From Planifilum fulgidum (GTDB lineage: Bacteria; Bacillota; Bacilli; Thermoactinomycetales; DSM-44946): a stretch of DNA of 64,000 bases. A model generated the notes under the pieces. That model worked only from the letters and a program-made list of their open reading frames with translations. It had not been told where the DNA came from and did not search any database. Positions within the stretch are counted from its first letter, which is position 1. Every line of letters starts with the position of its first letter. A program made the position numbers and the translations under genes. Shown here piece after piece: positions 1 to 64,000 of this stretch. The stretch is taken from assembly GCF_900113175.1 (NCBI RefSeq), contig NZ_FOOK01000013.1, forward strand, positions 1 to 64,000. The letters are read 5' to 3'.

Positions 1-249
<249 letters not shown>

Positions 250-350
250 AGTTTGATATGACTCAAAGGAACCACGGGTCCTTTTCGCTCTTCAGTTTTC
301 AAGGAACGCCTTCTTTTTTTGTTCCGCCGCCTCTCGCGGCGACGGATTTT

Positions 351-379
351 ATCTTATCACGGCTTGCGCCGTTTGTCAA
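351..379 (-). promoter_or_regulatory. rRNA operon promoter P2
   Basis: On the minus strand there is a perfect -35 box TTGACA (374-379), exactly 17 bases of spacer, and a -10 box TAAGAT (351-356). The expected start is near 344, about 95 nt upstream of the 16S 5' end. Confidence 0.8.
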
Positions 380-444
380 CCACTTTTTTCGGAGGTTTTT
401 GCTGGAATCCCTCCGGGCTCTTTTTTTGAGCCGAAACATCAATT

Positions 445-473
445 ACTTTATCACGGAATCAAGGCGCCGTCAA
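445..473 (-). promoter_or_regulatory. rRNA operon promoter P1
   Basis: A second promoter on the minus strand has -35 TTGACG (468-473), 17 bases of spacer, and -10 TAAAGT (445-450). It lies 94 bp upstream of P2, the tandem layout usual for rrn operons. Its -35 box sits inside the last codons of the upstream peptidase gene. Confidence 0.7.
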
Positions 474-1667
474 CCCGGAAATGATCGCCAATTTTTTGGA
501 GACCGGCACCCCTTCTCCCCGGGACGTGCCCTCCCTGTACTCGGAAATCCACTCCCGCTCCAGCTGCTCCATCGTCTTTCCCAACACCTTCTTGAAGGCC
601 GCCCGGGTCCGGCGGTTCAATTCGGGAATCTTGTCGGCGCTGCCCCGGTCGATCGTGGGATACTTGCGGAGAACGGCAAACACTTCTCCCATCTTCTCCT
701 CCCCGTACCGCTCGATGAGAAACCGGAACAGGGCGGCGCTTTGGGCGTAGTATTGGGAAGCCTCCTTGACGGGCAATTTCTCGAGCTGAAGGGATTCCAA
801 GACCGCGAAGCGCCAGGGGCGGTCGATCCTTTGTTCGTCCGATGCGCTAAAGAGCCCCGGAAGCAACCGGGACTGGTAATACTCCGCGGCGCCTTCCTGC
901 AACCAATACGCGGCGTTGTCCCCGGTCCGTTCGCTCACCATCTTGTGGGTCACCTCGTGAACCAAACCCGAGGCGAAGCTTTCTTCCCAATCCTCCATCT
1001 GGAGGGCGCCCACAAATTTGATCGCCTGTCCCGCCTCGTTCCAACCGGCCGCCCACTCCGGCAGGGAGAGCTTCACCGACTGCCGGAACAGTTCCGGGTG
1101 GTGGTACAGCTTCACCTCGACGGCCTCCGCCGGCACCCACGAGTATTTTTCATGAAACGCGTCGACGGCGCGGCCGACAATGTCCAATGCGACGGCCGCC
1201 TGCCTTTTCAACCGGGGATCCGTGTAAAAGACGATCACATCCCCCGCAGCCATCCGCTCGAAAGCGAGATCCGAATCCTTCCAGCCCTGCTCCGTTCTTT
1301 CAAAGCGGAGAAAATACTTTACGGAATACGTCTTGCCGTCCTTGCGATAACTCTGCTTGATCCGGGCGCGGAGCCGAAACGGGCGCTCGGGCGAAACCGA
1401 CTCCACTTCCATCCGGAAGGAACCGGGATCGATATACCGGACGGCGTCCTCAAACCAGCGCTTCTGCTCCCGCAAGTAGGTCCGGCGCTCAGGGTGAATC
1501 ACCCGCAAAAACCGTTTTTGATTTCCGCTGTTGACGGCCGCTTCCTTTTCCTTGACCAGTTTCCGGACGGCATCCGCCGGCTTCGGACACGCGGGGGATG
1601 CCTCCGCCGGAGACATGGCAACCGACAAAATCAGCAGCACCAAAAGGGAGAGCAATGCACGTTTCAT
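459..1667 (-). CDS. Secreted gluzincin-like putative metalloprotease (peptidase MA-like)
   Basis: The 402-residue product starts with a signal peptide (MKRALLSLLVLLILSVAMS, then a likely AEA cleavage site), so it should act outside the membrane. The middle of the protein resembles a repeated scaffold of the SnoaL/lumazine-binding type. The C-terminal half carries a gluzincin-like signature, HEVTHKM followed by EGAAEYYQ; this HExxH plus downstream glutamate arrangement would bind zinc, which suggests a peptidase MA-like domain. The ATG at 1667 was chosen because it begins the signal peptide; the open frame continues upstream into the purine permease gene and is not used. The stop overlaps the first rRNA promoter. 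Substrate is unknown. Confidence 0.75.
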   Translation of the reverse strand: MKRALLSLLVLLILSVAMSPAEASPACPKPADAVRKLVKEKEAAVNSGNQKRFLRVIHPERRTYLREQKRWFEDAVRYIDPGSFRMEVESVSPERPFRLRARIKQSYRKDGKTYSVKYFLRFERTEQGWKDSDLAFERMAAGDVIVFYTDPRLKRQAAVALDIVGRAVDAFHEKYSWVPAEAVEVKLYHHPELFRQSVKLSLPEWAAGWNEAGQAIKFVGALQMEDWEESFASGLVHEVTHKMVSERTGDNAAYWLQEGAAEYYQSRLLPGLFSASDEQRIDRPWRFAVLESLQLEKLPVKEASQYYAQSAALFRFLIERYGEEKMGEVFAVLRKYPTIDRGSADKIPELNRRTRAAFKKVLGKTMEQLEREWISEYREGTSRGEGVPVSKKLAIISGLTAP

Positions 1668-1774
1668 GAGCAAACCCGCCCTTCGCACAGCCAAAACAGA
1701 TCCGCTTTCCCGCCTCGGACGCATTTTTCCATTAATACTAATGTGCGACAAGGAGAGGATGATCATACGCCGCA

Positions 1775-1807
1775 ACCAAAAAGGCGGAGCCTCCATGCTC
1801 CGCCTTT
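1775..1807 (-). terminator. Intrinsic terminator after the purine permease
   Basis: An 11-bp perfect stem (1780-1790 with 1797-1807, 6-nt loop) is followed on the minus strand by a run of five T. It lies 28 bp beyond the permease stop codon. Confidence 0.85.
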
Positions 1808-1834
1808 CATTTAAGGATTTGAAGGGGATATGAA

Positions 1835-3163
1835 TCAAATGGCCCCCAGAAATGCAAACCGGGTGATGAACAGCACCGCCAGAACGTACATGATGGGGTG
1901 CACCTGGCGCCACTTTCCGGCGAAGATCTTGCCGATCGGATACAGGATGAAGCCGACGGCGATCCCGGTGGCAATGCTGAAGGACATCGGCATCATCAGA
2001 ACCGTCAAAAACGCGGGCACCGCTTCGGACAGGTCCTTCCAATCGATCTCCCGCAAGCTGCCGGCCATCAGCACGCCGACGATGATCAGCGCGGGCGAGG
2101 TGATGGCCGCCACGGAAGCGAAGGACTCCACCAAGGGGAAGAAGAAGAGGGCGATCAGGAACCAGCCGGCGGTCGTCACGGCGGTGAGACCCGTTCTGCC
2201 CCCGGCGGCAACCCCCGCCGACGATTCGATGTAGGAAGTGACCGTGGAGGTGCCCAGGGCCGCCCCGGAAATGGTCGCCAGGGAATCGGCCATCAGAGCC
2301 CGGCCGGCCCGCGGCAGCTTGTTGTCCTTCAACAGCCCGGCCTGACTGCTGACCCCGACGAGGGTGCCGGCGGTGTCAAACAGATCGACGAACAAGAAGG
2401 CAAAAATCACGGTGAACAGTCCGATATCCAGCGCGCCGGCGATATCCATCTTCAAAAAAGTGGGTGCCAGGCTGGGAGGAGCGGAGAAAATCCCCTTCGG
2501 CGCCGCCACGACCCCGGAAACCACGCCGACGACGGCCGTCACCAGCATGCCGAGCAGAACGGCCCCCTTCACTTTGCGGATCATCAGCAGCACGGTGACG
2601 ACCAAACCGAACAGGGTGAGAAGGATGTCCTTCTGAAGCAGGTCGGGATTGAGGGCGACGAAGGTGGCCTCGGAGCCGACGATGATCTGGGCGTTCTTCA
2701 GACCGATAAAGGCGATGAACAGGCCGATCCCCGCCGAGACGGCGTGTTTCATCCCCGAGGGGATGACGTTGATGATCATCTCCCGGATGCGGGTGGCGGT
2801 CAAAAGGAGAAAGATCACTCCGGAAATGAAGACCGCCCCCAGCGCCGTCTGCCACGGAACCCCCATGCCCTGCACCACGGTATAAGTGAAATAGGCGTTC
2901 AGCCCCATGCCGGGGGCCAGGGCGATCGGATAGTTGGCCAAAAGGCCCATCAGAAGCGTTCCGATCGCCGAGGCGATAGCGGTGGCGACAAACACCGCCC
3001 CGAAGTCCATTCCCCCTTCCTGCCCGAGCATGAAGGGATTGACCAACAGAATGTACGCCATCGTCAAAAAGGTGGTGGTTCCCGCCAACACTTCCCTCCG
3101 CCAATTGGTGCCCGATTCGGTCAGGCGGAACCAGCGATCCAACCCGGGCAATCCTTTGGACAT
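1835..3163 (-). CDS. NCS2/AzgA family purine permease (PbuG/PbuO-like)
   Basis: A 442-residue integral membrane protein of the nucleobase:cation symporter 2, AzgA-like branch, which imports hypoxanthine, guanine or adenine with protons. Visible family marks are the N-terminal segment with GTTTFLTMAYILLVNP, the GMGLNAYFTYTVV helix (about 95-108) and the ESSAGVAAGGRTGL motif (about 313-326). The length and 12-14 hydrophobic segments fit the family. A strong SD (AAAGGAG) precedes the ATG at 3163. It follows guaA by 123 bp in the same direction, so it may be co-expressed under the upstream guanine riboswitch. Exact substrate cannot be told from sequence. Confidence 0.92.
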   Translation of the reverse strand: MSKGLPGLDRWFRLTESGTNWRREVLAGTTTFLTMAYILLVNPFMLGQEGGMDFGAVFVATAIASAIGTLLMGLLANYPIALAPGMGLNAYFTYTVVQGMGVPWQTALGAVFISGVIFLLLTATRIREMIINVIPSGMKHAVSAGIGLFIAFIGLKNAQIIVGSEATFVALNPDLLQKDILLTLFGLVVTVLLMIRKVKGAVLLGMLVTAVVGVVSGVVAAPKGIFSAPPSLAPTFLKMDIAGALDIGLFTVIFAFLFVDLFDTAGTLVGVSSQAGLLKDNKLPRAGRALMADSLATISGAALGTSTVTSYIESSAGVAAGGRTGLTAVTTAGWFLIALFFFPLVESFASVAAITSPALIIVGVLMAGSLREIDWKDLSEAVPAFLTVLMMPMSFSIATGIAVGFILYPIGKIFAGKWRQVHPIMYVLAVLFITRFAFLGAI

Positions 3164-3234
3164 TTTCGCTTCTCCTTTCCTTGTCGTTGCGATAGAAGGT
3201 TCAAAAAGCCACGGAGAGCGCCGGCCGGAAAGAG

Positions 3235-3257
3235 CCGGAAAGGACCGGCCTTTCCGG
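3235..3257 (-). other. Intercistronic hairpin between guaA and the permease
   Basis: A perfect 9-bp stem (3235-3243 with 3249-3257) with a 5-nt loop lies in the gap between guaA and the permease. The arm sequence is repeated once more just beside it. No T-run follows, so it is more likely an RNA-stability or processing element, or a weak attenuator, than a terminator. Confidence 0.4.
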
Positions 3258-3286
3258 CCGTTTGGATCCGCTTATGCCCGAGGATG

Positions 3287-4825
3287 TTACTCCCACTCGA
3301 TCGTCGCCGGCGGTTTGGAGGTGATGTCGTACACGACCCGGTTTACACCTTCCACCTCTCCGACAATTCGGTTGGCGATCCTCTCCAACACGTCGTAGGG
3401 AATTCGCGCCCAATCGGCGGTCATGCCGTCGACGGAAGTGACGGCCCGAATCCCCACGGTATAGGCGTAGGTTCGGGCATCCCCCATCACTCCGACGCTG
3501 CGGAAATCGGGAAGAACGGTGAAATACTGCCAAATCTCCCGGTCCAAGCCGGCCCGGGCGATCTCCTCCCGCAGGATGGCGTCCGATTCCCGGACGATGG
3601 CCAGTTTTTCTTCCGTCACCTCGCCGATCACCCGGATCCCCAAACCGGGACCGGGGAAGGGCTGTCTCCAGATGATCTCCCGGGGAAGACCCAGCTCTTC
3701 GCCGACCCGGCGCACTTCATCCTTGAACAGGGTCTTCAGGGGCTCGATCAGCTCCATCTTCATCTCTTCCGGAAGGCCGCCCACATTGTGGTGGGATTTG
3801 ATCGTCTGGGCCGTCGCCGTTCCCGATTCGATGATGTCGGTATACAGGGTGCCTTGCCCGAGGAAGTGGTGTTCCCCCAGTTTTTCGGCCTCTTCTTCGA
3901 AGACGCGGATAAACTCGTTCCCGATGATTTTCCGCTTCTGTTCCGGATCGGTCACGCCGGCCAGTTTGGAGAGAAAGCGTTCCCGGGCGTCCACCTGGAC
4001 CACGTTCATGCGGAAGTGATCCCGGAACGTGCGCATGACGCTTTCGGCTTCTCCCTTCCTCAGGAGGCCGTGGTCCACAAACACGCAGGTGAGCTGATCA
4101 CCGACCGCCCGGTGAATCAGCGCGGCGGTGACGGAAGAATCCACACCGCCGGACAGGGCGCAAAGCACTTTCTTCTCCCCGACCCGCTCGCGGATCTCCT
4201 TCACCGCATCCTCGATAAAGGATTCCGCGGTCCAACCTCCGGCACAGCCGCATACGTCGTACAGGAACCTCCGAAGGATCTCATCCCCCTGTTCCGTGTG
4301 CTTCACCTCCGGATGAAACTGAACCGCATACAGGCCGCGGTCCGGATCACTCATGGCCGCCACGGGCGCCGACGCCGTCCTCCCGTCGACGCGAAAGCCC
4401 GGAGGCGGTTCCACCACCGCGTCGCTGTGGCTCATCCAGACCGTCAGGGAAGTGCCCAGACCTCGAAACAGCGGCGAGTCGGACACCACTTCCAGCTCCG
4501 CCTTCCCGTATTCCCGCTTGCCCGCACGGTCCACCCGGGCGCCGTAGCGGGCGCTGATCAGCTGCATCCCGTAGCAGATCCCCAGGATGGGAATTCCCAG
4601 CTCGTAGATGGCGGGATCGCAAGCGGGAGCATCCTCGGCATAAACGCTGGCGGGGCCGCCGGAGAAGACGATTCCCTTCGGCTTCATCCGGGCGAGTTCC
4701 TCCGCCGTCACATGGTAAGGGACCAGCTCGCTGTACACTCCCAAGTCCCGAATCCGCCGCGCGATCAGCTGGTTGTATTGTCCCCCGAAATCCAACACCA
4801 CTACGCGTTCCGTCTGATTCTCCAT
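3287..4825 (-). CDS. guaA: GMP synthase (glutamine-hydrolysing)
   Basis: The 512-residue enzyme converts XMP to GMP with ATP and glutamine in the cytosol, the last step of de novo guanine nucleotide synthesis. The N-terminal class I glutamine amidotransferase domain (about 8-190) shows the nucleophile in GICYGMQL (Cys84) and the FHPEV histidine and glutamate (His171, Glu173). The ATP pyrophosphatase domain has the PP-loop SGGVDSS at 225-231, and the C-terminal dimerisation domain ends in [11 protein letters not shown]. Length is normal. The ATG at 4825 follows AAAGGG. A guanine riboswitch in the 5' leader indicates control by guanine. Confidence 0.98.
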
Positions 4826-4923
4826 CCTTCATCCCTTTCATTTGTCTATGGTTTCGATCCATCCAGGACATAGCATGCCATTTGACGGACCCCATCCGCA
4901 ATCGTTTTCTTCAATGAACAAGC

Positions 4924-4966
4924 CGGAGCCCGTGCCGCGATACCTACGGCAATACGGGACTCCGGC
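4924..4966 (-). other. Stable hairpin in the guaA leader (possible expression platform)
   Basis: Downstream of the aptamer the leader RNA can form a long hairpin with outer arms CCGGAG and CTCCGG, extended by CCCGT/ACGGG and an inner GCCG/CGGC pair. No U-tract follows, so it does not look like an ordinary intrinsic terminator. How the riboswitch acts on expression is unclear from this alone. Confidence 0.4.
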
Positions 4967-5035
4967 CGATCGATTCCTCGGATGGTCGTATGAAGCAGAT
5001 TGATGAAGGGATCATGACGTCCGGGGACCCATATG

Positions 5036-5102
5036 CTCGTAGTCCAGCCATTTACGGTGGCCGGGTAGAGACATTCAGGCCATATTCCTGAACATATACG
5101 AG
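5036..5102 (-). ncRNA. Guanine-class purine riboswitch aptamer upstream of guaA
   Basis: The 67-nt minus-strand RNA fits the purine aptamer throughout. P1 is formed by CTCGTA (from 5102) and TACGAG (to 5036). The first loop arm contains ATATGGCCTGAATGTCTC, followed by the joining segment CTACC, the second arm CCGTAAATGG, and a final GGACTACGAG. The residue that decides specificity, just before the final UA of the junction, is C (GAC-UA), as in guanine rather than adenine sensors. It lies about 210 nt before the guaA start and right after a good promoter. Confidence 0.93.
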
Positions 5103-5117
5103 CCAGTCCACGCAAAC

Positions 5118-5147
5118 ATCATATCAAAGCGGCCAAAGAAGGGTCAA
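5118..5147 (-). promoter_or_regulatory. guaA: Promoter of the guaA riboswitch leader
   Basis: Minus strand: -35 TTGACC (5142-5147), 18-base spacer, and -10 TATGAT (5118-5123) preceded by TG (extended -10). The start would be near 5111, just before the aptamer. Confidence 0.7.
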
Positions 5148-5160
5148 GCGAGGGAAACTT

Positions 5161-5809
5161 TTGCTAGTCTCCACCGGCGATGACGCACTGCCTTCATCAC
5201 GGCTGCTCCGGATTCTGCTCGCCTTTGCCATCCTGGTCCCATTGGCTGACGGGATCCTGAATGTATTGATCAGCGTGTATGCCTTCCTGGTGTTCGACAT
5301 GGGAAACACCGGCACCGGCATCCTTTACGGGGCGCTGGGTACGGGCTTGATGCTGGGTGGAGCACTGGCTCAGCGGCTGTCGAAAAACCTCCGGAAAACC
5401 ATTGCCGCCGCCCTTTTTGCAGAAGGCTTTTGCCAGATGCCGGCCAGCCAATCAACGGCATTCCCGATCGCCGCCTTTCTGTTCGTCCTGGTGGCAACGG
5501 CCGCCGGCATCGGCAACGCCTGCACCGATACCCTCATCATGCGCGCAGTGCCGTCAGACCGTCTGGGACGGGTGTACGGCTTCCTCTCCTCTCTGCAAAA
5601 ACGGTGTGTTCGGAGCGGCCCTGATGGGAACAGGCGCACTGCTAAACTGGATTTCCCCGCGCACCCTCGGGCTGGCTGGAGGTGCCTTTTTCGCAGCGAC
5701 AGCCCTGATCGCCGGCACCATGCTGGCAAGGAGCCCATCTGTGGAAGAAAAGGGAAAAGCGCAAGAAGCGGACGCGGTAGAAACCTGGAAAAAGCCGGGT
5801 GTATCCTGA
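5161..5809 (+). pseudogene. MFS transporter remnant (C-terminal half, frameshifted)
   Basis: Frame 1 from 5161 encodes hydrophobic helices typical of the C-terminal six-helix half of a major facilitator drug exporter, with segments such as LLRILLAFAILVPLADGI, LYGALGTGLMLGG and SDRLGRVYGF. At the A-run 5597-5601 the match moves to another frame, where NGVFGAALMGTGALLNW and further helices continue to a stop at 5809. One extra A in the run explains the shift. The N-terminal half of the transporter is missing; its place is taken by the guaA promoter. The gene is therefore both truncated and frameshifted and is very probably non-functional. Only the homopolymer shift could be a sequencing error. 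Confidence 0.8.
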
Positions 5810-5821
5810 TTCAAAACGCGA

Positions 5822-5868
5822 CGAGGCCGGTTCAAGCGCCCCGACAGGCGCCGCACCCGGCCTCGTTT
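5822..5868. terminator. Bidirectional hairpin terminator between convergent genes
   Basis: A 9-bp GC-rich stem (5822-5830 with 5857-5865) with short T-rich stretches on both sides lies between the transporter remnant and the convergent M28 peptidase gene. Confidence 0.55.
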
Positions 5869-5919
5869 GTCACATTTGAAAGCGGTTTTCCCTTTGCCCG
5901 GTTGAGGAACACAACGGTA

Positions 5920-7302
5920 TTATCGGTTCGCGAACTCGGGATTGTGGAACCTCTTTTCTCCTTTCAGGCCCTTAGCTGAAAACACTGCACCCCGTTCAGG
6001 CAAGTTCCTGTCATTGGCGATATTGTGGGTCAACGTGGTGACCAAAACGCCCATGTTGTACAGATTTTCCTTGGACAGCTTGTCCACCGTGTCCCCATCG
6101 GTGTGGTAGTTGGGATCCGGGCCGTAATTCAGGAAGGCCACGGGGATTCCCGCCGCTTCAAAGGGCGCGTGATCGCTGCGGTCGGAAACGGTGCGCCGGT
6201 AGGGATGGCCGTATGCCCGGATATATTCCTCCGCCAGATCGGCCACGAAGGATTCGGCCCCCTCTTCCGCCGTCATGACTCCCATGGTGTCGCCGACACC
6301 CACCATATCCATGTTGATCATGGCGGCGATATCGGCGATCTCCCGGGGATCCAGGGATTCCACGTAATGGGTGGAGCCCACCAATCCCGCCTCTTCAGCT
6401 CCGAAGAAGATCACCTTCACATCATGGAACATCGGTTTTTTGGACAACACCCGGGCCAGTTCCAACAGCGTTGCGGTCCCCGAGGCGTTGTCGTTGGCGG
6501 CGGGAGTATCCACTCCGTCATAATGGGCCCCCACCACAATCGTCTTCCGCTCTTTGAAAGGACCTCCCTTTTTGCCGGGGATCGTTCCGATCACGTTTTG
6601 GGAATGGCTGTTTTCCATCACCGTGTCCACTTTCATGGTCACGATCACTTTTTCCCCTTGCTCCAGAAGTTCCTTCAGGGCTTCACCCTCCACATCGCTC
6701 AGAGACACCGCGGGAATGTCCGTCGGCTCGCTCAACGTTCCGTTGATGTTGCCGGATGTGTTGTTGAAGATGATCGCTCCGACGGCTCCGGCTTTCGCGG
6801 CATTTTGGGTTTTTTCAAAGAAGGTGTATTCGCCCCGCTTGATCAGAGCGATTTTCCCCTTCGCATCCACCTGGGCGAACTCCTCCTCGGAACCCAGTCC
6901 GGCATAGACGAGCTCCGCCCTCAAACCCTCCTCCGGCGTGGCCGGAGAATAGGACATGGTTAAGCTGTCCAGGCTCTTCGGCTCGGGCTCCACGACCTGC
7001 ACTTCGGAACCGCGGTCCAGAAAGGCGAGGAAGGGAAAGACCTGCCGCTCCACTTTCAATCCGTATTTCTTCAATTCCTGTTCGATGTAGTCGGCCGCCC
7101 GGCGTTCCCCCTCAAATCCGGCGATCCTCGCATCATCCCTGTCGGCCAATTTGGCCGCGTGCTGGTAGATGCGCTCCGCGTTCACTTTTTTCGAAAACTC
7201 CTGAGTATGTAACGGCACCGACGGCACGGCGTACGCCGTGGAAGCAAGCGCCAATAAGGCAATCAAGACCAAGGTCCCGACCATCCGAAAGCGTCTGAAC
7301 AT
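5920..7302 (-). CDS. Secreted M28 family aminopeptidase with PA domain
   Basis: The 460-residue protein begins with a signal peptide (residues 1 to about 25, ending in AYA), so it is exported. A protease-associated (PA) domain follows at about 125-225 (GLGSEEEFAQVDAKGKIALI). The M28 zinc peptidase domain shows the di-zinc ligands in order: GAHYDG (near residue 260), the bridging Asp in DNASG, the catalytic EE in FFGAEEAGLVGS, the Asp in MNMDMV and the final His in YHTDGDT. The architecture and length match Bacillus YwaD-type leucine aminopeptidases, which release amino acids from peptides outside the cell. ATG 7302 follows a GGAGGGAG SD, and a clear promoter lies upstream. Confidence 0.93.
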   Translation of the reverse strand: MFRRFRMVGTLVLIALLALASTAYAVPSVPLHTQEFSKKVNAERIYQHAAKLADRDDARIAGFEGERRAADYIEQELKKYGLKVERQVFPFLAFLDRGSEVQVVEPEPKSLDSLTMSYSPATPEEGLRAELVYAGLGSEEEFAQVDAKGKIALIKRGEYTFFEKTQNAAKAGAVGAIIFNNTSGNINGTLSEPTDIPAVSLSDVEGEALKELLEQGEKVIVTMKVDTVMENSHSQNVIGTIPGKKGGPFKERKTIVVGAHYDGVDTPAANDNASGTATLLELARVLSKKPMFHDVKVIFFGAEEAGLVGSTHYVESLDPREIADIAAMINMDMVGVGDTMGVMTAEEGAESFVADLAEEYIRAYGHPYRRTVSDRSDHAPFEAAGIPVAFLNYGPDPNYHTDGDTVDKLSKENLYNMGVLVTTLTHNIANDRNLPERGAVFSAKGLKGEKRFHNPEFANR

Positions 7303-7340
7303 GAGGCTCCCTCCGAATTATTAAAATTTTACCCGTTTTA

Positions 7341-7370
7341 ATTCTATGGAATCATTTTTTTCTTTGTCAA
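7341..7370 (-). promoter_or_regulatory. SigA-type promoter of the M28 peptidase gene
   Basis: Minus strand: perfect -35 TTGACA (7365-7370), 18-base spacer, and -10 TAGAAT (7341-7346), about 40 bp before the start codon. Confidence 0.7.
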
Positions 7371-7552
7371 CTGTAAAACAATTTTGGGAGCCCCCCAACA
7401 TCGGAAATATCCCTTTTCCTGCTTTCGATGGATGATCGGCGGTCGCATCCCGTCCCGGCGGCGACGTCACACCCTCCCATGGGCGCCGACGAAGGCGTTT
7501 AACCATTTTTGTCATTCATGGGGTACCCACCCATCCCCATTGACCGGCCTCG

Positions 7553-7561
7553 CATAGGATT
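7553..7561 (+). promoter_or_regulatory. Possible sporulation sigma (E/K) -10 element
   Basis: The sequence GCATAGGATTT about 30 bp upstream of the small YjcZ-like gene resembles a mother-cell sigma factor -10 box (CATA...T). The matching -35 region is not convincing, so this is only a suggestion that fits the product. Confidence 0.25.
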
Positions 7562-7592
7562 TAAGGTGACAACACTGAAGGAGGTGTTGTGT

Positions 7593-7703
7593 GTGAGCGG
7601 TTATGGCTACGGCGGTTACGGCATCGGCCTCCGTCGGCTGTTGATCTTCCTGCTGGTGATCGCAACGATCTTCGTCTTCGCCGGAGTTGGCTTCGGTTAC
7701 TGA
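7593..7703 (+). CDS. YjcZ-family small spore membrane protein
   Basis: A 36-residue peptide with an N-terminal Gly/Tyr-rich stretch (MSGYGYGGYGIG) followed by one hydrophobic helix (LLIFLLVIATIFVFAGVGFGY). This is the pattern of YjcZ/sporulation small proteins of Bacillaceae, which are made during sporulation. A near-perfect SD (AAGGAGGTG, 7578-7586) sits six bases before the GTG at 7593, which decides this start over longer upstream reading. It is a lone gene followed by a terminator. Function of the family is not established. Confidence 0.8.
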   Translation: MSGYGYGGYGIGLRRLLIFLLVIATIFVFAGVGFGY

Positions 7704-7856
7704 GAATCATACGCCCGCATGAAGTCCATTGGGTCACCCGTCGGGCAAACTCGATTTTTCCCATCTACAGCCGTTCCGGCACCCCTCCTCCAGACGCGAG
7801 CATTTCCTTGTGCGAAAACCCTGTGAATCACACGGTGCAACTCCCTTCACAACCTC

Positions 7857-7889
7857 GCCGAAGGGGATGACCCCTTCGGCTCATTTTTT
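7857..7889 (+). terminator. Intrinsic terminator downstream of the YjcZ-like gene
   Basis: A perfect 10-bp stem (7857-7866 with 7871-7880) with a 4-nt loop is followed by TCATTTTTTC on the plus strand. The rest of the 364-bp gap before the amylase gene holds only the promoter and leader hairpin listed next. Confidence 0.85.
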
Positions 7890-7946
7890 CGGGCAAGCCA
7901 AGACCCCCTTCCCGTCGATGCCGGATTCGGGCGACTTTCCTCCCCC

Positions 7947-7976
7947 TTGCCGTGAAAGACCTTTTTGAAGTAAAAT
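7947..7976 (+). promoter_or_regulatory. Probable promoter of the amylase gene
   Basis: TTGCCG (7947-7952) and TAAAAT (7971-7976) are separated by 18 bases. The start would be near 7983, leaving an 85-nt leader before the GTG start. Confidence 0.45.
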
Positions 7977-8001
7977 AAATTTGACCTTTCAGAATTGTAT
8001 T

Positions 8002-8023
8002 GGCGCGGACCGCGCCCGTTTTT
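8002..8023 (+). terminator. Leader hairpin with U-tract before the amylase gene
   Basis: GGCGC (8002-8006) can pair with GCGCC (8012-8016), and CGTTTTTATC follows. Its place between the promoter and the SD makes it look like a small attenuator-type terminator. The stem is short but all GC. Whether it regulates the amylase is inference. Confidence 0.4.
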
Positions 8024-8067
8024 ATCGCGGTTGGTGCAATCGGTTTCACAAAAGGGGGCTAAATTGA

Positions 8068-11000
8068 GTGATCAAGCGAATAAAAACAATGATGTCCGTC
8101 GTGACAACGATTGCACTTTCCATCTCCCTGCTGCCGGCATTCGGGAAAAATCCAACCGCCGCGGCGGAAGGGTTGGACGACAATATCCACTGGAACGAGC
8201 TGAAGCATGACACCCGCGACCCGCTCTTCCGACATCCCTTCGGCGCCGTTCCGGCCGGAGAAGCGGTTCGTCTCCGGATGCAGACCAAGGCCGGGGATGT
8301 GGAGTCCGTAAAGCTGATTCTGTGGGACGACTTGAAAAAAAAGCAATCCGTCCATCCGATGACGCCGGTCGGCACCTCCCCGGACGGTCTGTTGGAATAT
8401 TGGGAGACGACGGTCTCATCGGACCGGCCCACGGTGTTCTGGTACCACTTTGAACTCCAGGACGGCAGCCGCATCGTCCGTTACGGGGACCAGCCCGAGC
8501 AGGACGGAGGCATCGGCGAGCCCACCGACGGCCATCCGCACGACTTTCAGCTGACGGTTTACGACCGGGATTTCCGGACCCCCGACTGGTTCAAGCTGGG
8601 AATCACCTATCAGATTTTCCCGGACCGCTTTTACGACGGCGATCCCTCCAACAACCGCGCCGCCGACGGCCGGGGCAGCCGGGGGGATGCGCCCATCGAA
8701 CACCGAAAGTGGGGACAGCTGCCGGACAATCCCGATCTGTCGGACCTTCCCGGCTATGACGGGGACGGTATCTGGAGCAACGACTTCTACGGCGGAGACC
8801 TGGCCGGCATCCGAAAGAAGCTGGACTATCTGGAATCCCTCGGCGTCAAGACCCTCTATCTCAACCCCATCTTCGAGGCGACCAGCAACCACAAATACGA
8901 CACGGCGGACTACGAGCGGATCGACCGGATGTTCGGGACGAAGGAAGAATTTGAACTCCTGGCCCGGGAGGCGAAAAAACGGGGCATGCACATCGTTCTC
9001 GACGGGGTGTTCAACCATGTGGGGGACGACAGCAAATATTTCGACCGGTACGGCAAATGGAGCGACCCCGAGAATCGTCCCGAGGAGATCGGCGCCTGGT
9101 GGGCCTGGAAGCTGAAAAAGGAGGGGAAGTGGAAGGAGCACTACGCCTCCCCCTGGGAGTCCTGGTTCCACATCAATGACGACGGTTCCTACGAGGGGTG
9201 GTGGGGATACGACAGCCTGCCGGTGATCCGGGCGCCGGAGGGAAGCGAGCTGAATGTGAAGAGTTTCGCCGACTTCATCATCCGAAACGACAATTCCATC
9301 ACCCGCCGCTGGATCCGGGCGGGGGCGAGCGGTTGGCGGCTGGATGTGGCCCCGGAAGTGGCCCGCGATTTCTGGCAAGCCCTGCGCGCCCATCTGAAGG
9401 GAGATCAGCGGGGGGACCTGAACCCGCCCAACGGCGAACCGATCCTGATCACGGAAAACTGGAACGACGCCACCTACGACCTTTTGGGAGACACTTTCGA
9501 CTCGACGATGAACTACCGATTCCGCAACGCGGTGATCGCGTTCATGCTGGACGAGCCCTTCGACGACACGGATGTCCGGCACCGCCCGATCGACGCCGCG
9601 GAACTGGATAACCGTCTGATGGATATCTACGAATCATACCCCCGGGAAGCCTTTTACGCGATGATGAACCTGATGGGCTCCCACGACACGATGCGAATGA
9701 TGAAGGTGTACGGCGATGTGGAGAAGGACCATCCGCTCACCCCCGCCGAGCAGAAGGGATGGTCCGACGAGCGGGTGGCCGAAGCCAACCGCCTGGCCCG
9801 TCAGCGGGTCAAGCTGACCGCCCTGCTCCAGATGACCTATCCGGGCTCGCCGACCATCTACTACGGGGACGAGGCGGGATTGACCGGATTTGACGATCCC
9901 GACGACCGGCGCACATATCCCTGGGACAATCCCGACACGGACCTGCTGGAACACTACCGGCGGCTGGCGAGAATCCGCCAGCAGCATCCGGTCCTCATCA
10001 CCGGCGACCTGACCACCCTGCACGCCGAAGGGGACACTTACGTCTTCGGCCGCAAAATCACCGGCGGCAAAGACGCCCTGGGCAACAGCGAATACATCGT
10101 CAACTACGAAACCGGGGAAAAGCGGAAAGTGACGGACGGCGCCGCCGTGATCGCCATCAGCAAATCGGGGGGCGTCCGGGAAGTGGAAGTCGGATCCTTC
10201 ATCCGGGACGGGGTTCTGTTTCGGGACGTGTGGAACGACCGGGAATACCGGGTGGAGGGCGGCAAGCTGCGGATCGAGCTGCAGCCGATGGACGGAGCCA
10301 TTCTGATCGCCGCGCCGGGGCAGGATCTCACTCCCCCGCCGGAGGTGGAGCGGATCCGGGCCACGGGCAAGGACGGACAGGTGCACCTGACCTGGCATCC
10401 GGTCCGGGATGCGAAGCGCTATGAAATCCTGCGCAGCCCGATCGACGGGGGATACGAGGTCAAGGTGGGGGAATCGAAGGGCGCCTCCTTCACCGACCGG
10501 ACGGTAAAAAACGGACAACGCTACCACTACCGCATCATCGCCGTCGACGCCGCCGGCAACCGGAGCGAGTCCGGAGCCGCCGTTTCGGCGGTTCCCCATG
10601 CGCCGATCCAGTCGGCGGTCAACCGGACGCCGAAATCGGATGATCATGTCATCGGCTTCGAAAGGGAAATCACCGCAATCGGTCAAGTGACCGTCACAGG
10701 GGTGACCGGCCGGGACCGGCCCAGCCCCCAGGTCCTGGCGGAGGTGGGCTTCAAACACGAACGGGACAAAGCGTTCACTTGGCAAACCGCCCGGTTCGAC
10801 CGGTCCGTGAATAAGGCGGATCAGTACACGGCGACCTTCCCCCCCGACCGGCCGGGAACCTGGAAGGTGGTTTTCCGCTTCTCCACCAGCCTGGGGGAAA
10901 AGTGGACAGAAACGCCCGTCGTGCGCGTCACCGCAGTTCCCTCCGACGACCGGGAAGCGCCGCCGGCCCCCGTTCTGCACCAGCCGCACCAGCAGTCCCG

Positions 11001-11844
11001 GCAGGTGGCGCTGAAGTGGGATCCGGTAAAGGCCGATGACCTGGCCTTCTACGAGGTGGAGCGTCAGACGGTGACCGAGGGAAGGAGGGGCGAATGGCAG
11101 CGAATCGCGAGAGTCGGCGCCGATCAGACCGCCTACACCGACACCACCGTGGAAAACGGAACCACCTACCGCTACCGGGTGCTCGCCGTGGACACCTCCT
11201 TCAACCGGAGCGAAAGCAATCCGGTCCAGGTGACGCCGAAGGAAACGCCGGTGCGGGTCACCTTCCGGGTGAAGGTGCCCGAATACACCGGAACCGACCA
11301 CCCGGTCCGCCTCGCGGGCACCTTTCCGCAGGCCGAGTGGAACCCGGGTGCCGAAGAGCTCAAAATGGCCCATGTGGGCGACAACACATGGGAAAAGTCG
11401 CTGGAATTGATGGAAGGGACCCGGATCGAATACAAATACGCCCGGGGCAGCTGGGACCGGGTCGAAAAGGGGGAATACGGCGAGGAACTGCCCAACCGGA
11501 CCCTCGTCGTGAAAAGCGAAGGGGACGGCCGAATGCTCGTCACCGACGAAGTGAAGCGTTGGCGGGACATTCCCCTCCACATCTACGAACCGGCCGACGG
11601 CACCCGGACCGGTCAGGCGCGCATCCTCCTCCGGGGAGACACCTACAGGGAGGCGGAGCTGACGGTCAACGGGGAGACACGGATTCACGAGGGCGGTCCC
11701 TTTGAACGATCCATCCCCCTCTCCGCCGGTGAAAACGCGATCGTCGTCCGCGTCGCCCCCGCCGACCCCGACGGACGCGGCCTCGATCCGGGACAGGTCG
11801 CCGAACTGACCACAGAGGTGCGCATCCGGGTCATCCGGGAATAG
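8068..11844 (+). CDS. Secreted multidomain GH13 alpha-amylase/neopullulanase-like enzyme
   Basis: The 1258-residue protein has a signal peptide (about 1-33) and should degrade starch or pullulan outside the cell. An N-terminal beta domain of CBM34 type (about 40-165) precedes the GH13 barrel (about 180-640). All four catalytic regions are present: DGVFNH (near 312), GWRLDV with the nucleophile Asp (near 426), LITENW with the acid/base Glu (near 462), and GSHDT (near 538). Two fibronectin III-like modules follow (about 755-845 and 970-1060), with an extra beta domain between them. A CBM20-like starch-binding domain (about 1068-1170) and a last Ig-like domain complete the protein. GTG 8068 follows AAAGGGGG. 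A simple neopullulanase is about half this length. Confidence 0.93.
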   Translation: MIKRIKTMMSVVTTIALSISLLPAFGKNPTAAAEGLDDNIHWNELKHDTRDPLFRHPFGAVPAGEAVRLRMQTKAGDVESVKLILWDDLKKKQSVHPMTPVGTSPDGLLEYWETTVSSDRPTVFWYHFELQDGSRIVRYGDQPEQDGGIGEPTDGHPHDFQLTVYDRDFRTPDWFKLGITYQIFPDRFYDGDPSNNRAADGRGSRGDAPIEHRKWGQLPDNPDLSDLPGYDGDGIWSNDFYGGDLAGIRKKLDYLESLGVKTLYLNPIFEATSNHKYDTADYERIDRMFGTKEEFELLAREAKKRGMHIVLDGVFNHVGDDSKYFDRYGKWSDPENRPEEIGAWWAWKLKKEGKWKEHYASPWESWFHINDDGSYEGWWGYDSLPVIRAPEGSELNVKSFADFIIRNDNSITRRWIRAGASGWRLDVAPEVARDFWQALRAHLKGDQRGDLNPPNGEPILITENWNDATYDLLGDTFDSTMNYRFRNAVIAFMLDEPFDDTDVRHRPIDAAELDNRLMDIYESYPREAFYAMMNLMGSHDTMRMMKVYGDVEKDHPLTPAEQKGWSDERVAEANRLARQRVKLTALLQMTYPGSPTIYYGDEAGLTGFDDPDDRRTYPWDNPDTDLLEHYRRLARIRQQHPVLITGDLTTLHAEGDTYVFGRKITGGKDALGNSEYIVNYETGEKRKVTDGAAVIAISKSGGVREVEVGSFIRDGVLFRDVWNDREYRVEGGKLRIELQPMDGAILIAAPGQDLTPPPEVERIRATGKDGQVHLTWHPVRDAKRYEILRSPIDGGYEVKVGESKGASFTDRTVKNGQRYHYRIIAVDAAGNRSESGAAVSAVPHAPIQSAVNRTPKSDDHVIGFEREITAIGQVTVTGVTGRDRPSPQVLAEVGFKHERDKAFTWQTARFDRSVNKADQYTATFPPDRPGTWKVVFRFSTSLGEKWTETPVVRVTAVPSDDREAPPAPVLHQPHQQSRQVALKWDPVKADDLAFYEVERQTVTEGRRGEWQRIARVGADQTAYTDTTVENGTTYRYRVLAVDTSFNRSESNPVQVTPKETPVRVTFRVKVPEYTGTDHPVRLAGTFPQAEWNPGAEELKMAHVGDNTWEKSLELMEGTRIEYKYARGSWDRVEKGEYGEELPNRTLVVKSEGDGRMLVTDEVKRWRDIPLHIYEPADGTRTGQARILLRGDTYREAELTVNGETRIHEGGPFERSIPLSAGENAIVVRVAPADPDGRGLDPGQVAELTTEVRIRVIRE

Positions 11845-12062
11845 AGTTCGGAAGCGATAAAATACACCTGAAATCCGAAAAAACGGAAACAGCCGGAAAG
11901 GGGTGTGTCACTGAGCCCTTTGTCATGAGGCGAAACGAAGCGGCACACCCCCTCCGGATGAAACAACCTGGCGACGGGGGAAGCTCTCCCGCCCACCACC
12001 GGCGGCCAGCGACATTTTCTCCGATGGAACGCCGGATCATCGGTTTGAGCGTCCGGCGATTT

Positions 12063-12083
12063 CCACATTGCGGTGGTTTTTTT
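12063..12083 (+). terminator. Weak terminator after the amylase gene
   Basis: A CCAC/GTGG hairpin (12063-12066 with 12073-12076) is followed by seven T. A larger imperfect hairpin with GGGGTGTG and CACACCCC arms, without a T-run, lies about 150 bp earlier. The stem is short, so confidence is limited. Confidence 0.35.
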
Positions 12084-12121
12084 GTTTAAAAAATGGTTTG
12101 CATGATTCGCGATACGGGCCG

Positions 12122-13189
12122 TCATCGGGCGCCGATGCCGCGGCCCTCCATCTGACGCATCAGGTATTTCGCCGCCCGGATTCCCGCCACGTAAGCCAAA
12201 CCGCCGGCAATAAGCGCGCTGATCCAATTGAAACTGAACACAACGCCGACCAACACCGCCGGGATCAGCGGAATGCAAAATCCCCAAAAGAAGCGCGAAC
12301 TTCCGAACACAAACGCCTGACCGTTTTTCTCCAGCGGACTTTTTTCAAACAGCCGGAGGGCAAGCACTCCCAGCACCAGAAAAGCGGCGAAGAGGGCGGC
12401 CACATGACCCGTGTGGACACGGTCAACGGCATAGTTGGACAGATAGAAGAAAAGGTAAATATATTCAAGCCCATCCCGGATCCGCCCCAAAGCGGAATCC
12501 GGAAGGCCCATGGGCACCCCGAAAAATCCAATTGCATCCGCAAGCAACCAGTGAAGCTGAGAACAGAGAAGTCCCGCCCCCAAAGAGGCCACCCAATTTC
12601 CCGTGACAGCGGCAATCAAAAAGCCGAGGGAATAGAGGCTCAGCAAGTACGAAACGCAGTAAGCGAACCAGAACAGGGCCTCCGTCCAGGTATATCCCAC
12701 CGATTCAACCAGCCGCATCCCCAGGACGAACAGCAGGTTGACCGTCATCATCCCGATGATGGACACCGCGCCGAAGAAAAACTTGGTCACGGCAATCTCC
12801 CGCCGGCTGACCGGTGCCGCCGCCAAAAACTCCAGCGTGTTGGGGGTCCGCTCCCGGACGATCAACAGAATCCCCCACAACCACACGGCGACGGGAGCCA
12901 ATGGAAACAGCGGGCTGAAGCCCACGGCACTGCCCGACTCGGTAACTATCAACCCCTTGACCGCCCCAGCGACCTCGAAGGACCACGCATTCTCAAAACC
13001 GAACAGGGCCAACCATTGCCTGTCCACTTCGAGGATGCCCATCATCCCGCCGAATACCGTTTGCAACCACTCCAACATCGCCTCAATGACCGGTGTAAAA
13101 ATCACAAACAGAAAGAGGACCGCCAGCAGCCACCGGTTTTGCCGCCATTCCTTCCACAAAAGCCCCTTATTCAGCGGAAACAGCCCCAT
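12122..13189 (-). CDS. ABC-2 type transporter permease
   Basis: A 355-residue membrane protein with several hydrophobic segments (first at about 20-38) and the cytoplasmic loop GILLIVRERTPNTLEFLAAAPVSRREI (about 115-142, shown here only as a landmark), typical of ABC-2 permeases where the half-transporter contacts the ATPase. It overlaps the ATPase gene upstream by 23 bp, so the two are translated together and form one exporter. A YtrA-like GntR gene leads this pair, as in ytr-type operons that respond to cell-wall-active antibiotics. Substrate is unknown. Confidence 0.82.
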   Translation of the reverse strand: MGLFPLNKGLLWKEWRQNRWLLAVLFLFVIFTPVIEAMLEWLQTVFGGMMGILEVDRQWLALFGFENAWSFEVAGAVKGLIVTESGSAVGFSPLFPLAPVAVWLWGILLIVRERTPNTLEFLAAAPVSRREIAVTKFFFGAVSIIGMMTVNLLFVLGMRLVESVGYTWTEALFWFAYCVSYLLSLYSLGFLIAAVTGNWVASLGAGLLCSQLHWLLADAIGFFGVPMGLPDSALGRIRDGLEYIYLFFYLSNYAVDRVHTGHVAALFAAFLVLGVLALRLFEKSPLEKNGQAFVFGSSRFFWGFCIPLIPAVLVGVVFSFNWISALIAGGLAYVAGIRAAKYLMRQMEGRGIGAR

Positions 13190-14084
13190 CCTTCATCCCC
13201 TCCTTCTCCACGGTTCGGATGAACCACTCCTCCAGGCCGAGGCTCACCGTTTCCACATAAACCGGCCGGTGAGCCTTGACCGCCTCCAGGACCGTGTCAA
13301 ACCCGTTTCCGACCGTGAGCGTATACACCCTTCCCTGGCTCTCCACATGCAGAATTTCCGGCATCCTCCGAACCGCTTCCGGCAGCCCCTCCGGAAAGAC
13401 CGCCTGGATTTTGCGGGCTTCCTTTCTCAAGTCCTCCACCGTGCGGGTCAGCAGACACCTCCCCTTTTTCATGACGGCCACGTGATCGGCGATCCGCTCC
13501 AGATCCTCCAGCTGGTGGGTGGAGATCAGCACCGTCGTCCCGTGCTCGGCCACCTCCTCCAGCACCAACCCCAGCATCTGATGCTTCACCACCGGGTCCA
13601 GTCCGCCCGCCGGTTCGTCCAGGATCAACAGGCGCGGCCGGACCGACAGGGCGATGGCCAAGGCAAGCCGCGTTTTCATCCCCTTGGAGAGGGACAGGAT
13701 CCACCGGTTCCGGGGAAGCTGAAACCGCTCCAGCAGCTCCTCGCATCGCTTCCAATCCCAGTGGCGGTACAGGCGGGAGCACAACTGAAGCATCTCCTCC
13801 ACGCGGAAAGACGGGTACAAAACCGGCTCATCCGGCACGTAGCCCACCTGCTGGCGGACCTCCCCGCTTCCCTCGAAACAGTCTCTTCCCAGGATGCGGA
13901 CCGTTCCGGCCGTCGGCCGCAGAATGCCCATCAGCGTGCGTATCAGCGTCGTCTTCCCCGCCCCGTTGGGACCCACCAGACCGAACACGGCTCCTTCCGG
14001 AACGGTCAAATCCACCCCGTCCAAGGCGGTGACTCCATCAAAGATCTTGGTCAGCCCCTGCGTCTCAATCGCTAACCGGCTCAT
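13167..14084 (-). CDS. ABC transporter ATP-binding protein (YtrB-like)
   Basis: The 305-residue ATPase has Walker A GPNGAGKTT (about 37-45), the Q-loop, the signature LSLSKGMKTRL (about 131-141), and Walker B LLILDEPAGGLDP (about 152-164). The signature has SKG rather than SGG, as is frequent in YtrB/BcrA-type ATPases. A C-terminal extension of about 80 residues follows. It starts 4 bp after the GntR gene and overlaps the permease gene, so these three form one translational unit. Confidence 0.92.
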   Translation of the reverse strand: MSRLAIETQGLTKIFDGVTALDGVDLTVPEGAVFGLVGPNGAGKTTLIRTLMGILRPTAGTVRILGRDCFEGSGEVRQQVGYVPDEPVLYPSFRVEEMLQLCSRLYRHWDWKRCEELLERFQLPRNRWILSLSKGMKTRLALAIALSVRPRLLILDEPAGGLDPVVKHQMLGLVLEEVAEHGTTVLISTHQLEDLERIADHVAVMKKGRCLLTRTVEDLRKEARKIQAVFPEGLPEAVRRMPEILHVESQGRVYTLTVGNGFDTVLEAVKAHRPVYVETVSLGLEEWFIRTVEKEGMKDGAVSAE

Positions 14085-14088
14085 CCGA

Positions 14089-14484
14089 TCATCCCCTCCT
14101 CTCCCGGTACCACTCGCGGATGATCTCCTCCACCATCGCCAACACTTCCTCCTCTTCCATCTGCATGTAGTAAGCCTCCACCAGCACCTTCTCCAGCATT
14201 TCTCTCATTCTTCTTTTCTTCTCCTCCCGGTCGATGCTTCTCGCTTGGACCTCTGCGATAAAGCTCCCCCGCCCGCGGAGGGTTTCGATGATCCCCTCCC
14301 GTTCCAACTCCTGGTACGCCTTGGCGATCGTGTTGGGGTTGATGGCGATTCGGCCGGCCAGCTCCCGGACCGACGGGAGTTTATCCCCCGGGGCGAGAAT
14401 TCCCCGTGCCACCGCCTTCTTCACTCCGTCCACCAGCTGCTGATAGATGGGCACGTCGGAACGCGGATTCACGTCAAACCACAA
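14089..14484 (-). CDS. YtrA-family GntR transcriptional regulator
   Basis: A 131-residue GntR-type repressor with an N-terminal winged helix (about 8-75) holding PIYQQLVDGVKKAV, LPSVRELAGRIAINPNTIAKAY and the wing GRGSFIA. It has only a short helical tail, which defines the YtrA subfamily whose members usually control an adjacent ABC exporter. The TTG at 14484 was chosen because GGAGGTGA (14490-14497) lies five bases before it; the GTG at 14493 would overlap this SD. A palindrome of YtrA type covers the promoter of the whole transporter operon at 16884-16906 and is the likely binding site. Confidence 0.88.
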   Translation of the reverse strand: MWFDVNPRSDVPIYQQLVDGVKKAVARGILAPGDKLPSVRELAGRIAINPNTIAKAYQELEREGIIETLRGRGSFIAEVQARSIDREEKKRRMREMLEKVLVEAYYMQMEEEEVLAMVEEIIREWYRERRG

Positions 14485-14625
14485 GAGACTCACCTCCGTC
14501 GCACACCCTTAACAAACACGTCAGGAAGCCGGAGGAGACGCGAGATGTCTCACGGCGAAAATTCGCCACAGTCGCATCCCCTCCAACGGTCCCATCGAAA
14601 AACGCTCATCGGAAAGCGATTTTCA

Positions 14626-15861
14626 TCAGTGATTCAGCACATCTCTTCGCGTAAAGGTCAGAAAGGCGGGAATCATCGCGAGAAGCGTCCAGCATCCCAG
14701 CACGATCCATCCGGTGGAGAGGGACAAATCCGCCTGCAACTCCGCGGCCAAGCGTCCCGTCCAGTTGTTCAACAGATTGAGGTGAACGGTATACAGCCAG
14801 AAAATTTTTCCGCTGTTCACCGTTTGATACAGGATTTCACCGAGGATGATCATGGCGAAAGCGACGGCGGTGCTGATCATCGAATACCGGAACAGGACGG
14901 AACAGAGAAAGACCAAGGTCGCCACCGCAATCATCGCCAGGGCGAGAAACAGGCCGCCGCTCAAGATGTACGCGAACATGGGCACGATCGCCGCGCGGTC
15001 ATAATGGGGAATGCTCACCGTGTGCGGTTCCGCCGAAGAATCCGGTGAATCCACTTTTTCAAAGGTGTACGCGACATTCACGATCTTCGGCTGATCCCAG
15101 CCGTCCATGCCGTACAACGCGGCGTTCACCCCGAACATCAGCGCAAAAATGATGAACGTCAGAAGCACGGTGGCCAAAACGCTGACCACCCATTTTCCGC
15201 ACAGGATCTTCGCCCGGGAAACGGGGCGGATCAGCAGGAGCCTGATCGTTCCGGCGGTGGTTTCACCGGAAACGATATCGGCGACAAGGATCACGACCAG
15301 CATCGGCAAGAAAACCCGGGAAATGAGGTGGATCAGATCATCCATTTCCTGATAGGCTGTCTTCTTCCAACGGGGGGTGGGAGGAACACCGTTTTCCAGA
15401 TGGTACTTCAGTTCCATCAGGCGACCCTGTGCCATCGCCTCCCCCGCTTTGTCTCCGACTTTAGCCGCCTCCTTCATTTGCCGTTCCGTCTGGGCAATCC
15501 AATCCCGCACGACGGGTTGCCAATCATCGGAGGCCAACCTCTGTTCCTCCTTCAGCCGCTGCTTCAAATCGGCGATCTCCTGCTTGGCGCCTGCGATTTG
15601 CTCCTCCGGATCTTCCCCCTCCCGGGAGGAGTCGGGATTTTTCAACTCTTTCTCCCACGTCTTCAATTCCTGTTCGGCCTGTTCGATCCGTAGCTGCAAT
15701 TTCTCCGGCAAATCCCATTCCACCAAGTGCAAATAATTTTTATAGGAGTGCGCGCTCCAAGCGCACACCGCCAGCCCCGCCAGCAGAACGGCGATCCACA
15801 GCCGTCGGCGGCGCATCAGCTTCATCCACTCGTTGGCAACGACCCGTCCCAGCTCACGCAC
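14626..15861 (-). CDS. ABC-2 type transporter permease with large extracytoplasmic/coil insert
   Basis: The 411-residue permease begins with the typical ABC-2 start (MRELGRVVANEWMKLMRRRR), a first membrane helix, then a long charged coiled-coil insert (about 45-130, rich in E, K and Q). Five further hydrophobic segments follow, among them IFALMFGVNAALYG and FLALAMIAVATLVFLCSVLF. The insert resembles that of bacitracin or lantibiotic exporter permeases. The GTG at 15861 lies just after the restored stop of the ATPase gene, so the two are coupled. It forms the second exporter with the ATPase encoded upstream. Confidence 0.85.
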   Translation of the reverse strand: MRELGRVVANEWMKLMRRRRLWIAVLLAGLAVCAWSAHSYKNYLHLVEWDLPEKLQLRIEQAEQELKTWEKELKNPDSSREGEDPEEQIAGAKQEIADLKQRLKEEQRLASDDWQPVVRDWIAQTERQMKEAAKVGDKAGEAMAQGRLMELKYHLENGVPPTPRWKKTAYQEMDDLIHLISRVFLPMLVVILVADIVSGETTAGTIRLLLIRPVSRAKILCGKWVVSVLATVLLTFIIFALMFGVNAALYGMDGWDQPKIVNVAYTFEKVDSPDSSAEPHTVSIPHYDRAAIVPMFAYILSGGLFLALAMIAVATLVFLCSVLFRYSMISTAVAFAMIILGEILYQTVNSGKIFWLYTVHLNLLNNWTGRLAAELQADLSLSTGWIVLGCWTLLAMIPAFLTFTRRDVLNH

Positions 15862-16793
15862 CGGTCTTCACCCCTTTTCGGTCCCCTGCTCCGCCCCGTC
15901 CCCGGTAAGCTCCATGTAAAACTCCTCCAGGGGGACGGCTCAGCCGAATAAATGTCCACCCCGTTCAACACCAACAGGCGGATCAGCTCCTGAACCCGAC
16001 TTTCAGGGGCAAAGACACGAATCGACTGTTCGCCGGCCGCTTCAGCGCGCCATCCGTTCTGCTCGAGAAGGGCGAGCGCCGTCTCCGGACGGCTTGCACG
16101 GATCAAAATCGAGGAATCGCCGCGTTTGAGAAGCTCGGTGACGGACTTTTCCGTCACGATTCGGCCGTTCTTGATGATGGCCACCCGGTCGCACATCTGT
16201 TGGATTTCGCCCAAAAGGTGGCTGGAAACGAACACGGCGATGCCGGTGGAAGCGACTTTTCGCACAAGGCCGCGAAATTCGCGCATGCCGGCTGGATCGA
16301 GGCCGTTGGTCGGTTCATCGAGAACCAGCAGGCCGGGATTGCCGATCAGCGCCTGGGCCAGACCGAGCCGTTGCCGCATGCCCAGGGAGTAGGTTTTTAC
16401 CTTGTCGTCGATCCGCTCTTCGAGCCCGACCAGTTCCGCAAGCTCACCGATCCGCTGCCGCATTTCACGCCGGCCGACTCCCGCCAGGCGCGCGTAATGA
16501 ATCAGGTTTTGTCTCCCGGTCAGATAGGGGTAGGTCTCCGGGTTTTCCACGATCGCCCCCACGTGACGAAGCGCTTCGGCGCGCTCCTTCTGAACGTCAC
16601 AGCCCTTGATGCGTATCCTTCCGCTGCTCGGCTTCGCCAGGCAGACAATCATGCGGATCGTCGTGGTCTTCCCCGCGCCGTTCGGCCCCAGAAATCCGAA
16701 CACTTCGCCCTTTTTCACCGATAGGCTGAGGTTTGACACCACCTGTCGGGAACCGATGACCTTGGACACGTTCTCCAGCGTCAATACCTCCAA
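15822..16793 (-). CDS. ABC transporter ATP-binding protein, C-terminus frameshifted
   Basis: The ATPase is of BcrA type, with Walker A GPNGAGKTT, signature YSLGMRQRLGLA and Walker B LLVLDEPTNGLDP. TTG 16793 follows GGAGGAG by six bases and fits better than the earlier TTG at 16808. The last residues as read (from about position 15935 downward) are out of frame. In another frame the sequence gives LEEFYMELTGDGAEQGTEKG and a stop at 15868-15870, seven bases before the permease GTG. One lost C in the C-run near 15936 explains this. The ATPase core is intact, so the protein may still work, or the shift may be a sequencing error. Confidence 0.85.
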   Translation of the reverse strand: MEVLTLENVSKVIGSRQVVSNLSLSVKKGEVFGFLGPNGAGKTTTIRMIVCLAKPSSGRIRIKGCDVQKERAEALRHVGAIVENPETYPYLTGRQNLIHYARLAGVGRREMRQRIGELAELVGLEERIDDKVKTYSLGMRQRLGLAQALIGNPGLLVLDEPTNGLDPAGMREFRGLVRKVASTGIAVFVSSHLLGEIQQMCDRVAIIKNGRIVTEKSVTELLKRGDSSILIRASRPETALALLEQNGWRAEAAGEQSIRVFAPESRVQELIRLLVLNGVDIYSAEPSPWRSFTWSLPGTGRSRGPKRGEDRCVSWDGSLPTSG

Positions 16794-16883
16794 TAATATC
16801 TCCTCCAATCCCTTAAGCGGCAGCCCCTTTCACGGCGGTCCGAAGCTGGCTCTCCTCGCCGGCAGGTGTTTGGTTTGTATTAT

Positions 16884-16906
16884 GTGTACTATTTTAGATA
16901 GTACAC
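16884..16906. promoter_or_regulatory. Palindromic YtrA-type operator
   Basis: GTGTACTAT and ATAGTACAC form perfect 9-bp arms around TTTAG. Read on the minus strand it gives AGTGTA, 13 bases, TACAC, which matches the operator form I recall for Bacillus YtrA (AGTGTA-N13-TACACT). It covers the expected transcription start of the promoter at 16911-16939, the right place for repression. Confidence 0.75.
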
Positions 16907-16910
16907 TTAA

Positions 16911-16939
16911 AAGATACCAATTCCCTGTTTCTCCGTCAA
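16911..16939 (-). promoter_or_regulatory. Promoter of the ABC transporter/GntR operon
   Basis: Minus strand: -35 TTGACG (16934-16939), 17-base spacer, and -10 TATCTT (16911-16916). The start would fall near 16904, inside the palindromic operator. Confidence 0.65.
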
Positions 16940-17003
16940 GTCTGACCGCCTGATCACGAAGCCGGACAACATGGCCGATTTTCGCCCCGCACGTGCATAG
17001 CCG

Positions 17004-17036
17004 AAAAAAAGAAAAACCCCCGCGAAAACGCGGGGG
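17004..17036 (-). terminator. Intrinsic terminator of groES-groEL
   Basis: A perfect 8-bp CCCCCGCG/CGCGGGGG stem (17017-17024 with 17029-17036) is followed on the minus strand by TTTTTCTTTTTTTC. Confidence 0.93.
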
Positions 17037-17075
17037 AAGGGTTGGAGGTGCCGATATGCCGATGGAAAGGCGGAA

Positions 17076-18728
<1,653 letters not shown>

Positions 18729-18757
18729 TTAATGAAACTGCAGACGGCATCGCCGGA

Positions 18758-19045
18758 TCACTGCTCGACGATCGCCAACACGTCACTTTCCCGCAGGATG
18801 AGGTATTCCTTGTCGCCCACTTTCACTTCCGTGCCCGCATATTTGGAGAAGATGACGCGATCGCCCACTTTCACTTCCAATTCGATTTTCTGACCGTTTT
18901 CCCAACGGCCGGTACCGACGGCGACCACACGTCCTTCCTGCGGTTTTTCCTTCGCCGTATCGGGAAGAACGATCCCGCTAGCAGTCTTTTCTTCCTTCTC
19001 GATCGCTTCCAGCACGATACGATCACCCAACGGCTTGATCGTCAC
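18758..19045 (-). CDS. groES: Co-chaperonin GroES
   Basis: A 95-residue protein of the GroES fold with the start [13 protein letters not shown], the mobile-loop region with the conserved hydrophobic tripeptide IVL ([16 protein letters not shown], about 21-36) and the [12 protein letters not shown] region. It caps the GroEL ring. GTG 19045 follows GGAGGG by seven bases. First gene of the heat-shock operon, preceded by promoter and CIRCE. Confidence 0.99.
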
Positions 19046-19096
19046 TGGAGACCCTCCTTTTCCGCAAGAGGTAGATAAATCTTCGCAAACGCGTTG

Positions 19097-19123
19097 TTAG
19101 CACTCATCAACGATGAGTGCTAA
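19097..19123. promoter_or_regulatory. CIRCE element (HrcA operator)
   Basis: A perfect TTAGCACTC-N9-GAGTGCTAA inverted repeat lies between the groES promoter and start codon. It is the binding site of the heat-shock repressor HrcA, whose gene is not in this window. Confidence 0.98.
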
Positions 19124-19134
19124 CACTAATTATA

Positions 19135-19163
19135 ATAATATGCATGTGCCGCCCAATTTGCAA
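19135..19163 (-). promoter_or_regulatory. groES-groEL promoter
   Basis: Minus strand: -35 TTGCAA (19158-19163), 17-base spacer, and -10 TATTAT (19135-19140). A perfect TATAAT at 19129-19134 with a weaker -35 is an alternative. Either start falls in or next to CIRCE. Confidence 0.75.
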
Positions 19164-19277
19164 GTCCCGGGGGGAATTTTTTTCGGGAGCGCCTGCCGGG
19201 CAATCATACAAAAGCAGTATCTCCCGAGTCAGAGAAAAATAAACTTTGGACATCCCCTGCAGGTCCTTCGCCGCATC

Positions 19278-20033
19278 CTATGATTCTTCCAACCAGGCCC
19301 TCTCCCTCGCTTCATCTTCCTTTTGAATCCGCCGGTGGAGCCAGGTGCAGAGCAGCAGGCTGATTTCATACAGGAGAATGAGGGGAATGGACACCAGAAT
19401 GTTGGAAACCAGATCCGGGGGGGTAATGACGGCCGCGAGAACCACCATGCCCAAATAAGCCATCCGGCGCCCCTTCCGGAGCGGTTCCGGCCGGAGAATC
19501 CGCAGGCGGGTCAAAAGCATGACCACCAAAGGCAGCTCGAAGAAAAGGGCCAGGGGAAAGACGATGTTGAACATGAAGCCGAAGTACCGATAGATTCCAA
19601 AAGTTTCCGTGGTTCCGAGCGCATCGGACAAGCCCGTCATGAAGCGGAGGAGATAGGGAAAGATCACATAGAACCCGAACAAAAGACCCAGGCAAAACAT
19701 GATTGCCGCAAAGGGAATGTAGGTGAGGGTGATCCTTTGTTCGGCTTTCGTCAAACCCGGCTTAACGAAGGCCCACACCTGGTAGAGGGCGAAGGGCAGG
19801 GTGATGGCCGCCGAAATGACAAAGGCGAACATCATGTAGACGCGGAGGGGTTCCGACGGCGAAAACACATGCATCGTCACGTTCGACGGCATTTGCTGTT
19901 TCAACCAATGGACAAAATCGGCGGCAAAGACAAAGCCGACCACCAAACCGAAAACGAAGACGACAATGATCCAGATCAGCCGCCGCCGCAGTTCGCCGAG
20001 GTGCTCTGTCACCGGTTGAATCTTATCGTCCAT
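19278..20033 (-). CDS. tatC: Sec-independent protein translocase subunit TatC
   Basis: A 251-residue, six-helix membrane protein of the twin-arginine pathway, which exports folded proteins and binds the RR signal. Family marks are HLGELRRRLIW near the N-terminus, the FSPSEPLRVYMMFAF region, the conserved ALYQVWAFVKPGLTKAEQR and the periplasmic TPPDLVSN before the last helices. ATG 20033 was chosen because it gives the usual N-terminus; the open frame runs upstream without an SD. It lies downstream of rex as in Bacillus, but the tatA gene usually found between them is absent here. Confidence 0.95.
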   Translation of the reverse strand: MDDKIQPVTEHLGELRRRLIWIIVVFVFGLVVGFVFAADFVHWLKQQMPSNVTMHVFSPSEPLRVYMMFAFVISAAITLPFALYQVWAFVKPGLTKAEQRITLTYIPFAAIMFCLGLLFGFYVIFPYLLRFMTGLSDALGTTETFGIYRYFGFMFNIVFPLALFFELPLVVMLLTRLRILRPEPLRKGRRMAYLGMVVLAAVITPPDLVSNILVSIPLILLYEISLLLCTWLHRRIQKEDEARERAWLEES

Positions 20034-20067
20034 GGCGCAATCATCCCTTACGGCAATTGTCACAGAT

Positions 20068-20092
20068 GCGGCACCCGCCTGGCGGGTGCCGC
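20068..20092. other. Strong hairpin between rex and tatC
   Basis: A perfect 12-bp stem (20068-20079 with 20081-20092), nearly without loop in the symmetric form, sits in the 101-bp gap where tatA would be expected. No T-run follows on either strand. Confidence 0.5.
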
Positions 20093-20134
20093 CCGATTTG
20101 ATCAGGCCGGACAATCAAGCCGGCCGAAAGGCGT

Positions 20135-20824
20135 CTAGCTTTTGTGCGCCTCATCCATCTCCTTCGCGGTTTCGGTTTCCGCTTCCGTTTCCTCATCCGG
20201 AAACTTCTTCAGGAAATAGATCAGCGTCTGCAGTTCCGTGGTCAAGTCGATGTGGTGGATCCGGACCTTGGGGGGCACGTTGAGCCGTGCCGGCGTGAAG
20301 TTGAGAATTCCGCGGATGCCCGCCTCGACGATCTGCTGCGCCGTCGCCTGGGCAACGCTGGCAGGCACGGTCAAAATGGCCACTTCCACATTGTGCAATT
20401 CGGTCACTTCCTTGAAGCGGTCCATGGACAAGACCGGAATGCCGTCCACTTCGGTGCCGATTTTCGCCGGATCGTTGTCAAAACCGGCGACGATCTTGGT
20501 GTTGTGACTGCGGTAGAAGTTGTAGCGCAGCAGGGCCGTCCCCAGGTTGCCGACGCCCACCAACACCACATTGGTCACTTCGTCCACCCGCAGAAAACTC
20601 CGCAGGAACTGAAGCAGGTAATTGACATTATATCCGTAGCCTTTCTTGCCCAACTCGCCCAAATAGGAAAAGTCGCGTCGAATGGTGGCCGGATCGATTT
20701 GCAAGGCTTCACTGAGCTGGGCGGAGGAAACGCGCTTTTTTCCGATCGCGTGCAGTTTTTCCAGATACCGATAATACAACGGCAATCGCTTGGCGGTGAC
20801 ATGAGGGATTTTTTGATCTTCCAT
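20135..20824 (-). CDS. rex: Redox-sensing transcriptional repressor Rex
   Basis: A 229-residue NADH-responsive repressor. The N-terminal winged helix (about 1-80) contains [26 protein letters not shown] and GKKGYGYNV. The Rossmann domain has [14 protein letters not shown] (about 85-98) and the C-terminal helix involved in dimer swapping follows. When the NADH/NAD+ ratio rises, Rex leaves its sites upstream of fermentation and respiration genes. Position next to tatC and groES follows the Bacillus order. Confidence 0.97.
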
Positions 20825-20925
20825 CGCACGCCTCCATTCGACGGTCCCTATGACCGCTTGATTTTCTATTCAAATGTCCGCCGATTTCAAGGGCTTTATC
20901 GGTGGCGTCCGGATTGTCCTTCCAT

Positions 20926-20943
20926 CTGTTATTTCCTTCACAA
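20926..20943 (-). promoter_or_regulatory. Imperfect Rex-like site at the rex start point
   Basis: On the minus strand TTGTGAA is followed by GGAA and ATAACAG. The first half matches the Rex operator (TTGTGAANNNNTTCACAA) fully and the second half only in 4 of 7 positions. It lies just after the rex -10 box, so autoregulation is possible but unproven. Confidence 0.35.
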
Positions 20944-20949
20944 ATTCAT

Positions 20950-20977
20950 CTTATAATGAAATCCCATTTTCCGACAA
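20950..20977 (-). promoter_or_regulatory. rex: rex promoter
   Basis: Minus strand: -35 TTGTCG (20972-20977), 16-base spacer, and -10 TATAAG (20950-20955). Expected start is near 20943. Confidence 0.6.
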
Positions 20978-20992
20978 GTTGGTCACGCCGGA

Positions 20993-21991
20993 TCAGCAGA
21001 AGTGGAGCAATCCGCCGTGCCCCAGGGTGACCACGTCTTCCCGGGTGATTTTTTCCCCGGCCAGAATGCGGGGCAGGAAGTGATCAAAGGAGGTCACCGG
21101 ATCGTGAAGGACGCAACCCGGCAAACCCAAGACGGGAATCCCGCGGTAATAGGCGATCATCAGCATCGTGCCGGGCAAGATCGGCGTTCCATAGGTGACG
21201 ATCTCCGCCCCCAGGGAAGCGATCGCCCCCGGCGTCCGGTCATCGGGATCGACGGACATTCCGCTGGTCACCAGAACCATGTCCACTCCCTGATCCACGA
21301 AGGCCCGGATTTGATCCCGGATCATCTCCTTGTCGTCGGTGGCGAAGGTCTGTCCCACCACCTTCGAGCCGTATTTCTCCACCTTTTCCCGGACGACCGG
21401 CCCGAAGCGGTCCCGGATCCGCCCGTGATACACCTCGCTCCCGGTGGTGACGATGCCGACCCGGTGCGGGCGGAAGGGGACCACCTCCACCACCGGCCGG
21501 CCCCGGCGCGCGGCGATATCCTCCACCTCCCGGATGGATGCTTCCGGAAAAACCAGGGGAATCACCCGGGTCGCCGCGACGGTCTGACCCTTTTCCACCG
21601 GCGTGTGGGTCCGGAGCGTCGACAGCGCCACCTGTTCCACCCGGTTGATGGCCGTGACCGCCTCCACATCGATCCGGAGCAAGCCCTGCACCTGCGCGAC
21701 CAGGTTCACTTTCCCCTCCTTCGGCTCCGTCAGGGCGAGATGGGAGCCGGCCGCCGCCCGGGCAATCCGTTGCGCCGCCTCGTCCTCGTGCAGCTCTCCC
21801 TCGGCCAATTCGAGCACATATACGTGCTCCTTGCCGATCCGGAGCAGATCATCGATATCCTCCCGGCGGATCCGATGCCCTTTGCGGAACAGGGGACCCT
21901 TGTATTTCCCCGGATCGATCACCGTCAAATCGTGGGCCAGCACCAATCCCACCGCTTCGCCGACAGGAACTTCCTTCAACCGGCTTTTCAT
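20993..21991 (-). CDS. Molybdopterin-binding domain protein (MoeA/MoaB fold)
   Basis: The 332-residue protein has a C-terminal MoaB/Mog-type molybdopterin-binding domain (about 165-330) with GIVTTGSEVYHGRI, DMVLVTSGMSVDPDDRTPGAI and the loop GLPGCVLHD. The N-terminal part (MKSRLKEVPVGEAVGLVLAHD...) resembles the start of MoeA, but the usual MoeA domain set is shortened. Homologues in Bacillota are annotated only as molybdopterin-binding protein. ATG 21991 follows GGGGGAGGG; the longer frame to 22111 has no SD. A separate Moco cluster lies 21 kb away. Role is inferred from the fold. Confidence 0.82.
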   Translation of the reverse strand: MKSRLKEVPVGEAVGLVLAHDLTVIDPGKYKGPLFRKGHRIRREDIDDLLRIGKEHVYVLELAEGELHEDEAAQRIARAAAGSHLALTEPKEGKVNLVAQVQGLLRIDVEAVTAINRVEQVALSTLRTHTPVEKGQTVAATRVIPLVFPEASIREVEDIAARRGRPVVEVVPFRPHRVGIVTTGSEVYHGRIRDRFGPVVREKVEKYGSKVVGQTFATDDKEMIRDQIRAFVDQGVDMVLVTSGMSVDPDDRTPGAIASLGAEIVTYGTPILPGTMLMIAYYRGIPVLGLPGCVLHDPVTSFDHFLPRILAGEKITREDVVTLGHGGLLHFC

Positions 21992-22123
21992 CTCCGACCC
22001 TCCCCCGCGCTCATCGATCTTCGGATCATCCGATTTATTCCCCCTGAATCCGGCGAAAAAACGGAAATTGCCGGGGAGCCGCAGGGCCGGAAGCGATGCA
22101 TTCTTTTTCAAAAGAGATCTTCG

Positions 22124-22696
22124 CTAGAAAGAGAAAGTTCTGGACGGCGTGATCAACCCGTCCAATGGCTGATCGTGCGCTTCCGGGAAGACGGTTGGCA
22201 CCACCTGAAAGGAATAGGCGACCCCGATCCGCCTGAAGGGCCCCGAATGACGGGAGAAAAAGCGATCATAATATCCGCCGCCGTATCCGAGCCGGTATCC
22301 CCGCCCGTCGAAGGCGACTCCGGGAACCACCACCAGATCGATCGCCCCGGGAGGGATTTTCGCCGACGCTTTTCCGGAGGGCTCCGGTATCCCGTAGGCC
22401 CCCGCCACCAGCGGCTCCCCCCTGCGGATGGAGAAGAAAGAGAGGGACTTCGTCCCGGGATCCGCCTTGGGAAGACCCACCCGTTTTCCCGAAGACCAGG
22501 CCTCCTCCATCGCCGGCCGGACATCCACTTCCTTCCGGAAGGGAAAGTAAAACAGGATCGTTTCCCCTTCCCGGAAGGCCGGGTGACGGACCAGCCGCTC
22601 GCAGACGGCCAGGGATTCCCGGCGCGCCTCCTCCGGGGGAAGGGATTCCCGCAGATCCAGCATGCGCCGGCGAAGCACGCGCTTTTGTTCCGACAT
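22124..22696 (-). CDS. 5-formyltetrahydrofolate cyclo-ligase
   Basis: The 190-residue enzyme converts 5-formyl-THF to 5,10-methenyl-THF with ATP, salvaging folinic acid in one-carbon metabolism. Diagnostic features are the N-terminal KRVLRRRMLDLRESLPPEE, FYFPFRKEVD (about 54-63) and the Mg/ATP motif GYRLGYGGGYYDRFF (about 140-154). The ATG at 22696 gives the usual family length; the frame to 22807 would add an atypical Cys-rich leader. Confidence 0.95.
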   Translation of the reverse strand: MSEQKRVLRRRMLDLRESLPPEEARRESLAVCERLVRHPAFREGETILFYFPFRKEVDVRPAMEEAWSSGKRVGLPKADPGTKSLSFFSIRRGEPLVAGAYGIPEPSGKASAKIPPGAIDLVVVPGVAFDGRGYRLGYGGGYYDRFFSRHSGPFRRIGVAYSFQVVPTVFPEAHDQPLDGLITPSRTFSF

Positions 22697-22949
22697 GATC
22701 GCATCCGCCCTTTTGCCGATTCGCCCGTCATCTGCTACGATTAAGGGACAGGCGGCGCAAAGTCCCTTTCGATCAAAACAACCCCCGCAGGGGATCTTCT
22801 TCGCCAACCGCTCTTTCCGACAGGTGACGTTTTTATTTTCAATTTTACACCATCCGCCGGCACCCGGAAAATCTCCCTCCTATGAACAAACCGTGACGCC
22901 TTGCGCTTCCGGGAAAACAGACAAAGCCCATACGGGAGGAAAGACGATC

Positions 22950-24857
22950 ATGATCCTCTTGCAAGTGAACCAAGTGTCCAAATCCTACGGAGCCCACCCC
23001 GTATTGGAAGAGGTCACCCTGCGGGTGGCGGATAAGGAACGCGTCGGATTGATCGGCGTCAACGGTTCGGGAAAATCCACCTTGCTGAAAATCATCGCTT
23101 CAAAGATCCCCCCCGACAGCGGGGAAGTGCTCATCGCCAAAAACGCCCGGATCGGTTACCTGGCCCAGGACAGCGGCCTCGATTCGGAGCGAACCGTCTG
23201 GGAAGAGGCCCTTGCGGTGTTCACCCCCCTCCGGGAGATGGAAAGGCGGCTTCGCCGGCTGGAGATGGAGATGGGCGACCCGGCATTGATGGCCGATGAA
23301 GAGCGGCACCGGCAGGTGCTGGCGCGTTATGCATCCCTGCAGGAGACCTATGAACAGGCGGGGGGATTCCAATACGAGGCGCGCATCCGCGGAGCCCTGC
23401 ACGGGCTCGGCCTCTCCGACATCGATTGGCACAAAACCCCCGTGCGCGATCTCAGCGGAGGACAGAAAACCCGGCTGGCCCTGGCCAAACTCCTGCTTCG
23501 GGAACCCGACCTGCTGATGTTGGACGAACCGACCAACTACCTGGACATGGATGCCCTCGACTGGCTGGAGCAGACCCTCTCCTCCTATCCCGGGGCTTTG
23601 CTGGTGGTCTCCCACGACCGCTATTTCCTGGACCGCATCGTGGAAACCATATACGAAGTCGACCGGAGGCGCGTCACCCGATACCCGGGCAATTACTCCG
23701 ACTTCGTCCGGCAGAAGGCCGAATGGGTTGCCCGCCAGGAAAAAAAGTACGCGGAGCAGCAGGCGGAAATTCGCCGGATGGAAGAGTTTATCCGGCGCAA
23801 CATCGCCCGGGCCTCCACCGCCAAACGGGCCCAGAGCCGGAAAAAAGCCCTGGAGCGAATGAAGCCCGTCGAACGCCCTCCCAAAGAAGGCCCGCCCGCG
23901 GCCATCCGTTTTGACATCGCCGCCGCCAGCGGAAAGGACGTGCTGGAAGCCCGGGAACTGGCGATCGGATACGATCCGGCCTCCCCTTTGGCCTCCGGTC
24001 TCTCCTTCCGGATTGAAAGGGGGGAGCGGATCGCCCTGATCGGCCCCAACGGCACCGGCAAATCCACCCTCCTGAAGACCGTCGCCGGCCTTCTCCCGCC
24101 CTTGTCCGGCAGGATCCGTTACGGGACGGGAGTGGATCTCGATTATTACGATCAGGAACAACAGTCCTTCAATCCGGAAGCGACCGTTCTGGAAGAAGTG
24201 TGGAACGACTTCCCCTCCCTGGACCGGACGGCCGTCCGTTCCGCCCTCGGCCAGTTTTTGTTCAGCGGCGATGACGTGTTCAAAAAAGTGGCCGATCTGA
24301 GCGGCGGCGAAAAGGCCCGCCTCTCCCTCTGCAAGCGCATGTTGCGACGGGCGAATCTGCTCCTGATGGATGAGCCCACCAACCACCTGGACATGCGGAG
24401 CAAGGAGCGGCTGGAGAAAGCCCTTGCCGAATATCCGGGGACGCTCCTCTTCGTCTCCCACGACCGCTATTTCATCAACCGCCTGGCCACCAGGATATGG
24501 GAAATGACGCCGGAAGGAATCCGCTCGTATGACGGCAATTACGATGCGCTTCTGGAACAGAAAAAACGGCTGGAAGAGCGGCAGGTTTCCCCGGGAGAGG
24601 ACGGCACCCCCCGGCGAAGGAGGGAACCGTCAAGGGAAGTCCGCAAAAGGGAAGAGCGCCTGCGAAAGGAGGAAGCCGCCCGGCTGGAAGCGGAAATTGA
24701 GGCGCTGGAGAAAAAAATACAGGAAATCCAGGAAGCGATGTGCCGGCCGGAGGTGCTCCGGGATCCCGAAAGGATCCGGGAGCTGAAGGGCCAGCTGGAG
24801 GAGCACGAGGAGAGGTTGGCGAAAAAAACGGATCGCTGGGTCGAGTTGGCCGAATGA
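22950..24857 (+). CDS. ABC-F family ATPase (YdiF-like)
   Basis: A 635-residue soluble protein with two ABC domains and no membrane segment, the ABC-F layout of ribosome-associated ATPases acting in translation or antibiotic protection. Domain 1 has GVNGSGKST and LSGGQKTRLALAKLLL with DEPTNYLDMDALDWLE; domain 2 has GPNGTGKST and LSGGEKARLSLCKRML with DEPTNHLDM. The interdomain linker (about 240-310) is charged and helical, and the C-terminal 90 residues form a Glu/Arg-rich coiled coil, as in Bacillus YdiF. ATG 22950 follows GGGAGGAAAG. In Bacillus ydiF also neighbours rex and tatC. Confidence 0.93.
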   Translation: MILLQVNQVSKSYGAHPVLEEVTLRVADKERVGLIGVNGSGKSTLLKIIASKIPPDSGEVLIAKNARIGYLAQDSGLDSERTVWEEALAVFTPLREMERRLRRLEMEMGDPALMADEERHRQVLARYASLQETYEQAGGFQYEARIRGALHGLGLSDIDWHKTPVRDLSGGQKTRLALAKLLLREPDLLMLDEPTNYLDMDALDWLEQTLSSYPGALLVVSHDRYFLDRIVETIYEVDRRRVTRYPGNYSDFVRQKAEWVARQEKKYAEQQAEIRRMEEFIRRNIARASTAKRAQSRKKALERMKPVERPPKEGPPAAIRFDIAAASGKDVLEARELAIGYDPASPLASGLSFRIERGERIALIGPNGTGKSTLLKTVAGLLPPLSGRIRYGTGVDLDYYDQEQQSFNPEATVLEEVWNDFPSLDRTAVRSALGQFLFSGDDVFKKVADLSGGEKARLSLCKRMLRRANLLLMDEPTNHLDMRSKERLEKALAEYPGTLLFVSHDRYFINRLATRIWEMTPEGIRSYDGNYDALLEQKKRLEERQVSPGEDGTPRRRREPSREVRKREERLRKEEAARLEAEIEALEKKIQEIQEAMCRPEVLRDPERIRELKGQLEEHEERLAKKTDRWVELAE

Positions 24858-24871
24858 GCAGCTTCCCCCCC

Positions 24872-24912
24872 GAAAAAAGGGAGTGCGCCGTGAGGAGCCA
24901 CGGCGCACTCCC
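24872..24912 (-). terminator. Terminator between the convergent ABC-F and pseudokinase genes
   Basis: A stem of about 14 bp (24879-24892 with 24899-24912) is followed on the minus strand by six T. It ends the pseudokinase-like gene and may also stop plus-strand transcripts. Confidence 0.85.
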
Positions 24913-24950
24913 TTCGGCGATTCGGCCGCCTGTTCGCCCACGTCCCGTTT

Positions 24951-26708
24951 CTAATGGGGAACGGAATTGGAATCCGCCTTCTGGTCCGGATCATAGGGAA
25001 TCAGCTCCAAACGGTCATCGCCGGCGACGGTCACCTGTTGAAGCTCAAAGGGACTGTCATCATAAACCCAGACATGCCTCCGGTCTTCCTGCATCACGGA
25101 GATTTGAAGCCCTTCGGGCGCGTTGGAGAGGACAACCGTCGACTCCATCCCGGGTTTCCAATCCCATCCGACGCGGGAGGCGGCGATTTCCCCTTCGCCA
25201 TCTTCGTATAAACGCAGGTAACCGTCTCTGCCCCAGACCAACACCAGATTCGTCTCACCGGAGGAAAGGACCAGTTGCAGGGGATCGGACGCATCCCCCT
25301 CGGGCCGCAAAAACCGGAAGGAGAAGGGGGAGGCATTGATCCGCACCCGCGCGGAGCGCCCCATTTTCCACCGATCCCCTTGAATCAGCGCACTCCCCCG
25401 GGACAACTGCCACGGAATCTTCTCGTAGACTTTGTCGCCGTACGCGATCACCTCAGACCGAAGGAGCTTTGTTCCCTCTCCCCCCTGAAAACGGATCCGG
25501 AAATTCTTTTCCGCCGGAATGTTCCCCACGGCAACCCAGCGGCGGGTGTCATTCTTTTTCCAGATGGAGTAGCGGATCGGTTTATCGGGAATATAGGTGA
25601 TCTCGAAGTTGTACACGCTTCCGTCCCGGACCGAAAGAGCCCCTTCGGAATCGACGAGCGAATACCATATTCCGGGGCTGGACATCAAAACCAATAATCG
25701 TCCCTTCTCCACGGAAAAACCGTACGAATTGCCGGATTCCCGGTTCGTCAGCATCACCGAGAAGGGCTGGCCTTTCCGGGGGACGAAGGATCCGCGGATG
25801 ATGGAACCTCCCCGAATCGTCTCCGGCCACACATACTCCTGCCGCCCATCATCGAAGACAATGCCCGCCCGCTGCGTCTCATCCAACGGGGCGGTCCGCC
25901 CCTTTGCCTGCAAATCCCTCGAAAAGGTCCATATCCCGTAAGTCCCTCCGGCCAACAGCGCGAGGGAGATGGCGGCGGCCAGCATCCCCTTTTTCCGACG
26001 CATCAGCGGGCGCAAAAGGGGCCGCTTCGAGGACGGCGACGGCTCCCGTTTCATGCGGAGAAGCTCCGCTTTCACCCGATTCAAAACGTCTCTGCGCGAA
26101 TATCGGGGGTCGAGAAAGTCCGCCACCAACGGGCGAAAGGGTTCGGGAATCCGGTCATGAACGGCGGCCTGTTCGGGGGCTTTCCCTTTTTCCGGAAACT
26201 CGCCCGTCAACAGAAAGAAGAGGAGTTCACGCCATTTCTCCTCCGGCGGTTCGGTATACCCCTTGATCCATAAAAAGAGAAAATAAGGTTCGCCATCCAC
26301 CAGATAGACGTTGCGGGGATCACAGGTGCTTGAAAGGGGCAGGGGTTGCTTGTCCAACTCCTCCAAAGTGGACAGCAGCTTCCGGCAGATCTCCAGGGCG
26401 GGCGACGGCTTCATCGGGACTTTCCCGCCGACCAAGGTGGAGAGCGGATCCCCGCGCAGGGGCGGGTGAATCAGTTTGACCCTGCGACTCTCGAAGATCA
26501 CATCCAGGATGGACGGCACGTGGCGAAGATCCAGCTTGAGGGCGGAAGCGGTCCGGGACGGAAGCGGCTTCCGCAGGGGAATCTCCTGCACATACACCAC
26601 AGTTCCATCCTCCGTCTTGGCCTGAACCAGCTGATTCGAGCCGAACCGGATCACGTCCTTTACCCGATACCGCTGGTTTCCCGCAGAAAACCCGCGAATT
26701 TCCTTCAC
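24951..26708 (-). CDS. Membrane-anchored pseudokinase-like protein with large exported domain
   Basis: I know no exact family for this 585-residue protein. The N-terminal 230 residues follow a protein-kinase fold: a degenerate glycine loop (RYRVKDVIRFGSNQLVQAK), hydrophobic N-lobe strands, an IHPPLRGDPLSTLV hinge-like segment, and a C-lobe helix ending in PRNVYLVDGEPYFLFL. The last kinase-like element is DPRYSRRDVLNRVKAEL. The catalytic Lys, HRD Asp and DFG are missing, so activity is unlikely. One helix (about 246-266, LAAAISLALLAGGTYGIW) crosses the membrane. The remaining 320 residues are beta-rich, lectin-like in look and presumably outside. GTG 26708 follows GGGAGG. Its own promoter was not found. 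Confidence 0.7.
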   Translation of the reverse strand: MKEIRGFSAGNQRYRVKDVIRFGSNQLVQAKTEDGTVVYVQEIPLRKPLPSRTASALKLDLRHVPSILDVIFESRRVKLIHPPLRGDPLSTLVGGKVPMKPSPALEICRKLLSTLEELDKQPLPLSSTCDPRNVYLVDGEPYFLFLWIKGYTEPPEEKWRELLFFLLTGEFPEKGKAPEQAAVHDRIPEPFRPLVADFLDPRYSRRDVLNRVKAELLRMKREPSPSSKRPLLRPLMRRKKGMLAAAISLALLAGGTYGIWTFSRDLQAKGRTAPLDETQRAGIVFDDGRQEYVWPETIRGGSIIRGSFVPRKGQPFSVMLTNRESGNSYGFSVEKGRLLVLMSSPGIWYSLVDSEGALSVRDGSVYNFEITYIPDKPIRYSIWKKNDTRRWVAVGNIPAEKNFRIRFQGGEGTKLLRSEVIAYGDKVYEKIPWQLSRGSALIQGDRWKMGRSARVRINASPFSFRFLRPEGDASDPLQLVLSSGETNLVLVWGRDGYLRLYEDGEGEIAASRVGWDWKPGMESTVVLSNAPEGLQISVMQEDRRHVWVYDDSPFELQQVTVAGDDRLELIPYDPDQKADSNSVPH

Positions 26709-26875
26709 ATGACCTCCCTCATTTCCATCTGGTGCGAATGGTAATTCCATGAAATTACTTGAAAATACAGACAATATAAGGTCCTATGAAAAATGAAGAT
26801 CTTTCTTTCAATTATACAAGAAAACCTTGCCCTTAAACAGGATCTGCGAAAGTTCTCCGGTGTCATAAAGTCCCG

Positions 26876-26903
26876 AAAAAGCCGGCGCCCTGAAGGCGCC
26901 GGC
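26876..26903 (-). terminator. Terminator of the S9 peptidase gene
   Basis: A perfect 9-bp GCCGGCGCC/GGCGCCGGC stem (26881-26889 with 26895-26903) is followed on the minus strand by TTTTTC. Confidence 0.92.
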
Positions 26904-26920
26904 GAAAGATTCCATCCCGC

Positions 26921-28732
26921 TCACACAGCCTTTCCGCTTTCACTTCCCCTGTGCCGTTCCAAAAACTCGAGGATGCGGCGATACACCCTGATCTCGTTCT
27001 CCTTTTTCGTAAATCCGTGCCCTTCGTCTTCCAGCACGAGATATTCCACGCCAACTCCCCTTTTCTTCAGGGCGGCGACGATTTGATCCGACTCCGCCCT
27101 CACCACCCGGGGATCGTTGGCTCCCTGAATGATGAGCATCGGTTTCTTCATGTTTTTCAGGTACGTGATCGGGGAATCTTCCGTCAGTTTCTCCCTGTTT
27201 TCCACCGGATCGCCGACCAACTGTTTCATCGACGGCTTCCAGAAATCGGGGACCGATTCGATAAAGGTAAACAGATCGCTGGGTCCGAACAGGTCGACGG
27301 CGGCGCGCACGTATTCCGGATGGCGTCCGGCCAGAAGCAGGGTCATATAGCCGCCGTAGCTGCCGCCGACGACAAACAGCTTATCCCGCTCCGCGATCCC
27401 CTGCCGAAAGAGCCACTCCATCCCCGCCACACAGTCGAGGCGAGGGCCTCCCCCCCAATCCCTTTCCACCATTTTGCGGAAGCGTTTGCCGTATCCGGTG
27501 CTGCCGCGAAAGTTGGGGGCGAAAATGGTGTAGCCCCGTGCGAGGAGAAACTGGAACAGGGCCCGGAACCGCTTGCGCTCCGCCCACTGGGGACCGCCGT
27601 GGGGCCAAAAGATCGCATACCCGTTGGCCCTCTCCGGCTTGGCCCGAAAGAGGAGGGCCTCGATTTTTAGGCCGTCAAAGGAAGGATAAGTGACCACTTC
27701 GGGCTCCACCATGGCCTCTCTGGAAACGCCCATCACCCGGTTGTCCGTCAGAGCTTCCCAACCGCCGCCCGGCCGTTTCCGGAAGAGGTTCGGGGGAACA
27801 GTGGCACCGCGCCCGAGCAGATAGAGGGTGCCGCTCTCGGCGACGTGCAGCTGATCCACGATGTCCACGGGCAACGAAACGGGAACGAGGGTCCGGTCAT
27901 CGGGCCGGAAGGCGTAAAGCCTGTCCGACACCCCTTTGACGGTCGAAATGTACAGCGTGCGGCTCGGGGCGTGCCATTTCAGATGCCTGGCCTCTTCCCG
28001 CTCAAAGGTGACCACGGGGGCAAACTCCCGCTTTTCAAGGTCAAAGCCGGCCACGTATGCGTACTCTTCGCCGTAGTCGGTCACAAAATACAAATGATTC
28101 TCACTCGTGTAGACGATGCTGGATACGATGTGCGCCTCCTCCGGATTCGGCGTGAGGGAAACCGCCTCTTCCCCCTTCTTGACAAAGCCGCACTGGTGCG
28201 TGTTGCTGAGCAACTTCACCCAGGCGAAACCGGTCTCCTTCGGACTTGCGGCAAGCAAATGTACCGGGGCATCCTGGCCGACGAGCAGGGTTTCGCATTT
28301 CCTTTTCGCCAAATCGTAGCGGCAAATATTCAAATAAGTGGGATTCCCCCGGCTCGTGTGGTAGTAGATGCGCTCCCCGTCTTCCAACAGATGGACGGCA
28401 AAAAATTTCTCCCTCGCCTTCGGTTCCAGAAGGGGGAGGGGATTTCCCCCTTCCGGCGGCAGTGCGTAGATGTGGAAGTTCTCGTCCCCGTCCCGGTCAA
28501 AACCGGCGATGATAAAGCGCCGTTTCGGATCGATCAGGACATATCCCACGTCCTGATCGACGGATGTCAACGGATAAGGATATGTTCGGGGCAGGTCCAT
28601 GGCCCACAGATTGAATTTTCCGCCCAGATTGCCGGCGAAGACGAGCTGTTTTTCGTCCTTGCTGACGGCGAAAAGCGTGATGTCGAAGGTGCGGAAAAAC
28701 TGCTCCGCGGCAGGCTTGGGAAACGAAAACAT
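26921..28732 (-). CDS. S9 family peptidase (acylaminoacyl peptidase type)
   Basis: A 603-residue cytosolic serine peptidase with an N-terminal beta-propeller (about 15-340; repeated DGERIYY/LYFVTDYGEE-like blades) and a C-terminal alpha/beta hydrolase domain (about 345-600). The nucleophile is the Ser in GGSYGGYM (near 457), the acid is in GANDPRV (near 540) and the histidine is in DEGHGF (near 572). The loop WPHGGPQ supplies the oxyanion hole. Such enzymes remove short or N-acylated residues from peptides. ATG 28732 follows GGAG by seven bases; longer frames lack an SD. No signal peptide is present. Confidence 0.92.
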   Translation of the reverse strand: MFSFPKPAAEQFFRTFDITLFAVSKDEKQLVFAGNLGGKFNLWAMDLPRTYPYPLTSVDQDVGYVLIDPKRRFIIAGFDRDGDENFHIYALPPEGGNPLPLLEPKAREKFFAVHLLEDGERIYYHTSRGNPTYLNICRYDLAKRKCETLLVGQDAPVHLLAASPKETGFAWVKLLSNTHQCGFVKKGEEAVSLTPNPEEAHIVSSIVYTSENHLYFVTDYGEEYAYVAGFDLEKREFAPVVTFEREEARHLKWHAPSRTLYISTVKGVSDRLYAFRPDDRTLVPVSLPVDIVDQLHVAESGTLYLLGRGATVPPNLFRKRPGGGWEALTDNRVMGVSREAMVEPEVVTYPSFDGLKIEALLFRAKPERANGYAIFWPHGGPQWAERKRFRALFQFLLARGYTIFAPNFRGSTGYGKRFRKMVERDWGGGPRLDCVAGMEWLFRQGIAERDKLFVVGGSYGGYMTLLLAGRHPEYVRAAVDLFGPSDLFTFIESVPDFWKPSMKQLVGDPVENREKLTEDSPITYLKNMKKPMLIIQGANDPRVVRAESDQIVAALKKRGVGVEYLVLEDEGHGFTKKENEIRVYRRILEFLERHRGSESGKAV

Positions 28733-28796
28733 CAAACATCTCCTCTCCTTCCCGGAAATCGGCGAGGGACGGGATCGGGCGCCACTGCCGCTCTTC

Positions 28797-29753
28797 TCAC
28801 CCGCTTCTTCCCGCCGTTTCCAGCTTATGCAAAAAACGTTCCTGCCGGACGGCCAGCTCCTGGGCTTCCTCGATGCCGACCTCCCGAAAGGAGACATGAC
28901 CGCCCGGGGGCAGTTGGGCCAGTTTCGGAAGATCCACCGAGATCACGGCGGCAATCTTGGCATAGCCTCCCGTCGTCTGACGATCCGCCATCAAAACGAT
29001 CGGCTGACCGTCCGCCGGCACCTGGACCGCGCCCATGGAGACGGCGTCGGAAAGGATGTCGGCCGACTCCCGGTGTTCGATTTCGGGTCCCCGCAGGCGG
29101 ATTCCCATTCGGTCGGACTGGGCCGTCACCTGATATTCACTCCCGAGGAAAGTCCGGATCCCCTTGGGTGTGAAGGCTTCTTCCTGGGGACCGAGAATGA
29201 CGCGGACTTCTTCCTTCCTGTTCCATCCGGGGATCCAATCGGCGGAAAGGCTCCGGCCAATGCGGCGGGAAGCCGCTCCTCCCTCTCCCCGCTCCAAGAC
29301 GTCCCCCCGACGGAGAGGTCTTCCCTTTATGCCTCCGATTTTCGCCCGGACATAGGTGGATTTGCTCCCCATCACGTTTTCACCGCAAATCCCGCCGGCC
29401 ACCGCCAAATAAGCCCGCATTCCGCTCAGCGCGCCCCGGAAGCGGAGAACGCTGCCCCGCTCCAGCACAAAGCTTTTCCACAGGGGGGCGGGAACGCCGT
29501 CCACCGTCGGCCCCAGATCGGCCCCGCACAGAGCAACGACGATATCATCCAATGCCTTGAGTTCAGGGCCGATCACCGTCATCTCCAGTCCCGCCTCCCC
29601 CCTTCGGTTGCCCACGAGGCAGTTGGCCACCTGCAGGGAAAAGGCGTCCATCGCCCCCGCCACCACCATGCCGGTGTGCTGGAATCCGATTCGTCCCAAG
29701 TCTTGCACAGTGGTCAACAGTCCCGGTTTCAACACTTTCAGCGCAGGTTTCAT
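28797..29753 (-). CDS. pxpC: 5-oxoprolinase subunit PxpC
   Basis: A 318-residue protein of the biotin-dependent carboxyltransferase-like (KipA) family, with the conserved start VLKPGLLTTVQDLGRIGFQ, the AMDAFSLQVANCLVGN segment and the C-terminal MADRQTTGGYAKI. Together with PxpA and PxpB it hydrolyses 5-oxoproline to glutamate with ATP, removing a damage product of glutamine. Last gene of the pxpB-pxpA-pxpC operon. The ATG at 29753 was chosen because the family motif begins directly after it; the frame to 29783 adds ten unmatched residues. Confidence 0.93.
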   Translation of the reverse strand: MKPALKVLKPGLLTTVQDLGRIGFQHTGMVVAGAMDAFSLQVANCLVGNRRGEAGLEMTVIGPELKALDDIVVALCGADLGPTVDGVPAPLWKSFVLERGSVLRFRGALSGMRAYLAVAGGICGENVMGSKSTYVRAKIGGIKGRPLRRGDVLERGEGGAASRRIGRSLSADWIPGWNRKEEVRVILGPQEEAFTPKGIRTFLGSEYQVTAQSDRMGIRLRGPEIEHRESADILSDAVSMGAVQVPADGQPIVLMADRQTTGGYAKIAAVISVDLPKLAQLPPGGHVSFREVGIEEAQELAVRQERFLHKLETAGRSG

Positions 29754-29848
29754 CGTTTCCGATCCAATCCTTTCTCGGGTCAAAGGGGTAGGCTGTCGGA
29801 TGCCGGCAGGGAGGCCGCTTCGTTACTTCCCGGCCCCTCCGGCCCGGA

Positions 29849-30631
29849 TCAGGACGGACCCAGCCACTCGCCGACCCTTCGGATCTCCACGCCCTCCGAC
29901 TGCAACGCTTCCCGGAGCCGACGGGCGAAGGCCAAGGCCTGGGGTTCGTCCCCGTGCACGCAGACGGTGTCGGCGCGGATGGAAATTTCCGTCCCATCCA
30001 CGGCGGTGACTTTTCTCTCCTTTACCATGCGAAGAACCCGTCTCACCGCCTCCTCCGGATCGCGGACCATCGCCCGGGGATCGGTGCGGGGGGTCAGCGT
30101 GCCGTCCGGTTGGTACGTCCGGTCGGCAAACACCTCCTCCGCCACCGTCAGCCCGGCGGCCCTTCCCGCCTCCACCAGGCGGCTTCCCGCGAGCCCAAAC
30201 AGAATCAGTCCGGAATCGACGGCGGCCACCGCTTCGGCAATGGCGGAAGCAATCCGCCTGTCCCGGCAGGCCATGTTGTACAGGGCGCCGTGGGGCTTCA
30301 CGTGTTGCAGCCGCTTTCCGCAGGCGCGGGCAAAGGCGGCGAGAGCTCCCACCTGATACAGCGTCATGTTGTAGACGTCCTTCGGCTCCACCTCCATCCG
30401 CCGGCGGCCAAATCCCAAAAGGTCCGGCAGACCGGGATGGGCTCCCAGTCCGACTCCCTTCTCCGCGGCGGCCTTCACGGTGCGCCCCATCACGTTGTGG
30501 TCTCCGGCGTGATAACCGCAGGCGATGTTGGCGGACGTGACAAACCGGAGTACCTCCTCATCCCTGCCGAGGGTGTAGGCGCCAAAACTCTCTCCCAGAT
30601 CCGAATTCAAGTCCACCATCCAACGGCTCAT
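29849..30631 (-). CDS. pxpA: 5-oxoprolinase subunit PxpA (LamB/YcsF family)
   Basis: A 260-residue subunit of the bacterial 5-oxoprolinase. Family signatures are VDLNSDLGESFG at the N-terminus, SANIACGYHAGDHNVM (about 33-48), GLGAHPGLPDLLGFGRR, KPHGALYN (about 113-120) and the C-terminal VCVHGDEP. ATG 30631 follows GGAGGG and shares the ATGA overlap with the end of pxpB, so the two are translationally coupled. Confidence 0.96.
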   Translation of the reverse strand: MSRWMVDLNSDLGESFGAYTLGRDEEVLRFVTSANIACGYHAGDHNVMGRTVKAAAEKGVGLGAHPGLPDLLGFGRRRMEVEPKDVYNMTLYQVGALAAFARACGKRLQHVKPHGALYNMACRDRRIASAIAEAVAAVDSGLILFGLAGSRLVEAGRAAGLTVAEEVFADRTYQPDGTLTPRTDPRAMVRDPEEAVRRVLRMVKERKVTAVDGTEISIRADTVCVHGDEPQALAFARRLREALQSEGVEIRRVGEWLGPS

Positions 30632-31365
30632 GCTTCTTCTCCCTCCGTGCAATCCCGGATTTCCACCAAATATGTCCCCCGGCGCACCTGTTCCTCGATC
30701 TCCCGGTATTCCTCCTCACCCACCGGCCGAAAGCGGAGCCGATCCCCCATCCGGAGCAGGATCGGCTCCTCCCGGTGCGGATCGTAGAGCCGGACGGGGG
30801 TCCGTCCGATCAACCGCCAGCCCCCCGGCGTCTCCAGGGGATACACGCCGGTCTGGTTTCCGGCGATCCCCACCGATCCCTCCGGAATGCGCGAACGCGG
30901 ACGCTCCAGCCGGGGCGCGGCGATTTTCCGCGACATCCCGCCCAGATAGGGGAATCCCGGAACAAAGCCCATCATGTACACGAGATAATCGCGTCCACTG
31001 TGCAGGCGGATCACCTCTTCCGGCGTCAGTCCGTTATGCTCCGCCACGAAGGACAGATCCGGCCCCCACTCCCCGCCGTACACCGTCGGCAGCACCACCA
31101 GCCGCGCGGGAGGAAGCCGAACCCGGTCCAGATCGGCCGCCAGGTCCGACAAGCGCTTCGCCAGCTCCTTATACCGAATCACATGGGGTCGATAAAAAAC
31201 GGTGACCGATCCATAGGCGGGCACCCATTCAACAACGCCGGGAGGAGCATTCTTCTCCAGATGGTGACAAAAGCCGCGCACCCTGCGGTGAACGTCCGGG
31301 TGAATCGCATCCCCCAGCCGCACCGTCACCGCCGTATCTCCCAGCGGTTTCACGGACAGGATCAC
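30628..31365 (-). CDS. pxpB: 5-oxoprolinase subunit PxpB (KipI-like)
   Basis: A 245-residue member of the KipI/PxpB family. Landmarks are the start VKPLGDTAVTVRLGD, LPTVYGGEWGPDL (about 92-104), YMMGFVPGFPYLGGM (about 131-145), and SVGIAGNQTGVYPLETPGGW (about 165-184), the last two lining the cyclophilin-like cavity. GTG 31365 sits eight bases behind AAAGGGGGAG. First gene of the operon. In Bacillus the homologue KipI also inhibits the sporulation kinase KinA, but PxpB is the better name here because pxpA and pxpC follow. Confidence 0.94.
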   Translation of the reverse strand: MILSVKPLGDTAVTVRLGDAIHPDVHRRVRGFCHHLEKNAPPGVVEWVPAYGSVTVFYRPHVIRYKELAKRLSDLAADLDRVRLPPARLVVLPTVYGGEWGPDLSFVAEHNGLTPEEVIRLHSGRDYLVYMMGFVPGFPYLGGMSRKIAAPRLERPRSRIPEGSVGIAGNQTGVYPLETPGGWRLIGRTPVRLYDPHREEPILLRMGDRLRFRPVGEEEYREIEEQVRRGTYLVEIRDCTEGEEA

Positions 31366-31736
31366 CGCGCTTTCTCCCCCTTTCGAAAATGGCCCCGACA
31401 GCCCGCGGGCCAACCGCCGCGGACGGAAAACCCTCCGACCTGCGCGGCGGCAATCCCGCGAACACGTTTCATTGATTCTACTTTTCTCTGTGATTCCCTT
31501 TCCCCTTCAAAGGAGAGCAATCTGTAAATTCTTTATGAATCCCGCCAAATCAACTTGCCGATTATCTTTTCCCCTGTATTATCCCCCGCCAGCGGACGGA
31601 TGAGGTCACAAAACCGGAATGCCCGGCCTAAGATGCCGTAAAAAACCCCACCGGTTCCTTTCCAGCCGGCGCCGTCCATCTTCCGGATCGCCGCATGCAA
31701 CGCAGTAAAAAAGGCCGGCTTCACCGGTCCTTCTCG
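31366..31736. other. Intergenic region upstream of pxpB without recognisable gene
   Basis: The 371-bp gap holds only short open frames with no SD, no known motif and no strong hairpin with a T-run. A 63-codon frame at 31533-31724 on the minus strand has a mixed composition and was not accepted as a gene. The pxp promoter must lie here but no clear -35/-10 pair was seen. Confidence 0.5.
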
Positions 31737-31949
31737 CTACGGATTTCTTAGTGTTGGGTCGTGGCGGCCACAGTTGCGGAGCACAATGGCGCCGTCATCA
31801 TCCAAGTGGAAGGTGATTCTCCAATCCACATCCCTGTCCCGGTTAACAAAAAATTGGGGATATGAACAATCAAAAAAACCATTCCCCACATTCGCCAGCG
31901 CAAGACGTTCTTCGTCCGAAAAATGTGCGGGAATGGCTTGCAAACGCAA
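31737..31949 (-). CDS. Small uncharacterised protein (HDPTL motif)
   Basis: A 70-residue reading frame, start TTG 31949, encoding MRLQAIPAHFSDEERLALAN, VGNGFFDCSYPQFFVN and an ending DDDGAIVLRNCGRHDPTLRN. The regular beta-strand pattern WRITFHLDDDGAIVLRN and the ordered start look like real protein, and similar short proteins exist as uncharacterised families. The SD (GAGGCGG) is acceptable. I cannot name a function; a link to a toxin-type fold is only a guess. The N-terminus may be shortened relative to relatives. Confidence 0.45.
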   Translation of the reverse strand: MRLQAIPAHFSDEERLALANVGNGFFDCSYPQFFVNRDRDVDWRITFHLDDDGAIVLRNCGRHDPTLRNP

Positions 31950-32033
31950 GGTCCGCCTCGGCGGCCGGTCGCCGCTGTGGGCGGCGCGAAGGGGGAATGC
32001 GGCGAACCTTCCAGTCCTTTTTTCAACCGGCTT

Positions 32034-32231
32034 TCACGATGCCATCCGACCGGCGCGTTTCCCTTCCATCAATTCCCTCTGTTCATCCGCCGTATATCGG
32101 GGGGCGTAACCCTTTCCGCATTTGGTGCAAACCAGATACGGCACCTTGAGCGGATAACCGTCGTCACAGCAGTGATAATACTCTTCGTGGAACTCCACCC
32201 TGATCCTCTCGCTGCAGCAGGGAGAAAGCAT
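32034..32231 (-). CDS. Small zinc-ribbon-like protein
   Basis: A 65-residue product with an N-terminal SPCCSERIRVEF, a second pair YYHCCDDGYPLKVPY and a CTKCGKGY knuckle; the six cysteines in CC, CC and CxxC could bind one or two zinc ions. ATG 32231 is six bases behind GGAGGGG, which decides it over the ATG at 32246. Role unknown. It is a single gene on the minus strand. Confidence 0.65.
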   Translation of the reverse strand: MLSPCCSERIRVEFHEEYYHCCDDGYPLKVPYLVCTKCGKGYAPRYTADEQRELMEGKRAGRMAS

Positions 32232-32356
32232 CCAGAACCCCTCCATTTGTTATATTTATCACATACTTAAACTCCCCATCCTCATCTCAAACGCCAAAAA
32301 ACCGGGAAATTTACGTGTTCTTAACTACATGATAAGGGAATTGGGGAAATTCATTA

Positions 32357-32372
32357 TGTGATATTGTTCACA
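32357..32372. promoter_or_regulatory. TGTGA-N6-TCACA palindrome (Fnr/Crp- or Rex-like site)
   Basis: A TGTGA-TATTGT-TCACA inverted repeat lies in AT-rich DNA in the 266-bp gap upstream of the zinc-ribbon gene. The spacing equals that of Crp/Fnr operators and of the Rex box core (TTGTGAANNNNTTCACAA), and Rex is encoded in this window. No matching promoter was confirmed. Confidence 0.4.
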
Positions 32373-32456
32373 ATAAATCCCCCGTTCATAGAATTTCCAT
32401 ATCCTTTCAAGATCGCCCGCTTACCTCTGATCGGCACGCGGGCGCGATCCCCGACG

Positions 32457-32485
32457 AAAAAACCCGCGGGACATCTTCCCGCGGG
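32457..32485 (-). terminator. Terminator of the CAP-domain protein gene
   Basis: A perfect 9-bp stem (32463-32471 with 32477-32485, loop 5) is followed on the minus strand by TTTTTTC. Confidence 0.92.
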
Positions 32486-32497
32486 CGGATTTACGCA

Positions 32498-33364
32498 TCA
32501 CTTGCCGATGAATTGCTGTGTCCAATAATGTCCGTAAGGGCCTCCCTTGGCGTAACCCACTCCGATGTGGGTGAACTGGGAACTCAATATGTTGGCGCGG
32601 TGACCGCTGCTGTTCATCCATCCTTTGACCGCCTCCTCCGGCGTCGGATAGCCGGCGGCGATATTTTCGCCTGCCGTCCGGAACCGGATGCCGAACTTCC
32701 TCATCATGTCAAAGGGAGAGCCGTAGGTGGGGGATTCGTGGGAAAAATACCCGTTGTCCCGCATGTCCTCCGATTTGACGCGGGCCACGCGGGACAATTC
32801 GACATCCACTTTCAAAGGCGCCAGCCCCCGTTGGGCCCGTTCCCGATTGACAAGTTCGACCACTTCCCTTTCGAAGGCCGAAAGGGCACCCGGAGGATGG
32901 TCGGTCTTGGAAACGGAGGGTTGCGGCGGATTCACCCGGCCGGTCGCCGCTGTGGAGGGCCGTTCCTCTTTTTTTCCGGCAGGAATCGCATTCGGCTTTT
33001 CTTTCCCGGGTTTCTCCCTCTCCGGCTTTTTGCTCTCGGCCTTTTCGCGGTCGCCCTTCGCTTTTTCCTTCGTCGGCTTCTCGCCGCTTTCATCCGGCTT
33101 TTCCTGCGTCAGTTCCATGTCTTCGTCGCCGGAAATTCCCTCCGGATCCGCAGAGCCCGGCAGGGCGGCGAGATCACCGGAAGCTTCCGCGGCTTGGGAA
33201 GGTTTTTCCTTTTCAAAGAAAACATCCGCTGCCCGGGCGTACAGCATCCCCGAGCAAAGGAACAGGACCAAAGTGATCAACCCGTATACGGGGAATCGTC
33301 TCCGCCTTCGTTGCACTCGTCTGGTTCTCCTGGGAGGCAGGGGTCCGTTGAGGCGGGAATGCAA
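32498..33364 (-). CDS. CAP (SCP-like) domain protein, membrane-anchored or secreted
   Basis: The 288-residue protein has an Arg-rich N-terminus, one hydrophobic helix (about 27-48, FPVYGLITLVLFLCSGMLY), a long low-complexity linker rich in E, K, P and G (about 55-155), and a C-terminal CAP domain (about 165-286). The domain shows ELVNRERAQRGLAPL, FSHESPTYGSPFDMM, AGENIAAGYPTPEEAV, MNSSGHRANIL and GHYWTQQFIG. The Bacillus relative is YkwD. TTG 33364 sits behind GGAGGAG. The linker suggests passage through the thick cell wall. Function of bacterial CAP proteins is mostly unknown. Confidence 0.9.
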   Translation of the reverse strand: MHSRLNGPLPPRRTRRVQRRRRRFPVYGLITLVLFLCSGMLYARAADVFFEKEKPSQAAEASGDLAALPGSADPEGISGDEDMELTQEKPDESGEKPTKEKAKGDREKAESKKPEREKPGKEKPNAIPAGKKEERPSTAATGRVNPPQPSVSKTDHPPGALSAFEREVVELVNRERAQRGLAPLKVDVELSRVARVKSEDMRDNGYFSHESPTYGSPFDMMRKFGIRFRTAGENIAAGYPTPEEAVKGWMNSSGHRANILSSQFTHIGVGYAKGGPYGHYWTQQFIGK

Positions 33365-33690
33365 ACGGGAACTCCTCCTTCCATGGAATTTGCCATCTCT
33401 TGAAAAATGAATCCTCCTTCTTCACTAGGAAAAACGGTGGCAACCGAATGAAAGGTTCGCAAAAAGAAAAATTTCCTATAAATGACGTCGGTTTGGGGCC
33501 GGGATCCGCTCCGCTTGGCGCCCGGATTGAACCTGAGGTTTTGGATTGGCGAAACCGCAGGGAAAAAGCACAACCCCCCTGGCCGCTCCCTGTCCAAGCG
33601 GACGCCTTCGTCTTCCAGGGAGGGACTTGCGGAAGAAGAGCTGCGGCCCATTCTCCCTTCAGGACCGGACCCCCGCGGTTCTCCGGCCGA
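33365..33690. other. Intergenic region without recognisable gene
   Basis: The 326 bp between the CAP-domain gene and the end of the AlkP-like gene contain overlapping short frames on both strands, none with a fitting SD or known motif. An SD (GGAGGAG) belonging to the CAP gene lies at the left edge. Nothing else is supported. Confidence 0.5.
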
Positions 33691-35859
33691 TCACCCGCCT
33701 CTTCCCTCCTTCGCAACGGACCACTCCCGGAAGGCGATGATCAGGAACGGGACGACGGCGTAGATGATGGCCGTCGCGGCGGAGACCAGCCCCGAATCGT
33801 TCAGGGCCAGGGCGGCAAGAGCCCCTGCGCCGATGGAAGCGAAGCCGTTGTACAGCTTCGGATAATGTTCCTTCATCCACTTCAATCCCCGGAACGGTCG
33901 GTACGAAATGAGGGTCAGGACAAACAGGGAGGTGAGCAGCACCTTCCCCCAGGAAGAGACGCGCAACAGGCGAAGGTTAACCTCCAGCTTGCGCATGATG
34001 ATATGGGCGATCTCATCCACATCCCCCGCCATCAGGTAGGAAAGGGCCCGGCCGATGTGGGAGGGTTGGTCGTCAAACAGCAAATTCACTCCGATCAAAA
34101 GTCCCGCCCCCAGAAAGAGGAAAACCAGGGCGATCCAATACCATTTTTCTTGTTGATTCCGGCGGAAAAACCGAAAATAAGCGGTGCCAAAACCGACGGC
34201 GGAGGCCAGGGCTCCTCCCGCATTGGTCCCCCAGAAGGGAGCCGCAAAAAAGAAGACCAACGCCAAAAAGAAAAGGGCCACCGGCAACCGGCTCCCGCCC
34301 TGCCTGCGCTCCAGCCAGGCGGCACAGGACAGAATGGCCGAACCGAGAACGATTCCCATATACTCGTTGCCGATTCCGTAATAGCGGGCTCCCTTGATGG
34401 GATCGTAACCGAGAAAGGATTTTTCAATCAGCGTCCCCCCGAAGATCCCGTCGAGGACAACCGGGACGCATCCCAAAATCCCCAACGCCAACAGCAGGGG
34501 GACAACGGGCAGCCGCCGCAATGCCGCCGTCAAAAACAGGGCGAGGGTCCCCACCGTCAACAGAAACCCCCAGGTGTGCGGAATCGACGCCCCGGAAATC
34601 AAAAGGAGAAGAAAGGGGAGAACAAGCATGGCGATCAACAGGCCCTGGATCGCTTCCCAAAAACGGTGCCATCTGCGCCAAAGGATCACGAGACTGCTGA
34701 GCAAAACGGCAATCTGAAACACGATAAAGGCGGAAATGACTGAAGCGCGCATCCCGTAAATCGTGTGGACGCGCTCCATTTCCCGGAAAAATTCATCGAT
34801 CGATCCGTCGACCACCCGCATCGGCCGCCCCAGCATCGGGTCCGGAAGCGGGATGCCGAAGGCGTCGAGGACGGTGGGGGCCAGGTCCACGTTGCTGACG
34901 AGGCCCTCCCGCCGGGTAGTGGGGGAATAAAGAAGGCCGCGTTCGCCCCCGGGCCGATACCAGATCAGCGGCGCCAGCACTTCCTTTCCCCCGGGGTCGG
35001 CGGATGATCCGGGGGATACCAGCACCAATTGCCGCTCCGGCGTCAAGAGCGCCATCACTCGCCCCAGGAAGCGGTCCATCTCCTTCAGCACTTCCAGGCG
35101 GACCGCCCGATAACGATCGGTGGCCATCTCGGCGGATATGCGGTCCAACCGGTAGAGATCCCCAAGCTCAACCACGACGAGGGAGGGAGCTTTCCATTTC
35201 TTAAGGCAGTCGAGCAAATAGGAATAATTCGTCTTCACGCCGAAAGGGCGGCGGGAATCGACGAGCAGCGTTTCCCGCCCGATGCTCCCCACGGGAGTGA
35301 TCCCCCGGGCGTCCATGGTCAGAAAGGGGGCCCAGCGCACGGCCGTCTCCCCTTCATCCAGGTTGCCAAGCACCGCCGTGCTCCGTCCCGCCCGGCGGAG
35401 CGCTTCCCCCAAGGCGCCGGGGGACATCCGATAATTTCCCGCTTCATTCTCCCTTATGTAGCGGTGGACCGCCGGATAAACCACCGCCCGATCCGGCGGT
35501 ATTAAACCCGTACGCATGGCGTAACGATCTCCCGCCAGCTCCCCGTCGATCCGTTCCCCCGTCTGGTAAAAGGTCGCATCCGTCGGCGCGGAGATCCGCG
35601 TCCCCGCCCCCATGGTGGCGTAAATATGGGCATCCCATTCCCTTTTGCCGGTCTTGAGATTCATCCCGGCCACGGCTCCCCGCTCCAAGAGAGCGCGAAA
35701 ATGGGGAAGGGACTCCTCCCTCAGGTCGGACAGCGTCAGGCCGTTGATGATGATCATCCAAATCTGACGGGGCGAATCGGCCTCCTCAGCCCGAACCGCA
35801 CCGCAGGAAACCGACCAGATGAGTTGCGTCACCAACGCAATCAGCCAAAGGATCCGCAC
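33691..35859 (-). CDS. Polytopic membrane protein with extracytoplasmic alkaline-phosphatase-fold domain
   Basis: The 722-residue protein starts with a signal-like helix (about 1-22). Residues 30-365 look like an AlkP/sulfatase-superfamily fold: IWMIIINGLTLSDL, LVVVELGDLYRLD, LVLVSPGSSADPGG and VSNVDLAPTVLDAFGIPLPD, the last two resembling the metal-binding and C-terminal motifs of this superfamily. However, the usual nucleophile segment is not obvious. About ten membrane helices follow (375-715). Such a layout suggests transfer or removal of a phospho-group on a lipid or wall polymer outside the membrane. No operon partner: a gap with DnaA boxes lies upstream. Not otherwise recognised. Confidence 0.7.
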   Translation of the reverse strand: MRILWLIALVTQLIWSVSCGAVRAEEADSPRQIWMIIINGLTLSDLREESLPHFRALLERGAVAGMNLKTGKREWDAHIYATMGAGTRISAPTDATFYQTGERIDGELAGDRYAMRTGLIPPDRAVVYPAVHRYIRENEAGNYRMSPGALGEALRRAGRSTAVLGNLDEGETAVRWAPFLTMDARGITPVGSIGRETLLVDSRRPFGVKTNYSYLLDCLKKWKAPSLVVVELGDLYRLDRISAEMATDRYRAVRLEVLKEMDRFLGRVMALLTPERQLVLVSPGSSADPGGKEVLAPLIWYRPGGERGLLYSPTTRREGLVSNVDLAPTVLDAFGIPLPDPMLGRPMRVVDGSIDEFFREMERVHTIYGMRASVISAFIVFQIAVLLSSLVILWRRWHRFWEAIQGLLIAMLVLPFLLLLISGASIPHTWGFLLTVGTLALFLTAALRRLPVVPLLLALGILGCVPVVLDGIFGGTLIEKSFLGYDPIKGARYYGIGNEYMGIVLGSAILSCAAWLERRQGGSRLPVALFFLALVFFFAAPFWGTNAGGALASAVGFGTAYFRFFRRNQQEKWYWIALVFLFLGAGLLIGVNLLFDDQPSHIGRALSYLMAGDVDEIAHIIMRKLEVNLRLLRVSSWGKVLLTSLFVLTLISYRPFRGLKWMKEHYPKLYNGFASIGAGALAALALNDSGLVSAATAIIYAVVPFLIIAFREWSVAKEGRGG

Positions 35860-35987
35860 ACCGCATTCCCCGCTTCGGCAACACGCCCGATCCGGTTTGC
35901 ACAGAGATCATCCGCACGTCCATCACGGGCCGGACATTCATCGGACACTACCTAGAATACCCTTCCCTTTGGTCTCTATCCGTCGCG

Positions 35988-36159
35988 AAATCCACAGCCG
36001 CATCCACAGGGTTATCAACAATTTTATCCACAATCAGCGGGGGATGTGGACAGTGAAGACCGCTTTATCCACAACGAGGGGGAAGATGGGGACCGAAGCC
36101 CGCCGCTTCGCCTTCAATTATCCACGAAAATATCCACACCAATGTCCACAATATCCACA
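35988..36159 (+). repeat. DnaA-box cluster downstream of tsaD
   Basis: Within 172 bp there are two perfect TTATCCACA boxes (36024-36032, 36065-36073), four with one change (36012-36020 TTATCAACA, 36118-36126 TTATCCACG, 36130-36138 and 36151-36159 ATATCCACA) and four with two changes (35988, 36000, 36045 on the minus strand, 36142). All but one point the same way. Such density is far above chance. dnaA and dnaN are not here, so this is not oriC; it resembles the non-origin DnaA-box cluster known near gcp (tsaD) in Bacillus subtilis. It fills the 399-bp gap. Confidence 0.85.
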
Positions 36160-36173
36160 AAACCCTGAAAGGG

Positions 36174-36199
36174 CAAAAAAAAATCCACCTTTCGGTGGA
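36174..36199 (-). terminator. Terminator of the tsaE-tsaB-rimI-tsaD operon
   Basis: A TCCACC/GGTGGA stem (36184-36189 with 36194-36199) with a 4-nt loop is followed on the minus strand by a T-run of about ten. Confidence 0.85.
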
Positions 36200-36258
36200 A
36201 CAAGACTTTCGAAAAAACCTGCCGGAAGCCCAGTGCCGTCCATCACCGGTGTTGCCGG

Positions 36259-37290
36259 CTACCCCAACGGCAGATTGGCCGCGGCGTTCAGATCCAAGCC
36301 GGCGGTTTGCCCGTCCCACAGGCGATACGTCCCGGCCGCCGCGATCATCGCCGCGTTATCCGTACACAGAACGGGGGGCGGAATCCGCAATCGGATCCCC
36401 TCCTCGGCGCAACGCTTCGCCAAGGATTCCCTCAGGCCGCTGTTGGCGGAAACCCCTCCCGCCAAAACCAACTCGGTCACCCCCGTTCTCTTGACGGCGG
36501 CGATCGCCTTTTCCGTAAGCACTTCCACAACGGCTTCCTGAAAGCTGGCGGCCACATCGGCGGGGTTCGCCTTTTCCTCTTGCCGGATCAGGTTGCCCAC
36601 GGCCGTCTTCAGGCCGCTGAAGCTGAAGTCCAGGGAGTCCCGATCCAGCCACGCCCGCGGCAGGGAATACACCGGTTTTCCCTCCCGGGCCAGCCGGTCA
36701 ATGTGCGGTCCCCCGGGATAGGGAAGGCCGAGGAGTCTGGCCACCTTGTCGTAGGCCTCGCCGGCCGCATCATCGCGGGTTTTTCCCAACCGTTCAAACC
36801 GGTTGTGGGCGGGCATGTAAATCAGCTCGGTGTGGCCACCGGAAACGACCAGCGACACCAGCGGAAAACGAAGGGGTTCCACCAGCTGGTTGGCGTAAAT
36901 ATGTCCCGCGATGTGGTGCACGGCCACCAGCGGGATGCCCGCGGCGAAGGAAAGGGCCTTCGCCGCGGAGACGCCGATCAGAAGGGCTCCCACCAGTCCC
37001 GGCCCCTGGGTGACGGCGACGGCGGACAAATCCCCGAGCCGCACCCCGGCCCGGTCCAGGGCCTCCTGCAGAATCGCCGTGATCCGTTCCACATGGCGCC
37101 GGGAAGCCACTTCGGGAACGACTCCCCCGAACCGGCGGTGAAGATCCATCTGGGAGGAGATCACGTTGGACAAAAGCTCTCTGCCATCGGCCACCACCGC
37201 CGCCGATGTCTCGTCACAGCTGGTTTCGATTCCCAGAACCAGGCATTTCCCCTTGATCGGGGGATTGCCGTGTTTTTTCGTCGTTTCCAT
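36259..37290 (-). CDS. tsaD: tRNA N6-adenosine threonylcarbamoyltransferase TsaD
   Basis: The 343-residue enzyme transfers the threonylcarbamoyl group to A37 of tRNAs that read ANN codons, working with TsaB and TsaE. The ASKHA fold is shown by [28 protein letters not shown], the metal ligands in HHIAGH (His126, His130), VSGGHTELI and the C-terminal [10 protein letters not shown]. Length is normal; the start at 37290 overlaps rimI by 77 bp and has only a weak SD, so the true start could be slightly later. Last gene of the operon. Confidence 0.97.
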
Positions 37291-37741
37291 GCAACGTCAC
37301 CCACATGATAATGGCATCTTCCTGATTGTCGGTGTAGTAGCGGGGGCGGATTCCCGAAGGCTCGAAGCCCATTTTCTTGTACAGCCGCTGGGCAATCTTA
37401 TTGGAGACCCTCACTTCCAGGGTCATTTTGCCCGCCCCCCATTCCTTGGCCTGGCGCATCACATAGGAAAGGAGGGCTTTGCCCAATCCCCGGCCCCGGA
37501 AGTTGGGATGGATGGCGATATTGGTGATATGGGCCTCGTCCAGGAGGAGCCACAAACCGCAATACCCGACCACGCGGCCGTCCACCTGAATCACGGAGTA
37601 CCGGGCGAACCGATTGTGAACCAATTCGTTGTAAAAAGCCTGGCGCGGCCACGGCGTGGGAAACGATGCCCGCTCCACCTCCATGATCACCGGCAGGTCG
37701 GACAATTTCATCGGCCGGAACACGATATGCGGTCGATCCAT
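37214..37741 (-). CDS. rimI: Ribosomal protein S18-alanine N-acetyltransferase RimI
   Basis: A 175-residue GNAT acetyltransferase. The acetyl-CoA site reads [14 protein letters not shown] (about 81-94), preceded by [10 protein letters not shown] and followed by [15 protein letters not shown] and [15 protein letters not shown], the RimI pattern. It acetylates the N-terminus of ribosomal protein S18 (and possibly others). It lies between tsaB and tsaD as in Bacillus; the C-terminal 25 residues are encoded in the overlap with tsaD and go beyond the conserved domain. Confidence 0.93.
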
Positions 37742-37763
37742 CGGGTTTCACTCCGTTTTCCTT

Positions 37764-38483
37764 TCACTCCGTACTTTTCCCGTTTCCCCGGCGGGACAAC
37801 CATTTCACCTCCGCCTCGGCCAGCTGCAGGTAGTTGGGGGCGAAATCCGGCCCTTCCCCCTTTCCTTCCCTTTTCCAGCGCTCCAGGGCAAGGCGGCCGA
37901 GACAAGAGGCGCGGGGAATGTTTTCCGGAGGCAATCCGAAAAAGGCGTTTTCCCCGAGGGCATCCCTGATCCGTTCCCGGAAGCGGTCGACATCGTCCCC
38001 CAAAAACAGGACCGGCCCTTCCCCCTCCAGTTCCTTCAGCCACTCGTCGACGGAAACGACCCGCTCCTTTTTTACGGGGCGCACTTCCCCGGACTCGCCC
38101 CCCTGAAACAGACCGGTGTAGATTCGATCCCGGCGGGCGTCAAACAGGGGGGCGATCTTCCCGCCAAACCGCATCCCGTTCATCGCCAGGACCGCCAGCG
38201 TGGATATGCCGATCAGGGGAAGGTTGCGGCTCCAGGCCATGGTTTTGGCCGTCGTCACGCCGATTCGCACTCCGGTGTAGGAGCCGGGGCCGGCGGCGAC
38301 GGCGATGAGATCCAGATCGGAAAAGGTGAGCCGCAGTTCCTCCAGCAGGCGGGCCACCATAGGCATCAGCCGGACCGAATGATCCTTGCGCAGATTGGTG
38401 GTCACCTCGCCGAGAATGCGATCCTCCTCCAGCAGGGCCACCCCCATCACCAGCGTGGAGGTGTCGATGGCCAAGACCTTCAT
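37764..38483 (-). CDS. tsaB: t6A synthesis protein TsaB
   Basis: A 239-residue inactive paralogue of TsaD that scaffolds the t6A complex. Features are [32 protein letters not shown], the conserved AAGPGSYTGVRIGVTTAK (about 62-79) and LIGISTLAVLA. ATG 38483 forms an ATGA overlap with the tsaE stop and is preceded by GGAGTTGAGG, which decides it against the frame to 38504. Confidence 0.96.
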   Translation of the reverse strand: MKVLAIDTSTLVMGVALLEEDRILGEVTTNLRKDHSVRLMPMVARLLEELRLTFSDLDLIAVAAGPGSYTGVRIGVTTAKTMAWSRNLPLIGISTLAVLAMNGMRFGGKIAPLFDARRDRIYTGLFQGGESGEVRPVKKERVVSVDEWLKELEGEGPVLFLGDDVDRFRERIRDALGENAFFGLPPENIPRASCLGRLALERWKREGKGEGPDFAPNYLQLAEAEVKWLSRRGNGKSTE

Positions 38484-38941
38484 TCCCGCCTCAACTCCCT
38501 GCAAAGCCTGCGCACCCGCTCCACGTCCGGAGCAAAAGTGATCAGGCGATCACCGGTCTCCCCGACGGTGAGAGCGATGCACACGGTGTGATCGGGAAGG
38601 AGTTCCTTGATCCGGTCGGCCCATTCCACCAGCGTGACACCGTCCCCGAAAAAAAACTCGTCCCACCCCAGATCCTCATCGGGGGATTCCAGGCGATACA
38701 CATCCATGTGATAAAAGGGGAGACGGCCGCGGTATTCCTTGATGATGGTGAAGGTGGGGCTGTCCACCGCTTCCTCCACCCCGAGACCCTTGGCGATTCC
38801 CTGGGCGAAGGTGGTTTTGCCGGCCCCCAGATCCCCCACGAGGGCCAGCACATCGCCGGGCTCCAGCAGCTCAGCCAGGCGGACGCCCAGCCGCCGCGTC
38901 TCTTCTTCATTTTTCGAAACAAACCGACAAGCTTCCTGCAT
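38480..38941 (-). CDS. tsaE: t6A synthesis ATPase TsaE
   Basis: A 153-residue ATPase needed for turnover of the TsaD-TsaB complex. It has the P-loop [19 protein letters not shown] (about 32-50), [10 protein letters not shown], the FYHMDVYRL strand and the VEWADRI motif near the C-terminus. An ATG GTC ATG doublet allows a start at 38947 or 38941; the second was taken for its better SD spacing. First gene of the tsa operon. Confidence 0.95.
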
Positions 38942-39043
38942 GACCATCACCCGCCCTGATAACGGTCGTCTCGAAAGGGATGCGGCCATCCCTCGGGGGA
39001 ACGCGATACTTGCCGCGGCCATTACCATTTTTCCCATAGAAAA

Positions 39044-39069
39044 GAATAAGACCGCAGCCGAACGCTGCG
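39044..39069 (-). terminator. Terminator of the tRNA operon
   Basis: CGCAGC/GCTGCG stem (39053-39058 with 39064-39069) with a 5-nt loop, followed on the minus strand by GTCTTATTCTTTT. Confidence 0.75.
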
Positions 39070-39078
39070 ATCCGTCCG

Positions 39079-39152
39079 TGGAGCGGGTGATGGGAATCGA
39101 ACCCACGCATCCGGCTTGGAAGGCCGGTGTTCTACCACTGAACTACACCCGC
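39079..39152 (-). tRNA. tRNA-Gly (TCC)
   Basis: Complete cloverleaf with anticodon loop CTTCCAA, T-loop GTTCGATTCC and encoded CCA. Last tRNA of the operon. Confidence 0.96.
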
Positions 39153-39172
39153 GCGATCAAATTGGAGGGAAG

Positions 39173-39249
<77 letters not shown>

Positions 39250-39305
39250 AAACCATCCGATGAAGGATATCGCCGGCCCCGTGCCGGCGGGGCCGCAGGA
39301 AAATC

Positions 39306-39392
39306 TGGTGCGGTCGGCGAGATTCGAACTCGCACGGCCTTACGGCCACTACCCCCTCAAGATAGCGTGTCTGCCAGTTCCACCACGACCGC
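39306..39392 (-). tRNA. tRNA-Leu (GAG)
   Basis: Class II tRNA of 87 nt with a long variable arm. Acceptor GCGGTCG/CGACCGC, anticodon loop TTGAGGG (GAG), encoded CCA. Confidence 0.95.
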
Positions 39393-39406
39393 ATGAACTT
39401 CCGTAT

Positions 39407-39490
39407 TGGTGCGGGTGGAGGGACTCGAACCCCCACGCCAAAGGCGCTAGATCCTAAATCTAGTGCGTCTGCCAATTCCGCCACACCCGC
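39407..39490 (-). tRNA. tRNA-Leu (TAG)
   Basis: Class II tRNA of 84 nt, acceptor GCGGGTG/CACCCGC, anticodon stem CTAGA/TCTAG with loop TTTAGGA (TAG), encoded CCA. Confidence 0.96.
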
Positions 39491-39700
39491 ACGGGATAAA
39501 CGGTTCCGTCGCCAGCACGGGTGCGCCTCATTGCCGACGGAGATAATCATATCACGGTATGGGACCGGTTGTCAAGGGATCCGAAGAGAATTTTCTTTTC
39601 AAATCCTTCGGAGAAAATACCACCCTCATCAAAACGCCGCGCGAGGAGCGCCCCGACGGGAACTCCTCGCGCAACCGACAAGGATGAGTCCTGTTTCTTT

Positions 39701-39776
39701 TGGTGAGCCATCCAGGACTCGAACCTGGGACACCCTGATTAAAAGTCAGGTGCTCTACCAACTGAGCTAATGGCTC
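39701..39776 (-). tRNA. tRNA-Lys (TTT)
   Basis: Acceptor GAGCCAT/ATGGCTC, anticodon loop CTTTTAA (TTT), T-loop GTTCGAGTCC, encoded CCA. The 210 bp between it and tRNA-Leu(TAG) are the longest spacer of the operon and hold no other tRNA. Confidence 0.97.
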
Positions 39777-39781
39777 GCGCG

Positions 39782-39856
39782 TGGCTGGGGAGGTAGGATT
39801 CGAACCTACGCATCACGGAGTCAAAGTCCGTTGCCTTACCCCTTGGCTACTCCCCA
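39782..39856 (-). tRNA. tRNA-Gln (TTG)
   Basis: Acceptor TGGGGAG/CTCCCCA, anticodon loop CTTTGAC (TTG), encoded CCA. Confidence 0.96.
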
Positions 39857-39859
39857 ATG

Positions 39860-39936
39860 TGGGGCGACCAGTGGGAATCGAACCCACGAATGCCGGAGCC
39901 ACAATCCGGTGCGTTAGCCACTTCGCCATGGTCGCC
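39860..39936 (-). tRNA. tRNA-His (GTG)
   Basis: Anticodon loop TTGTGGC (GTG); the extra G at position -1 opposite the discriminator C, specific for tRNA-His, is encoded. CCA encoded. Confidence 0.97.
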
Positions 39937-39948
39937 ACAAAGAGAAAT

Positions 39949-40025
39949 TGGCGGAGCTGACGGGATTCGAACCCGCGATCTCCTGCGTGACAGGCAGGCA
40001 TGTTAGGCCTCTACACCACAGCTCC
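39949..40025 (-). tRNA. tRNA-Asp (GTC)
   Basis: Acceptor GGAGCTG/CAGCTCC, anticodon loop CTGTCAC (GTC), encoded CCA. Confidence 0.97.
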
Positions 40026-40058
40026 GCGTCCGGGAGAGGAATCTCCTCTCCACAAAAA

Positions 40059-40134
40059 TGGTGGACGGTGACGGGCTCGAACCGCCGACCCCCTGCGTGT
40101 GAAGCAGGTGCTCTCCCAGCTGAGCTAACCGTCC
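40059..40134 (-). tRNA. tRNA-Val (CAC)
   Basis: Acceptor GGACGGT/ACCGTCC, anticodon stem CCTGC/GCAGG with loop TTCACAC (CAC), encoded CCA. The C34 form reads GUG only and fits a GC-rich genome. Confidence 0.94.
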
Positions 40135-40137
40135 ACG

Positions 40138-40213
40138 TGGTGACCCGTAGGGGATTCGAACCCCTGCATGCCAGCGTGAAAGGCTGGTGTGTTAACCACT
40201 TCACCAACGGGCC
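40138..40213 (-). tRNA. tRNA-Glu (TTC)
   Basis: Acceptor GGCCCGT/ACGGGTC, anticodon loop CTTTCAC (TTC), encoded CCA. Confidence 0.96.
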
Positions 40214-40229
40214 ATGAGTTTTTACATTC

Positions 40230-40313
40230 CGGCGGAGAGAGCGGGATTTGAATCTCCGCGGGACCTGCGTCTCCAGTCCCGACAGGCCGCTCCTTCAGCC
40301 GCTTGAGCTTTTC
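40230..40313 (-). pseudogene. Degenerate tRNA-Ser-like element
   Basis: Between tRNA-Asn and tRNA-Glu, where many Bacillales carry tRNA-Ser, lies a tRNA-like stretch that no longer folds well. It keeps a D arm (GCTC at 40305-40308 pairing with GAGC at 40289-40292, loop AAGCGGCTGAAG), the block CTGGAGA that would hold a GGA anticodon, a T-loop-like ATTCAAAT and the 3' acceptor strand TCTCTCCG. The 5' acceptor strand GGAGAGA is missing (it merges with the 3' end of tRNA-Asn), the T stem is mismatched and the end reads CCG instead of CCA. Confidence 0.6.
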
Positions 40314-40388
40314 TGGCTCCTCCGGCAGGACTCGAACCTGCAACCTACCGGTTAACAGCCGGGCGCTCTACCATTGAGCTACGGAGGA
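40314..40388 (-). tRNA. tRNA-Asn (GTT)
   Basis: Acceptor TCCTCCG/CGGAGGA, anticodon loop CTGTTAA (GTT), T-loop GTTCGAGTCC, encoded CCA. First tRNA of the operon, 13 bp after the P2 -10 box. Confidence 0.97.
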
Positions 40389-40400
40389 ACGACACTGATG

Positions 40401-40429
40401 ATTATACAAGATTTTTGTCCGGTTTGCAA
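40401..40429 (-). promoter_or_regulatory. tRNA operon promoter P2
   Basis: Minus strand: TTGCAA (40424-40429), exactly 17 bases, perfect TATAAT (40401-40406). Confidence 0.88.
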
Positions 40430-40495
40430 GGGCTTTTCCCATCGGACACCCCGCGATCGCGATCCGATCGCCGCGCGAGGTGTCGACGCTTTAAT

Positions 40496-40524
40496 AACAT
40501 AGCACATCCATTTCGTTTCGTCAA
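40496..40524 (-). promoter_or_regulatory. tRNA operon promoter P1
   Basis: Minus strand: TTGACG (40519-40524), 17 bases, TATGTT (40496-40501). Tandem to P2 and 95 bp upstream of it, the same spacing class as the two rRNA promoters at the left edge. Confidence 0.7.
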
Positions 40525-40643
40525 GAGGAAAATTCCCCCCTGATCCGGCACCGTCCCCAAGGGGAATTTCCCGGCCTTCCCATGCAGGCGGATGGGGATT
40601 TGAACCGGCTCCGGGCACTGCCATGGAATCCGGCCGGCGCCCG

Positions 40644-40668
40644 AAAAAAACCGGGCGATGGGCCCGGT
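40644..40668 (-). terminator. Terminator of the first VWA lipoprotein gene
   Basis: ACCGGGC/GCCCGGT stem (40650-40656 with 40662-40668, loop 5) followed on the minus strand by TTTTTTC. It directly follows the stop codon. Confidence 0.88.
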
Positions 40669-40669
40669 C

Positions 40670-41992
40670 TCAATCAAGCTCATACTTCTCCTTCATTTCG
40701 TCCGCCTTGTTCCTTACCCTCTGCCGCTCCTTTTCCCTGTTTTCCCGCAGCAGATCATACAGCCTCGAACAGCGTTCTCTCCTGTAGTTCCTCAATTGGT
40801 TGATGCGATGATAGACTTTTTCCCGCAAGGAGTTGTACTCCTCCCTGGACATTTTGCCCGATTCGTCCAGGTATATTCGCGCATCCAACATTCGTGAATC
40901 TTCCCTCAATGTTTTATCCAGCATCGATGACTCCGCCTCGTTGACGACATCCCATTTGTCTCCCCATTGTCTGTCTGCCTCCAGGGAACTGTCAATCCTC
41001 CACATTTCCCATGCCTCGCGCAAACTCCTGTATTCCTCCTCCAAATGCTCCCGCAAGTCCTCGCCCGTGTTGACGGTGGCATACTTTCCGCCGCCGGCCT
41101 CCGCCACCTTCTTGAGGGCGCGCTGGCCCTCGTTGTCCACGTCAAAGCCGATGATGTTGACGACGGCTTGAATATCCGATTCGTGGAGGTCCTTGGCGGC
41201 CTTCACCGGATCCCCGCCGCAGGTTTCAATCCCGTCGCTGACCACATAGACGATGTTTTCCACGTTTTCCCCCGTGTTTCCGCTCAGGTCGGTCTTGGCC
41301 TGTTCGATCGCCGCGGCAAGGGGCGTCCACCCCGTGGGATTGAACCGGCTCAGCGACTTTCGGAAGGATTTTTCATCGTAGGTCCCCGGCTCGTAGACCA
41401 ACTCCGTGCTTTGACAGGAGAGGTCCTTGTCCTCTTTCCGGTTGCTTCCCTTGTGACCGTAAACCCTGAGGGCCACCTGGGCGCCCGCCGGGAGTTTGGA
41501 GACAAAGCTCCGGATTGCATCCTTCGCCAGGTCCATCTTCACGCCGCCCGGAACGCGGCCCGCCATGCTGCCGCTCGCGTCCAGCAAAATCTCCACGTTG
41601 ATCTGTTTCGGGAGAGCGGACTCCCCCTCCGCCGCCTTTGCCGCGCCGGGAGTTGCCAGGTTGGTTTTGATGGTCGGATCCACGCTGTCCAGCATCTCCA
41701 CTTCGCGTTCGTAGTTTTCCGCCAGAAGGGCCACCAGGTGGTTGTACGCTTCATCCGCCGTCAAGCCGGTCGGAAGCTTGTCCAACTCGGCTTTCACTTT
41801 TTCTTCATCGTACTTGTTCCCGGCATACTTCCCCGGTCCTTCCTTGAGCATGCCTTCGATGTCGGTGGCGGCCTGCTTCACCTCCTTCTCCTCCGGCTCG
41901 CCGGAGACTTCCTTTTCCTCCTTCGCAAAGAGGGAACACCCTCCACCGAAAATCAGACAAAGGATCAACATCCATGAGAGCAGCTTGTTCAT
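40670..41992 (-). CDS. VWA-domain lipoprotein (paralogue 1)
   Basis: A 440-residue lipoprotein: signal peptide with lipobox IFGGGC (lipid Cys near 20), an N-terminal region with IEGMLKEGPGKYAGNKYDEE and LTADEAYNHLVALLAENYE (about 45-95), and a VWA domain (about 132-320). The MIDAS motif is DASGSMAG, with Thr in NPTGWTPLAAAI and Asp in VVSDGIETCGGD. The last 115 residues are highly charged and helical, probably coiled coil. VWA lipoproteins bind metal and other proteins on the outer face of the membrane. ATG 41992 follows AGGGAGGGG. A paralogue with the same layout lies at 50076-51431. Confidence 0.88.
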   Translation of the reverse strand: MNKLLSWMLILCLIFGGGCSLFAKEEKEVSGEPEEKEVKQAATDIEGMLKEGPGKYAGNKYDEEKVKAELDKLPTGLTADEAYNHLVALLAENYEREVEMLDSVDPTIKTNLATPGAAKAAEGESALPKQINVEILLDASGSMAGRVPGGVKMDLAKDAIRSFVSKLPAGAQVALRVYGHKGSNRKEDKDLSCQSTELVYEPGTYDEKSFRKSLSRFNPTGWTPLAAAIEQAKTDLSGNTGENVENIVYVVSDGIETCGGDPVKAAKDLHESDIQAVVNIIGFDVDNEGQRALKKVAEAGGGKYATVNTGEDLREHLEEEYRSLREAWEMWRIDSSLEADRQWGDKWDVVNEAESSMLDKTLREDSRMLDARIYLDESGKMSREEYNSLREKVYHRINQLRNYRRERCSRLYDLLRENREKERQRVRNKADEMKEKYELD

Positions 41993-42216
41993 GTCCCGTT
42001 TTCCCCTCCCTGCAATGATTCCGGCGATTTGAATCGGCAAAAAAGGAGACCTGAAACGACTCCCGCACGGGACCCGTAAAAAAACGACCTTTTCCGGAGA
42101 AGAACCGACCGCTTTCAAGGGATGGAATCCTGTGGTAAGCTGAAATCGTCGTTACCATCCCGAAAGGTCCGAGTCCCCGGACGTCCATCACAATGCGGAT
42201 ACGGAGGGATGCGGAG

Positions 42217-42576
42217 ATGGAGGAACAAAGAAAACCCGTGGATCCGGACGCCATGCGCTCATCGACGGGTCTCGAGGTGAACATCGCCGGCCTGCTCTGT
42301 TATCTGATCCCTTTTCTCTCCGGGCTTCTTCTCCTGCTCCTCGAAAAAAACAGCCGGTTTGTCAAGTTTCATGCCATGCAGGCCGTTTTGACCTTCGGTA
42401 CGCTGTTTGCCGCCTATTACATCGCCGATCTCATCCCGCTGATCGACGGATTGATCCGATTCCTGATCCGGGTGTCGGGGTTTGTCCTGTGGATTCTGCT
42501 GATGGTGAAAGCCTACGGAAAGGAATGGTACCGCCTCCCCTTCGTGGGCGAAATGGCGGAAAAACACATTCAGTAA
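42217..42576 (+). CDS. DUF4870-type membrane protein
   Basis: A 119-residue protein of the DUF4870 type: STGLEVNIAGLLCYLIPFLSG with a first helix, the charged turn EKNSRFVKFHAMQAVL, and further helices up to VLWILLMVKAYGKEWYRLP. ATG 42217 lies behind ACGGAGGGATGCGGAG; the start at 42193 has no SD. It is convergent to moaB and divergent from the VWA gene. Function of the family is unknown. Confidence 0.88.
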   Translation: MEEQRKPVDPDAMRSSTGLEVNIAGLLCYLIPFLSGLLLLLLEKNSRFVKFHAMQAVLTFGTLFAAYYIADLIPLIDGLIRFLIRVSGFVLWILLMVKAYGKEWYRLPFVGEMAEKHIQ

Positions 42577-42584
42577 TCCCTCGC

Positions 42585-43079
42585 TCATCGAATTTCCCCG
42601 TGATCCCCGGTCATCCCCTTCATCAGCTCCAGGGCATGGGGAATCACGTCGATCACCGCTTCGAGGCATTCCCTGACGCCTTTTGGACTCCCCGGAAGGT
42701 TGATGATGAGCGTGGTGCCCCGGGTGCCCGCCAGGGACCGGGACAACATGGCAAACCGGGTCTTTTTCAGGGTGGTGATCCGCATCGCTTCGGCGATCCC
42801 GGGAATCTCCCGCTGGATCACCGCCCGGGTCGCCTCCGGGGTCACATCGTGGGGACCCACTCCGGTGCCCCCCGTGGTCAGGACCAGGTCCAGCTTGTCC
42901 ACATCGGCAAAACGGATCAGCGCCTCCCGGATCCGCTCCCGATCGTCGGGGAGCACTTCGTGGCGCACCACCTGCCCGTCGATCCGGGCCACCATTTCCC
43001 GGATGACGGCGCCGCTCTCGTCCTTCCGCTCTCCCCGGGCCCCCTTGGTGCTGGCCGTCAAAATGCCGACGCGTCACAT
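42585..43079 (-). CDS. moaB: MoaB/MogA molybdenum cofactor protein with in-frame TGA at codon 2
   Basis: The protein binds or adenylylates molybdopterin. Family marks are VGILTASTKGARGE, DLVLTTGGTGVGPHDVTPEAT (about 61-81) and INLPGSPKGVRECL (about 118-131); length is normal. The natural ATG (43077-43079) sits seven bases behind GGAGGAG at the moaC end, but the next codon is TGA (43074-43076), followed by CGC GTC GGC ATT in the family frame. Translation as written would stop at once. A start at the TTG 43061 has no SD and would lose the first beta strand. Either a fresh nonsense change, recoding, inefficient internal start or a base error. Confidence 0.8.
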
Positions 43080-43081
43080 GG

Positions 43082-43564
43082 TCACTTCTCCTCCCTGCGA
43101 ACGTAATCCCCGCTCTTGCCGCCGGTTTTGGAGAGGAGACAGGTGTCCGTCACCACCATCTCCCGGTCGATCGCCTTGCACATGTCGTAAACGGTGAGGG
43201 CGGCAATGCTGACGGCGGTCAAGGCCTCCATCTCGACGCCGGTGACGTTGTCGGTCTTCACCTCCGCCTCCACCACCAGCACTTCGTCCCCTTCCTCGTA
43301 GAAGCGGATATCGGCGCTTTTCAGGGGAACGGGATGGCACATGGGAATCAGGTCCGCCGTTTTCTTGGCCGCCATGATTCCGGCCACCTGGGCCACCGCC
43401 AGGACGTCCCCCTTGCTCACTTTCCCCTGCCGGATCCGCTCCATCGTCTCCCGCTTCATCCGGATGCGGGAACGGGCCACCGCCGTCCGGCGGGTGACCG
43501 GTTTGCCGGAGACATCCACCATCCGCGCGCGCCCCTGCTCGTTGATGTGGGTCAGTTTTTCCAC
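43082..43564 (-). CDS. moaC: Cyclic pyranopterin monophosphate synthase MoaC
   Basis: The 160-residue enzyme makes cyclic pyranopterin monophosphate with MoaA in the first step of Moco synthesis. Signatures are [39 protein letters not shown] (about 80-99), [18 protein letters not shown] and [13 protein letters not shown] (about 124-136) with the catalytic Lys and Asp. The GTG at 43564 lies behind GGAG. It is placed between the MoeA-PBP fusion gene and moaB, all on the minus strand. Confidence 0.97.
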
Positions 43565-43609
43565 GTCCCATCAGCTCCGTCTTTCCGACCGCCCCGTTTG
43601 GAAGCGGCT

Positions 43610-45511
43610 TTATTCTCCGTGTCCGTCCGCCGGCCTTTCCAGACCGCCCTTCTCCAGGGATGCCGCCGCAGCCCGAAAGGCGTCGGACCGGACCAGTTCG
43701 ATCAGCAGCCTCCCGGCCTCGCTCTCCGCCACCTCCAAGGGGATCACCAGGTCGAAGGGATCGTCTCTCAGGGGAAGGAAATCGAGGCCGAACCTCCTCG
43801 CCAGCGCCGGCGTTCCCAGTCCGACGTCCGCCGATCCCTCCTCCACGGCGGCGGCCACCTCCCAGGGGGAAAGCACTTCCCGGTCGTACCCGTCGACAGT
43901 GGAGGGATCGATCCCGTTTTCCCGCAGGAGACGGTCCAAAAAAAGGCGCGTCCCCGACCCCTCCTGCCGGTTGATGAACCGGATCCCGCGGCGGGACAAA
44001 TCCTCCGCTCCGGAAAAACCCGCGGGATTGCCCTTCGCCACGAGCCAGCCGAGGGGACGCGCGGCCAGGCGGAGGAGGAGAACCTCCTTCCCCGGCAAAA
44101 ACCGCCGCACCCAACGCCGGTGCTCCACGCCATCCCCCTCATCCCCCAGGTGAATGGCCGCCATGTGACACCCTCCCCTCGCGAGGGAGTGAAGGCCGCG
44201 CAGGCTGCCGATGCCGGCCGTCGACAGGCTGAAGGGAAGGCGTTCCCGCCGGATCCGGTTCACCAAAAGCTCCAACACCGGATCCTGACCGCCGGCCACC
44301 CACAGGGTACGGTCAATTCGTTCCTTCGGCCTAAGCAGTTCCGCCTCCACTTCTTCCCCCGCCCGAAGCAGACCGCGGCGGGCGGGAATCCGCAGCAGGC
44401 CGTCGGCCCGGGCCAGGGACAGCGCGGATCCCGCCCCCCGGGGAAGGGGCCGGGCCGCATACCGGTCGCCGATCCGGCCGATGCTCACCCGGACGAAATG
44501 CTCCCGCCCCTCCTTGCTCCTCACGTCCTCCTCCAGCCGCACCCGAAGGCGTGGCCGCGGATCCGCCTTCACTTTGAACCAGTGATCGATCAGGGGGCGG
44601 ACAAACCATTCCAGGGCCAGGTATGCCGCGACGGGATAGCCCGGAAGCCCGATCACCGGCTTATTCCTCACCTTTCCCAACAGAACGGGACTGCCGGGGC
44701 TGGTCGCCACGCCGTGCAGGATCACCTCCCCCAGTTCCCGGACGACGTCGTGGGTGTAGTCTTCCGAACCGACCGAAGATCCCGCATTGACCACCACCCA
44801 ATCGCAGCCTTCCGCGGCCTCGAGGATCGCCCTTTTAAGCAGCTCCGGGTCGTCCCTCACGATCCCCCGGTAATCCGGTTCCGCCCCCCATTCCTCCAGA
44901 TAAGCGGAAAAAACCGCGCCGTTGAACTCAAAGATCTCTCCCCGCTTCAGGGCTCTCCCCGGCGGAACCAATTCCGAGCCGGTGGGAAGAACGGCCACCC
45001 GCGGTTTGGAAATGACCGGAACCTCCGTCACGCCGCCGGCCAGCAACACCCCCAGGTCCACCGGACGGATGCGGTGATGGGCCGGCAGGATCATCTCCCC
45101 CTGCGCCACGTCTTCTCCCACGGACCGGACGTGCTTCCAGGGGACGGCCGGTTCCCGGATCTCCACCGTCCGCCCGTCGATCCGCCGGATCCGCTCGAGC
45201 CTGATCACCGCATCCATCCCCTGCGGGAGGGGATCCCCGGTGTCGACGGGATGGCAGTCCACCCCCTCCTCCAACCGCAAGGGGCGGGCGGGGGAAGCGT
45301 CCCGGGTCCTGTCCGCCCGCACGGCGATCCCGTCCATGGCCGCCGCGGGAAAAGGAGGCATCGACAGCCGGGCGTAAACCGGCTCCGCCGTCACCCGGCC
45401 CCGTGCCTGCGGAACCGGAACCCGTTCCGTTTGAGGAGAGAAGCGAAAGGAAAGGAGCAGCCTCTCCCGGGCCTCGGCAAGGGACATGTTTCCGAGGGCT
45501 TGTTTTCGCAA
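43610..45511 (-). CDS. MoeA fused to a periplasmic-binding-protein-like domain
   Basis: The 633-residue protein combines two parts. Residues 1 to about 400 are MoeA, which inserts molybdate into molybdopterin: MPPFPAAAMDGIAVRA, VDTGDPLPQGMDAVI, VLLAGGVTEVPV, VAVLPTGSELV and GLPGYPVAAYL. Residues about 410-630 form a PBP-like domain (LWVAGGQDPVLELLVNRI, GSGTRLFLDRLLRENGI, ADVGLGTPALA), related to LysR or molybdate-binding modules. The fusion is known in Bacillota and suggests that the protein senses or captures its metal or ligand. GTG 45523 would overlap the SD, so TTG 45511 is preferred; this is uncertain. Confidence 0.92.
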   Translation of the reverse strand: MRKQALGNMSLAEARERLLLSFRFSPQTERVPVPQARGRVTAEPVYARLSMPPFPAAAMDGIAVRADRTRDASPARPLRLEEGVDCHPVDTGDPLPQGMDAVIRLERIRRIDGRTVEIREPAVPWKHVRSVGEDVAQGEMILPAHHRIRPVDLGVLLAGGVTEVPVISKPRVAVLPTGSELVPPGRALKRGEIFEFNGAVFSAYLEEWGAEPDYRGIVRDDPELLKRAILEAAEGCDWVVVNAGSSVGSEDYTHDVVRELGEVILHGVATSPGSPVLLGKVRNKPVIGLPGYPVAAYLALEWFVRPLIDHWFKVKADPRPRLRVRLEEDVRSKEGREHFVRVSIGRIGDRYAARPLPRGAGSALSLARADGLLRIPARRGLLRAGEEVEAELLRPKERIDRTLWVAGGQDPVLELLVNRIRRERLPFSLSTAGIGSLRGLHSLARGGCHMAAIHLGDEGDGVEHRRWVRRFLPGKEVLLLRLAARPLGWLVAKGNPAGFSGAEDLSRRGIRFINRQEGSGTRLFLDRLLRENGIDPSTVDGYDREVLSPWEVAAAVEEGSADVGLGTPALARRFGLDFLPLRDDPFDLVIPLEVAESEAGRLLIELVRSDAFRAAAASLEKGGLERPADGHGE

Positions 45512-45580
45512 GGATTCGTCCACCTCCCCGCCGCCTTTTCTTCCCCGATGTCGAGGAGGGCGCTTCCCTTCCGGCCTTCC

Positions 45581-46033
45581 TCAGTCTTCCTCCACCTCTT
45601 CAAACACATCCCCCTCGATTTTTTCGATGGCGGCGCGCAACTGGTCGGAAATCCGCTTGATCATCTGCGCGCGCTTTTCCCAGGGAAAATCGGGAAATTG
45701 CAGGCGCAACTCGCTCATTTTCCGCTGGTCGTAATCCAAAAAGTTCAGGGCGGCTTCGCACGCCTCCACCAGGGCGTTCCAATCGGAAACGGTGATTTGA
45801 ATCACGTCGTTGTAAGCATTTTCCGCCTTCATCTCTCTCTCTCCTTTCCCCGCCGGGGGGGGACCGATCCTCTGCACGGTAACGCGGTAAAGGGCGCCGT
45901 TTTTTGCGACGATTTCCAGGCCCTGATCGGTCACTTCCAAACGGTGGATGGCTCGCTCTCGTTCATCGGTCCTCTCCAAATGGTGCACCATGAGTTCAAA
46001 GATCCATCGTACCACATCCTGTTCATCCGTCAT
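45581..46033 (-). CDS. Uncharacterised acidic protein
   Basis: I do not recognise this 150-residue soluble protein. It is strongly charged, with an N-terminal part (MTDEQDVVRWIFELMVHHLE, then strands IHRLEVTDQGLEIVAKNGALYRVTV) and a C-terminal helical part ending in a Glu-rich tail (GDVFEEVEED). No membrane helix or Cys cluster is present. ATG 46033 is well placed behind GAGGAGGAAA. It lies upstream of the moeA-PBP gene in the same direction and divergent from the MoaD-MoaE gene, so a part in the Moco cluster is possible but unproven. Confidence 0.7.
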   Translation of the reverse strand: MTDEQDVVRWIFELMVHHLERTDERERAIHRLEVTDQGLEIVAKNGALYRVTVQRIGPPPAGKGEREMKAENAYNDVIQITVSDWNALVEACEAALNFLDYDQRKMSELRLQFPDFPWEKRAQMIKRISDQLRAAIEKIEGDVFEEVEED

Positions 46034-46136
46034 CTTATTTCCTCCTCTTCATTAAGATGGAGAGCTGGATCGAACCATCCACATCCCCATCCTTAAAAAA
46101 CGACAGAATTGGAAGAAAGGTGTACAAGCCGCCGTT

Positions 46137-46164
46137 TTCTCCGCCGCGACGCGGTTGATATAAT
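46137..46164 (+). promoter_or_regulatory. Promoter of the moaD-moaE/moeB operon, with ~130-nt leader
   Basis: TATAAT (46159-46164) is preceded by TGA (extended -10) and, 16 bases further, TTCTCC as a weak -35. The transcript would carry about 130 nt of GC-rich leader before the GTG. I looked for the Moco RNA motif there and could not establish it. Confidence 0.55.
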
Positions 46165-46299
46165 AGAAACCGAAAACAATTCAAAAATGCCGGTGAATAT
46201 GCGCCACAGGGTCGGGGAATTGCCGCCTTACGCTGCCAACCGTCCGCATTCCCCTTCCTGCTGCAGGATCGCCGGTATGTCCGGAGAGGAGTAATAGGC

Positions 46300-47022
46300 G
46301 TGCCCGATATGATGGAGATCGAGGTGCTGTTTTTCGCCGGAATCGCCGAAGCGACCGGGATGCGACGAACCGTCCTCGCCGTGGATGAGGGGATCACGGT
46401 CGGAAAGTTGATCGATCAATTGTGTGAGCGGCATCCGGAGGCCGCCCCGCTGATTCGCCGGTCGGTCGTTTCCCTCAATCAGGAGTACGCCTCCGCCGAT
46501 CAAACCGTCCGGCCCGGGGACGAAATCGCCCTCATCCCCCCGGTCAGCGGAGGGGAAGAGGCGGACGAAGGGCTGTTTTTCGTCACGGAAAAACCGCTCT
46601 CCGCCGACCGGATGATCCGCCTGGTTTCCAATCCCCGGGCCGGCGCCGTCCTCACCTTCGTCGGCACGGTGCGGGAGTGGACGGAAGGCAAGCGAACCCT
46701 TTACCTGGAATACGAGGCGTATCAGCCGATGGCCGAAAAGAAAATGAAGGAGATCGCCGACGAAATCCGCCGGCGTTGGCCCGATGCCCGGGTGGCGATG
46801 GCGCACCGGGTCGGCCGCCTGGAGATCGGGGAGATCAGCGTGATCATCGCCGCAGCCGCCCCTCACCGCGGGGAAGCCTTTGCCGCGGGACGCTACGCCA
46901 TCGAACGGCTGAAGGAGATCGTCCCGATCTGGAAAAAGGAAGTGTGGGCGGACGGCTCGGAATGGAAAGGACCCCAGAAAGGGCCCTGGGATCCCCGGGC
47001 GGGACAGGCCCCGTCCCCGTAA
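46300..47022 (+). CDS. MoaD-MoaE fusion (molybdopterin synthase, MoaX type)
   Basis: A 240-residue fusion of both molybdopterin synthase subunits. Residues 1 to about 88 are MoaD (EIEVLFFAGIAEATGMRRTV, LNQEYASADQTVRPGDEIAL) ending in PPVSGG. MoaE follows (about 95-235), with GAVLTFVGTVREWTEGK, YLEYEAYQPMAEKKM, RVGRLEIGEISVI, AAPHRGEAF and IVPIWKKEVWADG with the catalytic lysines. The MoaD thiocarboxylate must form on a free C-terminal Gly-Gly, so cleavage after GG is expected, as for MoaX of mycobacteria. GTG 46300 follows GGAGAGGAG. Confidence 0.94.
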   Translation: MPDMMEIEVLFFAGIAEATGMRRTVLAVDEGITVGKLIDQLCERHPEAAPLIRRSVVSLNQEYASADQTVRPGDEIALIPPVSGGEEADEGLFFVTEKPLSADRMIRLVSNPRAGAVLTFVGTVREWTEGKRTLYLEYEAYQPMAEKKMKEIADEIRRRWPDARVAMAHRVGRLEIGEISVIIAAAAPHRGEAFAAGRYAIERLKEIVPIWKKEVWADGSEWKGPQKGPWDPRAGQAPSP

Positions 47023-47046
47023 TACGCTTTGTCGGAGGTGGGTCCG

Positions 47047-48075
47047 ATGCACATCGACCGGAAACGCTATTCGCGCCAGATCCTGTTTTCTCCCATCGGA
47101 GAGGCGGGACAGGCACGGCTGGCCCGTTCCCGGGTGGCCATCGTCGGCCTGGGCGCCCTGGGCACCGCCCTTGCCAACCACATGGTCCGCTCCGGCGTCG
47201 GCACCGTCCGCCTCCTCGACCGGGACTTCGTGGAGGAGAGCAATCTGCAGCGCCAGATGCTCTATGATGAGAGGGATGCCCGGGAGGGTCTGCCCAAAGC
47301 GGTGGCCGCGGAACGGAAGTTGCGGGCGATCAACTCCTCCGTCCGGCTGGAGGCCCACGTCACCGACATCACCTGGCGGAACGCCGAGGAGCTTTTGACG
47401 GGAGTGGATCTGATCCTGGACGGCACGGACAATTTCGACACCCGCTATCTGATCAACGACGTCAGCATCAAGCACCGCATCCCCTGGATCTACGGGGGGA
47501 TTGTCGGTTCCCGGGGAATGACCTTCACCGTCCGGCCGGGCGCCACCCCCTGCCTGCGCTGCATCTTCCCGGAGGCCCCCGAGCCGGGCTCGGCGGAAAC
47601 CTGCGACACGGCGGGAGTGATCGGTCCCATCGTCCACATGATCACCGCCCATCAGGCGGCGGAGGCGCTGAAACTGCTGGTGGGGGACACGGAAGCCCTG
47701 GACCGGCGGCTCCATCACTACGAACTGTGGCCCTATCACCACGCGGCGCTCCGGGTCAAAGAAAACCCCCGCTGCGCCGCATGCGCCCTGCACCGGTACG
47801 ACTTTTTGGATCCGGAAAACAAGGAGCCCCGGGCCGTCTCCCTGTGCGGGCGAAACACGATCCAGATCACGCCCGCAAAGCCCGCCCGTCTCAACCTGGA
47901 ACGGCTGGCCCGGCGGCTCTCCCCGCTGGGACAAGTGGAGCGCACCCCGTTTCTTCTCCGCTTTTCCGCCGACGAACACCGGCTGGTCATCTTCCCGGAC
48001 GGGCGCATCCTGGTCCAGGGAACGGAAGACCCCGGCGTTGCCCGCAGTCTGGTGAGCAAATACGTGGGAAGCTAG
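47047..48075 (+). CDS. moeB: MoeB/ThiF-type sulfur-carrier adenylyltransferase
   Basis: The 342-residue E1-like enzyme adenylylates the C-terminal glycine of MoaD before sulfur transfer. It shows RYSRQILFSPIGEAGQARL, the nucleotide loop VGLGALGTALANHMVRSGVG (about 36-55), DRDFVEESNLQRQMLYDE, DGTDNFDTRYLIND, and zinc-ligand cysteines in TPCLRCIF (about 179-186) and PRCAAC (about 242-247). A C-terminal extension of about 85 residues follows in the place where other MoeB proteins have a rhodanese domain. ATG 47047 lies 24 bp behind the MoaD-MoaE stop, behind CGGAGGTGGG. Confidence 0.93.
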   Translation: MHIDRKRYSRQILFSPIGEAGQARLARSRVAIVGLGALGTALANHMVRSGVGTVRLLDRDFVEESNLQRQMLYDERDAREGLPKAVAAERKLRAINSSVRLEAHVTDITWRNAEELLTGVDLILDGTDNFDTRYLINDVSIKHRIPWIYGGIVGSRGMTFTVRPGATPCLRCIFPEAPEPGSAETCDTAGVIGPIVHMITAHQAAEALKLLVGDTEALDRRLHHYELWPYHHAALRVKENPRCAACALHRYDFLDPENKEPRAVSLCGRNTIQITPAKPARLNLERLARRLSPLGQVERTPFLLRFSADEHRLVIFPDGRILVQGTEDPGVARSLVSKYVGS

Positions 48076-48105
48076 CCGGCAGGGCGACATCCGGCAACTT
48101 CATAC

Positions 48106-48165
48106 AAAAGGGTGTACCGCGCCCCGTTTTGAAGGAAGGCCTCTGCGCGGTACACCCTTTTTTCG
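48106..48165 (+). terminator. Terminator of the moaD-moaE/moeB operon
   Basis: A 16-bp stem (48106-48121 with 48146-48161) is followed by T residues on the plus strand; the A-run on the other side could also serve the convergent dehydrogenase gene. Confidence 0.92.
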
Positions 48166-48213
48166 GTCCCCGCCGCGTTTTTAGGGGCTTACCCCGCGCT
48201 CCCGCAGAGGACT

Positions 48214-49137
48214 TCAGTCCGCACCCGCCTTTTTCTTCCTCGGCACCAGTTCCAGATTGGCCATCCGCTCCATGGCCGTGATCAGGGCGTGGGTCCCCAG
48301 CTCATCCCCGCCGTGGGCCTGGATCGACCGGAGGAGCTGGTTCACCACCGCGGTCCCCACCAAGGGCAGATTCATCCTTTCCGCTTCCGTCAGCACGATC
48401 CGCAGGTCCTTCTGCTGAAACCGGATGGAAAAACCGGGATCGAGATCCCCCTTCAGAACGCGCGGAGCATAGTTTTCCAGCGCCCAGGAAGTTCCGGCGC
48501 CCTTGGTGGTCACCTGCAGCATCTTCTCCAGATCCACCCCCGCTTTCTTGGCAAAGGCGAGGGCTTCCACCATCGCCAGCAGGTTGATGCCGGCGAGAAT
48601 CTGATTGCAGGCCTTCACCGTCTGACCGGCTCCCACCGGCCCGCAATGGACGATGTTTTTCCCCATCGCTTCCAGGACGGGCCGCACCCGTTCGAGGACC
48701 TCTGCGTCGCCCCCCACCATGATCGAAAGGGTTCCCTCCCTGGCGCCCACATCGCCTCCGCTGACCGGCGCATCCAGCATGTGGACCCCCTTTTCCGCGG
48801 CGCGCCGGGCCATTTGGCGGGTCGCTTCGGGAGAGATGGTGCTCATGTCAATCAAAACGGTCCCCGGCCGCGCTCCCTCCAGGACGCCTCCGGGACCCTC
48901 CACCACTTCCCTCACATCGGGGGTGTCCCCCACGATGGTGATCACCACATCGCTTTCCGCCGCCACCTCCTTGGGGGAACCCGCCGTTTTCGCTCCCCAC
49001 TTCGCCGCCTCTTCCATCTTGGACGCCGTCCGGTTCCACACGGTGACCGGAAATCCGGCCCGGTGGATGTTGCGGGACATGGAGCGGCCCATGATGCCCA
49101 GGCCGATAAAACCGACACGAAGTGAACGGGGCTCCAT
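48214..49137 (-). CDS. Beta-hydroxyacid dehydrogenase (GarR/MmsB family)
   Basis: A 307-residue NAD(P)-dependent oxidoreductase of the 3-hydroxyisobutyrate dehydrogenase and tartronate-semialdehyde reductase family. The dinucleotide loop is GFIGLGIMGRSM (about 9-20), with VWNRTASKMEE, the substrate motif DAPVSGGDVGAREGTL (about 121-136), GAGQTVKACNQI with the catalytic Lys (near 175), and the C-terminal FQQKDLRIVL. ATG 49137 is preceded by a perfect AAAGGAGG. The substrate (hydroxyisobutyrate, tartronate semialdehyde or succinate-semialdehyde type) cannot be decided. Confidence 0.92.
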   Translation of the reverse strand: MEPRSLRVGFIGLGIMGRSMSRNIHRAGFPVTVWNRTASKMEEAAKWGAKTAGSPKEVAAESDVVITIVGDTPDVREVVEGPGGVLEGARPGTVLIDMSTISPEATRQMARRAAEKGVHMLDAPVSGGDVGAREGTLSIMVGGDAEVLERVRPVLEAMGKNIVHCGPVGAGQTVKACNQILAGINLLAMVEALAFAKKAGVDLEKMLQVTTKGAGTSWALENYAPRVLKGDLDPGFSIRFQQKDLRIVLTEAERMNLPLVGTAVVNQLLRSIQAHGGDELGTHALITAMERMANLELVPRKKKAGAD

Positions 49138-49329
49138 GCATCTACCTCCTTTACACTTTTATCCCTCCCGAGGCGTCTCGGAACCTTCGGGCGGAGCCTC
49201 AGACGACAGATCCGAAAGGGGCCGGGTCCGCTTTCCCGCGTTCAGCCCCGCCCCCGATCCAACCGCTTCCCCCATATACTTTCTGCCTCGAGGGATGAAC
49301 TCCTTCCGCTCCGAAACCCGATCCGCGCC

Positions 49330-49896
49330 TTAGCGGCCCAACTTCTCCCGGAGCCGGCCCCGGATGCTGTTTTCCACCGCATCCCAGAGGGAACGGTCTT
49401 CCAACAGGCGCTTTTTGAAGGAGCGGTACATCTCCCGCTGTTTCTCCTCAAATTGCGGATCGTCCTTCGGCGGAAGCGACGCCCGCATTTCCTCGATCAG
49501 CCGCTGAACCTCCGGCGCCCTGGGCCCCCAGACCGCCCGCTCCCTGCCGTCGGCATCGATGAAGATGAAGATGGGAATCGACCGCGACTTGCCGTTGGTC
49601 AAATACTGATCCATCAGCTCCAGGTTTTCGTCCCGGATGAGAAACCGCAGCTCCATGCCGGCCGCCTCGGCCACCCGCATGAGGATCGGCACGCACAACA
49701 TGGCGTCGCCGCACCAGTCCGCCGTCAAAATGACGGCGCGGAGCCGCAATTCCTTAAGCCCTTCATAGAAGGGTCGAGCCGCCTCCGGAAGGGCATATTC
49801 CTGATAAATCCCCATCATCTCTTCCCGGTTGACCTGCATCGAGTCGATATATTCCTTCGTCGTCATTCCCTTTTCAAACCAGTCGTTGAGCGTCAT
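49330..49896 (-). CDS. Thioredoxin-family protein
   Basis: A 188-residue cytosolic protein with a thioredoxin fold (about 40-140): LRAVILTADWCGDAMLCVPILMR, then SIPIFIFIDADGRE with the cis-proline. Only Cys in TADWCGDAMLC pairs with a spacing of six, not the usual CxxC, as in the Bacillus YbbN/YtpP-like group. The C-terminal part is charged and helical. ATG 49896 follows GGAGGG. It may act in thiol or bacillithiol chemistry; this is inference. Confidence 0.85.
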   Translation of the reverse strand: MTLNDWFEKGMTTKEYIDSMQVNREEMMGIYQEYALPEAARPFYEGLKELRLRAVILTADWCGDAMLCVPILMRVAEAAGMELRFLIRDENLELMDQYLTNGKSRSIPIFIFIDADGRERAVWGPRAPEVQRLIEEMRASLPPKDDPQFEEKQREMYRSFKKRLLEDRSLWDAVENSIRGRLREKLGR

Positions 49897-50075
49897 GCGA
49901 ATCCCTCCAACATGTTCTCTATCTCATTCTACCACGGCAGGGACGGCCGGTCTCAAGGAGCCCCTTTTTCTTTCGGGAGACAGAGGGAAGTGTCGGGAAC
50001 TGGCCCGCCATTCTTTTTGATGGTATTATTTTCTATGAATTTGCGATTTTCCATTTTGCAGAAAGGTGGCTTGTG

Positions 50076-51431
50076 ATGAGAAAACGCCCTTGTCTCCTGA
50101 TCCTTCTCAGTCTTCTCCTTCTGTCCGCCTGCTCGCCGGGCGCCGGCAAATCCGCGGACAAGCCCGAAGAAACCATCAAACCGGCGGCCACGGACCCCGA
50201 AGGAATGGTCACCGAAGGCCCCGGAAAGTTTGCAGGGGATCGGTATGACGAGGCGAAGGTTCAGGCGGAATTGAAGAAATGGCCCAAAAACATGACCGCC
50301 GATGAGGTGTACAACCGCTTGGTGTGGCTAATGGCGGAAGATTACAAACCCGTCATCAAAGAAGCAAAGGAGTACAAGCCCTCCTTCTCCTTGAGCAAAC
50401 TCGGGGATTTTGATCCCAACCGGCAGCAGAATTCGGAAGGGAAAAAGCAAGAAAAGAACAAGAGGAAAAACATCGTCATCCTGATCGACTCCAGCGGCAG
50501 CATGGCCGGCAAAGTCAGCGGGAACACCAAGATGGAGGAAGCCAAGAAGGCGGTGAAGGAGTTTGCCGGTTCCCTGGAAGGCGACATCCGGATCGCCATC
50601 CGCGCCTACGGGCACAAGGGGACCAACCGGGAAAAGGACAAGAAACTTTCCTGCGCCAGCACGGAGGAGCTGTATCCCCTGTCCGCCTATCAAAAGGAAC
50701 GGTTCAACCAAGTGATCGATTCCCTGAAACCCTCGGGCTGGACCCCGCTGGCCGCGGCGATCCGGGGGGCGGGCGAGGATTTGGCGTCGGCCCATCCCGA
50801 GGACGAGAACATCGTGTACGTGGTCAGCGACGGAATTGAATCCTGCGGCGGCGACCCGGTGAAGGAGGCCAAGGCTTTGCATCAATCCAAAATCAAAGCC
50901 GTGGTCAACATCATCGGGTTTGATCTGGACCAAAACAGCCGGAAGGCCCTGGAACAGGTGGCCAAGGCCGGCGGCGGGGAATTCACCCATGTCCGATCCG
51001 CCAAGGAAATGAGGGACGGATTTAACATCTGGACATACCTCGGTCGCTCCAGTCAGATCAATCGCTGGTATCTCGACAACTCCAGGGGTCTCTTCTGGAA
51101 ACGGCAAAAGGAATATGAATATATATGGGAACTTTTGGGAAGCAGCGTTCAACCCGGAAAGATCGGAAGCCTGAGCGACCGGGAATACGAACGGATGGAA
51201 GCGGCCGTGGAGTTTCTCATCGACCAGCGGATCATCCCGGAATCGATGGGAGGCTTCGAGGGAGAGGTGACAAAAAAGCTGAACCACCGGCGAAAAATGA
51301 TCAGGGAATACCAGCGACAGTTGCGTGAACAAAAAATCGGACAGATTGACGAAGAATACAAACGCATAAATGATCTTCTGGAACAAATCAAAAAACAGGA
51401 AAACGAAAAGGTCGAAACATATCGGCGATAA
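50076..51431 (+). CDS. VWA-domain lipoprotein (paralogue 2)
   Basis: A 451-residue lipoprotein with lipobox LLSAC (lipid Cys near 18) and the same layout as paralogue 1 at 40670-41992: PEGMVTEGPGKFAGDRYDEAK and MTADEVYNRLVWLMAEDY (about 42-92), then the VWA domain (about 130-310). MIDAS is DSSGSMAG, Thr is in KPSGWTPLAAAI and Asp in VVSDGIESCGGD. The charged coil at the C-terminus (about 400-450) is longer and rich in Q and K. ATG 50076 follows AAAGGTGG. Divergence between the paralogues is large outside the two shared domains, so the duplication is old. Confidence 0.88.
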   Translation: MRKRPCLLILLSLLLLSACSPGAGKSADKPEETIKPAATDPEGMVTEGPGKFAGDRYDEAKVQAELKKWPKNMTADEVYNRLVWLMAEDYKPVIKEAKEYKPSFSLSKLGDFDPNRQQNSEGKKQEKNKRKNIVILIDSSGSMAGKVSGNTKMEEAKKAVKEFAGSLEGDIRIAIRAYGHKGTNREKDKKLSCASTEELYPLSAYQKERFNQVIDSLKPSGWTPLAAAIRGAGEDLASAHPEDENIVYVVSDGIESCGGDPVKEAKALHQSKIKAVVNIIGFDLDQNSRKALEQVAKAGGGEFTHVRSAKEMRDGFNIWTYLGRSSQINRWYLDNSRGLFWKRQKEYEYIWELLGSSVQPGKIGSLSDREYERMEAAVEFLIDQRIIPESMGGFEGEVTKKLNHRRKMIREYQRQLREQKIGQIDEEYKRINDLLEQIKKQENEKVETYRR

Positions 51432-51486
51432 CGGATGTTCCCAAATCGAACGGAGCCGCCCGTGGACGGTTGCCCCGAAAAACTTT

Positions 51487-51495
51487 TGATATAAT
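51487..51495 (+). promoter_or_regulatory. Extended -10 promoter of the DJ-1/PfpI gene
   Basis: TGATATAAT (51487-51495) without a good -35 box, 67 bp before the GTG start. Confidence 0.55.
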
Positions 51496-51562
51496 AAAGA
51501 TGGACCCATACACACCGCCATCCTGCGCAGGAACGAATCTCCCTTAAAGGAGTGAGGATCAC

Positions 51563-52117
51563 GTGGCCAAAAAGGTATTGATCGTCACCGGCGATGCCGT
51601 TGAAGCACTGGAGATCTACTATCCTTACTACCGCTGCCTGGAAGAAGGGTATGAGGCGGTGATCGCCTCGCCGACCAAAAAAACGCTGCACACAGTGTGC
51701 CACGACTTTGAGCCCCACATGGAGACGTTCACCGAAAAGCCGGCCTACCGCATCGAGTCCCATCTCTCCTTCGAAGAAGTGAAACCGGAGGAATACGACG
51801 GGCTGATCATCCCCGGAGGCCGCGCTCCCGAATACATCCGGATGAACGAGCACCTTAAGCCGATTCTCGAACACTTCTTCAAAGCGGGCAAACCGGTCGC
51901 TTCCATCTGCCACGGCTCCCAGGTCCTGGCCTTGGTGAAGGAGCACATCAAGGGGAAAGAGATGACCGCCTACCAGGCCTGCCGTCCCGACGTGGAAGCC
52001 TGCGGCGCCATCTATCAGACCAACACCCTGCACGTCCACGACAACCTGGTTTCCGCCCACGCCTGGCCGGACCTGCCGGGCTTCATGCGGGAATTCTTCA
52101 AGCTGCTCAACCGGTAA
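51563..52117 (+). CDS. DJ-1/PfpI family protein
   Basis: A 184-residue protein of the DJ-1/PfpI (class I glutamine amidotransferase-like) superfamily. It has the acidic residue in IPGGRAPEYIR (about 75-85) and the nucleophile elbow ASICHGSQVL (near 116). Relatives are called YraA/PfpI proteases or general-stress deglycases acting on methylglyoxal-modified molecules; the reaction here is not certain. GTG 51563 follows AAAGGAGTGAGG. A lone gene with its own promoter and terminator. Confidence 0.9.
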   Translation: MAKKVLIVTGDAVEALEIYYPYYRCLEEGYEAVIASPTKKTLHTVCHDFEPHMETFTEKPAYRIESHLSFEEVKPEEYDGLIIPGGRAPEYIRMNEHLKPILEHFFKAGKPVASICHGSQVLALVKEHIKGKEMTAYQACRPDVEACGAIYQTNTLHVHDNLVSAHAWPDLPGFMREFFKLLNR

Positions 52118-52133
52118 TGCGGGAGGACAGCTC

Positions 52134-52168
52134 ACCGGGCGATCCTTCGGGATCGGCCCGGTTTTTTT
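52134..52168 (+). terminator. Terminator of the DJ-1/PfpI gene
   Basis: A 12-bp stem with one bulged G (52134-52145 with 52150-52162, TTCG tetraloop) followed by seven T. Confidence 0.9.
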
Positions 52169-52732
52169 GTGCATATCAGCCGCGGAAATTCCGGCGTGAG
52201 GACGGATGCACCCCGCTGTGACACCATATCCGTCACCCATCCAACGCTTTGGAGAGGGAGCAGCCCGAAATCCGGGAATTCAAGGAATTCGCCATGGGCG
52301 GCAAATGTGATCGATCCGGCCGTCGGGGGGATCATCGGCGCCCCCTTCTACAAAATCGTCACCTCCGATGCCTTCCATCGGCCCAGTTGCCCGGACCACA
52401 TCGACTTTTCCAACCCGTTTCGCCGATCTGCCGGAAACTTGTGCCGGACTCTAACCGTCGCGAAGGAGGCGGACGCGTTCAACCATTGACGGGATCGACT
52501 TTCTCAGCGCGGCCTTTGCCCTGTTGTTGCTGCGCCGGCAAATCTTCCGCGGAACCGGCCTGAAAAAAGGAAAGTCGGAGGAAACCGAGAAGTGTCTCCC
52601 TGCTTGTCACCGCTCCCGCCAAGGCCATGCGGTGCGCCCACTGCACCTCTCCTTCGGCGGAGGTGAATGCGGCAGGTCCCGCCGTGGAATAAGGATCTTT
52701 TGCCTCCAGCCTCACAAAATGCCGCATCATGT

Positions 52733-52766
52733 AAAAACCGGGCTTCCCTCGCGGGATCCGCCCGGT
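52733..52766 (-). terminator. Terminator of gabD
   Basis: CCGGGC/GCCCGG stem (52738-52743 with 52760-52765) followed on the minus strand by TTTTTAC. Confidence 0.7.
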
Positions 52767-52862
52767 TTTGCCTAGCATATGCCCGGAAAGCTCCCTTTTC
52801 GCCCGCCACAGAGGTGGACGATTTCAACACGGATTTTAGGCCCGCCCCCGGCAGGAGCGCTT

Positions 52863-54311
52863 TCAGACCAGCTTGACGGACACATATTTGGCTTCCAGAA
52901 ACTCCTCCATCCCGTGCCGACCGCCTTCCCGGCCGATGCCGCTCTCCTTGAACCCTCCGAAGGGGGCCTGGGCGACGGACGGAAGGCCGTCATTGACTCC
53001 GACGATGCCGTACTCCAATCGTTCCATCACCCGAACCGCCCGGGAAAGATCCCGGGTGAACAGATAGGCGGCCAAACCGTAGGAGGTGTTGTTCGCCCGG
53101 GCGATGGCCTCCTCTTCGGTCCGGAAGGTTTGAACCGGCGCCACCGGTCCGAAGGTCTCCTCCCGCTGCACCAACATCTCATCCGTCACCTGGACCAGCA
53201 CCGTCGGTTGGAAGAAGGTCCCCTTCTCCAGCTTTCCGGAAAGGCGGCAACGGCTGCCCCCTATGGCGATGCGCGCCCCCTTTTCCACCGCATCGCGCAC
53301 GTGCCGCTCCGATTTCAGAACCGCCTGCTCATCGATCAGGGGACCGATATCCACCCCTTCTTCCAGCCCGTAACCCACCTTCATCGCTTCCACGCGCCTC
53401 ACCAGCGCTTCGGTGAAAGCCTCCGCCACGCTCTCGTGCACATAGATGCGGTTGGTGCAGACACAGGTCTGGCCGGCGTTGCGAAATTTGCTGGCCGCCA
53501 CTTCGGCTGCCGCCGCCTCCAGGTCCGCATCCTCAAACACGAGGAAGGGTGCGTGCCCCCCCAGCTCCAGACTGACCCGCTTCACCGTGTCCGCCGCCTT
53601 TTTCATCAGGATTTTCCCCACTTCCGTCGACCCGGTGAAGGTCAGCTTGCGCACCCGGGGATCCTGCAGCAGGGCGTCTCCGATCGGTTCGGGACGGCTG
53701 CCCGTGACCAGATTGACCACTCCCGGCGGAAACCCCGCTTCCTCCATCAGCTCCACCAGCCGGCAGGCGGTGAGGGGCGTCTGCTCGGCGGGTTTGATCA
53801 CCACGGTGCAGCCCGCCGCCAGCGCCGGCGCGATTTTCCGTGTGATCATCGCCGCCGGAAAATTCCAAGGGGTGATCGCCGCAACCACCCCCACGGGCTG
53901 GCGGAGAACCCAAATCCGTTTGTCGGTGAAGGACGCGGGAATCGTTTCCCCGTAAACCCGCTTGGCCTCCTCCCCATACCACTGAACAAAGTCCGCCGCG
54001 TACTGCACCTCTCCCCGGGCCTCCCGAAGCGGCTTTCCCTGTTCCCGGGTCATGCCCTCCGCCAGTTCATCCAGATGGTCCAACATCAAACGGTACCAGT
54101 TGTGCAGGATGGCCGACCGCTCCTTGGCGGGACGGGACGCCCAGCCGGGAAAGGCCCGGTGCGCGGCATCCACCGCCCGTTTCACATCCTCCGGCGTGGC
54201 CTCGGCTGCGGCTCCGACCACCTCCCTTGTCGCCGGATCCAGCACGTCAAAGGTCTCCCGGCTGCCGGACGGAGTCCACTTTCCGTCGATGTAAAGGCCG
54301 TATTTTTTCAT
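52863..54311 (-). CDS. gabD: Succinate-semialdehyde dehydrogenase (NAD(P)+)
   Basis: A 482-residue class I aldehyde dehydrogenase. Visible are ITPWNFPAAMITRKIAPAL (about 140-158), KPAEQTPLTA, FTGSTEVGKILMKKAADTVK, the catalytic Glu in LELGGHAP (about 252) and the nucleophile Cys in FRNAGQTCVCTNRIYV (about 286). The GGRCRL- and PFGGFKESGIGREGG-type C-terminal motifs agree with the GabD branch. It oxidises succinate semialdehyde (from GABA) to succinate. ATG 54311 follows CGGAGGG; the longer frame to 54437 has no SD. The exact aldehyde is inferred from similarity. Confidence 0.92.
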   Translation of the reverse strand: MKKYGLYIDGKWTPSGSRETFDVLDPATREVVGAAAEATPEDVKRAVDAAHRAFPGWASRPAKERSAILHNWYRLMLDHLDELAEGMTREQGKPLREARGEVQYAADFVQWYGEEAKRVYGETIPASFTDKRIWVLRQPVGVVAAITPWNFPAAMITRKIAPALAAGCTVVIKPAEQTPLTACRLVELMEEAGFPPGVVNLVTGSRPEPIGDALLQDPRVRKLTFTGSTEVGKILMKKAADTVKRVSLELGGHAPFLVFEDADLEAAAAEVAASKFRNAGQTCVCTNRIYVHESVAEAFTEALVRRVEAMKVGYGLEEGVDIGPLIDEQAVLKSERHVRDAVEKGARIAIGGSRCRLSGKLEKGTFFQPTVLVQVTDEMLVQREETFGPVAPVQTFRTEEEAIARANNTSYGLAAYLFTRDLSRAVRVMERLEYGIVGVNDGLPSVAQAPFGGFKESGIGREGGRHGMEEFLEAKYVSVKLV

Positions 54312-54417
54312 GAAGCATCCCTCCGCAGCTGCAGTATCACATCTGAAAACCGCCCTCACAAATCCCCGCTTCGGAAGCCAACCAAATATTCCGAACATAC
54401 CAAAAGGGAAACATCTC

Positions 54418-54436
54418 TGATACTTCCATTGTATCA
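54418..54436. promoter_or_regulatory. TGATAC-N7-GTATCA palindrome upstream of gabD
   Basis: Perfect 6-bp arms around TTCCATT about 110 bp upstream of gabD. It could be an operator for the gene. An ATACCA element (GabR-like half site) lies 20 bp closer to the gene, but no regulator gene is near. Confidence 0.4.
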
Positions 54437-54509
54437 TTCCCCGCGGAAGAAACTCATCCTGTCCCTTCGGGTCTTGATATGGCAGGAGATTCCGGAGGAC
54501 GTTTCGGCC

Positions 54510-54983
54510 TCACTTCAGGCGCCGCAGCGCCAGATGGCCGCCGCAGGCGCCGCAGCGGTAGCGGCGGGGATCCATTTTCCGCTTCCGGAGGTGGGTACGC
54601 CCGCAGCGGAGGCAGATCAGGGCGTAGCGGACCGGAAGCGACCGGCTCCTTCCCGGGAGGGGAGGGGCGTAGCGCAGTCCTCCCACCTGCGCGAGAAGCC
54701 GGCGAAATTCGGGACTCCGGTGGCGATAATCCTTCCCTTCCAAATGCAAGTGGTAATGACAAAGTTCGTGGCGGATGATGCCCAGCATCGTCTCCTCCCC
54801 CGCTTCCAGATAAGCGGGATTGATCTCGATGCGGTGATCCCGGGGAAAATAACGACCGCCCGTGGTGCGGAGCCGATGGTTATAGCGGGCGGTGTGCCGG
54901 AAGGGCTTTCCGAAGTCCCGCTCGGAGATCTCTTCCACCCATCGCTGCAGCGCGGCATCGCTTATCTCCCGCTTCCGGCTCAC
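54510..54983 (-). CDS. sprT: SprT-like zinc metalloprotein
   Basis: A 157-residue SprT-type protein. Residues 1 to about 95 hold the metal site HELCHYHLH (near 72), and four cysteines form a zinc ribbon: ICLRCGRTHLRK and YRCGACGGHLAL (about 118-152). GTG 54983 follows GGGAGGAAGG and gives the normal family length of about 150 residues; the longer frame to 55043 runs across cmpA. As in Bacillus it neighbours cmpA, tex and sigB. Biochemical role in bacteria is not known. Confidence 0.93.
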   Translation of the reverse strand: MSRKREISDAALQRWVEEISERDFGKPFRHTARYNHRLRTTGGRYFPRDHRIEINPAYLEAGEETMLGIIRHELCHYHLHLEGKDYRHRSPEFRRLLAQVGGLRYAPPLPGRSRSLPVRYALICLRCGRTHLRKRKMDPRRYRCGACGGHLALRRLK

Positions 54984-55089
54984 GGGTCCTTCCTCCCGCC
55001 GGGATACATGCAAAGGATCATACACGCAAAACCTCCGTTCCACATAAAATATGGGTAATCAAAGAGGGATGCATCGGGAGGGGACGGCA

Positions 55090-55215
55090 ATGCCCAGATG
55101 GCTGCGAAAACAACTGATGCGGGCCTTTCAGGGGAAGGACCGGTGGCAGATCCGCTATCTGAACGAGTGCTGGTTCACCTTTTACAACAAAGACCGGACA
55201 TCCATGGGCGGGTGA
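55090..55215 (+). CDS. cmpA: Cortex morphogenetic protein CmpA
   Basis: A 41-residue protein that starts MPRWLRKQLMRAFQGKDRWQ, continues with IRYLNECWFTFYNKDR, and matches Bacillus CmpA (MPNWLKKQMQKAFLEKD..., QCWYFYRKKH) residue by residue. CmpA acts in the mother cell as a checkpoint that stops cortex assembly in defective spores, together with ClpXP and SpoIVA. ATG 55090 is six bases behind GGGAGGGG. The place between sprT and the tex/sigB block is conserved. It was found by eye, being too small for most gene calling. Confidence 0.92.
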   Translation: MPRWLRKQLMRAFQGKDRWQIRYLNECWFTFYNKDRTSMGG

Positions 55216-55230
55216 TTCCGGGATTTCTTT

Positions 55231-55262
55231 CGCCAAGGCGGCGCCGCAGAGGCGTTTTTTTA
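55231..55262 (+). terminator. Terminator of cmpA
   Basis: CGCC/GGCG outer arms with an inner GCGGC/GCCGC pair, followed by seven T on the plus strand. It overlaps the stop codon of the convergent M23 peptidase gene. Confidence 0.75.
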
Positions 55263-56108
55263 TTGTCCCGCTTCCCACACTTTCAAAAGAGGATAGGGGT
55301 TGATCGCTTCTCGCCTCCATGACAAAAGATTTTCCCGGACATAAATGCCGAAATGGAGATGAGGAGGAAATTTTCCCGTCGTCCCCTCGGGGCCGTAACC
55401 GCTGTCCCCTACGTAGCCGATCACCTCGCCCTTTTTCACCCGGTGTCCCGCCTCGATCCCCTCGCCGAAGCGGCTCATGTGGGCGTAATAGTAGAACCTT
55501 TGCGGATGATTCCGATCCATGACCGTAACGGCCCATCCCCCGAGCCGGTTCCACCCTTTGCTCACGACAATCCCGTCAGAGACCGACAGGATGGGGATTC
55601 CCTTTTCCGCCATCAGGTCGGTGCCTTCGTGTTTCCGATTGCCGCCGTAGGTCCGGCTGGCTCCCCAGGTATCCGAATATGAAATGCGACTCAAGTCCGT
55701 TTTCCGGAAGGGAAAGGCGTATTCCTCGGCCAATGACGGAACCATCCACCGGTACGATTCGGCAATCTCCAGAATTTCCTCCGCCCGGTCGTCCGGAAAT
55801 CCGCTGCGAATCGCCCGTTCCGTCGCTTTCGGAGCGCTGTTTCCTCCGGTCTTTTCCATCATCCATGCAGCCCGTTCCCGGATGGAAGCGGGAGTCGCCT
55901 TCCGATACCCCGATTCCACCTCGTCAATCGCCGCCAGGTACGCCCAGGAGATCCCCGTCTCCCTCTCCGCCGCCGCATAGTGGCGGGCCAGGCCGGCGGG
56001 AAGGCGGAGTTCCCGGACTTCCCCCGAACGGAACACATCGCGAAAGATGAAAACAAGGGCCCCCAGCAGGGCTGCGATCAACAGCAAAACGAATCCGCGG
56101 CGGATCAA
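55260..56108 (-). CDS. M23 family peptidase (LytM-type), membrane-anchored
   Basis: The 282-residue protein has one N-terminal membrane helix (about 6-24, GFVLLLIAALLGALVFIF), a helical region (about 40-150) and an M23 peptidoglycan endopeptidase domain (about 155-275) outside. All metal and catalytic marks are present: HEGTDLMAEKG (HxxxD, about 172-182), HMSRFGEGIEAG, GYVGDSGYG and HLHFGIY (HxH, about 252). Such enzymes cut cross-bridges, often in cell division or sporulation. TTG 56108 sits six bases behind AAAGGAGG, which decides it against longer frames running into tex. Confidence 0.92.
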   Translation of the reverse strand: MIRRGFVLLLIAALLGALVFIFRDVFRSGEVRELRLPAGLARHYAAAERETGISWAYLAAIDEVESGYRKATPASIRERAAWMMEKTGGNSAPKATERAIRSGFPDDRAEEILEIAESYRWMVPSLAEEYAFPFRKTDLSRISYSDTWGASRTYGGNRKHEGTDLMAEKGIPILSVSDGIVVSKGWNRLGGWAVTVMDRNHPQRFYYYAHMSRFGEGIEAGHRVKKGEVIGYVGDSGYGPEGTTGKFPPHLHFGIYVRENLLSWRREAINPYPLLKVWEAGQ

Positions 56109-56167
56109 GGAGACCCTCCTTTCCGTCTCGTTTTCGGAACCGTATCCGGCCCGTTTCCCCGGCAGGT

Positions 56168-56206
56168 TGGAAAAAGGGGTGCCCCGGAGTTTTCCCCGGC
56201 ACCCCT
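56168..56206 (-). terminator. Terminator of tex
   Basis: AGGGGTGCC/GGCACCCCT stem with an inner CCGG pair, followed on the minus strand by TTTTTCC. It lies just behind the tex stop codon. Confidence 0.85.
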
Positions 56207-56221
56207 GCACATGTCCGATCC

Positions 56222-58378
<2,157 letters not shown>

Positions 58379-58419
58379 AAATCGCCTCCGTCGATAAGCC
58401 TTGCTGATCTGGAACTATG

Positions 58420-58428
58420 ATTATATCA
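58420..58428 (-). promoter_or_regulatory. tex: Extended -10 promoter of tex
   Basis: Minus strand TGATATAAT with a weak TTCCTC 17 bases upstream of the TATAAT, about 40 bp before the start codon. Confidence 0.55.
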
Positions 58429-58666
58429 AATCCCCCAAGGCCGAGGAAGCTGAAGGTCGCTGCACCCGCCCACGGAGCGGGCCGATCCCTGAAATGCTCC
58501 AAATTTTTTTGGGAGAGAGGGATGGCCCCTTCGCCGGATCCGCTTCCCGGCAAGGGCTTCTTAAGGGACGTTTCCCCGGAAGGCGGTCCGCGCGGCCTTG
58601 GACCGCCCGCTCCGGGAGCCTCCTGCCGGCGGCGACGGAATGGGCGAAAGACCCTCCCGACGCCAC

Positions 58667-58692
58667 AAAAAAAAAAACGCCCGGCCAGGGCG
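58667..58692 (-). terminator. Terminator of the rsbUVW-sigB operon
   Basis: CGCCC/GGGCG stem (58678-58682 with 58688-58692) followed on the minus strand by eleven T. It lies about 115 bp behind sigB. Confidence 0.8.
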
Positions 58693-58806
58693 GAAACATC
58701 GAAAGGAACGGCAAATGGAAGACAAAACCGGAGGAGGCGGAAACGAAGGGTGCGCGCCTGTGCTCCGACAAAAAAATAACCCCTCCCACGCCTTCAGCCG
58801 GGAAGG

Positions 58807-59592
58807 TCAAATGCACTCCGACGGCTCGATCCGGATCGCCTCGCGCAGTTTGCGAAGCGCCCGCCGCTGCAGACGGGACACGTGCATCTGGGAGATTCCC
58901 AGCTTTTCCCCCGCCTGCTTCTGACTCAGGTTGTCAAAAAAGGTCATGCGGATGATGTCCCGTTCCCTTTCCGTCAGCACCTGAAAGGCTTTCTCCAGCA
59001 CCATCTTCTGGTCGACGTGCTCAAAACCCTCATCCATGCTTCCCACCAGATCCAACAGCGTCACTTGGCTGCCGTCGCTGTTGGCCTCGATGGGTGTGTC
59101 CACGGAGACGGCGTTGTAGCTGCGACCCATTTCCATCGTTTCCAACACTTCTTCCGGAGTGACACCCAGATATTCGGCGATCTCTTCGATCTGGGGTGAG
59201 CGCTGAAAACGAACCGTCAAATCCTCCACCGCTTTTTTGATGCGGGGACCCAGTTCCTTGATCCGGCGAGGAACATGCACGCTCCAGGTCTTGTCCCGGA
59301 TGTACCGTTTGATCTCGCCGACGATGGTGGGAACCGCGAAGCCTTCGAAGCTTCGCCCGTAGGAGGGATCATACCGCTTCAGCGCAGCCAGAAGCCCGAT
59401 CATCCCCACCTGGACCAGGTCCTCGAAGAGTTCTGCGCCCCGCGAGAATTTGGATGCGAGGGTTTCCACCAATTCGGAATAATAATCCACCAGGGCGGCT
59501 TGGATCTCTTCGTCCCCGTCTTGCTGGTACTGGCGGATCATTTCCAAAATTTCATTCTCAGTGAGATCGGGTTTCTGTGGGCGCGTCGACAT
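58807..59592 (-). CDS. sigB: RNA polymerase sigma factor SigB
   Basis: The 261-residue sigma-70-family group 3 factor has region 2 (RGAELFEDLVQVGMIGLLAALKRYDPSYGRSFEGFAVPTIVGEIKRYIRDK, given only as position 55-104), region 3 (VPRRIKELGPRIKKA) and region 4 with the helix-turn-helix SQKQAGEKLGISQMHVSRLQ (about 222-241). In Bacillus it drives the general stress regulon. It overlaps rsbW by 35 bp, so anti-sigma factor and sigma factor are translated together. ATG 59592 lies behind GGTGGAGGAGG. Confidence 0.96.
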   Translation of the reverse strand: MSTRPQKPDLTENEILEMIRQYQQDGDEEIQAALVDYYSELVETLASKFSRGAELFEDLVQVGMIGLLAALKRYDPSYGRSFEGFAVPTIVGEIKRYIRDKTWSVHVPRRIKELGPRIKKAVEDLTVRFQRSPQIEEIAEYLGVTPEEVLETMEMGRSYNAVSVDTPIEANSDGSQVTLLDLVGSMDEGFEHVDQKMVLEKAFQVLTERERDIIRMTFFDNLSQKQAGEKLGISQMHVSRLQRRALRKLREAIRIEPSECI

Positions 59593-60043
59593 CCTCCTCC
59601 ACCTCGTCCCTCCGGATATACTTGATCAGGGTCACCGCGATGCCGCCATCTCCCTTGATCTCCACCTTGTCCATCAGAGACTTCATCAGGTAGAGGCCCA
59701 ACCCTCTCTCCGGCAATGCGTGAACCGGCATGTGTCCGTTAAGAGGACCCGAACGCGCCTGCACTTCCGCAATGTCAAAACTGGGACCCCGATCGACCAC
59801 TTCGATCTCCAACCGATCGGGAAAGATCCCGCAGAAGATGAGAATCTCTCCCCGCTGATCCTTGTAGGCGTGGTGGACCGCATTGGTGCAAGCCTCAGCA
59901 ACCGCCACCTTCAAATCTTCGATGTCGTCATAGGAGAAACCCATCCGGCTGGCAATCCCGGATACCGCCAGGCGGACTACCCCCACAAAGTCGGCCTTGG
60001 CGGGAATGGTCAGCTCAATCATGTCTTTCGGTTGCTCCTTCAT
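59558..60043 (-). CDS. rsbW: Anti-sigma B factor and serine kinase RsbW
   Basis: The 161-residue HATPase-type kinase binds SigB and phosphorylates RsbV. The ATP site is seen as VAVAEACTNAVHHAYKD (N-box, about 47-63), VVDRGPSFDI (G1) and LPERGLGLYLMKSLMDKVEI (G2, about 109-128). Start ATG 60043 overlaps the rsbV stop by ATGA, so the anti-anti-sigma and anti-sigma factors are coupled. Confidence 0.96.
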   Translation of the reverse strand: MKEQPKDMIELTIPAKADFVGVVRLAVSGIASRMGFSYDDIEDLKVAVAEACTNAVHHAYKDQRGEILIFCGIFPDRLEIEVVDRGPSFDIAEVQARSGPLNGHMPVHALPERGLGLYLMKSLMDKVEIKGDGGIAVTLIKYIRRDEVEEDVDAPTETRSH

Positions 60044-60375
60044 GATTTTCCGTCCCCCTGCGACTTGTCTTCCACACAGAAAATCTCACTCAGACCCGTG
60101 ATCTGAAACAGCCGTTCCAAACGGGGATTGATCCCGTATATTCTCAAACGGCCGGACGATATGCGCAACGCCTTGTACGCCCCGATCAGCACGCCCAGTC
60201 CGGTGCTGTCCATATAGGTCACCTTGGACAAGTCCAGATTGACCACTTTCGCCTTTTCGCACAAGGGAAGCAGCCGCTCGCGAAGACGGGGCGCGGTGTA
60301 GGCGTCCACTTCGCCTTCCACAACCAGCGTCGTGACGTTGTCGGATTCCGCCTTTTCATGAATCGTTACATCCAT
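60040..60375 (-). CDS. rsbV: Anti-anti-sigma factor RsbV
   Basis: The 111-residue STAS-domain protein has VEGEVDAYTAPRLRERLLP, LDLSKVTYMDSTGLGVLIG with the phosphorylated Ser (near 57) and IYGINPRLERLFQITGL. Unphosphorylated RsbV binds RsbW and frees SigB. RsbU restores it by dephosphorylation. First of the coupled rsbV-rsbW-sigB unit. Confidence 0.96.
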   Translation of the reverse strand: MDVTIHEKAESDNVTTLVVEGEVDAYTAPRLRERLLPLCEKAKVVNLDLSKVTYMDSTGLGVLIGAYKALRISSGRLRIYGINPRLERLFQITGLSEIFCVEDKSQGDGKS

Positions 60376-60425
60376 ATCCTCAACCTCCGATGCTCACTTA
60401 CACCTTTCCCCCTCGGGGTGAAAAA

Positions 60426-60451
60426 AAAACCTGATTTTGTTAGTTGAAAAC
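60426..60451 (-). promoter_or_regulatory. Possible SigB-type promoter before rsbV
   Basis: Minus strand: GTTTTC (60446-60451), 14-base spacer, GGTTTT (60426-60431), a poor match to the SigB consensus (GTTTAA-N14-GGGTAT). Placement before rsbV is as in Bacillus, where SigB autoregulates rsbV-rsbW-sigB. Confidence 0.25.
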
Positions 60452-60557
60452 GGGAAGAAAATCCCATTAAACAGGGAGATACCGTATGAGATGGAATCAG
60501 GTTCCAAATCCCCGGGCTTCCACGCAGCCGCATACCTTGTCCGATCGGCCCGGCGGA

Positions 60558-61562
60558 TCATTTCCTGCGGATGATCATCAGGGTTTGATCGTCATTCAGC
60601 TCATAACCGGCCATTCGGTAAATTTGTTGGTAAACCGCTTCCACCGCTTTTTGGGCGGGAAGATCCATGCAGGAGAGCAGTACCTCGCGCAGTTTGTCCC
60701 GGCCCAGGAAATCGCCGTTCACCCGGCACTCGGTCACACCGTCGGAAAAGAGAATGATCGCGTCTCCGGGAGAGAGATCCACGATGTAATCCTTGTAAGT
60801 GGCGTCCGGAGAGACGCCGAGAACCAGTCCGCGGGTGGGCATATTCTCAAATTTCCGTTCCTTCGACCGGAACACCAAGCCCGGTTCATGGCCCGCCGTC
60901 GCGTAAAAGAAGCGGTGATTCCGGGTATTGTAAATGCCGTAAACCATCGTGATAAACATGCTGGGATCCACGTTTCGCTCCACGACGCTGTTGAGGCGCC
61001 TGAGGATCTCCGAGGGACGCAGGGAACCCTCCTGAAGCCCGTCCATCGCGTACTTGATCATCGACATGCACAGGGCGGCGGGAATGCCTTTTCCGATGAT
61101 GTCCGAAAGCGCCACCCCCATCTTTCCCCGACCGTGATCCACCACGTTGTAGTAGTCGCCGCTCATCCTGTTGGCGGGAACGCTGATCACGCCGATGTCG
61201 ATGCCCGGGAAGGTGGGGAGGGTTTCGGGAAGGAGCGTCTGCTGCATTCCGACGGCCACTTCAATCTCGTATTCCAGTTCCTGCTGCCGGTGAACAAGGC
61301 TTTCGTGCTCCCGGTAAGCGATCCCATAACCCATCATGATTTCAATCAACATGTCGAAGGAATCCACAACCGCCTGGGGCACGTCCGGCACCATCTTCTT
61401 GATGACCGCCGCATGCAGATTGACAATCTCTTCGGGGGAAATCCGCTGCTCGATCATCCACTTGCTCAACTGCTGAGCGGCATACAGCAGATCCTCCCGT
61501 CTGTTCAGCAAATAATCGGATAGAAGATCCTCGTACTGCTTTTTGACATCGTCTCGTTTCAT
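60558..61562 (-). CDS. rsbU: PP2C-type phosphatase RsbU
   Basis: The 334-residue protein has an N-terminal helical region (about 1-115, RsbT-binding type) and a PPM/SpoIIE phosphatase domain (about 120-333). Metal and catalytic marks are ANRMSGDYYNVV, VALSDIIGKGIPAAL, YATAGHEPGLVF, ILFSDGVTECR and LNDDQTLMIIRRK. It removes the phosphate from RsbV-P. Length equals Bacillus RsbU (335). No rsbR, rsbS or rsbT genes are near, so the N-terminal region must receive another signal or an unlinked RsbT. ATG 61562 follows GGGGTGA. Confidence 0.95.
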   Translation of the reverse strand: MKRDDVKKQYEDLLSDYLLNRREDLLYAAQQLSKWMIEQRISPEEIVNLHAAVIKKMVPDVPQAVVDSFDMLIEIMMGYGIAYREHESLVHRQQELEYEIEVAVGMQQTLLPETLPTFPGIDIGVISVPANRMSGDYYNVVDHGRGKMGVALSDIIGKGIPAALCMSMIKYAMDGLQEGSLRPSEILRRLNSVVERNVDPSMFITMVYGIYNTRNHRFFYATAGHEPGLVFRSKERKFENMPTRGLVLGVSPDATYKDYIVDLSPGDAIILFSDGVTECRVNGDFLGRDKLREVLLSCMDLPAQKAVEAVYQQIYRMAGYELNDDQTLMIIRRK

Positions 61563-61645
61563 AAATTCACCCCAAACCGCGGTCTGCCAAAAATCACAAC
61601 CGACGGGCCTTAGGGGAATCACCGCCGATCCTTGAATACGAATCC

Positions 61646-61651
61646 ATTATA
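61646..61651 (-). promoter_or_regulatory. -10 element for the rsbU operon
   Basis: A perfect TATAAT on the minus strand directly after the mazEF terminator and about 85 bp before rsbU. The -35 box would lie in the terminator stem and is weak. Confidence 0.45.
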
Positions 61652-61653
61652 CT

Positions 61654-61690
61654 ACAAAAAAAGAGATGCGGTTACACTTCCCGCATCTCT
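61654..61690 (-). terminator. Terminator between mazF and rsbU
   Basis: A perfect AGAGATGCGG/CCGCATCTCT stem (61662-61671 with 61681-61690) followed on the minus strand by seven or eight T. It splits mazEF from the rsbU-sigB operon. Confidence 0.9.
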
Positions 61691-61698
61691 TCGCGAGG

Positions 61699-62049
61699 TC
61701 AAAAATCGATCAAACCGAGGCTGATCTGCAGCGCCTCGTTGACCCGCTCCATCATTTCGTCGTCCAGGTGTGTGATTTTGTCGGTGAGCCGCTGTTTGTC
61801 GATGGTGCGGATCTGTTCCAGCAGGATGACCGAATCCCGTTCAAACCCGTAGGTTTTGGCATCAATCTCCACGTGGGTGGGCAATTTGGCCTTTTGGATC
61901 TGGGCGGTTATCGCGGCGACGATAACGGTGGGGCTAAACCGGTTTCCGATATTGTTCTGTATCACCAGAACCGGTCGCACCCCACCCTGTTCCGATCCCA
62001 CAACCGGCGAAAGATCGGCAAAAAACACATCGCCACGCTTTACGATCAA
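61699..62049 (-). CDS. mazF: mRNA interferase MazF (EndoA/NdoA type)
   Basis: The 116-residue toxin starts [31 protein letters not shown] and carries the catalytic RPVLV Arg, ITAQI Thr and the [13 protein letters not shown]-terminus of the Bacillus EndoA group, which cuts mRNA at UACAU-type sites. TTG 62049 lies four bases behind the mazE stop and behind GGGGTGTAAGGG. Confidence 0.96.
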
Positions 62050-62053
62050 ACCC

Positions 62054-62329
62054 TTACACCCCGCTAACCAAGCGATCTAAGGTATCGTCGGCCTCTTCCT
62101 CGGCATCGAAAGCTTCCGAAGCAATGTTCAAGTTGATCTTGGCCATCTCCATATAACCCCGCTGCATCATCTCGCGAATCATCCGTTTTTTCCGTTCCTG
62201 CAGATAGAGCTTGGTCGCCTGGCGGATCAGTTCGCTGCGATTGGAATTCTCCTTCCGCGCCAAACCGTCAACTTCCTGCAACAGATGCTTCGGAAGGGTG
62301 ATCATGATTCTTTTTGTCTCTGCCAACAC
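62054..62329 (-). CDS. mazE: Antitoxin MazE (EndoAI type)
   Basis: The 91-residue protein has a ribbon-helix-helix N-terminus ([34 protein letters not shown], about 5-38) and a C-terminal toxin-binding tail [20 protein letters not shown] as in Bacillus EndoAI. Of the GTG GTG TTG row at 62332, 62329 and 62326 the middle one has the best spacing to GGGGGTG; the three cannot be separated with certainty. Confidence 0.93.
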
Positions 62330-62515
62330 CACGCACCCCCAACCAATCATCCCGTTCACGAACTTCTCTAGTCAATACTACCATTTTGCCGTTCGCAATG
62401 CAAAATATACCCCCGGATCGCAAATTCCGCAACATTTCCGGCTTATAGGCAGTATTAAATGTATTCGACTCCGTGGGTGAAATTCCTGCCGGAAAAGGAA
62501 GCTCCACATAATTCG

Positions 62516-63721
62516 TCAACTTTTTTCGCAAAGGGCGCTCCCGGACCCCCTCAGCCGGTTGATCACCCCCACCCGCTTTCCGTCTTCAAGGTACACCCGG
62601 GGAACCCGCCGGCCCACCGCACAGGTCACCTCATAGGAGATGGTGTCCAACAGGCGGGCCACCTCGTCCACGCTGATCACTTCATTCCCCTGTCGGCCGT
62701 AAAGGACCACTTCGTCCCCCACGGCGGCGGGCATCGCCTCCGTCACATCCAGCATCGTCTGATCCATGCAAACCCGGCCGACGATGGGCACGCGCCGTCC
62801 CCTCACCAGCGCCGAACCCCGGTTGGAGAGGCGGCGGCTCAAGCCGTCGGCGTAGCCGATGGGAATAGTGGCGATCCAGCGGCTTCCGTCCACCGTCACC
62901 GTCTTTCCGTAACTGATCCCCGTCCCCGCCGGCGGCCTTTTCAGGCGGACGATCCGCGTCTTCAGCGTGAGGGCCGGTTTCAGCCGGACGGCCTGGCGGT
63001 TCACCTCTTCCGACGGATAATACCCGTACATGCTGATGCCGAGGCGGACCAGGGCGTGTCCGTATTCCGGCAGGTCGATGGCCGCCGCGCTGTTGGAGCA
63101 GTGGATGAGGGGGACATCGGCCCCCGCCGCCCGCAAGCGATCGACAAAGCCGAGAAGGCACCGGTGCTGAAAGCGGGTATACTCCTTGTCCGATTCATCG
63201 GCACAGGCAAAGTGGGTAAACACCCCGCCGATCCGGAGGTGGGGATGGCGGGCGAGACAGCGGAGAAAGGCGGATAGCTCCCCTTCCAACAAGCCGAGGC
63301 GGCCCATCCCCGTGTCCACTTTCACGTGAATCGCCACGCTTTTCCCCTCGCGGGCCGCCTGGCGGCCGAGCGCTTCGACCACTTCCTCCGAGTACACGGT
63401 GAGGGTGACATCGTTTTTGATCGCCTCCCCCACCGCCCGGGGCGGGGTGTAACCCATCACCAGGATCGGGGCGGAGACTCCCGCCTCCCGAAGTTCCAGG
63501 GCCTCGTCCAAAAAGGCCACGGCAAGGCTGTCGGCCCCCGCCGACAGCGCCGCCCGGGCCACCGGCACCGCCCCGTGTCCGTAGGCGTCCGCCTTGACCA
63601 CCGCCATCAGCCGGACGGATTTCGGAAGGTGCCTGCGAAACTGCCGCACATTGTGCCGGATCGCATCCAGATCCACTTCCGCCACCGTATCGCGATAATA
63701 AACGTCCTCTCTCATCCTCAT
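62516..63721 (-). CDS. alr: Alanine racemase
   Basis: The 401-residue PLP enzyme supplies D-alanine for peptidoglycan. The PLP lysine is in AVVKADAYGHG (about 41-51), with HVKVDTGMGRLGL, the second catalytic Tyr in GISMYGYYPS (about 263), IPIGYADGLSRRL and VGRVCMDQTMLDV. ATG 63721 forms an ATGA overlap with the stop of the preceding gene. Placement next to mazEF is as in Bacillus. Confidence 0.97.
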   Translation of the reverse strand: MRMREDVYYRDTVAEVDLDAIRHNVRQFRRHLPKSVRLMAVVKADAYGHGAVPVARAALSAGADSLAVAFLDEALELREAGVSAPILVMGYTPPRAVGEAIKNDVTLTVYSEEVVEALGRQAAREGKSVAIHVKVDTGMGRLGLLEGELSAFLRCLARHPHLRIGGVFTHFACADESDKEYTRFQHRCLLGFVDRLRAAGADVPLIHCSNSAAAIDLPEYGHALVRLGISMYGYYPSEEVNRQAVRLKPALTLKTRIVRLKRPPAGTGISYGKTVTVDGSRWIATIPIGYADGLSRRLSNRGSALVRGRRVPIVGRVCMDQTMLDVTEAMPAAVGDEVVLYGRQGNEVISVDEVARLLDTISYEVTCAVGRRVPRVYLEDGKRVGVINRLRGSGSALCEKS

Positions 63722-64000
63722 TCCCATCCATGGCGCAAAATTTCCAACCGTTCATTCAATCGCCCGAGAAAGTCATCGCTCACCAACAAAGGGAGCCTCT
63801 TTCCGTCAATCATGAAGAAGTATGGGAGGTCGTAAGCCGGTTTCACCCGGGTCAAGGGCACCGTCTGCCGCCTGCGGCCTTTGCGGATCTCCAGCCGGTC
63901 CCGGTACAGGATGTACCGGGGACGATAGACGGCCCGATACAACGCGGGCATCCCGGCCATCACCGCCGCGGCGAGAACGAGCAGCGAGACGACAAAGGGA
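63718..64000 (-). CDS. Membrane protein, C-terminal part (cut by window end)
   Basis: The open frame continues past position 64000. The visible 93 residues contain a hydrophobic helix (PFVVSLLVLAAAVMAGM) and a basic, beta-rich part (YILYRDRLEIRKGRRRQTVPL, then LPYFFMIDGKRLPLLVSDDF), a pattern that resembles bacterial PH-like domains. Translationally coupled to alr. N-terminus and function unknown. Confidence 0.7.
   Translation of the reverse strand, partial: PFVVSLLVLAAAVMAGMPALYRAVYRPRYILYRDRLEIRKGRRRQTVPLTRVKPAYDLPYFFMIDGKRLPLLVSDDFLGRLNERLEILRHGWE

What the first reader, a model, noticed from the sequence alone, without database searches (positions are those of the whole stretch)
35988..36159. 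Dense DnaA-box cluster beside tsaD
Ten TTATNCACA-like boxes lie in 172 bp (two perfect, four with one change, four with two), nearly all in the same direction, with no replication gene near. Bacillus subtilis has non-origin DnaA-box clusters, one of them, as I recall, at gcp (tsaD). Finding the same association here, although the rest of that neighbourhood (rex, ydiF, tatC, groES) is 11 kb or more away, suggests that the DnaA cluster has stayed with tsaD through rearrangement and may titrate DnaA or control the tsa genes.
Basis: partly seen in the sequence, partly recalled or inferred. Interest (0 to 1): 0.75.

Follow-up and report, generated by a model that had tools for sequence, protein, structure and literature searches.

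The report
Ancient DnaA-binding cluster beside tsaD
Just past the tRNA-modification gene tsaD lies a dense array of landing sites for DnaA, the protein that starts chromosome copying; the same array sits at the same place in most families of this bacterial phylum that were sampled, so it is probably an old, conserved brake on chromosome replication rather than a local oddity.

Summary
The cluster has 6 DnaA boxes with at most one mismatch, or 11 with up to two, in 172 bp. Twenty simulated genomes never exceed 3. In the organism's own genome it is matched only by oriC. It is the counterpart of the B. subtilis gcp/ydiF DnaA region, a proven strong DnaA-binding site (PMC4447404).

New here is its depth of conservation. 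At least 4 boxes lie within 700 bp downstream of tsaD in 26 of 39 sampled Bacilli families and 22 of 33 sampled families of other classes. In other classes, 43 of 116 genome-wide tandem box pairs lie within 1 kb downstream of tsaD, 42 pointing against tsaD. Within the genus, boxes are 96-98% identical while spacers are 36-64%. Boxes are helically phased (period about 10.7 bp), often with a 12-then-9 bp triad. Where a convergent ydiF is also present, the cluster always lies between the two genes.

Flanking genes have no fixed orientation and a terminator separates the cluster from tsaD, so control of tsa genes is unlikely. Best reading: an origin-proximal, cooperative DnaA sink that restrains initiation. 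Binding and titration are inferred from B. subtilis. A second such site, upstream of rlmH, is also conserved.

The parts
35988..36159 (+). DnaA-box cluster: 11 TTATNCACA-like sites (2 perfect, 4 with one mismatch, 5 with two), 9 of them on the + strand, i.e. pointing against tsaD
   Evidence: simulation; within-genus footprint
36012..36032 (+). TTATCAACA-nnn-TTATCCACA, two boxes 12 bp apart, same as the first two boxes of the phylum-wide triad; sub-array 35988-36032 has boxes every 12 bp
   Evidence: positions; triad consensus
36065..36073 (+). isolated perfect box TTATCCACA, 41 bp after the previous one
36118..36159 (+). sub-array of four boxes spaced 12, 12, 9; contains the 12-then-9 triad (36130, 36142, 36151) with a weakened middle box ATGTCCACA
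36175..36199 (-). intrinsic terminator of the tsa operon (TCCACC-GAAA-GGTGGA then T run), conserved in the two congeners; lies between tsaD and the cluster
36259..37290 (-). tsaD (gcp), 343 aa
   Evidence: TIGR03723, 437 bits
37214..37741 (-). rimI
   Evidence: TIGR01575
37764..38504 (-). tsaB
   Evidence: TIGR03725
38480..39106 (-). tsaE
   Evidence: TIGR00150
33691..35859 (-). 722-aa membrane protein with weak sulfatase/phosphodiesterase-domain similarity; next gene after the cluster; relatives accompany the cluster in 40 loci
22953..24854 (+). ydiF-type ABC-F ATPase, convergent with tsaD as in B. subtilis but about 11 kb from the cluster because other genes lie between
   Evidence: tblastn; Pfam

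Best explanation
This is the counterpart of the B. subtilis gcp-ydiF DnaA-box cluster: a non-coding, high-density DnaA-binding locus in the origin-proximal part of the chromosome. Several DnaA molecules bind its co-directional, helically phased boxes on one face of the DNA and form a cooperative, mainly ATP-DnaA, nucleoprotein complex. It is replicated fairly soon after oriC, so its copy number rises after each initiation. It then removes DnaA from the free pool and delays the next initiation, together with oriC and the similar site upstream of rlmH. It does not act by regulating tsaD. Shown here: the boxes, their arrangement, their conservation and their position. Inferred: DnaA binding and ATP preference (from B. 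subtilis in vitro data) and titration (from the B. subtilis six-cluster deletion).
For: Box density far above chance and matched in the genome only by oriC. Selection on boxes: 96-98% identity in boxes against 36-64% in spacers, window versus two congeners. Same place in 54 of 81 Bacilli-class genomes (plus 9 within 5 kb), 26 of 39 families, and in 25 of 38 genomes / 22 of 33 families of other classes of the phylum. Other 500-bp bins reach >=4 boxes in only 0-8% of loci, against 62-64% for 0-500 bp after tsaD. 43 of 116 genome-wide tandem pairs in 77 non-Bacilli genomes fall within 1 kb downstream of tsaD, 42 of 43 pointing against tsaD. Helical phasing: amplitude 0.45 with one cluster per family (47 families), against a null maximum of 0.15. 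B. subtilis DnaA binds the same site with apparent Kd 0.15 uM (ATP form) and 16-fold better as ATP-DnaA at low concentration (PMC4447404). Deleting six such clusters in B. subtilis gives early initiation (PMC5295017; PMC13220808). tsaD lies 0.07-0.25 genome lengths from dnaA in 21 of 22 nearly closed genomes (coordinates). The own genome encodes a DnaA with the box-binding domain PF08299.
Against: No binding or phenotype data exist for this organism. In B. [quoted passage not shown] About a third of the sampled families lack the cluster at this place. Most Clostridia-type loci in the named set also lack it (5% with >=4 boxes). In Thermoactinomycetales and several other lineages the cluster is upstream of a co-directional gene, so local transcriptional control is not excluded there.
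Confidence: 0.75

Rival explanations
1. A datA-like element: the phased array assembles a DnaA oligomer that converts ATP-DnaA to ADP-DnaA (or exchanges nucleotide, as DARS does), i.e. it acts catalytically rather than as a passive sink.
For: Fixed geometry (12-9 triad in 53 of 199 loci; phasing) is more than a sink needs. Strong ATP-DnaA preference of the B. subtilis site. Origin-proximal position.
Against: datA needs IHF; B. subtilis lacks IHF, and no regulator of DnaA nucleotide state is known there (PMC13220808). A cooperative sink would also favour phased boxes.
Confidence: 0.12
2. DnaA-dependent transcriptional control of a neighbour: the downstream sulfatase-like gene or the tsa operon.
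For: The cluster lies upstream of the co-directional sulfatase-like gene here. A weak promoter-like match overlaps boxes (36050-36021). Some B. subtilis clusters (sda) do act at promoters.
Against: Across loci the next gene is co-directional 41 times and convergent 36 times. With convergent ydiF the site is a 3'-3' intergenic region with no promoter needed. It lies past the terminator of the tsa operon.
Confidence: 0.1
3. A secondary or former replication origin.
For: Dense DnaA boxes, comparable to oriC.
Against: No trinucleotide (trio-like) run in the intergenic region (0, against up to 6 at relatives' dnaA loci), no strongly AT-rich unwinding stretch (lowest 40-bp GC 0.35), no dnaA/dnaN next to it. 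GC skew shows no switch across the window. oriC is elsewhere.
Confidence: 0.02
4. Chance cluster, or neutral inheritance with tsaD.
For: tsaD position itself is conserved.
Against: Boxes are conserved while spacers are not. It is present in 48 families with different neighbours. Simulated genomes never reach it.
Confidence: 0.01

Closest known systems
Bacillus subtilis DnaA-box cluster between gcp (tsaD) and ydiF (region 4 in PMC4447404 Table 1)
   Same: Place (downstream of tsaD, toward convergent ydiF), number of boxes (10 sites reported there, 11 here up to two mismatches), outside oriC
   Different: Here a sulfatase-like gene and about 9 kb of other genes lie between the cluster and ydiF; several boxes are degenerate (ATATCCACA, TTATCAACA); binding not measured
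B. subtilis yydA (rlmH)/yyzF DnaA cluster (region 8 in PMC4447404 Table 1)
   Same: Same kind of element; also present in this genome upstream of rlmH (G000:C5:39537) and in 57% of 30 sampled Bacilli
   Different: Different locus, about 30 kb from dnaA
Escherichia coli datA
   Same: Non-coding multi-box DnaA locus that restrains initiation (PMC5295017)
   Different: datA works with IHF and stimulates DnaA-ATP hydrolysis; different neighbours; no sign of common descent
E. coli DARS1/DARS2
   Same: Short non-coding arrays of DnaA boxes
   Different: They reactivate DnaA; whether this element changes nucleotide state is untested

Membership tests
B. subtilis-type DnaA-box cluster (DBC) at gcp/ydiF | Many DnaA boxes within a few hundred bp, outside oriC | tested here: met
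   oriC elsewhere
B. subtilis-type DnaA-box cluster (DBC) at gcp/ydiF | Located downstream of tsaD, between it and convergent ydiF | tested here: met
   ydiF convergent, with other genes between; in 67 of 67 loci with both the cluster lies between the two genes
B. subtilis-type DnaA-box cluster (DBC) at gcp/ydiF | Conserved as an element (boxes under selection) | tested here: met
B. subtilis-type DnaA-box cluster (DBC) at gcp/ydiF | Origin-proximal position | tested here: inconclusive
   Draft genome, so not measurable for this strain; 0.07-0.25 genome lengths in 21 of 22 nearly closed relatives
B. subtilis-type DnaA-box cluster (DBC) at gcp/ydiF | Bound by DnaA with high affinity | not testable with these tools
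   Shown only for B. subtilis (PMC4447404)
B. subtilis-type DnaA-box cluster (DBC) at gcp/ydiF | Loss (with other clusters) causes early initiation | not testable with these tools
   Shown only for B. subtilis, six clusters together
datA | IHF site and stimulation of DnaA-ATP hydrolysis | not tested
   B. subtilis lacks IHF (PMC13220808); not checked in this genome
oriC | Next to dnaA/dnaN, AT-rich unwinding region, trio-like repeats | tested here: not met

The most novel reading that the evidence does not exclude
The tsaD-ydiF cluster is a phylum-wide, ancestral cis-element of replication control, in effect a Bacillota counterpart of datA. Its phased 12-9 triad nucleates a defined ATP-DnaA oligomer that is sequestered or inactivated in a regulated way.
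Probability: 0.25. Interest if true: 0.85.

Novelty: new member of a known kind. Interest (0 to 1): 0.6.

Why it matters
It is an open question how bacteria without Hda, SeqA or IHF keep DnaA in check, and whether they control its nucleotide state. The six B. subtilis clusters outside oriC have been studied in that one species and their importance is disputed. Finding one of them at the same place, with a recurring geometry, in about two thirds of the sampled families of the phylum argues that it is maintained by selection. It also gives a natural data set of more than a hundred clusters with which to define the box spacing and orientation that DnaA reads, which PMC4447404 said could not be done from the few B. 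subtilis regions.

Tried and rejected
Chance clustering: rejected by simulation and genome-wide scans. A secondary origin: no unwinding stretch, no trio-like run, no skew switch. Regulation of tsa genes: terminator between, no conserved promoter geometry. A property of any place near tsaD: upstream and farther bins are at background. Uniqueness to tsaD: rejected, since rlmH upstream regions show the same enrichment and other recurrent pairs exist near fliS, comF and hpf/secA. The phasing as a by-product of close relatedness: it stands with one cluster per family, but families are not fully independent, so the null maximum is only a guide; in Paenibacillus-like loci alone the 10.6-bp signal is weaker (0.28). 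My first within-genus alignment had one sequence in the wrong orientation and was replaced. Okumura 2012 is not held, so its content is cited through reviews. No paper found in the held library reports the cross-phylum conservation, but most subscription papers are missing, so priority is uncertain.

Full report
WHAT IS THERE. The stretch 35988-36159 contains 2 perfect DnaA boxes, 4 with one mismatch and 5 with two; 9 of the 11 point along the + strand. In simulated genomes of this composition the densest 172 bp holds at most 3 boxes (<=1 mismatch); the observed number is 6. In the organism's own 3.38-Mb draft genome exact boxes as a whole are not over-represented (41 against 38 for the reversed control), so the cluster is not a by-product of a box-rich genome. 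Paired boxes occur at five places only: three inside this cluster, one at oriC (upstream of dnaA, G000:C5), and one beside rlmH (for dnaA).

SURROUNDINGS. tsaE-tsaB-rimI-tsaD lie head to tail on the - strand, followed by an intrinsic terminator (36184-36199 plus T run). The cluster follows, then a 722-aa membrane protein with weak sulfatase-type similarity. The ABC-F gene ydiF is at 22953-24854, still convergent with tsaD, but about 9 kb of other genes separate it from the sulfatase-like gene. The GC skew of nearly the whole window is negative on the + strand, so tsaD is probably read in the direction of replication and forks should reach tsaD before the cluster (inference).

CONSERVATION NEAR AND FAR. 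In the two other genomes of the genus the boxes are 96-98% identical to the window's while the DNA between them is 36-64% identical; this is a footprint of selection on the boxes. The tsaD downstream region was then compared over 81 genomes of the class plus 80 named loci. The 0-500 bp bin after tsaD has 4.6-5.2 boxes on average and >=4 boxes in 62-64% of Bacilli loci. Other bins are near 0.5 boxes and mostly 0-2% (up to 8% in a few downstream bins, which include displaced clusters). By genome: 54 near, 9 within 5 kb, 18 without; by family 26 of 39 near. In other classes of the same phylum, 25 of 38 genomes and 22 of 33 families have it. The tandem pair TTATNCACATTATNCACA (<=1 mismatch), searched over 77 non-Bacilli genomes, occurs 116 times; 43 occurrences are within 1 kb downstream of tsaD, and 42 of those point against tsaD. 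In the named Clostridia-type loci, many of them gut Lachnospiraceae, it is mostly absent (2 of 38 loci), so loss is common in places.

ARCHITECTURE. Distances between same-direction boxes pile up at 9, 12, 21-22, 31-33, 42-43, 51-55, 63-64, 74-75 and 86 bp, a period of about 10.7 bp. With one cluster per family the amplitude is 0.45 against a null maximum of 0.15; oriC-side clusters of 21 relatives give 0.26. A triad with spacings 12 then 9 (consensus gTTATCAACAgacTTATCCACATTATCCACAg) is found in 53 of 199 loci, the commonest spacing by far. The window keeps this geometry at 36130-36159 with a weakened middle box, and its first half at 36012-36032.

WHERE IT MOVES. Both a cluster and a convergent ydiF were found in 67 loci; in all 67 the cluster is between the 3' ends of tsaD and ydiF. 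When other genes have come between, it stays nearer tsaD in 24 and nearer ydiF in 10 (mostly Paenibacillus type). The next gene after the cluster is co-directional in 41 and convergent in 36 loci. So the cluster is not tied to any one promoter.

HOW IT MOST LIKELY WORKS. In B. subtilis the same place is one of the eight high-affinity DnaA regions (10 sites, apparent Kd 0.15 uM for ATP-DnaA), with 16-fold preference for ATP-DnaA at low concentration (PMC4447404). Removing six clusters outside oriC causes early initiation, and restoring one relieves this partly (PMC5295017; PMC13220808). tsaD lies 0.07-0.25 genome lengths from dnaA in 21 of 22 nearly closed relatives, computed from coordinates; the exception, G093, has no cluster. 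An origin-proximal, early-duplicated, cooperative DnaA sink fits all this. The phasing suggests an ordered complex on one face of the DNA rather than scattered independent sites. Whether it also changes DnaA's nucleotide state, as datA does, is open. What is shown is sequence, position, selection and geometry. DnaA binding, ATP preference and titration in this organism are inferred.

A SECOND SITE. The own genome has a smaller triad upstream of rlmH (beside an htrA-type gene), the place of the B. subtilis yydA/yyzF cluster. Of 30 sampled Bacilli, 57% have >=4 boxes in the 500 bp upstream of rlmH, including G018, whose tsaD region has none.

LIMITS. Unnamed draft genomes; families are not fully independent in the phasing test; box counts use a simple mismatch rule, not a measured matrix; the primary paper on the six B. 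subtilis clusters could not be read.

Noticed in passing
G000:C5:39537-39567 (L335:5538-5567): Second tandem DnaA-box triad in the own genome, between an htrA-type protease gene and rlmH, about 30 kb from dnaA; matches the B. subtilis yydA/yyzF cluster. Upstream of rlmH >=4 boxes occur in 57% of 30 sampled Bacilli; two genomes of family f13 (L361, L362) have 10-15 boxes there.
   Followed up: partly
L316, L318, L324 (fliS/flgN-like genes), L317, L322 (comF and glnHPQ-like genes), L320, L331 (hpf/secA): Further recurrent tandem DnaA-box pairs in other Bacillota genomes; possibly a third conserved cluster in the comF-flagellar-hpf-secA region.
   Followed up: partly
window 33691-35859: 722-aa membrane protein with only weak sulfatase-domain similarity and no NCBIfam match; relatives accompany the DnaA cluster in 40 loci, often in the order tsaD - cluster - this gene - ydiF. 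Function unknown.
   Followed up: partly
window 26921-31413: 5-oxoprolinase-type genes (KipI/KipA/LamB-YcsF-like) and an S9-type peptidase lie between ydiF and the sulfatase-like gene, in the stretch that separates ydiF from tsaD in this lineage (named by eye from the translations, not searched).
   Followed up: no
G044:C1:767679, G112:C1:1782611, G060:C7:80081, G075:C23:42994 and others: The exact variant TTGTCCACATTATCCACA recurs in family f25 genomes; in G112 it lies near hpf/secA, so it may be a lineage-specific conserved pair.
   Followed up: no
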